DNA from: Methylococcaceae bacterium
GTDB lineage: Bacteria; Pseudomonadota; Gammaproteobacteria; Methylococcales; Methylomonadaceae
Assembly (NCBI GenBank): GCA_007280895.1
Contig: QYQN01000130.1
Coordinates: 1-44,629, forward strand
Direction of reading: 5' to 3'
Length of the DNA: 44,629 bases
Under the pieces are notes generated by a model. That model was not told the DNA's origin. It was given only the letters and a program-made list of their open reading frames with translations, and ran no database searches. Below, piece by piece: positions 1 to 44,629 of this stretch. The position numbers and the translations under genes are program-made. The stretch's first letter is position 1. Each line of letters begins with the position of its first letter.

Positions 1-1
1 A

Positions 2-452
2 AGTTTTACGCTTGAGAAAAATACTCAAACGCGTAGTTTTGGCACTGCACCCACGTTAACGGTGGGCGGTACAGGTGGCATTTCTGCCACAGCAAGTTCA
101 GGATTAGGCCCTGTTTACAGCAGTGTTACGCCCTCAGTTTGTACCGTTGCAAACGCTATGGTCACGGGGGTAAGTGCTGGCATCTGTACAATTGTCGCGG
201 AGCAAGAAATGGATGATCAGTATCAGGCTGCGCCTTCAGTCACACAAAGTTTTACGCTTGAGAAAAATACCCAAACGCATAGTTTTGGCACTGCACCCGC
301 GTTAACAGTGGGCGGTACAGGTGTTATTTCTGCCACAGCAAGTTCAGGATTAAGCCCTGTTTACAGCAGTGTTACGCTGTCAGTTTGTACCGTTGCAAAC
401 GCTATGGTCACGGGGGTAAGTGCTGGCATCTGTACAATTGTCGCGGAGCAAG
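2..452 (+). repeat. 246-bp tandem repeat encoding Ig-like domains
   Basis: Bases 2-247 are repeated from 248 with an exact period of 246 bp (82 codons). Over the first 205 bases of each copy I count nine differences, and the last 70 or so bases of that stretch are identical. The second copy diverges after 452. The low divergence, including at silent positions, points to recent duplication or gene conversion. More copies probably lie to the left of the window. Confidence 0.9.
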
Positions 453-1000
453 CAGGGGATGTGAGTTATCACGCAGCGTTTCAACGCACGCAACGCATTA
501 CGGTAATGAATGACAGTATTCTCAAGGTGATTAACGTGGGTAATGGGAGTATTAGTAGTATTGCTTCAGGAATAAATTGTGGCAGTATTTGTTCTAACGT
601 ATTTGCCAAAAAAACGTCTGTTACGTTAACAGCAACGCCAGATAGCGGCTATTTATTTTCACGTTGGCTTGGGTGTTCATCAAAGACGGCTAGCTGTACG
701 GTAAATTTACTGACTAAAATAACAACGGTAAAAGCAATATTTAATCCCATTCCCGAGTATACGCTTAGTGTTAGTGTTCTTGGCTTAGGGAAAATTAGCA
801 GTGATGTCGGAAATATTGATTGCGGCTTCAGTTGCAGTACAAGGTATAGTGCTGGGACAGAGGTAATATTAACTGCGTTTCCTGTGAGTGGCTATGCGTT
901 GACAGGGTGGGCGGGGTGTTCTTCTTCAGCGCTGCAGCGTTGTTCTGTGAAAGTAACTAAAAACACAAAGGTGAGTGCTCGCTTTAAAAAGCTTAATTGA
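2..1000 (+). CDS. Secreted repeat protein, C-terminal part (partial at left edge)
   Basis: The frame is open from base 2 with no start visible, so only the C-terminal 332 residues are present. They begin with two nearly identical 82-residue Ig-like repeats (motifs SFTLEKNTQT, SATASSGL, SVCTV, VTGVSAG, CTIVAEQ), a type common in long bacterial surface or secreted proteins. Two repeats of about 75 residues follow, with the pattern G-x-I...CG..C...T-V-x-L-T-A...GY...W-x-G-C...C-x-V...A-x-F. This matches the divergent InlB-like B-repeat domain. The protein ends in a lysine-rich tail (ARFKKLN) with no sortase or autotransporter signal. Paired cysteines in every repeat suggest disulfides and an extracytoplasmic location. 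An adhesive or surface role is inference. The repeat families are well supported; the function is unknown. Confidence 0.8.
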   Translation, partial: SFTLEKNTQTRSFGTAPTLTVGGTGGISATASSGLGPVYSSVTPSVCTVANAMVTGVSAGICTIVAEQEMDDQYQAAPSVTQSFTLEKNTQTHSFGTAPALTVGGTGVISATASSGLSPVYSSVTLSVCTVANAMVTGVSAGICTIVAEQAGDVSYHAAFQRTQRITVMNDSILKVINVGNGSISSIASGINCGSICSNVFAKKTSVTLTATPDSGYLFSRWLGCSSKTASCTVNLLTKITTVKAIFNPIPEYTLSVSVLGLGKISSDVGNIDCGFSCSTRYSAGTEVILTAFPVSGYALTGWAGCSSSALQRCSVKVTKNTKVSARFKKLN

Positions 1001-1112
1001 GAAGGTTGGGGGGATTCGGTAACGTTGCTTTAGTGGTCATGTAAACCTTACAGAATAGTTTAATCTTGTTGTTGCGCAATGAGGTTTGTTACAAGTTAAA
1101 AAAGTGGGTGAG

Positions 1113-1553
1113 TTAAACCGAGAGAACAAGCCAAATATAAAGGACACCTACGCTTAGAGAGATGTATTTTATTTTTCCTAGTAGGCTTTGTTCTTCCCAG
1201 AAGATCAGTAAACGTATTTTTTGACGAGTAAAATAGACAAGGATATTTTGATAGATTCGTTTAACTACTTTAGGCAAAAATAAATATAAGCGATATAACA
1301 CGATTGCCAACACCGTCATGAGAATATAGAAGACAATGATTTGTGTATCGTGTAAATCTGTTTCAAAAAGATGCTCTACTAAATGATCTAAGGTAGATTC
1401 TATCCATTCAAAACATATATCCAGAAATTCAATGAATAATTCTAAGAAAAGATGAAAAAATTCTATTAGTAGCTCAAATATATAACCTGGCATGATAATC
1501 ATGATGAAAATGCCAATAGCTATTAGTCCCTTGATAATTCTTTGATAAGTCAT
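1113..1553 (-). CDS. Hypothetical small membrane protein
   Basis: I do not recognise this 146-residue protein. An N-terminal hydrophobic segment (about residues 9-25) is followed by a long amphipathic stretch very rich in Phe, Leu, Ile, Glu and Asp (repeated E-F-L/E-L-F units, about 28-65). Then come a second hydrophobic helix (about 71-90), a basic region (KVVKRIYQN, TRQKIR) and a final hydrophobic helix ending in WLVLSV. The charge pattern suggests an inner-membrane protein with an acidic amphipathic loop. ATG at 1553 is used; an upstream GTG at 1562 is possible and neither has a clear ribosome binding site. It lies downstream of purL on the same strand, 115 bp away, and converges with the repeat protein. 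Confidence 0.55.
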   Translation of the reverse strand: MTYQRIIKGLIAIGIFIMIIMPGYIFELLIEFFHLFLELFIEFLDICFEWIESTLDHLVEHLFETDLHDTQIIVFYILMTVLAIVLYRLYLFLPKVVKRIYQNILVYFTRQKIRLLIFWEEQSLLGKIKYISLSVGVLYIWLVLSV

Positions 1554-1668
1554 TGAATTCACTTGTTTTAAGGTGATTTGTAAGTATTTAGCTCATGATG
1601 AAATACGGCTTCAGTATAGCCTAAACGTGAGACGTTTGTGTATTTCAGTGTTCTCAGGCTGAACGATT

Positions 1669-4600
1669 TTAATTAACCCATCGGCGTGCATTAGTAAAAA
1701 GTTGCATCCACGCGCCATGTTCCTCGGTATGCTGAGGATACCATGAGTTTTGTACCTGCCTAAAGCATCGTTCTGGGTGTGGCATCATGATGGTAAAGCG
1801 ACCATCTTGGCTTGTTAGGCCGGTAATGCCAAAGGCCGAGCCGTTTGGATTTGCAGGGAAGCGTGTGGTTTTTTCACCATAATTATCTATGTAACATAAG
1901 CTAGCAAGCTGTTCTGCTAGGATTTGTTCTGGTGCACAAGAAAATTCAGCCCGACCTTCGCCATGCGCAATCACGACAGGAAGTTTTGAGCCAGCCATGT
2001 CTTTGAAGAAAATAGAGGGCGAGGCTTGTACTTCAACCATGACTACGCGTGCTTCAAATTGTTCTGAGTGATTTTTTACAAAACGTGGCCAGTGTTCAGT
2101 GCCAGGTATAATTTCTTTTAAGCCCGCTAGCATTTGACAGCCATTGCACACACCTAACGCAAAAGTGTCGGGACGATTAAAGAAGTGCGAAAACTCAGTG
2201 CGTGCTAAGGGATTATATAAAATGGATTTTGCCCAGCCACCGCCTGCACCTAAGACGTCGCCAAAAGAAAAGCCTCCACAGGCAGCTAAGCCAATAAACG
2301 CCTTGAGACTTACTCGGCCGCTAATAATGTCGCTTAAATGGACATCAATGCAGGTAAAGCCTGCACGATCAAAGGCCGCAGCCATTTCTACATGACCATT
2401 AATGCCTTGTTCGCGCAAGATGGCTATTTTGGGACGAAGGCTTAGGTTAAGCGCAGAAATATCCTGCTCCCATTGTGTTGGTGCAAAGCTTAAGGACAGC
2501 TGCAAGCCGGGATCGTTATTATCATTAATATGCTCATATTCTTGTTTAGCACATTCAGGATTGTCGCGTAAGGCTTGCATTCGGTAACTGACTTCAGACC
2601 AGTATGTTTGAAGTTCAGCGCGATGTGCTGAATAAATAACCACACCTGCATGATGAATAGTCAGTTCTTGAGTCGTTAATAGTTGACCAATTTCAAACAC
2701 ACAATCACTTAATCCTGCGTGAATAAAGGCGTTGATAACTGCTTGGCAATGTTCTTTGCGTACTTGAATGACCGCGCCTAACTCTTCGTTGCCTAGTGCT
2801 GCTAAGGGGTCAATGCCTAGGCAATCAAGCTTAAGATTAACGCCTTGACGACCGGCAAACAGCATTTCTGCAACAGTCGCTAATAAGCCGCCATCGGAGC
2901 GATCATGATAGGCTAATAAATAGTCTTGATGATTAAGGGTTTGAAGTGTTTCAAAAAATCCACGCAGTAACGCAGGGTCGTCTAAGTCTGGGCAGGTATT
3001 ACCCAATTGCCCATACACATGTGCAAGCACTGAGCCGCCTAAGCGTTGTTTATTACCACTTAAATCAATTAATAGTAAAACACTGTCTGCCACTGCTCGT
3101 AATTGTGGCGTGAGTGTTTTGCGAATATCTAACACCGGTGCAAATGCCGTGACAAGTAAGGACAAGGGTGCGGTCATGGTGTGTTGTTGGTCGTGTTCTT
3201 GCCACAGTGTCTTCATTGATAAAGAATCTTTACCGACTGGAATGGCAAGCCCTAGGGCAGGGCACAAATCTAATCCAATTGCGCGTACCGTATCAAACAA
3301 GGCCGCATCTTCACCTTCTGTGCCAGCAGCGGCCATCCAGTTAGCAGATAATTTAATGTCACTCAGCGCATCAATGCGCGCTGCGGCAATGTTAGTAATG
3401 GCTTCTGCAATAGCCATTCTACCTGAGGCTGGGGCATTGATGAGTGCGATGGGCGAGCGTTCACCAAGCGCCATGGCTTCACCGGTGTACGCATAAAAAC
3501 CAGAGGCCGTTACGCCAACATCAGCAACGGGAATTTGCCAAGGACCGACCATTTGGTCGCGGGCAACTAAACCTGTTACTGAGCGATCACCGATATGAAT
3601 TAAAAAGCTTTTGTCTGCGACCGTTGGGAAACTCAATATTCGCTGAATGGCTTCAGTTAGGTTAATGTTGTGTAATGTTAACGGCGAAAGCTGGGGCGCG
3701 AGGCGACGAGCGTGGCGATGCATTTTAGGTGGTTTACCAAATAACACCGTCATGGGAATATCCACAGGTTGTTCATCAAGTAAGCTGTCGTTGAGCAGTA
3801 AGTGTTCGGCTTCTGTAACGTTACCAATTACGGCATATAAGCAGTGTTCGCGTTGGCAAAAACTGTCAAATAAGCTTAGCGCATCTGGATTAATAGCAAT
3901 GACATAGCGTTCTTGGGCTTCATTGCACCAAATTTGCATGGGCGTCATGCTAAGGTCAGCATTGTTAATGTTACGCAGTTCAAAACAGCCACCGCGTTTA
4001 GCGTCATGAATGATTTCTGGTACGGCATTGGATAAGCCGCCTGCACCAATATCATGAATAGAAATAATCGGGGAGTTAGCACCTAATGCATTGCACTGGT
4101 TGATAACTTCTTGGCAACGGCGTTGCATTTCAGGATTTTCGCGTTGCACTGAGGCAAAGTCCAGCGCTTCAGAGCCAAGTCCAGAGCTTTGCGAGGAGGC
4201 CGCGCCTCCGCCAAGTCCTATTAACATGGCTGGGCCGCCTAAAATGATAATTAATGCACCCGCTGGAATGGGCTCTTTTTGAATTAACATCGGCCGAATA
4301 TTGCCCATGCCGCCCGCTAACATAATGGGTTTGTGATAGCCATGGTAGGTGTTGGCATGGTTGGGGTTGGCGTATTCAAAGCTGCGAAAATAGCCGGCAA
4401 TAGTGGGACGTCCAAATTCATTGTTAAACGCTGCACCACCTAAGGGACCTTCCAGCATGATGTCTAGGGCGGAGGCAATGCGTTCAGGTTTGCCAATAGT
4501 GGTTTCCCATGCTTGGCTAAAGTCAGGAATATGTAAATGAGAGACAGAAAATCCAGTTAAGCCTGCTTTCGTTTGAGAGCCACGACCCGTTGCGCCTTCG

Positions 4601-5553
4601 TCACGTATTTCACCGCCCGAGCCAGTGGCGGCTCCTGGAAAGGGAGAAATTGCGGTGGGATGATTATGCGTTTCCACTTTCATTAAAATATGAATGGCTT
4701 CTTCAGTGTAGTGGTATTCGCCTGAAGTTGGGTCACGCAAAAACATGCGTTGCGTAGGGCCGGCCATGACGGCGGCATTGTCATTGTAAGCGGAGAGTAC
4801 GCCTTTGGGGTGTTGCTGATGGGTATGACGAATCATGCCAAATAAGGTTTGATTTTGCTGCTCGCCATCGATAGTCCATTGGGCGTTGAAAATTTTATGA
4901 CGACAATGTTCAGAGTTGGCTTGAGCAAACATCATTAATTCAACATCTGTTGGATTTCTTGCCAAAAACTGAAAGCCTATGGTGAGGTAATCAATTTCAT
5001 CATCGGATAAAGCCAACCCTAAGTCTACATTAGCTTGCTCTAAGGCGGGACGACCTTGTTCTATTAATGCAATGCGTTGCAAGGGACGAGCAGGGTGTTC
5101 ATTAAATAATTCGGGCGCTTCCGTGTTGAGTAGAACGGTTTGGGTCATGCGATCATGCAATAACGCAATAAGCTGGCTTGACAGTGGTTGCTCGCAGAGC
5201 AATTGGTAATGTATGCCACGTTCAATACGGTGCACAGCATCTAAACCGCAACGTTTGGCAATGTCAGTGGCTTTACTGGACCAGGGCGATTGAGTGCCGG
5301 TACGGGGTAAAACTAAGACGGTGTGTGCTGAAGCCGCTAAGTCTGTGTGGGGGTGGTTGAGCTCACCATAGCTTAATAAATTGTTTAAAACTGCTGTATC
5401 TGCTTCGTTTAATTCAGTGCTTACGTCAATGAAATGAACATATCGAGCGGTAATTGCAGTTAAGCGTGGCTCAATAGTTTGCAGTCGACGCATTAAGGCA
5501 TCAAGACGAAAGCGAGAAAAAGTAGGCGTTCCGAAAATTTTTAACATGGTCAT
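1669..5553 (-). CDS. purL: Phosphoribosylformylglycinamidine synthase (FGAM synthase)
   Basis: This is the large single-chain PurL of about 1,294 residues, the usual length for gammaproteobacteria. It converts FGAR, glutamine and ATP to FGAM in de novo purine synthesis in the cytosol. Visible signatures are ANSEHCRHK in the linker/synthase region, the HNHPTAI and [12 protein letters not shown] nucleotide-binding segments, and a C-terminal glutaminase domain with the nucleophile in GVCNGCQML and the catalytic His in PHPERCFR. The start is ATG at 5553; ATG 5547 is an alternative, and neither has a strong ribosome binding site. It is the third gene of a dapA-bamC-purL run on the minus strand. 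In Escherichia coli, purC follows dapA-bamC, so here another purine gene takes that place. The gene is intact. Confidence 0.97.
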
Positions 5554-5573
5554 CAATTAAGTTTGTCACTTAT

Positions 5574-5592
5574 GGCAGCGATGGTCGCTGCC
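5574..5592 (-). other. Perfect 8-bp stem hairpin between bamC and purL
   Basis: GGCAGCGA and TCGCTGCC form a perfect 8-bp inverted repeat with a 3-base loop, 21 bp upstream of the purL start and 45 bp past the bamC stop. No T-run follows on either strand, so it is not a standard intrinsic terminator. It could be a processing or stability element, or an attenuating structure in the bamC-purL transcript (inference). Confidence 0.5.
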
Positions 5593-5637
5593 TTGAGTTC
5601 GTGAGTGGGGTGAGCTAAGCTTAGCGTAGCACTGGAA

Positions 5638-6336
5638 TTATGGTGTATCTGAAGCAATACTGTGCTGTAGTTGGTGTAGAAAATGCACTGCATCTTCATC
5701 AGTGACGGCTTGCTTTTGGTCATTTAATACCTGTATTTGGGTCTGCTCTAAAATTTCTGAAAGCTGCAGAACATAGGTGTGCTCGTCGCTGCCAAAGCCA
5801 TGAAAAATAAAGGTCAGTTCATTCCAAAAGGAACCATCTTCTAATTTTTTCTCAGTAGGATCATAGTGGATGGTAAGGTTTTTTTCTGCTTTATTGCGTT
5901 GAGTCACTTCAAAAGAATGTCGGCTTAAGGCTTTATCTAAGGCTCGCCATGCCGTATTAAAACGCACATTTAGGCGCAATATGGGTTCCTGAGTAGACGT
6001 TTTATCAATACTTGCGGTGATGTGTTGGGCTGTTTCGGTCTGCGTTGACGGGGGCGCTTCAGTAGGAGCAATGATAGAGTTTTCAGAAGATTGTGAGGTG
6101 GCTGTTGATGGGGTGGCATCATTTGGCATTCGCTCCGGTGTTGCAGGGCGAATTTCAGCAGGTCTTGGTATTAGTGGGGAGAGCGGTGCATTAAGATTAT
6201 CAGGGAGTACCAATTCTGGAATTTCTACGGTGTATTGGTAGTCTTTTTCTTTGTCAGGAAACCAGTTTTTAATGTAGCTACAGCCAGGTAAAAGGGTGCT
6301 AGCAAGAAGTATGATAAGAGGCGCTAAGGCTTTCAT
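5638..6336 (-). CDS. bamC: Outer membrane assembly lipoprotein BamC
   Basis: The product is 232 residues. It starts with a lipoprotein signal peptide whose lipobox LLPGC puts the lipidated cysteine at residue 19. A proline-rich linker with Asn-Leu-Asn-Ala-Pro (about 40-65) resembles the unstructured BamC segment that contacts BamD, and a low-complexity Ser/Thr/Pro stretch follows. A single helix-grip-type domain (LNVRFNTAWRALDKAL to the end) is present. Canonical BamC has two such domains in about 344 residues, so this is a short form. ATG 6336 overlaps the dapA stop in an ATGA arrangement, which implies translational coupling. The dapA-bamC order is conserved in gammaproteobacteria and supports the call, with BamC acting in the BAM beta-barrel insertion complex. 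Confidence 0.82.
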   Translation of the reverse strand: MKALAPLIILLASTLLPGCSYIKNWFPDKEKDYQYTVEIPELVLPDNLNAPLSPLIPRPAEIRPATPERMPNDATPSTATSQSSENSIIAPTEAPPSTQTETAQHITASIDKTSTQEPILRLNVRFNTAWRALDKALSRHSFEVTQRNKAEKNLTIHYDPTEKKLEDGSFWNELTFIFHGFGSDEHTYVLQLSEILEQTQIQVLNDQKQAVTDEDAVHFLHQLQHSIASDTP

Positions 6337-7211
6337 AGCAGCACTCCGGCTTGGCGCATCGCTTCTCTCACTGTGGCGTAGCACTCTTCTGTTAACCAGG
6401 TTAAGGGGAGACGAATGCCGTGCGCAATAAAGCCCATTTCAGCCACCGCCCATTTAACAGGAATGGGGTTGGATTGTATAAACAAGGCGCTGTGCAGGCC
6501 TAATAATTGGTGATCAAGGTGTTGGGCGTGTTCTTTATCGCCGCGCATTGCAGCGGTGATCATTTCATGCACTAATTTAGGCGCGACATTGCCGGTGACA
6601 GTAATTGAGCCATTGCCACCTTGTAAGCAAAATTCACAGCTAGTGGCATCATCACCGGTGTACAGAGCAAAATCAGGAGGACTCAGTGCTTTAATTTTAG
6701 CAATTCTGGATAAATCACCTGTGGCTTCTTTGACGCCAACAATATTTTTTAAGTGTGCTAATTTGCCAATGGTTTCTGGCAGCATATCGCAGGCGGTGCG
6801 TCCTGGCACGTTGTAAAGAATCTGTGGAATATCAACGGCATCATTGATTGCTTGATGGTGAAGAAAAAGTCCGTGTTGAGTAGGTTTGTTGTAATACGGC
6901 GTGACAATTAAGCAGGCATCAGCTCCCGCTGCTTTTGCTTTACGGGTAAGATTAATGGCTTCAGTGGTTGAGTTCGCTCCTGTGCCAGCGATAACGGGAA
7001 TTTTTCCGTTTACTAATTGCACAATGGTATGAATAACATCACAGTGCTCTTGTTCATCTAAGGTAGCAGATTCACCGGTGGTACCGACAGCAACCAAGGC
7101 ATCAGTGCCTTGCTCAAGGTGAAACTGAACAAGTTTGGCCAAACTTTTTTTATCAACATCACCTGATTCATTCATTGGGGTGATTAACGCTACGATACTA
7201 CCTTGAATCAT
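6333..7211 (-). CDS. dapA: 4-hydroxy-tetrahydrodipicolinate synthase
   Basis: This 292-residue protein has the standard DapA length. It condenses pyruvate with aspartate semialdehyde, the first committed step to diaminopimelate and lysine. Seen motifs are GSIVALITPM at the start, the TTGES substrate-binding loop, YYNKPTQ, LYNVPGRT with the catalytic tyrosine, and GVKEATGD with the Schiff-base lysine. ATG 7211 is chosen over an in-frame TTG at 7223 because GAGAG lies just upstream of it and family members start at this point. It is the first gene of the dapA-bamC-purL run, and its stop overlaps the bamC start. Confidence 0.96.
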   Translation of the reverse strand: MIQGSIVALITPMNESGDVDKKSLAKLVQFHLEQGTDALVAVGTTGESATLDEQEHCDVIHTIVQLVNGKIPVIAGTGANSTTEAINLTRKAKAAGADACLIVTPYYNKPTQHGLFLHHQAINDAVDIPQILYNVPGRTACDMLPETIGKLAHLKNIVGVKEATGDLSRIAKIKALSPPDFALYTGDDATSCEFCLQGGNGSITVTGNVAPKLVHEMITAAMRGDKEHAQHLDHQLLGLHSALFIQSNPIPVKWAVAEMGFIAHGIRLPLTWLTEECYATVREAMRQAGVLL

Positions 7212-7552
7212 GAAATCTCTCAAACAGAAGGGGGATAGTTAAAAATCGTTGGTATTATAACAAGCAAATGGGCAAAACTCAGCTTGATAACACACTTAAT
7301 TCTGTAAAGTGGGTATTTTCAGTGCTAGAAAAATAGCTAACTAGATGATCATGAGTAATCCAAGATAGGGTTAATCTTGTTGGTTTTATGAGCGGTTATC
7401 GTTGTTGTGTGATGGCTGTCAGTGTGAATACAGTGCGCAGTTATTTTTGTAAGTATTTCTGTTTGTCGTGGTTTGTTCTGTTCAATGAATGGATAATCAG
7501 ATGATTTTCATGGATAATACTTCTTTTTAAAAACCTGACAAACGACTCAAGC
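7212..7552. promoter_or_regulatory. Divergent intergenic region dapA / argS
   Basis: This 341-bp region has no gene. On the minus strand a perfect TATAAT (7259-7254) lies about 43 bp upstream of the dapA start; its -35 region is weak, so it is only a probable dapA promoter core. On the plus side the 9-bp sequence ATGGATAAT occurs twice (7489-7497 and 7510-7518), 21 bp apart, just upstream of argS. This could be overlapping -10-like elements or a protein-binding site. I saw no leader peptide or T-box-like structure. Confidence 0.4.
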
Positions 7553-9331
7553 ATGAAACAAAAATTAACGGCACTACTCTCGCACGCTATTGAAAATATG
7601 AAGGAAAACGCTATCTTGCCAAAAGATAGTGTTGTTCAGATTATCATCGAACGAAGCCGAGATGCAGCGCATGGCGATTTTGCTTGCAGTGTGGCGTTAA
7701 GCTTAGCAAAATCAGCAAAGTTACCACCGCGTCAATTAGCAGCGCATATTGTCGCGGCGTTACCTAATGACGAGATGGTGCTAAACGTTGAGTTAGCGGG
7801 GCCTGGTTTCATTAATTTTTTTGTCGATCCGTTTGCGCATCTCCAAGTAATTAAGCAAATTCATGAACAAACGACTGCATTTGGCTTAAGCACGGTGGGT
7901 GTGGGGAAAAAGATTCAAGTGGAGTTTGTTTCTGCAAATCCTACGGGGCCGCTGCATGTAGGGCATGGTCGAGGCGCTGCTTATGGTTCAGCATTGGCTA
8001 ATTTATTGCAGGCGGTCGGATACGAGGTTCATCGGGAATATTATGTTAACGATGCCGGGCGGCAAATGGATATATTGGCAACCAGTGTCTGGTTGCGTTA
8101 CTTAGAGCAGTGTGGAGAGCATTTCGTTTTCCCTAGTAATGGTTATCGTGGCGAATATGTACGCGAGATTGCGCAGCAAATTTGGCAGGCTTCGGGCAAG
8201 GACTATCAGCATTCTGCAGCGCAGGTGTTTGCGGGCATCCCTTTAGATGAATCTAAAGCTGAGGAGGGTGGGCAAATAGGCGATAAAGAAGCGCATATCG
8301 ACGGCTTAATTTTGCGCGCTAAAGAATTGCTTGGCTTAGATGCTTACGTGCATGTATTTAATGAAGGGTTAGCAACTATTTTGGCAGATATTAAAGACGA
8401 TTTACTCGCGTTTGGCGTCGCCTACGAGTGCTGGTTCTCTGAGCGTCAACTCCTGACGGATGGCTCAGTTGAACAAGCGTTAAGTCGTTTACGTAGTGCT
8501 GGATTTTTATATGAACAGGAAGGCGCTGTTTGGTTTGCATCTAGTCAGTTGGGTGATGAAAAAGATCGAGTGGTTGTGCGGGAAAATGGTCAACACACCT
8601 ATTTTGCCTCCGATATTGCTTATCACATGAATAAATTGGATCGTGGCTTTGAGCAAATTATCGATATTTGGGGCGCCGATCATCATGGTTATATTCCTCG
8701 TGTGAAAGCTGCAATGCGTGCCTTGGGTGCAGATGATGCTAAATTGACCGTGTTATTAGTGCAATTTGCGACGCTGTGGCGTGGCAAAGAAAAAGTATCG
8801 ATGTCGACTCGTTCAGGCGAGTTTGTAACCTTGAGGCAGTTGCGCAATGAGGTGGGCATTGATGCTGCACGATTTTTTTATGTAATGCGTAGATCAGATC
8901 AGCACATTGATTTCGATTTAAAATTAGCCACCTCTAAAACAAATGAAAACCCAGTGTTTTATGTTCAATATGCGTATGCGCGGGTATGCAGTGTGTTACG
9001 GCAGTTGGATGAAAAGGGCTGGGTGAGAGATAGTGAGCAAGGCATGGCACAGTTAGCTCGTTTAACAGAGACGCACGAATTGGCGTTAATTGGTACATTA
9101 GCTCGTTATCCAGAAGTAATCGAGCGATCTGCAGCACAGTATGAGCCGCATCAGTTAACGCAATATTTGCGTGAGTTAGCCCATGAATTTCATACCTATT
9201 ACAACGCCCATCAGTTTCTTGTCGACGATACTATGCTGCGGGATGCACGATTAAATCTTATTTGTGCAGTAAAGCAGGTATTGGCAAATGGACTTGGGTT
9301 ACTGACTATTTCGACACCAGAGTCGATGTAA
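7553..9331 (+). CDS. argS: Arginyl-tRNA synthetase
   Basis: This 592-residue class I synthetase charges tRNA-Arg. The N-terminal additional domain (about 1-115) is followed by the catalytic core with the HIGH-type motif in [13 protein letters not shown] (about residue 130) and a SMSTR motif near 425 in place of KMSKS, as is usual for bacterial ArgRS. The C-terminal anticodon-binding helical domain ends in a tail (TISTPESM) that matches the family pattern. It is close to the E. coli length of 577. The SPOR-domain gene begins 2 bp after the stop, an arrangement seen in several gammaproteobacteria that suggests one transcript. Confidence 0.97.
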
Positions 9332-9333
9332 TT

Positions 9334-10020
9334 ATGGCTAAAGACTACAAAAATCGCGTTCAACGTAAAGCAAAAAAAACGCCTACAGTGGCTGTGGGGC
9401 TGTGGAAATGGCTGTTAATTACGCTTTTAATCCTAGGTTTTGTGGTTTTTTTGGTGTTTTTAAAAATGTCTTCAGGTGGTAAGGCGCTGGCAACAGTGCC
9501 AGCACTTTCAACAGAAAAACTGGCAACGGTAACGTCGTCTGTTAATGAACTTGTTGAGCACAAGCCAAAACCTCCGCATTTTGAATTTTATACCTTGCTT
9601 CCTCAAAAGGAGGTGGTGGTTCCAGAGTATGAAATAAAAACTCGCACGCGTGAAGAACGTGTTGGTAAACTTAAGTCAAATCAATACATTATGCAGGCTG
9701 GATCATTTAAAACACTGCAAGAGGCGGAGCAGTTGATTGCTAAAGTTGCTGCAATGGGTATTGAGTCTAAGCTTGAAAAAGCTAAAGTAGGTGATGTGGC
9801 GTGGTATCGAGTCAAGATGGGGCCTTTTTCGCAAGTTGCTAGTGTTAATTCTATTCGTACGCGGTTAAGAAAAAACAGCGTAGATGTGATTGTTACTGAG
9901 GTTGGTGAGGCTAAAGAGTCTGTGGTTAAACAAAATAATAAACCCATAGCGGTAACAGCTACCAACAAAGAAGAGCGCGTTAATGGGATCACTACGGTGC
10001 CGCAAAGTAAGCCGCATTAA
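9334..10020 (+). CDS. SPOR-domain membrane protein (FtsN-like)
   Basis: The product is 228 residues. A basic cytoplasmic N-terminus (NRVQRKAKK) precedes one transmembrane segment (about residues 22-43), a variable linker, and a SPOR domain (about 113-190: YIMQAGSF..., EAEQL, WYRVKMGPF, VDVIVTE). SPOR domains bind denuded glycan strands at the division septum, and the layout is that of FtsN, the late divisome activator. The ATG at 9334 is preferred over an upstream TTG at 9262 that would start inside argS. Assignment as FtsN itself rests on topology and on position after argS, so a generic SPOR/cell-division protein is the safer label. Confidence 0.85.
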   Translation: MAKDYKNRVQRKAKKTPTVAVGLWKWLLITLLILGFVVFLVFLKMSSGGKALATVPALSTEKLATVTSSVNELVEHKPKPPHFEFYTLLPQKEVVVPEYEIKTRTREERVGKLKSNQYIMQAGSFKTLQEAEQLIAKVAAMGIESKLEKAKVGDVAWYRVKMGPFSQVASVNSIRTRLRKNSVDVIVTEVGEAKESVVKQNNKPIAVTATNKEERVNGITTVPQSKPH

Positions 10021-10115
10021 TTTAATGTATTGAACGCTGATGATTTTAGTGTCAGTGCGCGGTTAAGTGAAGCTCAGCGTGAGTTTATTAAGGGTAGTTT
10101 GTGTGTTTCTGGATA

Positions 10116-10532
10116 TTAAGGTGTTTTGTGAGTTGTTGATGGGATTTCAGAGGCTATGATTGGTTTTTGGGGAAAATAGTGATAATTACTCATTGTCACA
10201 ATCTGAGTACGCAATAACCACTGAATAGTTTCTGCTTGGTTGTTCAATAAATCTGATTCAATGGGTAGTTCTTTGAAATGACATTGAGGTGACAGTGCAA
10301 TCGCAATCCAGCCTGAAATCTGATAATAACAAAGTGCCCTGGCTTGCCAAGGCCACGCCTTGAGGTTGGCGTTATGATTATCGCCTAAGTGATAGATCAG
10401 GTGAGTGGTGGTGGGGAGCCATTCTATACGGTTGTTGATTGCCGAGAAGTTGTTATGATCAAATTCTTTATGCTTATGGCGCAGCCATTTAAAAAGAATT
10501 TCGGCGGCTTTTTTCCCATGGAGTTTTTGCAT
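10116..10532 (-). CDS. Hypothetical protein downstream of dnaA
   Basis: I do not recognise this 138-residue protein. It is soluble, with no signal peptide or membrane helix. It is rich in His, Asn and Trp (LRHKHKEFDHNNF, GDNHNANLKAWPWQAR) and has a hydrophobic core stretch CYYQISGWIAIAL around residue 90. The start ATG 10532 lies 40 bp after the dnaA stop on the same strand, so it is probably cotranscribed with dnaA, in the slot where dnaN normally sits. It shows no resemblance to DnaN, RecF or GyrB. Coding status is inferred from the intact frame and operon position. Confidence 0.5.
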   Translation of the reverse strand: MQKLHGKKAAEILFKWLRHKHKEFDHNNFSAINNRIEWLPTTTHLIYHLGDNHNANLKAWPWQARALCYYQISGWIAIALSPQCHFKELPIESDLLNNQAETIQWLLRTQIVTMSNYHYFPQKPIIASEIPSTTHKTP

Positions 10533-10572
10533 ATGAAGAGTTGGCGAGGGTCAAGAAAGCCTAAAGTATAGC

Positions 10573-11883
10573 TTAAGATAAGGAGCGTAATAAATGTGCA
10601 TAATCTTCGGCAATTTTATGGTCAGTGTCTTTGAGTTCGTTGATGCGTTTGCAAGCATTAATAACAGTGGTGTGGTCGCGGCCACCAAAGGCGTTGCCAA
10701 TTTCTGGATAGCTGTGTGAGGTAAGTTCTCGGGCGAGTGACATAGCCATTTGACGTGGTCTAGTAATGGTTTGTTTACGATTCTTTGAAGATAAATCAGC
10801 TATTTTAATTTTAAAGTAGTCGGCGACTGTTTTTTGGATGTTATCAATATTGACCAATTTATCCTGCAAAGAAATTAAGTCGTGCAGTGCTTCTTTGGTG
10901 AATTCTGTAGTGATTTCTTTGCCTGTAAATTGCGCGTTTGCAATAACTCGACGTAATGCACCTTCTAAATCTCGTACATTCGATGGAATACGTTTGGCAA
11001 TAAAAAATGCAACTTCTTGAGGCAGTTTAACCTCCATGATTTCCGCTTTTTTCATTAATATGGCCGCGCGCGTTTCCATGTCTGGAGGCTCAATCGACAC
11101 AGGCAATCCCCAGCCAAATCTTGATTTTAAACGATCTTCAAGCCCTACAATTTCTTTTGGGTATTTGTCGCAGGTTAAAACAACTTGATGTTTTTTTTCT
11201 AGCAAGGAGTTAAATGTATGAAAAAACTCTTCTTGCGAGCGTTCTTTGCCGGCAAAGAATTGTATGTCATCGATAAGTAATACATCAATAGCACGGTAAA
11301 ATTGTTTAAATGAATCAATCGTGTTTTGTTGTAACGCGCGCACCATATCTTGGACAAATTTTTCTGAATGTAGATAAATGATATTTGCTGAGGCGTTGCG
11401 TTTTAATACTGCATTGCCAATTGCGTGCATCAGGTGTGTTTTGCCTAAGCCAGAGCTTCCATAAATGAGTAACGGGTTATACGTTTTTCCAATATTTTCT
11501 GCGACTTGTATTGAAGCCGCGCGTGCTAATTGATTAGATTTTCCTTCTACAAAATTATCAAAGACAAAGGCTTGATTAAGAAAGTTGGGCGTTTGTTTTT
11601 TTGTTTCATTAGGTTTTGAAATTGTTTTGTCAGGTTGGTGTGATTTTTTAGAACCAATTTCTATTGAGAGCGTGAGTTTTCCAGTAGACAATTCATGGAC
11701 GGTTTCGGTGATTTTATTTAAGTGATGTTGCTTTACCCATTCAAGTACAAATCGGTTAGGCGCAAGCAGTTTCATTTCTTTTTCATTTTCGATAGCTTGT
11801 AGTGGGCGTATCCATGTGCTGAAATCAGCGTTGGATATTTCATTTTCAAGCTTAGTAAGGCAGTTATCCCAAATTGAACTCAT
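10573..11883 (-). CDS. dnaA: Chromosomal replication initiator protein DnaA
   Basis: This 436-residue protein has all four DnaA domains. Domain I (about 1-75) carries the DnaB-interaction motif [10 protein letters not shown] short linker (about 78-100) makes it somewhat shorter than the 467-residue E. coli protein. The AAA+ domain has Walker A GSSGLGKT (142-149) and Walker B LLIDDI (202-207). Domain IV has the DnaA-box-binding signature [14 protein letters not shown] (from about 401). It is followed by an unknown gene instead of dnaN-recF-gyrB and diverges from rpmH across only 163 bp. No strong ribosome binding site precedes ATG 11883. The protein is complete. Confidence 0.98.
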
Positions 11884-11928
11884 TGATGTAAGCTAGGTAA
11901 ATTAGTGAAGGTTAAAAAGTGTTAGTTT

Positions 11929-11961
11929 GTACACTATACAGTAATGGGATGGTACACTATA
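11929..11961. repeat. Two 10-bp direct repeats between dnaA and rpmH
   Basis: GTACACTATA occurs at 11929-11938 and again at 11952-11961, a 23-bp period. On the minus strand each copy reads TATAGTGTAC, so TATAGT occurs twice with exactly 17 bp between copies and could serve as -10 elements for dnaA. The spacing of about two helical turns also fits an operator bound in tandem. Which role applies is open. Confidence 0.45.
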
Positions 11962-11964
11962 GAA

Positions 11965-11993
11965 TTGACAGGGTAAGAGCTTTATTTTATTAT
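11965..11993 (+). promoter_or_regulatory. Sigma70 promoter for the rpmH operon
   Basis: A perfect -35 TTGACA (11965-11970) is separated by exactly 17 bp from TATTAT (11988-11993), one mismatch from the TATAAT consensus. Transcription would start near 12000, about 45 bp upstream of rpmH. This is the strongest promoter seen in the window, as expected for ribosomal protein L34 and the downstream rnpA-yidD-yidC-mnmE genes. Confidence 0.8.
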
Positions 11994-12046
11994 CCAACGT
12001 CTTTTTTTATCAGTTTTTAAACACACACATTTAGGTCTAAGTAATA

Positions 12047-12181
12047 ATGAAAAGAACATATCAGCCAAGTAAAATCAAACGCGTAAGAACACATGGCTTT
12101 CGCGCAAGAATGGCAACTGTTGGTGGCAGAAACGTAATTAATGCACGTAGATCGAAAGGACGTCATAAATTAACTGTTTAG
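12047..12181 (+). CDS. rpmH: 50S ribosomal protein L34
   Basis: This short gene encodes 44 residues, beginning [18 protein letters not shown] and ending GRHKLTV, the standard L34 sequence rich in Arg and Lys. L34 is a small basic protein of the large ribosomal subunit. It sits behind a near-consensus promoter and 10 bp upstream of rnpA, the classic rpmH-rnpA pairing. Confidence 0.98.
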
Positions 12182-12191
12182 TTTTTAGCGT

Positions 12192-12557
12192 GTGACAGAC
12201 AATAATTTTTGTTTTACTTCACAGTTTCGTTTAAAAAAACCGGAAGAGTATAAAAAAGTGTTTGCTAAGCCAATAAAATCTAGTGATGAGTATTTTACTC
12301 TATTGGCAATAAAAAACGATTTAGATCATCCAAGATTGGGTTTAGCAATTGCTAAAAAGAATATAAAGAAAGCGGTTCATAGGAATTTGATAAAGCGTAC
12401 TGTTAGAGAGAATTTTAGGTTGCAAAAAAACTTAGGGAGTATTGATATAGTTGTTTTAGCACGCAAGGAAGCTGTTGATGTTCCGCTTGATTTATTAAGA
12501 AAGTCATTGGCAAAGCACTGGCTTAGGTTGGTAACCCGATGCGCTTCTTATTCATAG
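12192..12557 (+). CDS. rnpA: Ribonuclease P protein component
   Basis: The product is 121 residues, a normal RnpA length. This basic protein assists the RNase P RNA in 5' maturation of tRNA precursors. The RNR signature is visible as [13 protein letters not shown] (about 74-86), with [13 protein letters not shown] near the N-terminus and [13 protein letters not shown] before the motif. The start is GTG at 12192, and no convincing ribosome binding site precedes it, so translation may be coupled to rpmH. The end overlaps yidD by 19 bp. Confidence 0.95.
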
Positions 12558-12772
12558 TAATAATAAAGTTTTATAGATACTTTATTAGCCCTTTACTTGG
12601 ATCAAATTGTCGCTTTTATCCAAGCTGCTCAAATTATTCTTTAGAAGCATTTCAGCGTTTCGGTACAGTGATTGGTCTCTATTTAACTATTAAAAGAATA
12701 ATAAAGTGTCACCCTTTTCATAAGGGTGGTATTGACCCGGTTCCAGAAAAATTTGGTAATAAGAATGGATAA
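12539..12772 (+). CDS. yidD: Membrane protein insertion efficiency factor YidD
   Basis: The product is 77 residues. The family signature is clear: [27 protein letters not shown] with the conserved cysteines, followed by [14 protein letters not shown]. YidD is a small membrane-associated protein encoded between rnpA and yidC that helps YidC-dependent insertion. It overlaps rnpA by 19 bp and yidC by 8 bp, so the three are translationally linked. Confidence 0.96.
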
Positions 12773-14501
12773 TTTAAGATTTATATTAATTGTAGTGTTT
12801 GCCATGTTGTTGTTGTTATTGACGCAAGCTTGGGAGCAAGATTATGGCGAAAAAACTCAAGTTGCTACGGTCGCTGCAACGGATGGTGTAGACGCGGCTG
12901 GAGTTCCTGCATCACTTTCTTCTACCGAACCTTCAGCTGTACCAGCAACTCCTGGTGCTCAAGACTTACATGTTGCCGCCATTGCCCTCCCTGTTGATAA
13001 CTCAAAAGTGATCACGATTACGACTGATGTAATTCGTCTTGAGATTGATACTCATGGCGGCACAGTGCGGCAGCTGGATTTACTTACCTATCCTATTCAA
13101 CGTGATAACTCATTTGTGAATCAATTGCGTCAATGGGTTGGTTTGAGTGTGGCAGAAAAAAATCATGCACCAGTCAGATTATTTAATCCTGAGCTTGATA
13201 AGTTATTTTTAGCTCAAAATGGCTTAATCTCAGGTAAGGGGATGGCCGTTGGGCCAACGCATGAATCTTTCTTTGAGGCTAAACAAGCATCGTATCAGTT
13301 GGCGCAGGGGCAAGATTCCTTAGTCGTACCTTTAATTTGGACTGATAATAAGGGTTTAAAGGTCAATAAAACCTTCACTTTTACGCGTGGAAGTTTTGCT
13401 ATTACAGTTCAACAAGAAATTGTTAATGCCACAGGTAAGGAGTGGGTGGGTAGGCAGTACAGTCAGTTATTAAGAGTGCCTTACGAAGAAAATAAGAGTA
13501 GTTTTTTAATGGGTGGAATGCGTGCTTTTGATGGTGGTGTTATTTATACGCAAAAAGATAAATATCAAAAAATAAGTTTCAGTGATATGGAGGATAGTAA
13601 TTTGGATGTGGCTTCCCAAGCAGGATGGGCAGCGATGATTCAACATTATTTTGCTTCAGCATGGATTCCGCCAGCAGATCAAGAAAACCATTATTACACC
13701 AAGAAGTTGCCAGATGGACGTTATGTTATTGGTTCGTATTCGTCTGAAGTTGTTGTTGAAAATGCCAGTTCCGTGCAATTGGTGACCAAGTTGTTTGCAG
13801 GGCCTAAAATTCAGCCTGTAATGGAAAATATTGCGCCTGGATTAGAGCTAACAGTTGATTACAGCGTCTTAACATTTATTGGAAAGCCTATTTATTGGTT
13901 ATTAAATCAGATACATAATCTATTTGGTAACTGGGGGTTGGCAATTATTGGTGTGACTTTATGCATTAAATTGCTCTTTTTCCCTTTGTCCCAAGCAAGC
14001 TTTAAGTCAATGGCGAAAATGCGCAATATTCAGCCCTTGTTAAAAGATCTTCAAGAGCGTTATAAAGACGATAGAATGCGTTTTAATAATGAAATGATGG
14101 CTTTATACAAAAGAGAAAAAGTCAATCCACTAGGTGGCTGTTTGCCGGTGTTAGTGCAAATCCCTGTGTTTATGTGTCTTTATTGGGTGTTAAGTGAAAC
14201 AGTTGAATTTAGGCAAGCGCCCTTTTTATTCTGGATACAAGATTTATCTGTAGAAGATCCTTTTTATATTTTGCCATTAATCATGGGCGTAACGATGAAG
14301 ATTCAGCAGAGTTTAAATCCTGCGCCAATTGATCCGATTCAGGCCAAAGTGATGAAAATGTTCCCACTTGTATTTACTGTGTTCTTTTTATTTTTTCCTG
14401 CGGGTTTAGTTTTATATTGGGTTATTAACAATACTCTATCTATTCTTCAGCAGTGGTATATAACAAAAACTATCACAAAAACTATCACTAAAGCTTCATA
14501 G
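12765..14501 (+). CDS. yidC: Membrane protein insertase YidC
   Basis: This 578-residue protein inserts and folds inner-membrane proteins, alone or with SecYEG. The N-terminus [11 protein letters not shown]...QAWEQDYG matches the family's first membrane helix. A large periplasmic beta domain follows (about 60-340), then the conserved C-terminal bundle ([57 protein letters not shown]). ATG 12765 is chosen by comparison with the family and overlaps the end of yidD. The extreme C-terminus carries a short duplicated 12-base unit (14463-14486) that gives [10 protein letters not shown]; this is minor and in frame. Confidence 0.97.
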
Positions 14502-14514
14502 GTCATACAGTCAA

Positions 14515-15852
14515 TTGATTAGTTCTGATACGATAGCTGCAATTGCAACGCCTTCTGGAAATGGGGGCGTAGGTATTATTCGAATTTCTGGAAGCTTGGT
14601 TAACGATATTGCTAGGCAACTCTTAGCTAAACCGTTGCAGTCTAGGGTTGCTACTTTTGCAGATTTTTTAACAATAGATGGGGTAATCATTGATTCTGGG
14701 ATTGCTTTATACTTTCCAGCACCACATTCCTATACAGGGGAGCATGTTTTAGAGTTGCAAGGGCATGGTGGTGTTGTCGTTCTTGATATGCTGCTTACAC
14801 GAGTGCTTGATTTGGGTGCTCGTCTTGCAAGACCAGGTGAATTTACAGAGCGGGCTTTTTTAAATAATAAAATTGATTTGCTTCAGGCCGAAGCAATAGC
14901 CGATTTAATTCAGAGCCGTTCAATGCAGTCAGTGCGCTCTGCTCAGCACTCTTTGCAAGGCGTTTTTTCAGAGCAGATTAATGCTTTGGTCGAAGAGCTA
15001 ACTGAGCTAAGAGTTTATGTTGAAGCTGCAATTGATTTTGTAGATGAAGAGATTGATTTTTTAACTGAAGGGACAGTTGAAAAAAAAATGAATAGTCTGT
15101 TAGGGCGGTTACAGCAAATTCACAAAAATGCTTTTCAGGGAAAATTATTAAGAGATGGTATAAACGTTGTTTTAGCAGGCAAGCCTAATGTCGGCAAATC
15201 CAGTTTGTTAAATACCTTGGCTGGGTCTGATGCGGCCATTGTATCTGAATTCGCAGGCACCACTCGTGATGTACTGAGAGAACAGGTAAGTATTGATGGT
15301 TTGTCATTAAATATCATAGACACAGCAGGATTAAGAGACAGTTCTAATGTTATTGAGCAAGAAGGTATTCGTCGTGCTTACGGCGAAATGCAGAAAGCTG
15401 ATTTAATTATTATGCTACACGATATTTGTGAATCTGAGAATGAGCATTTGCATGTTGAGTTTTCTCAAGATATTCCTGTGATGAATGTTTTTAATAAAAT
15501 AGATTTAGTTGGGTTAATGCCTAAAATTGTAGAAAATGGGCATGGCTCATCTTGTTACCTTTCAATAAAATCGGGTGCTGGGGTAGATTTATTTATTCAT
15601 TTGTTAAAAAAATTAGTTGGATTTAATAGTGAAGAAAATCTTTTTATTGCGAGACGGCGTCATGTTGAAGCGTTAAAAGCTAGTATGTTGTGTATTGATA
15701 GTGCCTTAGCGCAAATGAATAGCTCTATTGCAGGTGAATTAATTGCCGAAGATTTGCGTCAAGCACAGCGCTGTTTGTCAGAAATTACTGGTGAAGTTAC
15801 TTCAGATGACTTGCTGGGAGATATTTTTGCAAATTTCTGTATTGGCAAATAA
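14515..15852 (+). CDS. mnmE: tRNA uridine-5-carboxymethylaminomethyl modification GTPase
   Basis: This 445-residue protein acts with MnmG to make the cmnm5 modification at wobble uridine 34. The N-terminal tetrahydrofolate-binding domain begins SDTIAAIATPSGNGGVGIIR. The G domain has G1 GKPNVGKSS (about 222), GTTRD, DTAGLRD and NKID. The helical domain ends with the invariant C-terminal FCIGK, whose cysteine is needed for the reaction. The start codon is TTG at 14515, an uncommon choice, 13 bp after the yidC stop. It closes the rpmH-rnpA-yidD-yidC-mnmE cluster. Confidence 0.97.
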   Translation: MISSDTIAAIATPSGNGGVGIIRISGSLVNDIARQLLAKPLQSRVATFADFLTIDGVIIDSGIALYFPAPHSYTGEHVLELQGHGGVVVLDMLLTRVLDLGARLARPGEFTERAFLNNKIDLLQAEAIADLIQSRSMQSVRSAQHSLQGVFSEQINALVEELTELRVYVEAAIDFVDEEIDFLTEGTVEKKMNSLLGRLQQIHKNAFQGKLLRDGINVVLAGKPNVGKSSLLNTLAGSDAAIVSEFAGTTRDVLREQVSIDGLSLNIIDTAGLRDSSNVIEQEGIRRAYGEMQKADLIIMLHDICESENEHLHVEFSQDIPVMNVFNKIDLVGLMPKIVENGHGSSCYLSIKSGAGVDLFIHLLKKLVGFNSEENLFIARRRHVEALKASMLCIDSALAQMNSSIAGELIAEDLRQAQRCLSEITGEVTSDDLLGDIFANFCIGK

Positions 15853-16009
15853 TATTTCGTCTAAATAATATTTGTGTGTTTTTTTTGTTTGAAATTAGTA
15901 TTAATCACGTGTCTAGGTAGGCTTAGTTTAAGCGTAATAACGCTTGCTTACTATTAGATATTCTGCTAAAAATGCGCGGCTTTAATTAATCTTGTCTTGG
16001 AGTGAATGG

Positions 16010-16450
16010 ATGACAGAAGGTTCTAAAACAAAAACTGGGGCATCGCCTTTTACGTTTACGCCATATATTGAAGTTGACGGCGAAGAGTATATGAATGAGG
16101 CTCAGCTCAAACATTTTGAAAATATACTTAGAAATTGGAAAGCTGAGTTAATGCATGAGGTTGATCGTACGGTACACCACATGCAAACAGATGCGGCAAA
16201 TTTTCCTGATCCAAATGATAGAGCCACTCAGGAATCTGAATTTAGTTTGGAATTAAGGACACGCGATCGTGAACGTCGATTAATTAAAAAAATTGATGAA
16301 GCATTAAAAGAAATAGAATCGGGTGATTATGGCTTTTGTGAGTCTTGTGGTATCGAGATTGGTATTCGACGTCTTGAAGCAAGACCTACTGCAACACTAT
16401 GTATCGATTGTAAGACTTTAGATGAAATTCGTGAAAAACAAATGGGCTAG
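16010..16450 (+). CDS. dksA: DksA-type RNA polymerase-binding transcription factor
   Basis: The product is 146 residues. A coiled-coil region (about 35-100, rich in Glu, Arg and Lys, including [13 protein letters not shown] and [12 protein letters not shown]) precedes a four-cysteine zinc finger: CESC, then 17 residues, then CIDC. This is the DksA/TraR layout, and the length is close to E. coli DksA (151). DksA enters the RNA polymerase secondary channel and works with ppGpp. The ATG at 16010 is preferred over an upstream TTG at 15992 because GGAG (15999-16002) sits 7 bp before it. The dksA-gluQ pairing is conserved in gammaproteobacteria and supports true DksA. Confidence 0.93.
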
Positions 16451-16471
16451 CTGGAATAACAGCTAAATGTT

Positions 16472-17356
16472 GTGGCGGAAAAGCAAAATGTAATCGGTAG
16501 ATTTGCACCTTCTCCAACAGGAACATTGCATCTAGGATCATTGTATACCGCTTTAGCTAGTTACTTAGATGTTAGGAGCAAGCAAGGGCAGTGGTTGCTT
16601 CGTATTGATGATATTGATTGTAGTCGAAATGTAGACGGTGCAAGTTCGGCTATTTTGTATGCGTTAGACGCGTTAGGTTTGCATTGGGATGCTGATGTGG
16701 TTTATCAAAGTCAGCATCATGAGTATTATGAAGCTGCATTTATGCAGTTGAGCAACAATAACATGGTTTATCGTTGTACGTGTAGTCGAAAAAATATCGA
16801 TGCGTTAATTTATCCGGGCAGTTGTAGAGAAAAAGTTGTGTTAGATGTTATGTCTTATGCCTGGCGACTAAAAACAGATCAACGCATAATTAGTTTTTAT
16901 GATGAAGGTCAGGGACTTATTCATCATGCTCTTGATACTCAGCACGGTGATTTTATTATTAAACGAAAAGATCGGTTGTTTGCGTATCAATTGGCAGTAG
17001 TGGTTGATGATTATCTACAAGGCGTTACTCATGTAATGCGTGGTTGTGATTTGATTGATTCAACGCCTAAACAGATTTATTTACAATCACTTTTGAATCT
17101 AGCTCAACCTTGCTATCATCATCTTCCAATTCTTGTCGATTCTTTCGGTGCTAAGTTAAGCAAACAAACACGTGCACCCGTTGTCGATTTAACTAATCCA
17201 GAATGGGTGCTTTTTAGGTTGTTGGGGTTATTGAGTCAAAACCCTCCCGCTGTCTTGGCTAAGGCTTCTGTTTCAGAAATACTGCAATGGGCGATAAGTA
17301 ATTGGCAGCCACATGTTTTAATAGGTTTACAGGCAATCAAGCTAAATAAATGTTAG
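16472..17356 (+). CDS. gluQ: Glutamyl-Q tRNA(Asp) synthetase
   Basis: The product is 294 residues. It resembles the catalytic half of glutamyl-tRNA synthetase and lacks an anticodon-binding domain, as GluQ-RS does. It attaches glutamate to queuosine 34 of tRNA-Asp. Seen motifs are the HIGH-type PSPTGTLHLGSL at the N-terminus, a cysteine cluster (CTCS...C) that binds zinc, and KLSKQ as the KMSKS counterpart. The start is GTG at 16472. It lies 21 bp after dksA and its end overlaps the convergent apaH gene by 15 bp. Confidence 0.95.
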   Translation: MAEKQNVIGRFAPSPTGTLHLGSLYTALASYLDVRSKQGQWLLRIDDIDCSRNVDGASSAILYALDALGLHWDADVVYQSQHHEYYEAAFMQLSNNNMVYRCTCSRKNIDALIYPGSCREKVVLDVMSYAWRLKTDQRIISFYDEGQGLIHHALDTQHGDFIIKRKDRLFAYQLAVVVDDYLQGVTHVMRGCDLIDSTPKQIYLQSLLNLAQPCYHHLPILVDSFGAKLSKQTRAPVVDLTNPEWVLFRLLGLLSQNPPAVLAKASVSEILQWAISNWQPHVLIGLQAIKLNKC

Positions 17357-18196
17357 CGTGGTCGTTTGATAGTTTTTATTGGCTTTTTTTGTTGTTGGGC
17401 AATCAATACTGATGCGTTGAATGGGGGTGGATAATTTAAGTGCTGTGAGTTGTCCACCCCATAAACAGCCAGTATCAATTGCATAACAATTAGATCCTTC
17501 ATAGTAGCCTAAAGTTGACCAATGCCCGAAAATGATTTTCATGTTTGCGCTTTTTCTATTAGGTAGCGTAAACCATGGCATGAGTTCTTCAGGTTGTGTT
17601 CCTATTGGCCCTGTATTATTGAAATCCAATCGCCCAGAGGCATCGCAATATCTCATGCGCGTAAAGCAATTGATGATAAATCGTAACTTGGCTGTGCCTT
17701 TTAAGTTGGGTGTCCACTGATTCGGTTTGTTGCCATACATCTGTTGCAATAATAGTTCATAATTAGGACCTTGTAAGACATTTTCTACTAGTAAGGCCAT
17801 GCGTTGCGTGGTCTTAAAATCCCATTGCGGTGGAAGTCCTGCATGAATCATGCAAAAGTCATTATTGGTGTAAAAGAGCGGTTGATGTCTAAGCCAGTGG
17901 ATAAGTTCGTCACGGTCAGGAGCTTCTAAAATTGACGTGAGGGAATCTTTTTTAGTGCTAGTCTTCGTTGCACTTGCTGCGGCAAGTAAATGCATATCAT
18001 GGTTGCCCAATACCGTAATTGCAGATGTACCTAAGTTTTTTACAAAGCGTAAGGTTTCCAGAGATTTTGGGCCACGATTAACTAAGTCTCCTGCAAACCA
18101 AATACAATCTTCCTGTGGATTAAATTGAATTTTATCCAGAAGTACTTGAAGTTCATCAAAACAACCTTGAATATCCCCGATTGCATAAATTGACAT
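17342..18196 (-). CDS. apaH: Bis(5'-nucleosyl)-tetraphosphatase, symmetrical
   Basis: The product is 284 residues, the standard ApaH length. It splits Ap4A into two ADP. Metallophosphatase motifs are visible in order: GDIQGC (7-12), GDLVNRG (36-42), GNHD (66-69) and later HAGLPP and FGHWSTLG. ATG 18196 follows apaG by 5 bp, so the two are coupled as in E. coli apaG-apaH. The 3' end runs 15 bp into gluQ on the opposite strand. Confidence 0.97.
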   Translation of the reverse strand: MSIYAIGDIQGCFDELQVLLDKIQFNPQEDCIWFAGDLVNRGPKSLETLRFVKNLGTSAITVLGNHDMHLLAAASATKTSTKKDSLTSILEAPDRDELIHWLRHQPLFYTNNDFCMIHAGLPPQWDFKTTQRMALLVENVLQGPNYELLLQQMYGNKPNQWTPNLKGTAKLRFIINCFTRMRYCDASGRLDFNNTGPIGTQPEELMPWFTLPNRKSANMKIIFGHWSTLGYYEGSNCYAIDTGCLWGGQLTALKLSTPIQRISIDCPTTKKANKNYQTTTLTFI

Positions 18197-18201
18197 TAGT
18201 T

Positions 18202-18585
18202 TTAGTGTAAAGTTCTAGGGATGGACAGGGTGAATTTAGGGATAGGCACTACAAAATTTTCGCCGTCATCAGATTGCATTGTATAGCTACCTTCCATAGT
18301 GCCAACAACCGACTCAATGCTTGCGCCACTGGTGTAAGTGAAGCTTTCGCCTGGTTTTAAGTGTGGCTGTTCTCCTACAACACCGACGCCGTGCACTTCT
18401 TGCGTTTTGCCATTGGCATCGTTAATTAGCCAAGTTCTGTTGAGTAATTTAGCCGCTACTGAACCTTTGTTAGTGATTGTTATTGTATAAGCAAAGGTAT
18501 AACGATTTAATTCAGGAAAAGACTGGCTTTCTAAATAGTGAGGTACTGCGTGTATCATGATGTTATATTTTTTGTTCATTACCAT
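18202..18585 (-). CDS. apaG: ApaG protein (Co2+/Mg2+ efflux family name)
   Basis: The product is 127 residues, the usual ApaG (DUF525) length. Family features are visible: YTITITNKGSVAAKLLNRTWLI, the glycine-rich GVGVVGEQPHLKPGESFTYTSG, and GSYTM near the C-terminus. The fold is fibronectin type III-like and the biochemical role is unsettled. It is the first gene of apaG-apaH. Either ATG 18585 or ATG 18579 could be the start, and neither has a clear ribosome binding site. Confidence 0.93.
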   Translation of the reverse strand: MVMNKKYNIMIHAVPHYLESQSFPELNRYTFAYTITITNKGSVAAKLLNRTWLINDANGKTQEVHGVGVVGEQPHLKPGESFTYTSGASIESVVGTMEGSYTMQSDDGENFVVPIPKFTLSIPRTLH

Positions 18586-18953
18586 TATAAAAGAAATAAA
18601 AAAAACTAGATTATTTCAACGTAAATGAATGGTAAAGGCAAGCATAGGATTCGAGAATTATAAATCTGCTTTAAAAACAATTTATAGCTAGTGATGACGA
18701 AAGCTGAAATTTAAAGCAAAAAAAAAGGCGGTAAAAACCGCCAGAGAGTATTAGGAAGGATATAACGCAACTTTTAGCTAATTGGATAATAAATATCCTC
18801 TAAAGTTAGGATAATCATATCAATGCTGGAGGCAATTAAAAATGTGGCATATTGTCGCAGTATCAGTGTTTACGCTGTTAATTGCGTAAAATAGGCAGCA
18901 GGTATTTCTGGTGGTATTATTTTGATTAATTAATAGTAGGACATGTAACAAAA
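18586..18953. other. 368-bp intergenic region, apaG / histidine kinase
   Basis: No protein gene is visible. The notable element is an intrinsic terminator on the minus strand (18718-18742, listed separately) that lies upstream of apaG. To its right are the 15-base palindrome-like GGATAATAAATATCC (18784-18798) and further GGATA motifs. On the plus strand TATTAT at 18915-18920 could be the -10 of the kinase gene, with a weak -35. A minus-strand small RNA or an apaG leader may occupy about 18718-18940. Confidence 0.4.
18718..18742 (-). terminator. Intrinsic terminator (minus strand), apparently without a gene
   Basis: GGCGGT and ACCGCC (18727-18742) form a 6-bp GC-rich stem with a 4-base loop. 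On the minus strand nine consecutive T residues follow immediately (18726-18718), which is a textbook intrinsic terminator. No protein gene on the minus strand lies to its right before the divergent kinase gene, so the transcript it ends must be non-coding or an apaG leader. Confidence 0.75.
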
Positions 18954-20360
18954 ATGCTTTCACATGTTTCCCCAAAGTCTGAGTTTTCAGCAAGGCAAAA
19001 TTTAAAATGGTTGTTTATACTAAGAAATTTAATGATTTTGAGCGAATCATTATTAATTATAATTTCTGTTTATGGTCTTCATATTCAGTTACCTGAACAG
19101 CCTTTATGGTTGGTGATGTTATTAATTTGTGCAGCCAATGTTTATACTTCAATACGTTTACAAGATGAAGAGCAAATTACTGAGCTTGATATATTCACAC
19201 AATTAATTATTGATGTTTTTGCTATTACTTTATTGCTTTATTTAACGGGCGGAGCTTCAAATCCTATTATTTGGGTGTTTTTATTACCAGTAATTATTAC
19301 TGCTATCATGTTGCCTCAATCGTATGCGTGGTATATCGTGATATTGACGACATCAATGTATACGATTTTAATGTCATTTAATATACCATTACCTGCCGTA
19401 GAGCCGCATTCTCCTGACCCTAAGTTACTGTATTTTGGAATGGATAATTATGAAATGTTGCAAAAAGCACATGCCTTAAGTGATCGACATTATTTTAATT
19501 TGCATGTGTTTGGTATGTGGTTTGGCTTTGTTTTTAGTGCAGGTTTAGTGGCTTTTTTTGTCGTTGAGTTGGCGAACACCTTGCGAATTCAAGAGCGCAA
19601 TTTGGCCGAAGCACGCGAAAATGCGTTGCGCGATGAGCGCGTCGTTGCTTTAGGAACACTGGCAGCAAGTGCCGCCCATGATATGGGAACACCATTGGGC
19701 ACAATGGCGATTGTTGTGCATGAAATAGCGCAAGAATTTCCCGAGCATCGATTTCAAGATTTGCATGAGAAAATTGTTATCATGCAACAACAAATTGAAC
19801 GTTGTAAGCAAGCTCTTTCAGTTATGTCAGCATCAGCTGGCGAGTTGCGAGCAGAATCTGGTCGAGTAATTCCCTTGGTTGATTATATTGATGATGTCAT
19901 TAATCAATGGCGAACCCATAAACCTACCGCAAAATTAAATTTTATTCTTAATCAACCCATAGAAACAGCTGCACAAATTATTGCTGAACGCACACTTACT
20001 CATTCAATTATTAATATTCTTAATAATGCAGCAGAAGCTACACCAGCAGAAAAAGGCATTGAATTTCAAGCATCATGGGATTTACATCAACTTACCATGA
20101 TTATTCGTGATTTTGGTGCAGGATTGCCATCAGGATTGGTTGAGCTAGCGGGCAAGCAACCTGTGATCAGTCAAAAACGTGGCTTAGGCGTTGGACTATT
20201 TTTAACATACTCCACTATTAATCGATTGGGTGGAAAAATCGATCTTTACAATAGTAAGTTAGGTGGTGCGTGTGTAGAAATTACTTTACCTTTATTAACT
20301 TCGGAGAAAATTGATGATGTCAGACCAGGAATTGGACAAGCCCCGTTTATTGCTGGTTGA
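18954..20360 (+). CDS. regB: RegB/PrrB-type redox sensor histidine kinase
   Basis: The product is 468 residues. Six hydrophobic segments (about 20-205) form the membrane domain and contain GGASNP (99-104), matching the quinone-responsive GGxxNP motif of RegB. The H-box ASAAHDMGTPLGTM carries the phosphorylated His at 242. Cys284, in QIERCKQA, fits the redox-active cysteine of the RegB family. The ATPase domain has NILNNAAEA (about 353-361), DFGAG (386-390) and GLGVGLFL (410-417). The kinase would sense the respiratory quinone pool and phosphorylate the adjacent regulator, whose gene overlaps this one by 47 bp. RoxS, the Pseudomonas name, is equivalent. The start context is weak but no better ATG is apparent. 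Confidence 0.9.
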   Translation: MLSHVSPKSEFSARQNLKWLFILRNLMILSESLLIIISVYGLHIQLPEQPLWLVMLLICAANVYTSIRLQDEEQITELDIFTQLIIDVFAITLLLYLTGGASNPIIWVFLLPVIITAIMLPQSYAWYIVILTTSMYTILMSFNIPLPAVEPHSPDPKLLYFGMDNYEMLQKAHALSDRHYFNLHVFGMWFGFVFSAGLVAFFVVELANTLRIQERNLAEARENALRDERVVALGTLAASAAHDMGTPLGTMAIVVHEIAQEFPEHRFQDLHEKIVIMQQQIERCKQALSVMSASAGELRAESGRVIPLVDYIDDVINQWRTHKPTAKLNFILNQPIETAAQIIAERTLTHSIINILNNAAEATPAEKGIEFQASWDLHQLTMIIRDFGAGLPSGLVELAGKQPVISQKRGLGVGLFLTYSTINRLGGKIDLYNSKLGGACVEITLPLLTSEKIDDVRPGIGQAPFIAG

Positions 20361-20865
20361 TGATGATGAAACATTTTGTAAGGTGTTGAAATCTGCCTTA
20401 GAAAAAAGAAATTATGAGGTGCTCGTTGCCAATGATGTGTTGCATGGTATTGCGTTGGCGGAGCAATCTATGCCGGAATATGCGGTGATTGATTTGCGTA
20501 TTGGCTATGATTCTGGGCTTGAATTAGTTAAAAAATTAATATCCTTAGATGATAATACTCAAATTGTCATGTTAACTGGCTTTGCTAGTATTGCAACAGC
20601 AGTAGAGGCTATTAAATTGGGTGCGGTGCATTATTTAACGAAGCCTGCCAATGCCGATGAGATTTTAGTAGCATTAAATAAAAATAAAGGCGATTCATCT
20701 GTAACGATTAGTGAAAATCCATTGTCGATTAAACGTTTAGAATGGGAGCATTTGCAGAAAGTATTAATGCAATATGATGGCAATATTTCAGCAGCGGCTA
20801 GAGCCTTAAATATGCATCGGCGTACATTGCAAAGAAAGCTTGATAAAAAGCCGGTAAGAGATTAA
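20314..20865 (+). CDS. regA: RegA/PrrA-type response regulator
   Basis: The product is 183 residues, the compact RegA size. The receiver domain has the acidic pocket VDDDE (15-19), phosphoacceptor Asp60 in VIDLRI, Thr in MLTGF and Lys110 in TKPA. A short linker leads to a Fis-type helix-turn-helix, NISAAARALNMHRRTLQRKL (157-176), which closely matches the highly conserved RegA DNA-binding helix. GGAG (20303-20306) lies 7 bp before ATG 20314, which fixes the start inside the kinase gene. In the family, RegA controls respiration, carbon and redox genes. No target operon is visible next to it. Confidence 0.92.
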   Translation: MMSDQELDKPRLLLVDDDETFCKVLKSALEKRNYEVLVANDVLHGIALAEQSMPEYAVIDLRIGYDSGLELVKKLISLDDNTQIVMLTGFASIATAVEAIKLGAVHYLTKPANADEILVALNKNKGDSSVTISENPLSIKRLEWEHLQKVLMQYDGNISAAARALNMHRRTLQRKLDKKPVRD

Positions 20866-20871
20866 TTCGTC

Positions 20872-21717
20872 ATGAATCATGAAGTGATTTCACCCTATCT
20901 TTGTCCATTATGTCGACAACAATTAATCGCCAAAGAGCGGGTTTATCAATGTAATGCTGGTCACAGTTTTGATGTAGCAAAAGCCGGCTATGTCAATTTA
21001 TTGCCGGTACACTTTAAAAATTCATCGGTGCCAGGCGACAATAAAGCAATGCTGGCAGCAAGAAGGGCTTTTTTAGAAGCAGATTATTATGCACCTATGG
21101 CTCAGTCCATAGCGTCACTGCTCACGAATGAATGTTGTCATTATCATCAAACAATAAAAATTTTAGATATAGGGTGTGGCGAAGGGTATTACGATCGAGT
21201 GCTTAATCAGCGTATTCAGTGTGATCAGAGCGTTGAATGGCATGGCGTTGATATAGCCAAATTAGCCATAACAGCGGCAGCCAAAAAACTGCCTTCAGTA
21301 CGTTACTGTGTCGCTAGTAATCATGCACTGCCTTATCAAGATGCCTATTTTGACGTGTTATTACGAATATTTGCACCGTCAAATGAAATAGAATTAAAAC
21401 GGGTATTAAATTCTCATGGAAAATTGCTGATTGTTACTCCTGGACCCAAACATTTGGCGCAATTAAAAGCATTTGTGTATAAAGAAGTACGTGATCATGC
21501 GGAAAACATTAGCGTGCCAAACGGTTTTAAAGCCCGCCATGTTGAGCGCATCAGTTATCAGATATCGCCATCTCAGCAACAACGCTCAGCATTACTACAA
21601 ATGACACCCTTTGCGTGGAAAATAAATAAAGCGCAACAAGAGGCGTTGCTAACTGTAAAGCAATTAATCATTGATGTAGATTTTATTATTACCTTGGCGG
21701 ATTATGCAAAAATATAA
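20872..21717 (+). CDS. rlmA: 23S rRNA (guanine-N1)-methyltransferase RlmA
   Basis: The product is 281 residues. An N-terminal zinc-binding segment (CPLC...YQCNAGHSFD) and AKAGYVNLLPV are followed by the RlmA hallmark PGDNKAMLAARRAFL. The SAM-binding motif is ILDIGCGEGYYDR (about 96-108). The enzyme methylates N1 of a guanine in helix 35 of 23S rRNA (G745 in E. coli). It starts 6 bp after regA, so it is probably the third gene of that transcript, and it converges with alkB. Confidence 0.93.
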   Translation: MNHEVISPYLCPLCRQQLIAKERVYQCNAGHSFDVAKAGYVNLLPVHFKNSSVPGDNKAMLAARRAFLEADYYAPMAQSIASLLTNECCHYHQTIKILDIGCGEGYYDRVLNQRIQCDQSVEWHGVDIAKLAITAAAKKLPSVRYCVASNHALPYQDAYFDVLLRIFAPSNEIELKRVLNSHGKLLIVTPGPKHLAQLKAFVYKEVRDHAENISVPNGFKARHVERISYQISPSQQQRSALLQMTPFAWKINKAQQEALLTVKQLIIDVDFIITLADYAKI

Positions 21718-21734
21718 AGTAGCGTTTTAAGTTA

Positions 21735-22412
21735 TTAGGTGACTTTACGAAATGTAAGATTAATGCGTTGTGCTTGTAGTTCTGCATGATACCCAGGTTG
21801 AATGGGCAAGACACCATGAAAGCGTAATCGTGACTGCTGAGTCAATATGATAATATCGCCATGCTGTAAAAGAATGCGACGTGGCGTGATATTTCTTGTT
21901 AAATCACCTAATAAAAATAGCGCAGGTAACCCTAATGAAACCGATACAATTGGATACGTAAAATTTTTTTCATCCTTATCTTGATGTAAGCCCATTTTGG
22001 CACCTACCGAATAGTTGTTAATTAAGCAGGCATCGGGTTGGTAGTTTGGCAAATGTTCATGAGATAATGCTGCGTTAACAAGTTCCACAAAGCACGAAGG
22101 AAGTGCTAACCAGTGTTGATGGGATAGTGGGTCTACGGTACTGTAGCGATAGCCGTATCTATCTGAAATCCAACCGTATGTACCGCAATTGGTCATAGTG
22201 ACGGACATTTTTTTGCCACCCGGAGTAACGATCTGCCGAAAGGGTGAATAAGTGGTAATTTTTTTAATGGCAACAATAAGCTCTGGTGCATATTTACAGG
22301 CAAAACCTTTCAGATAGTGTGTCCCAGCGGGGAGATCAATGGACGTTTGGGCTAAGTCTTCTAGGCTAGAGAAAATATCTGTTGTTTGCATAGCATGAAT
22401 GAGACGTGTCAT
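21735..22412 (-). CDS. alkB: AlkB-type alkylated DNA repair dioxygenase
   Basis: This 225-residue protein matches E. coli AlkB along its length. It removes methyl groups from 1-methyladenine and 3-methylcytosine by Fe(II)/2-oxoglutarate-dependent oxidation. Visible features are the substrate loop TNCGTYGW...GYRYS, QPDACLINNY, the iron ligands His143 and Asp145 in HQDKDE and His199 in RFHGV, and the 2-oxoglutarate-binding arginines in RINLTFRK at the end. There is no ada partner nearby. It is a lone gene between convergent rlmA and divergent lipB. Confidence 0.96.
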   Translation of the reverse strand: MTRLIHAMQTTDIFSSLEDLAQTSIDLPAGTHYLKGFACKYAPELIVAIKKITTYSPFRQIVTPGGKKMSVTMTNCGTYGWISDRYGYRYSTVDPLSHQHWLALPSCFVELVNAALSHEHLPNYQPDACLINNYSVGAKMGLHQDKDEKNFTYPIVSVSLGLPALFLLGDLTRNITPRRILLQHGDIIILTQQSRLRFHGVLPIQPGYHAELQAQRINLTFRKVT

Positions 22413-22488
22413 AAGGGTTGGGTGCTGAATAACGCAGGTGGTCGTAAAGTCATTGCTCAGAGGTATTTAGTAAACTAAATAAACAAAA

Positions 22489-23121
22489 ATGAAGATTATC
22501 CACACTCACAATTCTACCCTCATTATTCGTCAATTAGGCTTGCAGTATTACGAGCCTGTTTGGCGTGCAATGCAGGACTTTACGCAGAAAAGGGGGGAAG
22601 ATACGCCCGATGAACTTTGGATTGTTGAGCACTATCCAGTCTATACCTTAGGTTTGGCGGGTAAGCGTGAGCATTTGCTGACGGTGACTGATATTCCTGT
22701 TATTCAATCTGATCGAGGCGGTCAGGTGACTTATCACGGGCCGGGGCAAGTTGTTATTTACATTTTAATCGATATTAAGCGTTTAGGCATTGATTTACGT
22801 AGGTTAGTAACAATCTTAGAGCAGGCGATGATTAATACACTTGCTGATTATGGCGTGGTTGCTTATGCTAAAGCGAAAGCGCCTGGTGTGTATATTGAGG
22901 AAAAGAAAATAGGTTCAATTGGTCTTAGAATTAAAAATACTGGGTGTTATCATGGTCTCAGTTTTAATAATGATATGGATTTACAGGCATTTAAGCATAT
23001 AAACCCATGTGGATTTTCACATTTAGAAATAACTCAGCTTTGTGATTTTAATATTAAAGTTGAGTTTAATGATTTATCTACTCAGATAATTCATTTTATC
23101 AAGGCAGCATTATATTCATGA
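22489..23121 (+). CDS. lipB: Octanoyl-[acyl carrier protein]:protein N-octanoyltransferase
   Basis: The product is 210 residues. LipB moves octanoate from ACP to lipoyl domains. Seen motifs are [12 protein letters not shown] (76-87), the catalytic lysine in EEKKIGSIG (Lys140) and the catalytic cysteine Cys174 in NPCG. Its stop overlaps the lipA start by ATGA, so the pair forms an operon. The first codons contain a perfect 9-base DnaA box (22496-22504), probably by chance. Confidence 0.96.
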
Positions 23122-24083
23122 CTTATCAAGCACCTTCACGGTTAACGCCTATAACGCATCAGCGTAATTCAGAAAAATTAGCACGTATTCCTATTAAAGT
23201 TGAGCAACCCGATACAGTATTGCGTAAGCCCGATTGGATTCGCATTAAAATTCCCGCAAGTGAAGAAATTTTTCGAATTAAGCAATTGCTTAGAGATCAT
23301 CAATTACATACGGTATGTGAGGAGGCCGCGTGCCCAAATTTAGCAGAATGTTTTCAGCAGGGAACAGCAACGTTTATGATCATGGGCGATTTATGTACTA
23401 GACGTTGTCCATTTTGTGATGTTGCGCATGGCAAACCATTGCCTTTAGATAGCAATGAGCCAGAGCAACTAGCACACGCAATTAAAGCCTTGGCGTTGAA
23501 GTATGTAGTCATTACGTCAGTGGATAGAGATGATTTACGCGATGGGGGGGCAGGGCATTTTGCTGCATGTATTCAGGCTATTCGTGGTGCCACGCCAACG
23601 ACTAAAATTGAAATCTTAGTGCCTGATTTCCGTGGACGCATTGCTAAGGCTGTGGCGCTGCTAGCAGAGCATCCTTGCGATGTGTTTAATCATAATCTTG
23701 AAACGGTGCCGCGTTTATATAAAGAGGTTAGGCCGGGGGCTGATTATCGTGGGTCATTAGATTTATTGGCACAATTTAACGCCGTTCACGTTAATGTGCC
23801 CAGTAAATCGGGGTTAATGTTGGGCATGGGCGAAGAGCAAGAGGAAGTGCATGAGGTGATGCGCGATTTAATCGCGCATGGGTGTTCAATGCTGACTTTA
23901 GGACAATACTTGCAGCCAAGTAAAGCGCATTTGTCAGTTAAAAAATACCTTACACCACAAGAATTTGATGACTATGCTGTTATTGCAAAAAAGATGGGTT
24001 TTGCTCGGGTAGCAAGTGCGCCCTTAGTACGTTCTTCTTATCATGCAGAACATCAAGCTCAAGAAATTGTGGATATAAAGTAG
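23118..24083 (+). CDS. lipA: Lipoyl synthase
   Basis: The product is 321 residues. LipA inserts two sulfurs into protein-bound octanoate using two 4Fe-4S clusters. The auxiliary-cluster cysteines are at 67, 72 and 78 ([12 protein letters not shown]), and the radical-SAM cysteines at 93, 97 and 100 (CTRRCPFC). [10 protein letters not shown] and the C-terminal VRSSYHA are also typical. It overlaps lipB. Together they supply lipoate to 2-oxoacid dehydrogenases and the glycine cleavage system. Confidence 0.97.
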
Positions 24084-24120
24084 ATTAGTATTAGTGTTTA
24101 CGGAAGGTCTGGAGAATGCA

Positions 24121-24153
24121 TTACGATCTGTTTGATAAAAGAACAGATCGTAA
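24121..24153. terminator. Strong hairpin between convergent lipA and the MscS-fusion gene
   Basis: TTACGATCTGTT and AACAGATCGTAA form a perfect 12-bp stem with a 9-base loop, and the stem extends by TGC/GCA past one bulged base. It lies between two convergent genes, where a shared terminator is expected. There is no clear T-run on either side, so its ability to terminate is uncertain; it may instead protect 3' ends. Confidence 0.5.
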
Positions 24154-24168
24154 GCATTTAGCTATGGT

Positions 24169-27090
24169 TTAGGTTGCAGCAGGTAATGCAGCTTTAGTTA
24201 AGTCAATCGTAACTTCTGCAATTTCTTTGTTTTCATTCAGTCGATCGATCTCTTCAAAGGGTATTTTTGCTTCGGTAAACTCATGAAAAATAGCTTTCCA
24301 GACTTCATCTCTAAAAACTTTATGTTTTTTGAATTCATAAATACTAAACGAAATAATATATTCAGCCATCACACCGCAGTCAAGATACACATAGCCATTA
24401 AAATATTGTTCGGGTGTTTTAATATCATGAATGCCTTTGACACTTGCCAGTGCAGTTTTGAGATGACTCAAAATTAATTCTGGCTCATATTTTTGTGGCA
24501 TGTTTAATTTAAGCCCTATTTTTGAAAAATCTTCAATGTAATTAACAATTTCAGCGGCAGCAACTAAGCTATTTGGGATGCTGATGATGTTATTGTCTAA
24601 ATCTTTAACTTTCAAACTACGCCATGTCATATCAATGACCTGAACGCGGTCAAAGGTTTTTATTTTAATGTAATCGCCAATAGAAAAGGGGCGCTCAAGG
24701 TTAACCACAATGCCAGAAAAGATATTGGCAATGTTTCCTTGCACGGCTAAACCTAAAATCATTGCGAATAAACCACTTGTTGCTAATAAGCTGGATAACG
24801 GCTTATTAAATACGAACGCCACGATACAGAAGAAAAATAAAATATAAACGACGCCGCTGGTGAAGTTTTTAATAACCCCTGGTATTTTCCGTTGAGACTT
24901 TTTCTCCATCGGAGGCCATAGAAACAGGTTAAGTGCTAATACAATTAACGTAGCAGGCACAATCCACCACAGTGCATCGTAAACCATAACAATTAAATCA
25001 ATACTATGGTTAGATAAGTTTTCATCAATGGCAATTTCAATGGTTAAATTGCCGATGGCTAATAACGACACGTACCAGAAAACTACCCGCATTACCCAAG
25101 AAGATGCTAGCCAGAAGAAAATAATATCTTCTTTGTACGTCAAATCTTTTTCGCTACTAGCATTAGCATGTTTTTTCCAATTGTATTTATTATCAATTAA
25201 ACGCGCAGCAATGCTGCCTAATATGCCAAAAATACCTATGTAGACAAAATACACGGGGTTAACGTAATCATTGAGGTTAAAGCGATCTTCAGCGAGCAAA
25301 ACTTCATAATCTATTTTAGAGAAATCAGGGCCAATGGCACCATAACCTACATACATTGGCTCACCAAAGGTAGGGATGATCGTAATAGATTGATAAAATT
25401 GTGCGGCAAGAATTTTCCAGTCTGGAAGTGATTGTAAAATATGATCGGCATTGACTTTATCTTTTAAGCTAGTATTGCTATTAAGTGCCATGCCTAAGTC
25501 ATCAATAACATAAATAACATTATTTTTATTGAAATTTTTATGACGGAAAGAAAGACCAGCGACATGACTGCCATGGCGGAATTTTTCGGTAGAAAAATCG
25601 ATATTAAAATCATGTTTTATGCGATACCGTTTAAACATAACGCCATCTTTTTGATAGGAAAGAACGGGTTTATCTAAATTTAATTCTGTGCCAGCGTTTA
25701 TAAACATCAGATCTGCTGGATCAAAGTTACCGCGATACCGAAACCAAATGGAGAAGTCTAATTCAGCTGTGTTTTTGGTTAGATCTAGTTTGGATACATC
25801 ATGTAGTTCAATACCGGTATAAATAACGTTAGTTTTATACATAAAACGGTCAATCACATACAGCATCTTGCCAGATTTTAATTCTTCTATGTAATTAACC
25901 GAGCTATTCGGTTTGATAGGTTGTAATTGCGTGGGTGCAGCAATGATAGTTTGACCATCGTAAACGCCTATTTGTGTGGTTTTTTGTGCTTCACGATTTT
26001 TATCAAACCAGTTGTCACCTGTTGCCCCATGAAGTGCTACATCGGGGGTGTTTAAGGTATACAAGTATTTTAAAATAATTTCTTTTTCGATATTTCCAGC
26101 AGTTAAGGATTGATTTAAGATTTCTTTTAAAATTAATTTAATTGCATCATGGCCATAGGCAGAAATCCAGTCTGGGTATTCACCAAAGCGTTGTAAGTAG
26201 CTATTTTTAAAGCGTTGTTCCTCTGAACCTGACGTGTCAAATAAGAGCGGCGCAGAAAAAATGATGTCATTAGTATAGCGAGCACTATCCGCCTTGTTGT
26301 GACTAATATCAGCAATTGTGCGGTTAAAGGCATGCGTTGCAACGACATCGGTGCCAATGATTTTATTTTTAATATTAGCATCTCGTGCTTTGACAACAAA
26401 TTTTGCAGAATCTGCAGCGTTACCCACAAAGAAAATAGAACCTAAGTCTTGCTTGTCTTTTATGTTGGCAATAACCTGTTCAATTGAATTGGTTTGGTCA
26501 TTAGTGTCGTAAGAAAATTCGTAATGAATTTTTGTGCCAAAACGCTCATAAACATCGCTGAACTGTTTTGCCATATTAATTCCTTTTTGGGTGTTGTCAT
26601 GAATGATGGTAATAATCATTAATCCCAACACATTACGAGAATAATTAGCAGTAAATTGAGCTTGTTTTGTTTCGTTAAATACTGTTGAAAAGAAATGCGA
26701 AGAATCTTTAAAGGGTGCATTGTCGATTGACGCAAGATTTAAAAAAGGTGCTTTTTCTTTTTTTATGCTTTCTGTAACTGCTTTGGTAGTATTAACATCA
26801 GTTAAGCTAATAAAGCCAATGACATCGTTGCTTTTAACAAAATCATCAATATTTTTAAGCAGCTGGGGGTCAGATGCTGAAAAGTTTTGCACTTTTATAT
26901 TTTTTGGATTAATGAATGAACTAATACCATTGTTAATAGACTCTTGGTCATGAGAATTGGAGGTGATGATACCGACATGAACATTATGTTTACTTTCTTT
27001 AAACCAAATGTTGTAAACCAAAAATGAAGTGATTGCACTTAGCACAATAATGCTGGCAATAATGATAAAAAGCTTTCTTCTTTCAGACAT
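24169..27090 (-). CDS. MscS-family channel fused to a periplasmic binding protein domain
   Basis: The product is 973 residues. An N-terminal membrane anchor (about 5-27) is followed by a type I periplasmic-binding-protein fold like LivK (about 35-385; VGIITSNS start, FFVGNAADSAKFV, AYGHDAIKLILKEIL). An extra extracytoplasmic beta-rich domain (about 410-590; TGIELHDVSKLDL, FSIWFRYRG) comes next; its pattern recalls ligand-gated ion channel binding domains, but that match is tentative. Hydrophobic segments lie near 611-632, 656-690, 698-725 and 741-763. An MscS pore helix and beta domain follow (ATSGLFAMILGLAVQGN, NLERPFSIGDYIKI, IPNSLV). The layout suggests a channel gated or tuned by an external ligand. 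ATG 27090 is preferred over ATG 27102 because GAGAG precedes it. It lies downstream of an ABC exporter. Confidence 0.85.
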   Translation of the reverse strand: MSERRKLFIIIASIIVLSAITSFLVYNIWFKESKHNVHVGIITSNSHDQESINNGISSFINPKNIKVQNFSASDPQLLKNIDDFVKSNDVIGFISLTDVNTTKAVTESIKKEKAPFLNLASIDNAPFKDSSHFFSTVFNETKQAQFTANYSRNVLGLMIITIIHDNTQKGINMAKQFSDVYERFGTKIHYEFSYDTNDQTNSIEQVIANIKDKQDLGSIFFVGNAADSAKFVVKARDANIKNKIIGTDVVATHAFNRTIADISHNKADSARYTNDIIFSAPLLFDTSGSEEQRFKNSYLQRFGEYPDWISAYGHDAIKLILKEILNQSLTAGNIEKEIILKYLYTLNTPDVALHGATGDNWFDKNREAQKTTQIGVYDGQTIIAAPTQLQPIKPNSSVNYIEELKSGKMLYVIDRFMYKTNVIYTGIELHDVSKLDLTKNTAELDFSIWFRYRGNFDPADLMFINAGTELNLDKPVLSYQKDGVMFKRYRIKHDFNIDFSTEKFRHGSHVAGLSFRHKNFNKNNVIYVIDDLGMALNSNTSLKDKVNADHILQSLPDWKILAAQFYQSITIIPTFGEPMYVGYGAIGPDFSKIDYEVLLAEDRFNLNDYVNPVYFVYIGIFGILGSIAARLIDNKYNWKKHANASSEKDLTYKEDIIFFWLASSWVMRVVFWYVSLLAIGNLTIEIAIDENLSNHSIDLIVMVYDALWWIVPATLIVLALNLFLWPPMEKKSQRKIPGVIKNFTSGVVYILFFFCIVAFVFNKPLSSLLATSGLFAMILGLAVQGNIANIFSGIVVNLERPFSIGDYIKIKTFDRVQVIDMTWRSLKVKDLDNNIISIPNSLVAAAEIVNYIEDFSKIGLKLNMPQKYEPELILSHLKTALASVKGIHDIKTPEQYFNGYVYLDCGVMAEYIISFSIYEFKKHKVFRDEVWKAIFHEFTEAKIPFEEIDRLNENKEIAEVTIDLTKAALPAAT

Positions 27091-27130
27091 GTTGGCTCTC
27101 ATTTATGACATGTTGGATAAAAACACAGCA

Positions 27131-27160
27131 ACCTAGCCACGAAAGCTAGGTCGGTTTTTT
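27131..27160 (+). other. Hairpin plus T-run between the exporter and channel genes
   Basis: ACCTAGC (27131-27137) and GCTAGGT (27145-27151) form a 7-bp stem with a 7-base loop; on the plus strand CGG and six T follow. That is terminator-like only for plus-strand transcription, yet both flanking genes read on the minus strand. On the minus strand the T-run is about 7 bases away and broken, so at most a weak attenuator between the two genes is likely. Confidence 0.4.
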
Positions 27161-27217
27161 AAAATGTTTGCTGCTTAACTAAAACAGATGATTAAGTATG
27201 GTTTTAAAGTGTAATAC

Positions 27218-28828
27218 TCAATTAACAATTACACCGGATTCTAATTTAATGATTTTATCAGCCACTGAAAAATAGCGATCATCATGACTGACGGCAATAA
27301 TCGTTTTGCCTTGTTGTTTTAAGTCTTTTAACAGCACTTCATAGAAATATTTTCTGAATTCAGGATCTTGATCAGCCGCCCATTCATCGAACACATAAAT
27401 CTGTTTGTTTTCCATCATTGCTGCGATGTAAGCCAAGCGCTTTTTTTGTCCTGTTGATAAATCTGTATTAGTAAAGCGATTATTTTTGAAACCAGTTTTT
27501 TTCTCTAGTTTCATCATACTAAGCAGCTCAGTCATGCGTTTTTGATCAATGTCATCCACACCATACAGGGATTCAAATAAGTGAAAATCTGCAAAAATAC
27601 TTGAATACATCTCACGATAATGACAGTAATCAGATTCTTCCAAGGGTTGGCTGTTAAAATAGAGGGAGCCAGACGCAGGGAAATATAACCCTGTAATTAA
27701 TTTTACTAAGGTAGATTTACCGCTGCCATTACCCCCCACAATAAATACAGTTTCACCTTGATTGATTTTTAAATTAATGGGGCCAATGCCAAATGTATTG
27801 CTGTTGCTAGCGTCGTGGTAACAAAAATTAACCTGTTCGAGTTCAAGCGAAGTAAATTCTGGAATTTCAATAGTGGTGTTGCGTAACGGTTTGCTGGCAA
27901 GATCAATTTCTGCTTCAAGGCTATAGAGATTTTCAACCGCGACATTGGCGCGTCCAAAAATAGGTAATGCACCTACCACAGTACTTAATGGACCAAATAA
28001 AAACAGTACCGCAACGGTAATCCCTACAACTTCGTTAGCATTAATGAAGGTAAGAATAGGTAGTGCAAAAATAATGACGGCACAGACAATAAAGAAAGCT
28101 GTTTGTGCAAACATTAAATCAATAACAAAATTAAGACCTGTGGCGACTTTAATATCTTTTGCTTCTTCTGAAATGGTTTTTATATGATCAAACAACTCAT
28201 TATTTTTTTTATGATTGATTTTGATTTCTTTAAAGCCCATTAAAATACTATCAATGCCAGTAAAAAAGTCAGCTTCTTTTGTTGAGGCTTCATGAAGTTG
28301 TTTATTGATGTATCGAGAGTTATATAAATACATAAATATGGATAAAACAATGACAATCCCTGTAACAATAAACCCAGGAATTGATAGCCAGGCGATATAA
28401 AGTAAGCAAATAACAACAACAATCATTTGTTGGCAGGCATTGATAAGGATAATCGCAGATTCTGAAATAAGGCTGGCGTCTTGAGTAATGCGCGTAAAAA
28501 TAGCGGCGTGCCCGGTGGTTTCAATGAACGTCAACTCAGTTTGGCGCAATTTGTTAGTGATACGAATGCGGACGCGATCAATTGCATTTTCAGCAATGAC
28601 GATGGCTTGTTTTAACGAGTATTGTCGGGTGTAAATAAGCAGTAGAAGATCAGCAAAAAACAGAAAAAAATTGTGCATTTGTAAGTCTTCATTTTTACCA
28701 ACAGATGCAGCGGCATCATTCATTATCATTAATAGATAACCATTGGCTAAGCCAGAAACTAATGCAGTAAAAATGATTTGGGATTTAGGTGGTCGGCTTT
28801 CTTTGCTAAAAAAATCTAATAATTGCAT
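27218..28828 (-). CDS. SyrD/PvdE-type cyclic peptide ABC exporter
   Basis: This 536-residue half-transporter has an N-terminal membrane domain with about six hydrophobic segments (18-36, 52-66, 124-148, 151-170, 232-265, 268-290) and a C-terminal ATPase. The ATPase has Walker A GGNGSGKST (365-373), signature LSTGQKKR (457-464), Walker B with the distinctive YVFDEWAADQDP (478-489) and the H-loop VSHDD (His514). The DEWAADQDP sequence and the overall size are typical of the cyclic peptide/siderophore exporter group (SyrD, PvdE, YojI). No peptide synthetase or precursor gene is nearby, so the substrate is unknown. It is upstream of and codirectional with the MscS-fusion gene, 127 bp apart. Confidence 0.88.
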   Translation of the reverse strand: MQLLDFFSKESRPPKSQIIFTALVSGLANGYLLMIMNDAAASVGKNEDLQMHNFFLFFADLLLLIYTRQYSLKQAIVIAENAIDRVRIRITNKLRQTELTFIETTGHAAIFTRITQDASLISESAIILINACQQMIVVVICLLYIAWLSIPGFIVTGIVIVLSIFMYLYNSRYINKQLHEASTKEADFFTGIDSILMGFKEIKINHKKNNELFDHIKTISEEAKDIKVATGLNFVIDLMFAQTAFFIVCAVIIFALPILTFINANEVVGITVAVLFLFGPLSTVVGALPIFGRANVAVENLYSLEAEIDLASKPLRNTTIEIPEFTSLELEQVNFCYHDASNSNTFGIGPINLKINQGETVFIVGGNGSGKSTLVKLITGLYFPASGSLYFNSQPLEESDYCHYREMYSSIFADFHLFESLYGVDDIDQKRMTELLSMMKLEKKTGFKNNRFTNTDLSTGQKKRLAYIAAMMENKQIYVFDEWAADQDPEFRKYFYEVLLKDLKQQGKTIIAVSHDDRYFSVADKIIKLESGVIVN

Positions 28829-29529
28829 AGTATGTCCAATTTCAGTTGGTGTTAGTTGTTTAAAATGAAGCTTGATATGAAAAAATTTGAGTTAACTACG
28901 TAGAGATATTTTAGTTAAAAAAAAACAGTTTATAAAAAGCTTGTTACGTTTAAGCAGGCGCTTGAAAAGCAGATAATTGTTATGGGTTGTTACCCTTGTC
29001 CGCAGCGTATAAAGAATGCTAAAACTTCTTTTAGGGGCAATGAATGCGCATAATTTAAGCTATTTTACTTACGAAGACTAAATATAACTAAATTAGTTGC
29101 AGTTGAATAAAAAAGCTAATTTGTAAGCTTAAATGTTTTTTGCCGAATAACCTAGTGTTAGGGTGATATTTAATTAATTACCTGTGCGTATGTTACAAAA
29201 CGGTGCAGCTAACTAAGAGACTCTGTGGTGGTATATTTTGTTTTTAGTGTAAATATCTTTATTAAATTAGGGTAATATTTTATAGCGATTGGGTGCCAAT
29301 TTTAATGCCATGTTGTCATTATCGCAAAAACATTAGGGCAAGAATTTTAGTACGGGCTGATGTTAGTCTGGCAGTTATAAATGATTTTCAATGCGGTAAG
29401 TCATAGCATGGTAAACATAAGCAATTTTGAAGGACGATTGCAGTTTGGCAACAGATAAATAAAGATGGGTGTTGTAGAGCAATAAAAAAGAGTTAATGTG
29501 CGAAAAATAACCTTAAATATGGAGTAACA
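28829..29529. other. 701-bp intergenic region, ABC exporter / sucC
   Basis: No coding frame of useful length or RNA gene is recognisable. It is AT-rich and lies between divergent genes, so it should hold promoters for both. A possible plus-strand promoter is TTGTTT, 16 bp, TATTAA around 29239-29266. GGAG at 29521-29524 is the ribosome binding site of sucC. A long untranslated leader for sucC, or a small RNA, cannot be excluded. Confidence 0.35.
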
Positions 29530-30696
29530 ATGAATATTCATGAATATCAAGCGAAGCAATTATTTGCAAATTATCACATTCCTATTCCTGAGGGGGTTTG
29601 TGCAAATACGCCTGAGGAAGCTGTTGCAAATGCAGAGCGTTTAGGTGGTGCGGGATGGGTGGTAAAAGCACAGGTGCATGCCGGTGGTCGAGGTAAGGCT
29701 GGGGGCGTTAAATTAGCGACCACAACAGAACAAGTGTTGACTATTAGTAGGGAGTTACTAGGTAAAAATTTAGTAACGGGGCAAACCGATAGTGCAGGAT
29801 TGCCTATCAACACAGTGTTAGTTGAAAAAATATATCCTATTAAACGTGAGTTGTATTTAAGTTTAGTTGTTGATAGAGCAACAGAACGATTGATTTTTAT
29901 CGCTTCAGCGATGGGTGGAATGGATATTGAAGAGGTTGCTCATGCCTCACCAGATAAACTTGTGTCAGTGAGTATTCAGCCTGCTACGGGTTTACACGAT
30001 TATCAATGTAGAAAAGTAGCCTATGCGTTGCAATTAAATATGGGTCAACATAAAGCATTAGCCACAATCATGAAAGGGATGCTGGCTTTATTTATGGCAA
30101 AAGACGCTAGCCAAATTGAAATTAATCCTTTAATAGAAACAGAGCAGGGCGAGTTAATGGCACTAGATGCCAAAATTAATATTGACGATAATGCGCTGTT
30201 GTTACATCCAGATATTTTGGCAATGCGTGATATTTCTCAAGAAGATGCCAAAGAAAATGAAGCTCAGCAGTTTGGATTAAACTACATCACTTTGGATGGC
30301 AATATAGGTTGTATGGTCAATGGTGCGGGACTAGCCATGGCAACCATGGATTTAGTGAAGTTAAAAGGTGGGTTGCCTGCAAACTTTTTAGATGTTGGGG
30401 GTGGCACGAATGTGGAGAAAGTATGTGAAGCGTTTAAACTAATTTTATCCGATCAAAATGTTAAAGCCGTATTGGTGAATATTTTTGGCGGTATTGTTAA
30501 GTGTGATGTTATAGCCGAAGGAATTTTAGCTGCGATAGAGCAGGTTCATGTCAATATTCCTGTTGTGGTTCGTTTGGAAGGAACGAATGTTGAAGAGGGG
30601 CGAGCATTATTAAGTCATGCAGGACAGAATATTTATGCAGCCGATGATTTAGCGCACGCTGCGGAACAGGTAGTTAAACTTGCGGAGGTCGCATGA
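29530..30696 (+). CDS. sucC: Succinyl-CoA synthetase beta subunit
   Basis: This 388-residue protein matches the E. coli length. With SucD it converts succinyl-CoA to succinate while making ATP or GTP in the citric acid cycle. The ATP-grasp domain begins [12 protein letters not shown], with [15 protein letters not shown] as the nucleotide-binding loop and EINPLIETE for metal binding. The C-terminal half has [11 protein letters not shown] and [14 protein letters not shown] precedes ATG. The stop overlaps sucD by ATGA. The usual upstream genes sucAB are absent. Confidence 0.97.
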
Positions 30697-31571
30697 GTAT
30701 TTTAATAGATCGCAATACAAAAGTAATTTGTCAGGGATTTACGGGCAAGCAAGGTAGCTTTCATTCCGAGCAAGCCATAGCTTACGGCACGCAATTAGTT
30801 GGTGGAGTGACGCCAGAGCGAGGAGGTCAGGTACATTTGGGCTTACCTGTATTCAATTCGGTTGAAGAGGCTGTTAATCAAACGGGCGCTACAGCAAGCA
30901 TGATTTATGTGCCACCTTTTTATGCTGCTGAAGCCATTTTAGAGGCCATTGATGCGGGGATTAAATTAATTGTTTGTATTACCGAAGGTATTCCTACGTT
31001 ACAAATGTTGCGTGTGAAAGCGGCAATGCAAGGCATAGATACCTTATTAGTAGGGCCTAATTGTCCAGGCGTAATTACTCCAGGTGAATGTAAGATTGGC
31101 ATTATGCCGGGTAAAATTCATATGCCAGGGTGTATTGGGATTGTCTCACGCTCAGGAACCTTAACGTATGAATCAGTTCATCAAACAACTCAGCAAGGCT
31201 TAGGACAGAGTACGTGTGTGGGGATTGGTGGTGATCCAATACATGGCATGACGTTTGTTGATGTGTTGGCTCGTTTTCAAGCGGATGAGGCAACACGAGG
31301 TATTGTTATGGTTGGTGAAATAGGTGGGGGTGAGGAAGAGGATGCGGCTGATTTTATTAAAGCACATGTTACCAAGCCCGTTGTGGGTTACATTGCTGGA
31401 CAAACAGCGCCTGCTGGAAAGCGAATGGGGCATGCCGGCGCGATCATTACCGGTGGTAAAGGCACAGCGAGTGGAAAAATTGCAGCGTTAACAGCGGCAG
31501 GTGTGGAGGTTGTACGGTCACCTACAGATATTGGCTTAGCAATGAAGCAGTGTTTAGATGTGATTTCTTAG
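30693..31571 (+). CDS. sucD: Succinyl-CoA synthetase alpha subunit
   Basis: The product is 292 residues. Typical features are [16 protein letters not shown] at the CoA-binding Rossmann start, [29 protein letters not shown], and the phosphohistidine loop [14 protein letters not shown]. It is translationally coupled to sucC by a 4-bp overlap and closed by a strong bidirectional terminator. Confidence 0.97.
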
Positions 31572-31634
31572 TAGAGGGCTATTCGCATGAGTAATGTCTT
31601 ACATGTGCTAGCGTGAATGTCGTGGTATAGAAAA

Positions 31635-31674
31635 AGTAAAAAAGGTACAAAGACACGTCTTTGTACCTTTTTTT
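31635..31674. terminator. Bidirectional intrinsic terminator, sucD / clpX
   Basis: GGTACAAAGA and TCTTTGTACC (31644-31667) form a perfect 10-bp stem with a 4-base loop. Seven T follow on the plus strand (31668-31674) and an A-rich run precedes it, giving a T-run on the minus strand. It can therefore end both sucCD (plus) and tig-clpP-clpX (minus), and it lies 17 bp past the clpX stop. Confidence 0.92.
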
Positions 31675-31690
31675 ATTCAGAAGTGATTAT

Positions 31691-32974
31691 TTAAAACTCA
31701 GTGCTTGCCGCTGAGGCGACTTTCTTTTCGGTTTCATAAACCAAAATGGGTGCTGAGTGACCAAGAATAACATTTTCATCAATGACAACTTTGCAGATAT
31801 TTTCAGCAGAAGGGAGTTCGTACATTGTGTCAAGTAACACGTTTTCAACAATTGTCCGAAGACCACGCGCTCCCGTTTTTCTTTCCATAGCTTTACGAGC
31901 AATTGCACCCAAAGATTCGTCTCTAAATTCTAATTCCGCGCCTTCCATTTCAAACAAATGTTTGTATTGTTTGATGAGGGCATTTTTAGGTTCGGTTAAG
32001 ATTTGAATTAACGCCGCCTCATCTAATTCTTCTAAGGTTGCAACAATGGGCAAGCGTCCAACAAATTCAGGAATAAGACCGTATTTTATTAAATCTTCCG
32101 CTTCAACCTCGGCAAATAATTGCCCGACATTTTTATCTTCTTCTTTGGATTTTACTTGCGCCGAGAAGCCGATGCCGCCTTTTTCAGAACGAGCTTTAAT
32201 TACTTTATCTAAGCCTGCAAAGGCACCACCAACAATAAATAAGATGTTCGCTGTATTAACTTGCAAAAACTCTTGCTGTGGATGTTTGCGTCCGCCTTGT
32301 GGTGGTACAGAAGCAACGGTGCCCTCAATAAGTTTTAACAAGGCTTGCTGCACACCTTCGCCCGACACATCGCGAGTGATAGATGGATTATCGGATTTTC
32401 GTGAGATTTTATCGATTTCATCGATGTAAACAATGCCTGTTTCTGCTTTTTCGACATCGTAATCACAATTTTGAAGAATTTTTTGGATAATATTTTCAAC
32501 ATCTTCACCCACATAACCTGCTTCAGTTAACGTTGTTGCATCAGCAATAGTGAAGGGAACGTCGAGTAATCGGGCAAGCGTTTCGGCCAGTAATGTTTTG
32601 CCGGAACCAGTTGGACCGATTAATAAAATATTACTTTTAGCAATTTCTATGGAATTTTTCTTAAATTTACTACGTAAGCGTTTGTAGTGGTTGTATACCG
32701 CTACGGCTAAGATTTTTTTAGCGCGATCCTGACCGATAACGTAACCATCTAATTCACTTTTAATTTCTTTAGGTTTAGGTAAGTTATTACTAGGAAGAGA
32801 GGTGTCGCTGCTATCTATTTCTTCGCGCATGATGTCGTTGCATAATTCAACGCATTCATCACAGACGTATACCGAAGGGCCCGCGATTAATTTTCTAACT
32901 TCATTTTGACTTTTACCGCAAAAAGAACAATAAAGTAATTTTTCATCGTCTTTTTTAAATTTATCATTACTCAT
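31691..32974 (-). CDS. clpX: ATP-dependent Clp protease ATP-binding subunit ClpX
   Basis: The product is 427 residues. The N-terminal zinc-binding domain has CSFC and CDEC, the AAA+ core has Walker A GPTGSGKT, Walker B YIDEIDK, the pore loop GYVGED and sensor-2 region GARGLR. ClpX unfolds substrates and feeds them to ClpP. ATG 32974 is preferred over an upstream TTG at 32986 because GGAG stands 8 bp before it. It is the last gene of tig-clpP-clpX, 46 bp after clpP. lon, which commonly follows, is missing; sucCD converges instead. Confidence 0.97.
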
Positions 32975-33020
32975 ACCAGACTCCAATAGGCAACAATGCG
33001 ATGGTGTTTAAGCAGTTCAA

Positions 33021-33668
33021 TTAATTATTGTCATCAGCAATGCGATTTGTTAACACTTTGTCGATTAAGCCATAACTCACCGCATCGTCAGCACTTAAAA
33101 AATTATCTCTGTCAGTATCTTGCTGAACTTTTTTTATGGGCTGTCCAGTATGATGCGCTAAAATTTTATTTAGTTTATCGCGTACCAATAAAATTTCACG
33201 GGCATGAATGTCAAAATCGGAGGCTTGACCTTGAAATCCACCCAGTGGTTGATGAATCATGACGCGAGAATGTGGTAAGCAATAACGTTTGCCATGGGCG
33301 CCACCAGCAAGAAGTAAGGCGCCCATACTTGCCGCTTGACCAATACACATGGTGCTAACATCAGATTTAATAAATTGCATGGTGTCATAAATAGACATTC
33401 CCGCAGTTACCGAGCCACCTGGTGAATTGATGTATAAGTGAATATCTTTATCGGGGTTTTCAGATTCTAAAAATAACAACTGAGCAACCACCAGATTGGC
33501 CATGTAGTCTTCAACTTGACCCACTAAAAAAATAACGCGTTCTTTAAGAAGGCGTGAATAAATATCAAACGAACGTTCACCGCGTGCTGTTTGTTCAATA
33601 ACCATAGGAACAAGACCGCCTGCGGCGTGAAGGTCATTATTTTTATAGCCTGATGTAATGTTTTGCAT
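33021..33668 (-). CDS. clpP: ATP-dependent Clp protease proteolytic subunit ClpP
   Basis: The product is 215 residues. The serine protease triad is visible as Ser114 in GQAASMGA, His139 in RVMIHQP and Asp184 in VQQDTDRD. The N-terminus includes [21 protein letters not shown]. It forms the tetradecameric chamber served by ClpX. AAGGGA precedes ATG 33668, which lies 10 bp after the tig stop. Confidence 0.98.
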
Positions 33669-33678
33669 GTTAAATCCC

Positions 33679-34989
33679 TTAATGACGTTGGTTATTCATG
33701 ACGTCTTTAAACTCAACGTGTTGTTCAGTGATAATCGATTGTAAAAGTAAAAAGTCAACAGTTTGCTCTTCTAATACTACCTGATGAATGTCATTAAGGC
33801 GTTTTTTATCTGCATAATACCAATCAATTACTTGTTGGGGATCTTCGTAGCTTTTTGCTAAGTCTTCAACTTTCTCTTTAACTTTCTCTTCGTTTAAAAT
33901 AATTTCGTTTTTGAGAATGATTTCACTTAAAATTAAACCTAAAGAGATACGTTCTTTGGCTTTTTCAATGAAAAGATCGCGAGTAATGTCTAAATCATCT
34001 AGGCTGCTTTTTTGTTTTTTTGCCATGTCAATATAAGGCTTCATTAAGTTTTCAACTTCTTCATCTACCAAGGCATTAGGAAGTGTCAGTTGAATTCTTT
34101 TGTTAATAGCATCCATGACTGCATTTTTAAGTTTGTTGCGTAAAGCACTGGCAAGTTCGCGTTCCATATTGGCTTTAACATCTTTACGGAAATCATCGAT
34201 AGAGGCTTCTTCAAGGCCATAACTTTTTATAAAATCGTCATCAATTTCAGGAGCAATAGAGGCTTCAATTTTTGTTACGGTAACGTCAAACTGTGCCGTT
34301 TGGCCTGCAAGATTTTCATGGCTATAATCTTCTGGAAAAGATAAATCAAAGGTTTTCGTTGCATTAACGCTAAGGCCGATTAGATTGTCTTCAAATCCAG
34401 CAATCATTTGCTTGTTACCAATGACCACAGCATAATTTTCTACTAGACCGTCAGAAAGATTTTTTCCATTAAGTGTGCCGGTAAAATTAATGGTTAATTG
34501 ATCTTGTTCTTGACTAGGGCGGTCATTAACTTCAATCCACTGCGCTTTTTGGTGTCTTAGTTTTTCTATCATCTCGTCAATGTCTGTTTCTTCAATATGA
34601 GAAATAGGTTTTATGACATCTAATTGAGCTAAGTCAGTTAATGGAATTTCAGGATAGACTTCAAAAACGGCTGTGTATTCAAAGCCTTCAGTGGAAGCCT
34701 CGTCAGGAGTGTTGATGAAAGGCTGGCTGACAGGATTTAAGTTTTGTTCTTGAAGTGCTTTAAAGTAGGTGGCTTCAATTAAATCACCTGTAACCTCTTG
34801 TCTTACTTGAGCGCCATACAATTTTTGGATGACGTTGTGGGGAACTTTTCCTGGGCGAAAACCATCGACTTTAACTTTTTGAGCTAAAGACTTGAAGCGT
34901 TCAGCCATTTTTTCTTGCACAGCAGCTTCAGGCAGACTAACAGTCATTTTTCGGCTCAATTCAGATGTCTTTTCGACAGAAATTTGCAT
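33679..34989 (-). CDS. tig: Trigger factor (ribosome-associated chaperone, prolyl isomerase)
   Basis: This 436-residue protein is near the E. coli length (432). The N-terminal ribosome-binding domain includes [11 protein letters not shown], matching the ribosome-docking signature. An FKBP-type isomerase domain (about 150-245; [33 protein letters not shown]) and a helical C-terminal chaperone domain follow. GAGG lies 9 bp before ATG 34989. It is the first gene of tig-clpP-clpX, downstream of tRNA-Leu. Confidence 0.96.
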
Positions 34990-35092
34990 GGGTAATTACC
35001 TCACAGAATTTAATAAGAGTTTTTAATGGTGCCAGTGATAGGCGCATAGAGTTGATAAAGACAAAAGCGTGTTCTGTCTTGTTGAGATAAGT

Positions 35093-35177
<85 letters not shown>

Positions 35178-35195
35178 ACTTTAATTTGACTTGTA

Positions 35196-35225
35196 ATTGT
35201 AGCCGTTTTTTTCTATTTTCAGCAA
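35196..35225 (-). promoter_or_regulatory. Promoter of tRNA-Leu
   Basis: On the minus strand, -35 TTGCTG (35225-35220), an 18-bp spacer and -10 TACAAT (35201-35196) are placed so that transcription starts near 35189, about 12 bp before the mature tRNA. Each hexamer differs from consensus by one or two bases. Read-through into tig is possible because no terminator follows the tRNA. Confidence 0.65.
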
Positions 35226-35653
35226 ACTATAAATAAGGATTTTTTGGCGTCAATGAAGATGTGTGGATTTTTTTTGCGAATAAATTTTGCTTAATTGCTT
35301 GTTTAAAAATCTATTTTTAATCTAAAAATGGCAACTTATTTATTTTTAATCAAGTGTTTATTTTTAACTGTCACGTAATCACAACGGCTGATGAAGGCGC
35401 TGCTTTTAGACGGTACTGACAAGCTAAAAAGAAGCTGATTTTTAATTAAAAGGGTAACATTTATTTCAGCATTAGCTGTAAAAACTAAATAATTTATTAG
35501 CATTGAGGGGGAATATCTTAAAAATAGCGAGTACCTTATGCTAATTTAAGCAGGGTGCCTTTGCAGCGTAGGCTCGCAACAAGTGCGATAACTACGCTCA
35601 GCATCGTGGCAAAATGGTAAGTGTGATGTTGATTTATGTGATGAATGCATGGG
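35226..35653. other. 428-bp AT-rich non-coding region
   Basis: No gene is seen between the tRNA-Leu promoter and the end of dbpA. TATTTTTAA occurs three times (35312-35320, 35341-35349, 35359-35367) in a very AT-rich stretch, probably simple low-complexity sequence. I found no convincing terminator for dbpA here. Confidence 0.4.
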
Positions 35654-37036
35654 TTAATTTGATTTTTTTACCATAAAAGTTTTGCCTTTAATTTTGCTTT
35701 TTTTCAACCAAGCTACTGCGGCATTGATTTGATTTTGTCTAATGGCAACGAATGCTTGTTCGTCGAACAGATCAATTTTGCCGATGTCGCTGCCAGCAAT
35801 GCCGCCTTCGCAGGTTAAGGCTCCTAAAATATCTCCTGGGCGCAGCTTGTTTTTTCGCCCCCCGTCTATCCATAAGGTTGCCATTGGGGGCTGAAAACGC
35901 TCGTGATAATTAGGTGAGAATGCCCCGATTTTGTCCCATTTTGCAGTGATGTGTAGATAGTCTTCAAGCGCAATGACGCGGTTCATTTCCTCGATTAAGC
36001 ACAATGTTAAGGCGATTCCTTGTTTACCGGCGCGACCTGTGCGGCCGATGCGATGCACATAAATTTCAGGATCCCAAGGTAATTCGTAATTAATGACAGC
36101 TTGCAGATCTTTGATGTCTAAGCCGCGTGCAGCAACGTCGGTGGCAACTAATACCGAGCAGCTTTTATTGGCGAAACGTACCAGCACTTGGTCGCGTTGT
36201 TTTTGTTCCAAGTCACCATGCAGCGCGTGTACTGAAAAACCACTGTTAGTTAGCGCGGCAGCAAGGTCTTGGCATTCACGTTTGGTATTGCAAAAAACAA
36301 CAGTCGATTCTGGATGATAGTGGGTGAGTAAATAGCCCAAAGCATTAAGGCGATTAGACTGTTCGGTTTGGAAAAAATATTGAGCAATGACGCTATCGTG
36401 ATGGCTGTTGTCAAGGCTAATGGTGATAGGTTGATGCTGAAAGCGTTTACTGATTTCTCGTATTGGTTCAGCATAAGTAGCAGAGAATAAAAGCGTTTGG
36501 CGTTGTTTGGGCGCATAGGCCATGATTGCAGAAATGCTGTCAGCAAAGCCCATATCCAACATGCGGTCTGCCTCGTCTAGCACCACAATGCGGAGCTGCT
36601 CCAAAACTAATCGACCTTTATCTAAATGTTCCTGCACGCGACCTGGCGTACCTACGACGATATGGATGCCATGTTCCAGTGACTCTGTTTGTGGTCTGCT
36701 GGGTACGCCTCCGCATAAGGACAGAATTTTTACATTCTGGGTAAAGCGCGCCAGCAAACGGAGTTCTTTGCAGACTTGGTCAGCTAATTCGCGGGTTGGG
36801 CAAATAACTAAGGCCTGAACATTGAAGCGGCTGAAGTCGAGGGCAGAAAGGAGGCCGATGCCAAATGCAGCCGTTTTGCCGCTGCCTGTTTTGGCTTGAG
36901 CAATGATATCCTTGCCAGCAAGAATAGGCGGTAAGGCTTCTTCTTGAATGGGGGTGAGTTGAGTGTAGCCAAGCGAAGCAATATTTTCAAGCAACGCAGG
37001 TGCTAACGGTAAAGAAGAGAAAGGAGTGGTATTCAC
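35654..37036 (-). CDS. dbpA: ATP-dependent RNA helicase DbpA
   Basis: The product is about 460 residues. DEAD-box motifs appear in order: Q motif YTQLTPIQ, Walker A AKTGSGKT, PTRELADQV, the DEAD motif DEADRMLDMGF, SAT, and HRIGRTGRAG. The C-terminal domain (KNKLRPGDILGALTCEGG...GKIDLFD...KGKTFMVKK) is the DbpA RNA-binding fold that recognises hairpin 92 of 23S rRNA, so the enzyme assists large-subunit assembly. GTG at 37036 gives an N-terminus (NTTPFSSL) aligned with E. coli MTAFSTL and has AAGAG upstream. A TTG at 37084 would add 16 residues. Confidence 0.94.
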   Translation of the reverse strand: MNTTPFSSLPLAPALLENIASLGYTQLTPIQEEALPPILAGKDIIAQAKTGSGKTAAFGIGLLSALDFSRFNVQALVICPTRELADQVCKELRLLARFTQNVKILSLCGGVPSRPQTESLEHGIHIVVGTPGRVQEHLDKGRLVLEQLRIVVLDEADRMLDMGFADSISAIMAYAPKQRQTLLFSATYAEPIREISKRFQHQPITISLDNSHHDSVIAQYFFQTEQSNRLNALGYLLTHYHPESTVVFCNTKRECQDLAAALTNSGFSVHALHGDLEQKQRDQVLVRFANKSCSVLVATDVAARGLDIKDLQAVINYELPWDPEIYVHRIGRTGRAGKQGIALTLCLIEEMNRVIALEDYLHITAKWDKIGAFSPNYHERFQPPMATLWIDGGRKNKLRPGDILGALTCEGGIAGSDIGKIDLFDEQAFVAIRQNQINAAVAWLKKSKIKGKTFMVKKSN

Positions 37037-37206
37037 GTAGGGCTCTTTTATTAGGGCGAAGGATGGCGAAGTGCGGTTCTTCAATAGCTTATGATAACAA
37101 TACCGCAGAGGATTCTATAGAATTAAACGAGGAGTTTTATCCTGAGGCGTTGGTCTTTGAAGCGTAATCGATGATCAACGTAGGCTGTTTTTTTTGTTGC
37201 GTAGTA

Positions 37207-37569
37207 TCAACGCATACTTAAGGATACGTCCTCAGCAACAGGCGAGTGCATAACGACTTCCTCTATTTTTTGGGCTAAAGTAAAATCCTTATCGCTAATG
37301 CCAGAGACAGAATGAGTCATTAATTTAACAATGACACTGGCATAGGACACGATAAGTTTAGGGTGATGATTTTCCGCCTCAGCAAGCTGACCAATGGTAG
37401 CTACCAGCATTAAAGTGTGCGCCCAATCGAGTGTAGGATATTGGCGCCATAACCAGCCATGGCGTAATGACCATGACGGTAGTTCTGTTGCTAAGGTGAG
37501 GGTGGTTTCTGCATCGGAATAAATGCGTGTTGTTATATCTTGTTGCATAATCATTAGCCATCTTGACAT
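37207..37569 (-). CDS. Pterin-4a-carbinolamine dehydratase-like protein
   Basis: The product is 120 residues or slightly less. The family signature is visible: E-N-H-H-P, then Tyr, then THS and a following Asp (AENHHPKLIVSYASVIVKLMTHSVSGISDKD, read here as separated elements), preceded by the W-rich PSWSLRHGWLWR region. These enzymes dehydrate 4a-hydroxytetrahydropterin formed by aromatic amino acid hydroxylases. No hydroxylase gene is in view, so another pterin-linked role is possible. Start candidates are ATG 37569, 37554 and 37548; the last gives the usual length. Confidence 0.85.
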   Translation of the reverse strand: MSRWLMIMQQDITTRIYSDAETTLTLATELPSWSLRHGWLWRQYPTLDWAHTLMLVATIGQLAEAENHHPKLIVSYASVIVKLMTHSVSGISDKDFTLAQKIEEVVMHSPVAEDVSLSMR

Positions 37570-37694
37570 AAATTAGTTATAAAATTTACCCCTATCTTAA
37601 GCTAAGGCAAGAGGTAGCATTAACAAATAATAGCTAAACACTGTTAAAATTATTAGCAGGTAAGTTACTTTATTACACATTTTTTAGCACGGTT

Positions 37695-38081
37695 ATGACC
37701 CAAAAAACACCTCACTTAGAAAAACACAAACAACAACAACTTGTCACTGAAGCGCGTCGTAATCAAGAGCTTAGGGAGCAATCTTATCGAGGTCAAGCCC
37801 TTAAATTGTACCCGTGGCTGTGCGGTCGCTGTGCACGAGAGTTTACGCATAAAAATCTTGCAGAGCTCACCGTACATCATAAAAATCATAATCATGATGA
37901 TAATCCTAGTGATGGCAGTAACTGGGAATTGCTGTGCTTGTATTGTCATGACAATGAACATGCGCGTTATGAAGAAACGCGTCATTCCACCAAACAAACG
38001 CTTGGAAAAGCGTCGGCTAATACTGCAACACATAATCCGTTTGCGAGTTTAAAAAACTTAATGAATCCTAATGCTGATTAA
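37695..38081 (+). CDS. yajD: HNH nuclease family protein YajD
   Basis: The product is 128 residues. The core matches E. coli YajD closely: KLYPWLCGRCAREF with the first Cys pair, LTVHHKNHNHDDNP, and GSNWELLCLYCHDNEHARY with the second Cys pair and the catalytic HNH residues. The C-terminal NPFASLK is also conserved. The N-terminus is longer and rich in Gln, Lys and Arg. The cellular role of YajD is unknown. It precedes the pqi genes by 71 bp. Confidence 0.93.
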   Translation: MTQKTPHLEKHKQQQLVTEARRNQELREQSYRGQALKLYPWLCGRCAREFTHKNLAELTVHHKNHNHDDNPSDGSNWELLCLYCHDNEHARYEETRHSTKQTLGKASANTATHNPFASLKNLMNPNAD

Positions 38082-38152
38082 GGTGTCGTTATTGACATGT
38101 CTATTGCTTAGCGGGCTTACCGTAAACTGTGCTTAACAACTAATTAATTTTA

Positions 38153-38782
38153 ATGACCGTCACTAATGCTTTAATCGCTTGCCCTGAATGCGATACGCTA
38201 CTTGCTCTTAAAAACGTAGCAATACGTCATCAAGCCTTATGCCCACGTTGCGGTGTGGTGCTTTATCAACCAAGAAACAAAAGTATTATTTATACGTTAA
38301 GTCTGTCCATGACGGGATTGATTTTACTTTTCCCCGCTAACTTTTTACCTTTATTAAGCATTAAATTACTGGGTAATAGTCAGGAAGGAACGCTCTGGAG
38401 TGGCGTGATAGGCTTATTTCAAGAGGGACTTTGGTCCGTAGCCGTGCTCGTGCTGTTGTCGAGCATCGTGTTTCCTACGATAATTATCGTGCTCTCGTTT
38501 TTAATTAGTGTGCACCTGTATTGGCGTCGATCACATCAACATTTAGCGGTATGGATGCGCTGCTTACAGCACTTAGAGGAATGGGCAATGCTTGAGGTTT
38601 ACATGCTGGGAATTATTGTTGCCTGCGTAAAGTTAGCAGATACGACCGAGTTAAAATTTGGCTTAGGGCTGTATGCGTTTGTGTCCTTGCTAGTTATTAA
38701 CGCACTGCTTACGCAAAATGTAGACAATCATTTATTTTGGCAACATATTACAAAATTACGTACACATGACCCCATCTCCTAG
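38153..38782 (+). CDS. pqiA: PqiA-like membrane protein, first half
   Basis: The product is 209 residues. It has an N-terminal zinc ribbon with CPEC (about 10-13) and CPRC (31-34) followed by four hydrophobic segments (about 47-70, 88-118, 141-160, 169-185). This equals one of the two repeats in the roughly 417-residue E. coli PqiA, an inner-membrane partner of the MCE protein PqiB in lipid trafficking between membranes. Here the two repeats are separate genes; this one overlaps the next by 17 bp. The start is ATG 38153, without a strong ribosome binding site. Confidence 0.88.
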   Translation: MTVTNALIACPECDTLLALKNVAIRHQALCPRCGVVLYQPRNKSIIYTLSLSMTGLILLFPANFLPLLSIKLLGNSQEGTLWSGVIGLFQEGLWSVAVLVLLSSIVFPTIIIVLSFLISVHLYWRRSHQHLAVWMRCLQHLEEWAMLEVYMLGIIVACVKLADTTELKFGLGLYAFVSLLVINALLTQNVDNHLFWQHITKLRTHDPIS

Positions 38783-39395
38783 CGCCTTAAGTCAAGGTTT
38801 GCTGCATTGCCATGAGTGTGGGTATGTCGCGTCAATTAGCTTAGTAAATAAACCTTGCCCAGTTTGTCAAAGTCACTTGCATACTCGCATTCCACATAGT
38901 TTGCAGCGCACAACAGCCTATTTATTAAGCAGTTATATACTGTATGTTCCTGCCAATATCTTTCCTATTATGAATGTAACGCAAATGGGCGTGACCGAAG
39001 AGCATACTATTTTGGGAGGCATTCTTTCTTTAATTGAAAGCGACATGCTGCCCATTGCTTTATTGGTGATGGTGGCTAGTATTTTAGTACCGCTATTAAA
39101 ACTCATTGGGATTACGTTATTGTTGCTTAATGTCCAGTTGCGCTGGCAGCGCAATGCACGCTTGTGGACTAAACTCTACCGTGCTATTTGCTTTGTCGGG
39201 CGCTGGTCAATGTTAGATATTTTTATGATTTCAATTTTAGTCGCATTGGTAGACTTAGGCAGTGTCTCCAAAGTCATTGCAGGTCCTGCTGCCACGGCCT
39301 TTGCTGCGGTGGTAGTGTTAACCATGATTGCCGCTAAAAGCTTTGACCCCCGTTTAATTTGGGACAACCAATCACCTAGAAAATCGCGTCCATGA
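38766..39395 (+). CDS. PqiA-like membrane protein, second half
   Basis: The product is 209 residues with the same plan as its neighbour: CHEC (about 15-18) and CPVC (31-34) in a zinc ribbon, then four hydrophobic segments, with YVPANIFPIMNV and GRWSMLDIFMISILVALVDLG typical of PqiA. It overlaps the previous gene by 17 bp and pqiB by 4 bp (ATGA), so the proteins are made in step and probably form a heteromer equivalent to one PqiA. Confidence 0.88.
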   Translation: MTPSPSALSQGLLHCHECGYVASISLVNKPCPVCQSHLHTRIPHSLQRTTAYLLSSYILYVPANIFPIMNVTQMGVTEEHTILGGILSLIESDMLPIALLVMVASILVPLLKLIGITLLLLNVQLRWQRNARLWTKLYRAICFVGRWSMLDIFMISILVALVDLGSVSKVIAGPAATAFAAVVVLTMIAAKSFDPRLIWDNQSPRKSRP

Positions 39396-40975
39396 ATCCA
39401 GATATCGAGCCTTATTTAACTGAAGACATTACCTTAAATAAAAAATCAAGACTGCCTTTGGTGTGGTTCTTACCCGTTATAGCCCTGATTGTCAGCAGCT
39501 GGTTAATTTATAAGGCTATTTCTGAACAAGGCCCGGTGATTACCATTACCTTTCCAGATGCAGAAGGCTTAGAAGTTGATAAAACACGACTAAAATATCT
39601 GGATGTAGAAGTCGGGAAGGTGACGGCAATCACTATTAGTAAGGATTTAAAAAGCATCAATGTCACAGCGCAAATGAATGATGGTGCAGAAGCCTATCTT
39701 AAAGAACAAACTCAATTTTGGGTGGTGCGGCCGCGTGTTGGTTTAGGCGGAGTATCAGGCTTAAATACCTTGTTGTCAGGCCCTTATATTGGCATTAAGC
39801 CTGGCGAAGGACATGATCGAAAACATTTTATGGGACTTATCTCCCCCCCCACCTTAACCAATAATGATGAAGGCAAACAGTTTGTGTTGGAGACCACTAA
39901 CTTAGGTTCAATGACCCCGGGCACGCCCATTAATTATCATGGAGTGATTGTTGGGGAAGTGTTAGATCATCAAGTATCAGCTCAAGTTGATGCAATTAAA
40001 TTAACCATTTTCATCAAAAAACCCTACGATCAATTAGTAAAAAAACAAACCCGTTTTTGGATTGATAGTGGTGTCGATCTATCTGCAAGTGCGGATGGTT
40101 TTAAAGTAAGAACCGGGCCATTAATTTCGTTATTGAGTGGCGGGATTGCCTTTCGAACCAGTAGTGACGCGTTGCTTACGCCCAATGTCGCTGAACACAC
40201 TCACTTTGTTTTATATGACACTTACGATCAATCAACACAAGTTTTTTATAGCAAAACGTTAACATACGTGATGTATTTTAACAGCTCAGTGCGTGGCTTA
40301 ACCGAAGGCGCACCCGTGCAATTACGCGGCATTCCTGTAGGCAAAGTTACTGGCATCACGTTGGAGTTAGATAAAAAAACGGCTGAAATTCGTATTCCAG
40401 TCACTGTTGAAATAGAACCGCAGCGCATCAGTATTATTAATAATCTTCCGGGTGTAAGCGATAAAGACATGGTCGAGGCACTCATCAAAAAAGGCTTACG
40501 TGCACAATTGCAAACAGGCAGCTTACTTACAGGACAATTACTGGTTGATTTGGATTTCCATCCCACCAGTAAAGTTGCCGTGCACACCAATAACAGTGCT
40601 TTTCCAGAGTTTCCCACCACGGCCAGTTCAATGGATCAATTTACCCATTCTGCTCAAACGATTATGGACAAAATTGCTAAATTACCTTTGGAAGACATGA
40701 GCTTAGAAATTAATAGCACGCTCAAAGCCTTGCAAAGTACCTCAAAAGCCACCGACCGAATGCTCAGCAGTGCGAAAACTACGCTAGATACTACGGACAA
40801 AACCATGACCTCGGCGAACCAAGTATTAAATTCAATTGAGCCAGGCTCAACAACCCGTTATGAACTAGACAAACTGTTGCAAGAATTGGGGCAGACCGCA
40901 AGCTCTGTCAAACAATTAACGGATTATTTGCAACAACACCCAGACACGTTATTGCATGGTAAAAGTAAGGAATAA
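39392..40975 (+). CDS. pqiB: MCE-domain protein PqiB
   Basis: The product is 527 residues, close to E. coli PqiB (546). One N-terminal transmembrane helix (about 24-42) is followed by three MCE domains beginning near residues 50 (ITITFPDAEGLEVDKTRLKYLDVEVGKV), 165 and 290 (VRGLTEGAPVQLRGIPVGKV, given as key positions), and a C-terminal helical region (about 415-527) likely forming the needle coiled coil. PqiB forms a periplasm-spanning tube for lipid transfer. Its stop is 2 bp before pqiC. Confidence 0.94.
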   Translation: MNPDIEPYLTEDITLNKKSRLPLVWFLPVIALIVSSWLIYKAISEQGPVITITFPDAEGLEVDKTRLKYLDVEVGKVTAITISKDLKSINVTAQMNDGAEAYLKEQTQFWVVRPRVGLGGVSGLNTLLSGPYIGIKPGEGHDRKHFMGLISPPTLTNNDEGKQFVLETTNLGSMTPGTPINYHGVIVGEVLDHQVSAQVDAIKLTIFIKKPYDQLVKKQTRFWIDSGVDLSASADGFKVRTGPLISLLSGGIAFRTSSDALLTPNVAEHTHFVLYDTYDQSTQVFYSKTLTYVMYFNSSVRGLTEGAPVQLRGIPVGKVTGITLELDKKTAEIRIPVTVEIEPQRISIINNLPGVSDKDMVEALIKKGLRAQLQTGSLLTGQLLVDLDFHPTSKVAVHTNNSAFPEFPTTASSMDQFTHSAQTIMDKIAKLPLEDMSLEINSTLKALQSTSKATDRMLSSAKTTLDTTDKTMTSANQVLNSIEPGSTTRYELDKLLQELGQTASSVKQLTDYLQQHPDTLLHGKSKE

Positions 40976-40977
40976 CA

Positions 40978-41562
40978 ATGGTTACACCTCGCCCAAAATT
41001 TTTCATAAGCCTGCTAGCAGCACTGATGCTTGGTGCGTGCAGCACAACGCCACCTACGCATTTTTATGTGTTAGATGCTTTGCCACAAACTGAACGCGCG
41101 AACAAACAAGCCTTAGCAATTGGCATTGGCCCCATCACTTTACCCGCGTTGCTGGAGAGAAAACAAATGGTTACGCGTCTGCACAATAACACCGTGCAGC
41201 TGGCAGAGTTTCACCAATGGGCTGAGCCACTCAAAGACACCCTGCTGCGCGTAATAGTAAAGAATTTAGCCGCATTACAGCCAACTTATGTTTTTAGAGC
41301 GTACCCATGGAGCGCCTATGGCAACGTGGACTACCGTATTATTATTGACATCGATAGCTTTGCAGCAGAGACCAAAAAAAACGTAAAATTTTCGGCAAGC
41401 TGGGCCATTATGGATGAACGTCAGCACACGATTATCAAAAATGGAAAAACCCAGCTGGAGCGCATTTTAGCAAATCCTGCGCCCGCAGCCATTGCCGAAG
41501 CAATGAGTCAATTACTGAGCCAATTTAGCCAACGGTTAATACAGGATATTGAACTGCCCTAA
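40978..41562 (+). CDS. pqiC: PqiC-type lipoprotein (ABC-transport auxiliary family)
   Basis: The product is 194 residues. A lipoprotein signal ends in LGAC, with the lipidated cysteine at residue 21, followed by a Ser and therefore compatible with the outer membrane. FYVLDALPQ, IGIGPITLPALLERKQMVTR and FHQWAEPLKDTLLRVI are the DUF330/PqiC family markers. It should dock the end of the PqiB tube at the outer membrane. It is 2 bp downstream of pqiB. Confidence 0.92.
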   Translation: MVTPRPKFFISLLAALMLGACSTTPPTHFYVLDALPQTERANKQALAIGIGPITLPALLERKQMVTRLHNNTVQLAEFHQWAEPLKDTLLRVIVKNLAALQPTYVFRAYPWSAYGNVDYRIIIDIDSFAAETKKNVKFSASWAIMDERQHTIIKNGKTQLERILANPAPAAIAEAMSQLLSQFSQRLIQDIELP

Positions 41563-41589
41563 AACGATTACCTTAACTACATTATTATT

Positions 41590-42336
41590 ATGCGTTTATT
41601 ACTTTTCTTGCTGTTGACCTTGCTGCCTTTACTCGCGATCAGTGAACAACTAATGGTTACGCCTTATCGCCCAACCATTTCCAATCCAGCAGAATTATCT
41701 GCTTTACGGCATCTGGAAGTTGAATTTGGTGCACAATCCATTCAGACAGGACAAACTGTGGAGCGTAACAGCTTGCCTTTTTTACTAAAATATCCCTTTG
41801 CTGAACAATGGGGATTAATGGTCGGTGGCGAAGCATGGATTAACGCGCGTGATCAAGAGGGTACGGTGTCAGGTTTTGGCAATACCACCGTGATGCTTAA
41901 GCATTATCAGCAGCTAAGCCAAACCTTGGCGGTGGGGATTGAGGCAGGCGCAAGCTTACCGTCGGCGCGTTCTTCCTTAGGGCAAGGTCGTACTGATTAT
42001 TTAACCAACTTAATTGTTAGTCAGGATATAGCTGATCTTCGCATTGATATCAATGCAGGCGTAACGCGACGCGGCTTTAAGCCAGCAGGTGGCGAGCGTT
42101 TCATGTACAGCTGGGCGATAGCCGCCTCGCAAATGTTTACCCAACGTTGGGGGCTTGCGGGTGAGTTCTCAGGCGTACTAGCAGAACAACAAGCAGCAAG
42201 CACACAATTTTTAACGTCATTTAATTATCAAGTAACACCACAAGTGATGTTGGATTTTGGTGGCACAGTTGGCATGACCGAAGCCACAGATGAGTATGTT
42301 ATTTTTACTGGAGTTTCTTGGTTAATTGCACCTTAA
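41590..42336 (+). CDS. Outer-membrane beta-barrel-like protein
   Basis: The product is 248 residues. A signal peptide (RLLLFLLLTLLPLLAISE) is followed by alternating strands typical of a small barrel, with LEVEFGAQSIQ, LPFLLKYPFAEQWGLMVGGE, GFGNTTVMLKHY, and a final strand ending VSWLIAP. The pattern resembles the MetA-pathway phenol degradation/transporter-like family. It is 27 bp downstream of pqiC and so probably part of the pqi operon, where an outer-membrane component would make sense. Function is inference; the barrel assignment rests on pattern only. Confidence 0.65.
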   Translation: MRLLLFLLLTLLPLLAISEQLMVTPYRPTISNPAELSALRHLEVEFGAQSIQTGQTVERNSLPFLLKYPFAEQWGLMVGGEAWINARDQEGTVSGFGNTTVMLKHYQQLSQTLAVGIEAGASLPSARSSLGQGRTDYLTNLIVSQDIADLRIDINAGVTRRGFKPAGGERFMYSWAIAASQMFTQRWGLAGEFSGVLAEQQAASTQFLTSFNYQVTPQVMLDFGGTVGMTEATDEYVIFTGVSWLIAP

Positions 42337-42413
42337 AAAAGTGTCGGTAGTGTCATCACTCAGCTCTCCTTTTTTGTTGAGCATGGTTATCAACACAAAA
42401 CTCAGTTGCCCAA

Positions 42414-44519
42414 TTAGGCGGCTTTAGCAAAAATGATTGTATCAATCACTGTTTTGCTCATAATTGAAAAAATGCCGCCTTGATCTTTATAAATAGGATC
42501 ATCTAGTTGAGCCCATAATTCACGTTCAAGATAGCTATTAGTGACTTGCTTCTGAACCGTAAGCTCATAACTGTTTAAAAATAAAATGTTGTGTTTATTG
42601 TCTGTTACCTTTGCTTTGATCTCTTCTAACGCTGAAACTTCTGCGCAGACTTCGCGTATAAAAATAGCCTCTTCCTTGCTGATTTTATATTTCTGCTCAA
42701 TGTCTTCTATTGCTTTTTGAATGGTGGTTTTTGGAATTTCTTTTGCTTGATATTGCCCTGTGCGTTCTGCCGCTTTACCTGTTTTACCAGTATTGGACAC
42801 ATTCCCTTGATAAGTTACTGCGCCTTTACTCACTTCAATATGTTTGAGCAGTAATTTTAGTTCGGAAACTTTACCTTTTTTAACAAGAACACACGTCATA
42901 ACCTCGGCAAAAACGATAAATTCATGTAACGATTGTTCAAGCTCAAAAAATTGGGCGATAAAATAATAAAGCTTAATATAGCGATTCAACAAAGCAATAT
43001 AAGCCTTGCGGTCGTCTGCTTCTGTAAAAAAAGATGAAAATTTGGCTTTATATTCCTGATTAATATTACTCAACAAGGCATCAAGTTCTGATTCTCTCAA
43101 TTTTGCCGCGTCTTCTGCTTCACTGTATGCCTCTACATAGTGGCTAATGTCGGTAGGGCTAAATACTTCGGTGTCTATTGCCGCTTGATAGACTTCATCC
43201 AGTACCGATTTATCGGGTTCTTTTTCTTTATAAGGAGAGCCTTTACGATGCTGATTAAAGGCTTTAAAAATATTTTTGGTGCTGTTAGTAAAATCCACTA
43301 CCAAAATATCATCTTGTTCTTTATCAACGTGTTTTCTATTTAAGCGCGATACCGTTTGTATGGCATTAATTCCTTTAATCGCCTTATCTAAAAACATCGC
43401 GGTTAATAAGGGCTGGTCAAACCCTGTTTGAAACTTATTTGCCACCACCAAAAGGCGGTATTCATCGGTATCAAATAAATCCTCAATTAATGACTTGCCT
43501 AATTGATTAACTTTGATCTCTTCAATAGATTCATTTGTGTTAGGGTCGCTGTAATCACTAAAGGCAAATAGCACTTTATACGGCAATTCCTTTTTTTCTA
43601 AGATTAGCTTAAGGGTGTTATAAAATTTAAGCCCCGCAGGACGTGATGAAGCCACCACCATTGCTTTTCCTTTACCTTTTAGGGTATTGGCAACTTGCTC
43701 TATAAATAACTTAACGATGACTTCTGATTTATATTGAATTAAAGCTTCATCATTGAAAGCTAAAACGTTAAGGGCTTGTGCCAGAACGCCAGCAGGAAAC
43801 GCATTGTCTGGTATCGCTTGCGTGAGTCTTAAATGATAAAGCGTTTGATAGGAAATAATGTTTTGTGCAACATCTAATATATAACCTTCTTCAATCGCTT
43901 CTTCTTCGCTGTAAATATCAAAGGGTTTGCCAAAATAGGCGACGGTTTTAGGTGTGGTTGTTGCGGTAAACGCCACCAATACTTGATGACTAATATCCAG
44001 ATTTTTCAGTTTATCAGCAATATCTTCATCATTACTGGGTTCGTCTTCTTCCTGTTCATATTCTTGCCCGTCCTCAGTAAAGAAAGTACGCATTTTGAGT
44101 GCCATTTTTCCTTCTTGAGAACGATGCGCTTCATCAATTAAAAAGGCAATTTTTCGGTTTTTAAGATTTTCATTTGAGGTGAGCTTATCTTGAATATAAC
44201 CAAACTTTTGAATAGTCGAAACAATAATATCGCGGTTGTTTTCTAAATGCTTGGCAAGGTCTTTTGCTTTTTTGGCAATATTGATTTTATTTTTTAAATG
44301 GGCAAAATTATTCAAATCATCCTGAATATTTTTATCAAGGCTTTTACGGTCGGTAAGGATAACAATATTATCAAAAACCTTCTGATTTTTATCGTCGTAC
44401 AAGCTATCCAATTGGTCTGCCATCCATGCAATAGTAAGCGTTTTTCCTGAACCTGCTGAATGATTAATTAAATATTTAAGTCCTAATTTCCAATACCTTC
44501 GCCAATTGGCATGAGTAAT
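42414..44519 (-). pseudogene. hsdR: Type I restriction endonuclease R subunit, N-terminally truncated
   Basis: The frame is open from 44519, just after an in-frame TAA (44522-44520), and contains the motor and C-terminal parts of HsdR: Walker A HSAGSGKT (about 44476-44453), LTDRKSLD, the DEAH box LIDEAHRSQ, FTATTTPKT, ANKFQTGFD and QTVSRLNR. The roughly 250-300 N-terminal residues with the nuclease domain are not encoded before the edge. Homology appears to stop just upstream of YLINHSAGSGKT. The C-terminal region is helical and looks complete. HsdM and HsdS are not in view. Either an insertion or rearrangement broke the gene, or the edge is misassembled. A restart at ATG 44423 would lack Walker A. 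Confidence 0.8.
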
Positions 44520-44629
44520 TTATAGATATCGAAGGAAAGAGAAAGGTCAGAGAAGGTAGAATACCACTTCTAACAGAGCATTCACACCCAAACTGACCAT
44601 GAACGAAATCATAGCAATACTCAACACCG
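44520..44629. other. Unassigned right-edge sequence, not HsdR-like
   Basis: This stretch carries stops in the hsdR frame and does not read as HsdR in any frame. Short open frames run to the edge: plus-strand ATG 44599 (MNEIIAILNT) and a minus-strand frame ending at 44476. None is recognisable. It may be the end of an inserted mobile element or an assembly join. Confidence 0.4.

Follow-up and report, generated by a model that had tools for sequence, protein, structure and literature searches.

A putative ligand-gated channel of Methylococcaceae that joins a binding protein domain and a Cys-loop receptor-type domain to an MscS-type pore

What kind of protein is encoded by a reading frame of nearly a thousand codons in a Methylococcaceae contig, in which a periplasmic binding domain and an MscS-type pore appear to stand in one chain, and could such a chain work as a ligand-gated channel? 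The window referred to below is the whole analyzed stretch of 44,629 nucleotides. The hybrid channel gene lies on its minus strand (24169..27102, stop codon included), as do all further window features given here, and is defined by its open reading frame, its relatives and dN/dS. The first-pass annotation recognized an existing reading frame, but the strand is minus and the protein has 977 amino acids counted from the first ATG; the length of 973 residues given there corresponds to a start at methionine codon 5. The plus-strand reading of the interval contains many stops. The chain consists, in order, of an N-terminal helix, a LivJ/LivK-type periplasmic binding protein (PBP) domain, a central beta domain and an MscS-type pore. 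The helix (aa 7–34; 27001..27084) is a probable membrane anchor, with its secondary structure taken from AlphaFold2 and its membrane location predicted from the sequence. In the full-length AlphaFold2 model (pLDDT 82.6, pTM 0.66), this helix is followed by five helices in the channel part, and by this helix count the PBP and the central domain would be periplasmic and the beta domain of the pore cytoplasmic.

Full-length relatives with 96%, 69%, and 64% identity were found in three further genomes of the genus; the TAA counted in the match of the 69% relative lies just ahead of that gene's start codon. Among 41 genomes searched, 4 of the 20 from the same genus (G000, G001, G003, and G004) contain the full-length protein, and the window's own genome (G000; 2.86 Mb, 160 contigs) yielded, besides a single full-length match, two other matches of MscS type. 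A 95%-identical copy of the gene is present at locus L004, which is probably from the same genome as G004. Between this one pair, dN/dS is 0.044 overall, with 0.058 for the PBP domain, 0.024 for the channel part, and the lowest value, 0.016, for the central domain. The comparison indicates purifying selection on the whole hybrid chain. A chance reading frame is ruled out by this value and by the conservation in relatives, and an assembly fusion by the recurrence of this chain in separate genomes as well as on complete plasmids of Azospirillum.

The PBP type I domain (aa 39–397; 25912..26988) was assigned by Pfam, fold and profile comparisons. Pfam places Peripla_BP_6 at aa 85–351 (2.8e-16), and a weak PDB sequence match to a leucine-binding protein (0.041) was also obtained. 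In the full-length model, aa 39–395 superpose on LivJ (4gnr) with a Z-score of 36.6 and an rmsd of 2.2 over 330 aligned residues, and a profile of seven PBP domains taken from chains of both pore types matches the 4gnr protein at 7.9e-45. Thus, the two-lobe fold of LivJ/LivK proteins, which the first-pass annotation had proposed and whose absence it had named as grounds against its reading, is present by both Pfam and fold. The best 50 fold matches of the full-length model are binding proteins or receptors with such domains and are uninformative on the MscS part. The hybrid has Ser99-Leu100 where its MscS-pore relatives have Gly (26/30) and His (24/30), and the pocket stretch at this position, which we take to have a role in ligand binding, is altered in the window's clade. 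The amino-acid-like ligand proposed in the first-pass annotation is accordingly only a candidate.

The central domain (aa 413–609; 25276..25866), assigned by profiles, fold and tree, has no Pfam or NCBIfam match within aa 400–610. Its AlphaFold2 model, computed for the domain alone on the profile A1 of 13 MscS-linked domains (pLDDT 86.5, pTM 0.82), matches the pentameric ligand-gated ion channel (pLGIC) ELIC5 in VIA-align with a Z-score of 15.2 and an rmsd of 2.8 over 162 residues. All of the best 50 matches listed are pLGICs (ELIC, sTeLIC, GABA-A, and nicotinic receptors; Z 14.6–15.2). Foldseek relates the same model to an acetylcholine-binding protein (1.0e-9), and its best 50 matches listed are, going by titles, acetylcholine-binding proteins and nicotinic receptor domains. 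In sequence space, A1 matches L045 (1e-16) and L050 (1e-14). The former, a plain pLGIC of 368 aa, matches a GLIC-GABA-A chimera at 5.4e-16 and GLIC at 4e-11 and weaker within residues 69–344. In whole genomes, A1 also finds three open frames of 367–371 aa, known by length only (3e-12 to 4e-10). Searched by sequence against the PDB, A1 alone finds no pLGIC and has two chance matches, both to METTL5 (0.2 and 0.23), so the sequence link between head and pLGICs runs via intermediates. When five pLGIC-pore rows are added to A1, 101 PDB matches result, the best 60 of which are all GLIC or GLIC chimeras (best 4.5e-4), a weak result because the added rows are themselves pLGICs.

Given these fold matches and the profile link to plain pLGICs, the central domain is, as judged from profiles and a predicted structure, a homologue of the pLGIC (Cys-loop receptor) extracellular domain (ECD). 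It would be very surprising if it were instead a convergent beta sandwich that merely resembles this ECD, in a chain that is an unrelated arrangement. The missing Pfam match and the failure of A1 alone to reach a pLGIC in the PDB speak for convergence, but the A1 matches to plain pLGICs and the uniform VIA-align result nearly refute it, as does the finding that related PBP domains precede both pore types. An unrelated beta domain is ruled out by the same profile and VIA-align matches. The likeness to pLGIC binding domains that the first-pass annotation had noted is therefore firmer than claimed there, since the fold match is joined by the same head on a pLGIC pore in relatives.

The channel part begins with four predicted helices (aa 616–764; 24811..25257), which together with the pore helix TM3 (aa 769–803; 24694..24798) form a five-helix part resembling that of YnaI in the AlphaFold2 model, with the YnaI match starting at aa 718. 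TM3 was identified by PDB sequence match, the model and kept motifs. It is followed by the MscS beta domain (MS_channel_2nd by Pfam and AlphaFold2; aa 811–855; 24538..24672) and a C-terminal alpha/beta part seen in the AlphaFold2 model (aa 860–944; 24271..24525). The Pfam match to MS_channel_2nd spans aa 791–855 (4.6e-14; 52.7 bits against a cut-off of 20.2), the best PDB sequence match is YnaI (aa 718–855; 2.3e-13), and MscS follows at aa 736–857 (4e-10). The TM3 and beta-domain motifs are kept, and a model of the pLGIC transmembrane (TM) part does not match the hybrid's channel part. The complete MscS pore and beta domain of the first-pass annotation are thus borne out, including the pore-helix similarity whose lack would have counted against them. 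The Escherichia coli channels YnaI, MscS, MscK, and MscM have the pore helix and beta domain in common with the hybrid, and are not known to carry a binding-protein or Cys-loop-type head.

Within the MscS superfamily, the pore groups with channels that reportedly combine MscS with a cyclic-nucleotide domain, the bCNG channels (Caldwell 2010 and Malcolm 2012, as cited in PMC4560390 and PMC3386975). The pore tree contains 58 rows, is unrooted, and omits 15 loci and rows under 110 aa. In this tree, 29 family pores, L083, and the channels L002 and L008 lie on one branch (99/99) opposite 26 other MscS proteins; these 26, with L002 and L008, are the window protein's best matches in related genomes and an uneven sample. 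L002, in the window's genome, is MscS-cNMP by Pfam, and L008 is its relative. Inside the branch, 28 of the family pores form a group of their own (99/92), whereas L043 and L083 are joined, with weak support (86/72), to L002 and L008. The hybrid pore hence appears to belong with MscS-cNMP (bCNG-type) channels, and the earlier premise that MscS channels respond to tension only was too strong, as MscS proteins of the bCNG type exist and the hybrid pore groups with one. Pfam finds no C-terminal cNMP_binding domain in the hybrid protein, whereas six relatives carry one (L035, L038, L039, L041, L043, and L047) and the bCNG-like L002 lacks both the pLGIC ECD and the PBP. In the window's genome, a reading frame that by eye resembles a methyl-accepting protein (L002:21-2721) directly precedes the MscS-cNMP gene.

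The hybrid is not a lone oddity. Of 369 genomes from the class, 12 contain a match to aa 399–609 searched alone, and A1 matches in 43 of 398 genomes of the phylum, where it finds both pore types: among 30 loci from the best-ranked genomes, the pore is of the MscS type in 19 and of the pLGIC type in 9, and the chain is truncated ahead of it in 2. By Pfam, L036, L040, L004, and L007 consist of PBP, central domain and MscS, and L035, L038, L039, L041, and L047 have an additional cNMP-binding domain; L043 has the central domain, MscS and cNMP parts without a PBP. A further variant without PBP (L083:651-2936, minus strand, genome G001; 761 aa) unites a pLGIC-type ECD and an MscS pore with a C-terminal globin (PF00042, 8.2e-16) and is possibly tuned by oxygen or NO. 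In L042, L051, L075, and L080, the PBP and central domain precede a pLGIC-type membrane part, with Neur_chan_memb matches below the curated cut-off (L051 at 6.2e-6). For the TM part of L037, a PDB search yields TM domains of GABA-A receptors, with 1.9e-7 for the chimera 6cdu and 2.9e-4 for a native chain. L074–L082 match the TM model at 2e-17 to 2e-8; the model was seeded with L037, L042, L051, L045, and L050, which match by construction. Genome G072 contains both a PBP-pLGIC (L051) and two PBP-ECD-MscS chains (L039 and L046), and in genome G511 a single stretch, L098, encodes two hybrid channels (at 55-3111 and 13858-17268). A plasmid search gave 353 records with some match; query coverage reaches 80% or more in nine of them, which are all from Azospirillum and 31.8–33.3% identical. 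The relative in Azospirillum sp. B510 is annotated as an ABC transporter substrate-binding protein and has PBP and MscS domains by Pfam, and the match on a plasmid of A. brasilense Sp 7 lies inside a 1106-aa reading frame.

The ECD tree comprises 46 rows, some of them cut at one end, and is unrooted; the tree and the pro-loop count below omit 16 duplicates or cut chains (L001, L005, L034, L035, L039, L044, L048, L049, L052, L064, L073, L084, L085, L086, L088, and L090). Thirty PBP-ECD-MscS rows and L043, together 31 MscS-pore rows, are set apart by one branch (99/97), and the PBP-pLGICs L074 and L051 (together at 97/89) join them at 84/84. L083 stands outside this main MscS branch on a very long branch of its own, and a single origin of all 32 MscS-pore ECDs is not rejected (p-AU 0.18). 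The comparison indicates that the head is kin to PBP-pLGICs.

In pLGICs, the pro-loop is a contact site with the pore. All 14 pLGIC-pore ECDs retain both its Pro and its Asp, whereas none of the 32 MscS-pore ECDs has the two together; among the latter, Pro alone (7/32) or Asp alone (4/32) occurs and Gly takes the place of Asp in 23 of 32. The Pro-x-Asp place of the hybrid aligns with Arg509-His-Gly511 (25570..25578). Its ECD thus has the pLGIC fold, with Arg509 and Gly511 in place of the pair and no four-helix pLGIC pore behind it, and for these two reasons we file the protein by its pore under the MscS superfamily and not under pLGICs. The name "pro-loop" for pLGIC receptors is found in the title of PMC4795631. 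Since the ECD rows are related, the absence of the pair counts as near one event, and it would fit a head that was re-fitted to a different pore. In the simplest history, a single pore swap, a PBP-pLGIC would have lost its pore and taken that of a bCNG-like channel, and the cNMP domain would later have gone missing in the window's clade; as the trees are unrooted, the direction of the swap is only inferred. A separate second fusion is possible for L083 and perhaps L043, since L083 falls outside the ECD branch and both group weakly with MscS-cNMP channels in the pore tree.

We consider it fairly probable that the protein is a natural receptor-channel hybrid, in which an ancestral PBP-pLGIC had its pore replaced by one of the bCNG branch of MscS, and that it is ligand-gated or ligand-tuned. 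A small ligand in the periplasm would be captured by the PBP, whose lobes would close and so move the Cys-loop-type domain; this domain would then act on the MscS helices at their outer ends and thereby open or tune the TM3 pore. With less confidence, channel flux may regulate or report on neighbouring export, for which the partner would be type I secretion in many relatives and a cyclic-peptide-type exporter at the window. Heads of pLGICs are pentameric and MscS pores heptameric, and this symmetry mismatch of five against seven is the main puzzle.

It is unlikely, if not negligibly so, that the protein is a tension-gated MscS channel whose large periplasmic head would do no more than adjust its threshold or inactivation or anchor it, with no ligand gating. 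Such a channel would agree with the MscS-like pore and beta domain, and large periplasmic parts are also a feature of MscK and MscM, which match the hybrid less strongly; yet the head consists of two receptor modules whose order is the same ahead of pLGIC-type pores, the tree places the pore with MscS-cNMP proteins rather than with the 26 other MscS proteins, and the ECD has the lowest dN/dS of the three parts.

Comparison with known systems separates the two halves of this architecture. The bacterial PBP-I-pLGIC is a predicted chemoreceptor in the part of the account by Tasneem et al. (2005, PMC549065) that deals with it; as described there, it has, like the hybrid, a binding-protein type I domain ahead of a Cys-loop-type ligand-binding domain, but it keeps the four-TM pLGIC pore, whereas the hybrid has an MscS pore and no pro-loop pair. 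GLIC, ELIC, and DeCLIC have the same ECD fold (ELIC for the central domain, GLIC for L045), and DeCLIC also has extra N-terminal domains according to part of its description; unlike the hybrid, all three have a four-helix pLGIC pore and no MscS part. MscS subfamilies with added ligand-binding domains are already known in general terms, as stated in a part of PMC4560390. For bCNG channels, the MscS pore is of the hybrid's own branch. Among the papers listed by full-text literature searches, judged by titles and abstract openings and with most subscription papers and preprints outside their scope, none describes a pLGIC-MscS fusion, and the word "mechanosensitive" is absent from the text of Jaiteh 2016 (PMC4795631). 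The PBP-pLGIC architecture has been known since 2005, and for a pLGIC head on an MscS pore no account was found in these searches. The family thus places one receptor head on two unrelated pores of differing known symmetry, even within genome G072, and represents a natural experiment on the coupling of Cys-loop heads to pores, in which all chains with an MscS pore lack the pro-loop pair. The symmetry mismatch is testable, the hybrid is a candidate for chemical control of MscS pores, and, owing to the plasmid relative in A. brasilense Sp 7, it is open to experiment in a soil bacterium that can be cultured.

The gene neighbourhood repeatedly contains export genes. In the window, an ABC exporter of the cyclic-peptide type (27218..28828; TIGR01194, 381 bits against a cut-off of 286) lies 115 bp upstream of the hybrid gene on the same strand, at about the same distance in L086, and is a possible operon partner. 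Clustering of neighbours at relatives likewise brought out exporter genes, which at L096 are ABC, HlyD, and OEP (TolC) by Pfam. By tblastn, type I secretion genes occur at 13 of 24 MscS-pore loci (all three at 11, two of three at 2) and at 0 of 5 PBP-pLGIC loci; the query genes came from L084, L096, and L113, which match by construction, and the scanned stretches measure 9 to 27 kb, with L089 and L098 reaching little past the channel gene on one side. Among 13 loci from the phylum's other classes, 2 of them Azospirillum loci, 12 have these genes, as does 1 of 11 from the window's class, so the type I link says little on the window gene. In L100, the type I genes lie on the opposite strand. In Azospirillum sp. 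B510, there is a 4-bp overlap between the hybrid gene and the ABC gene, and the hybrid gene has a back-to-back neighbour encoding a 2351-aa cadherin-repeat protein. Further giant reading frames adjoin relatives in L100 (2225 aa, cadherin and FG-GAP repeats), L099 (1723 aa, no Pfam match), and L101 (10504-18000, minus strand), where a 2499-aa PATR-repeat protein is encoded directly upstream of a PBP-ECD-MscS gene in a stretch without type I genes.

These neighbours, above all the ABC, HlyD, and TolC genes and the tight arrangement in B510, would suit a protein that is not a channel and acts as a sensor or assembly scaffold for the adjoining exporter. We regard this as improbable, since the TM3 and beta-domain motifs are kept and 11 of 24 loci, 10 of them from the window's class, have fewer than two type I genes in the stretch. 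On the preferred reading of a ligand-gated or ligand-tuned channel, a bolder extension may be entertained, which we put forward tentatively and would not bet on: a new class of ligand-gated channels, in which PBP-fed Cys-loop heads would drive an MscS pore in one shared symmetry, with either a heptameric head or a pentameric pore. In many relatives, such channels might serve as an environmental switch that controls the type I export of giant surface proteins, and other members might be double-gated, with an additional input from a cyclic-nucleotide or globin domain at the inner face.

Other neighbours were seen at fewer loci. Directly after the PBP-pLGIC genes, 2 of 5 loci have reading frames with MCP-signal matches below the curated cut-off (L109:9394-10947 and L110:10217-11932), which would fit a chemotaxis role of PBP-pLGICs and agrees with the chemoreceptor prediction of Tasneem et al. 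(2005). Genes for an SPFH/Band 7 protein, an anchored PBP and a DUF697 protein are not beside the hybrid gene in the window and had no match in 24 other stretches. In two same-genus genomes, SPFH/Band 7, second PBP and DUF697 genes follow the channel gene (by Pfam in L085 only); coordinates of the trio are L084:1475-4599, L085:11494-14491, and L112:6934-9740. In the window's genome, the trio is located on another contig, at least 1 kb from a row of reading frames that by eye includes an NRPS.
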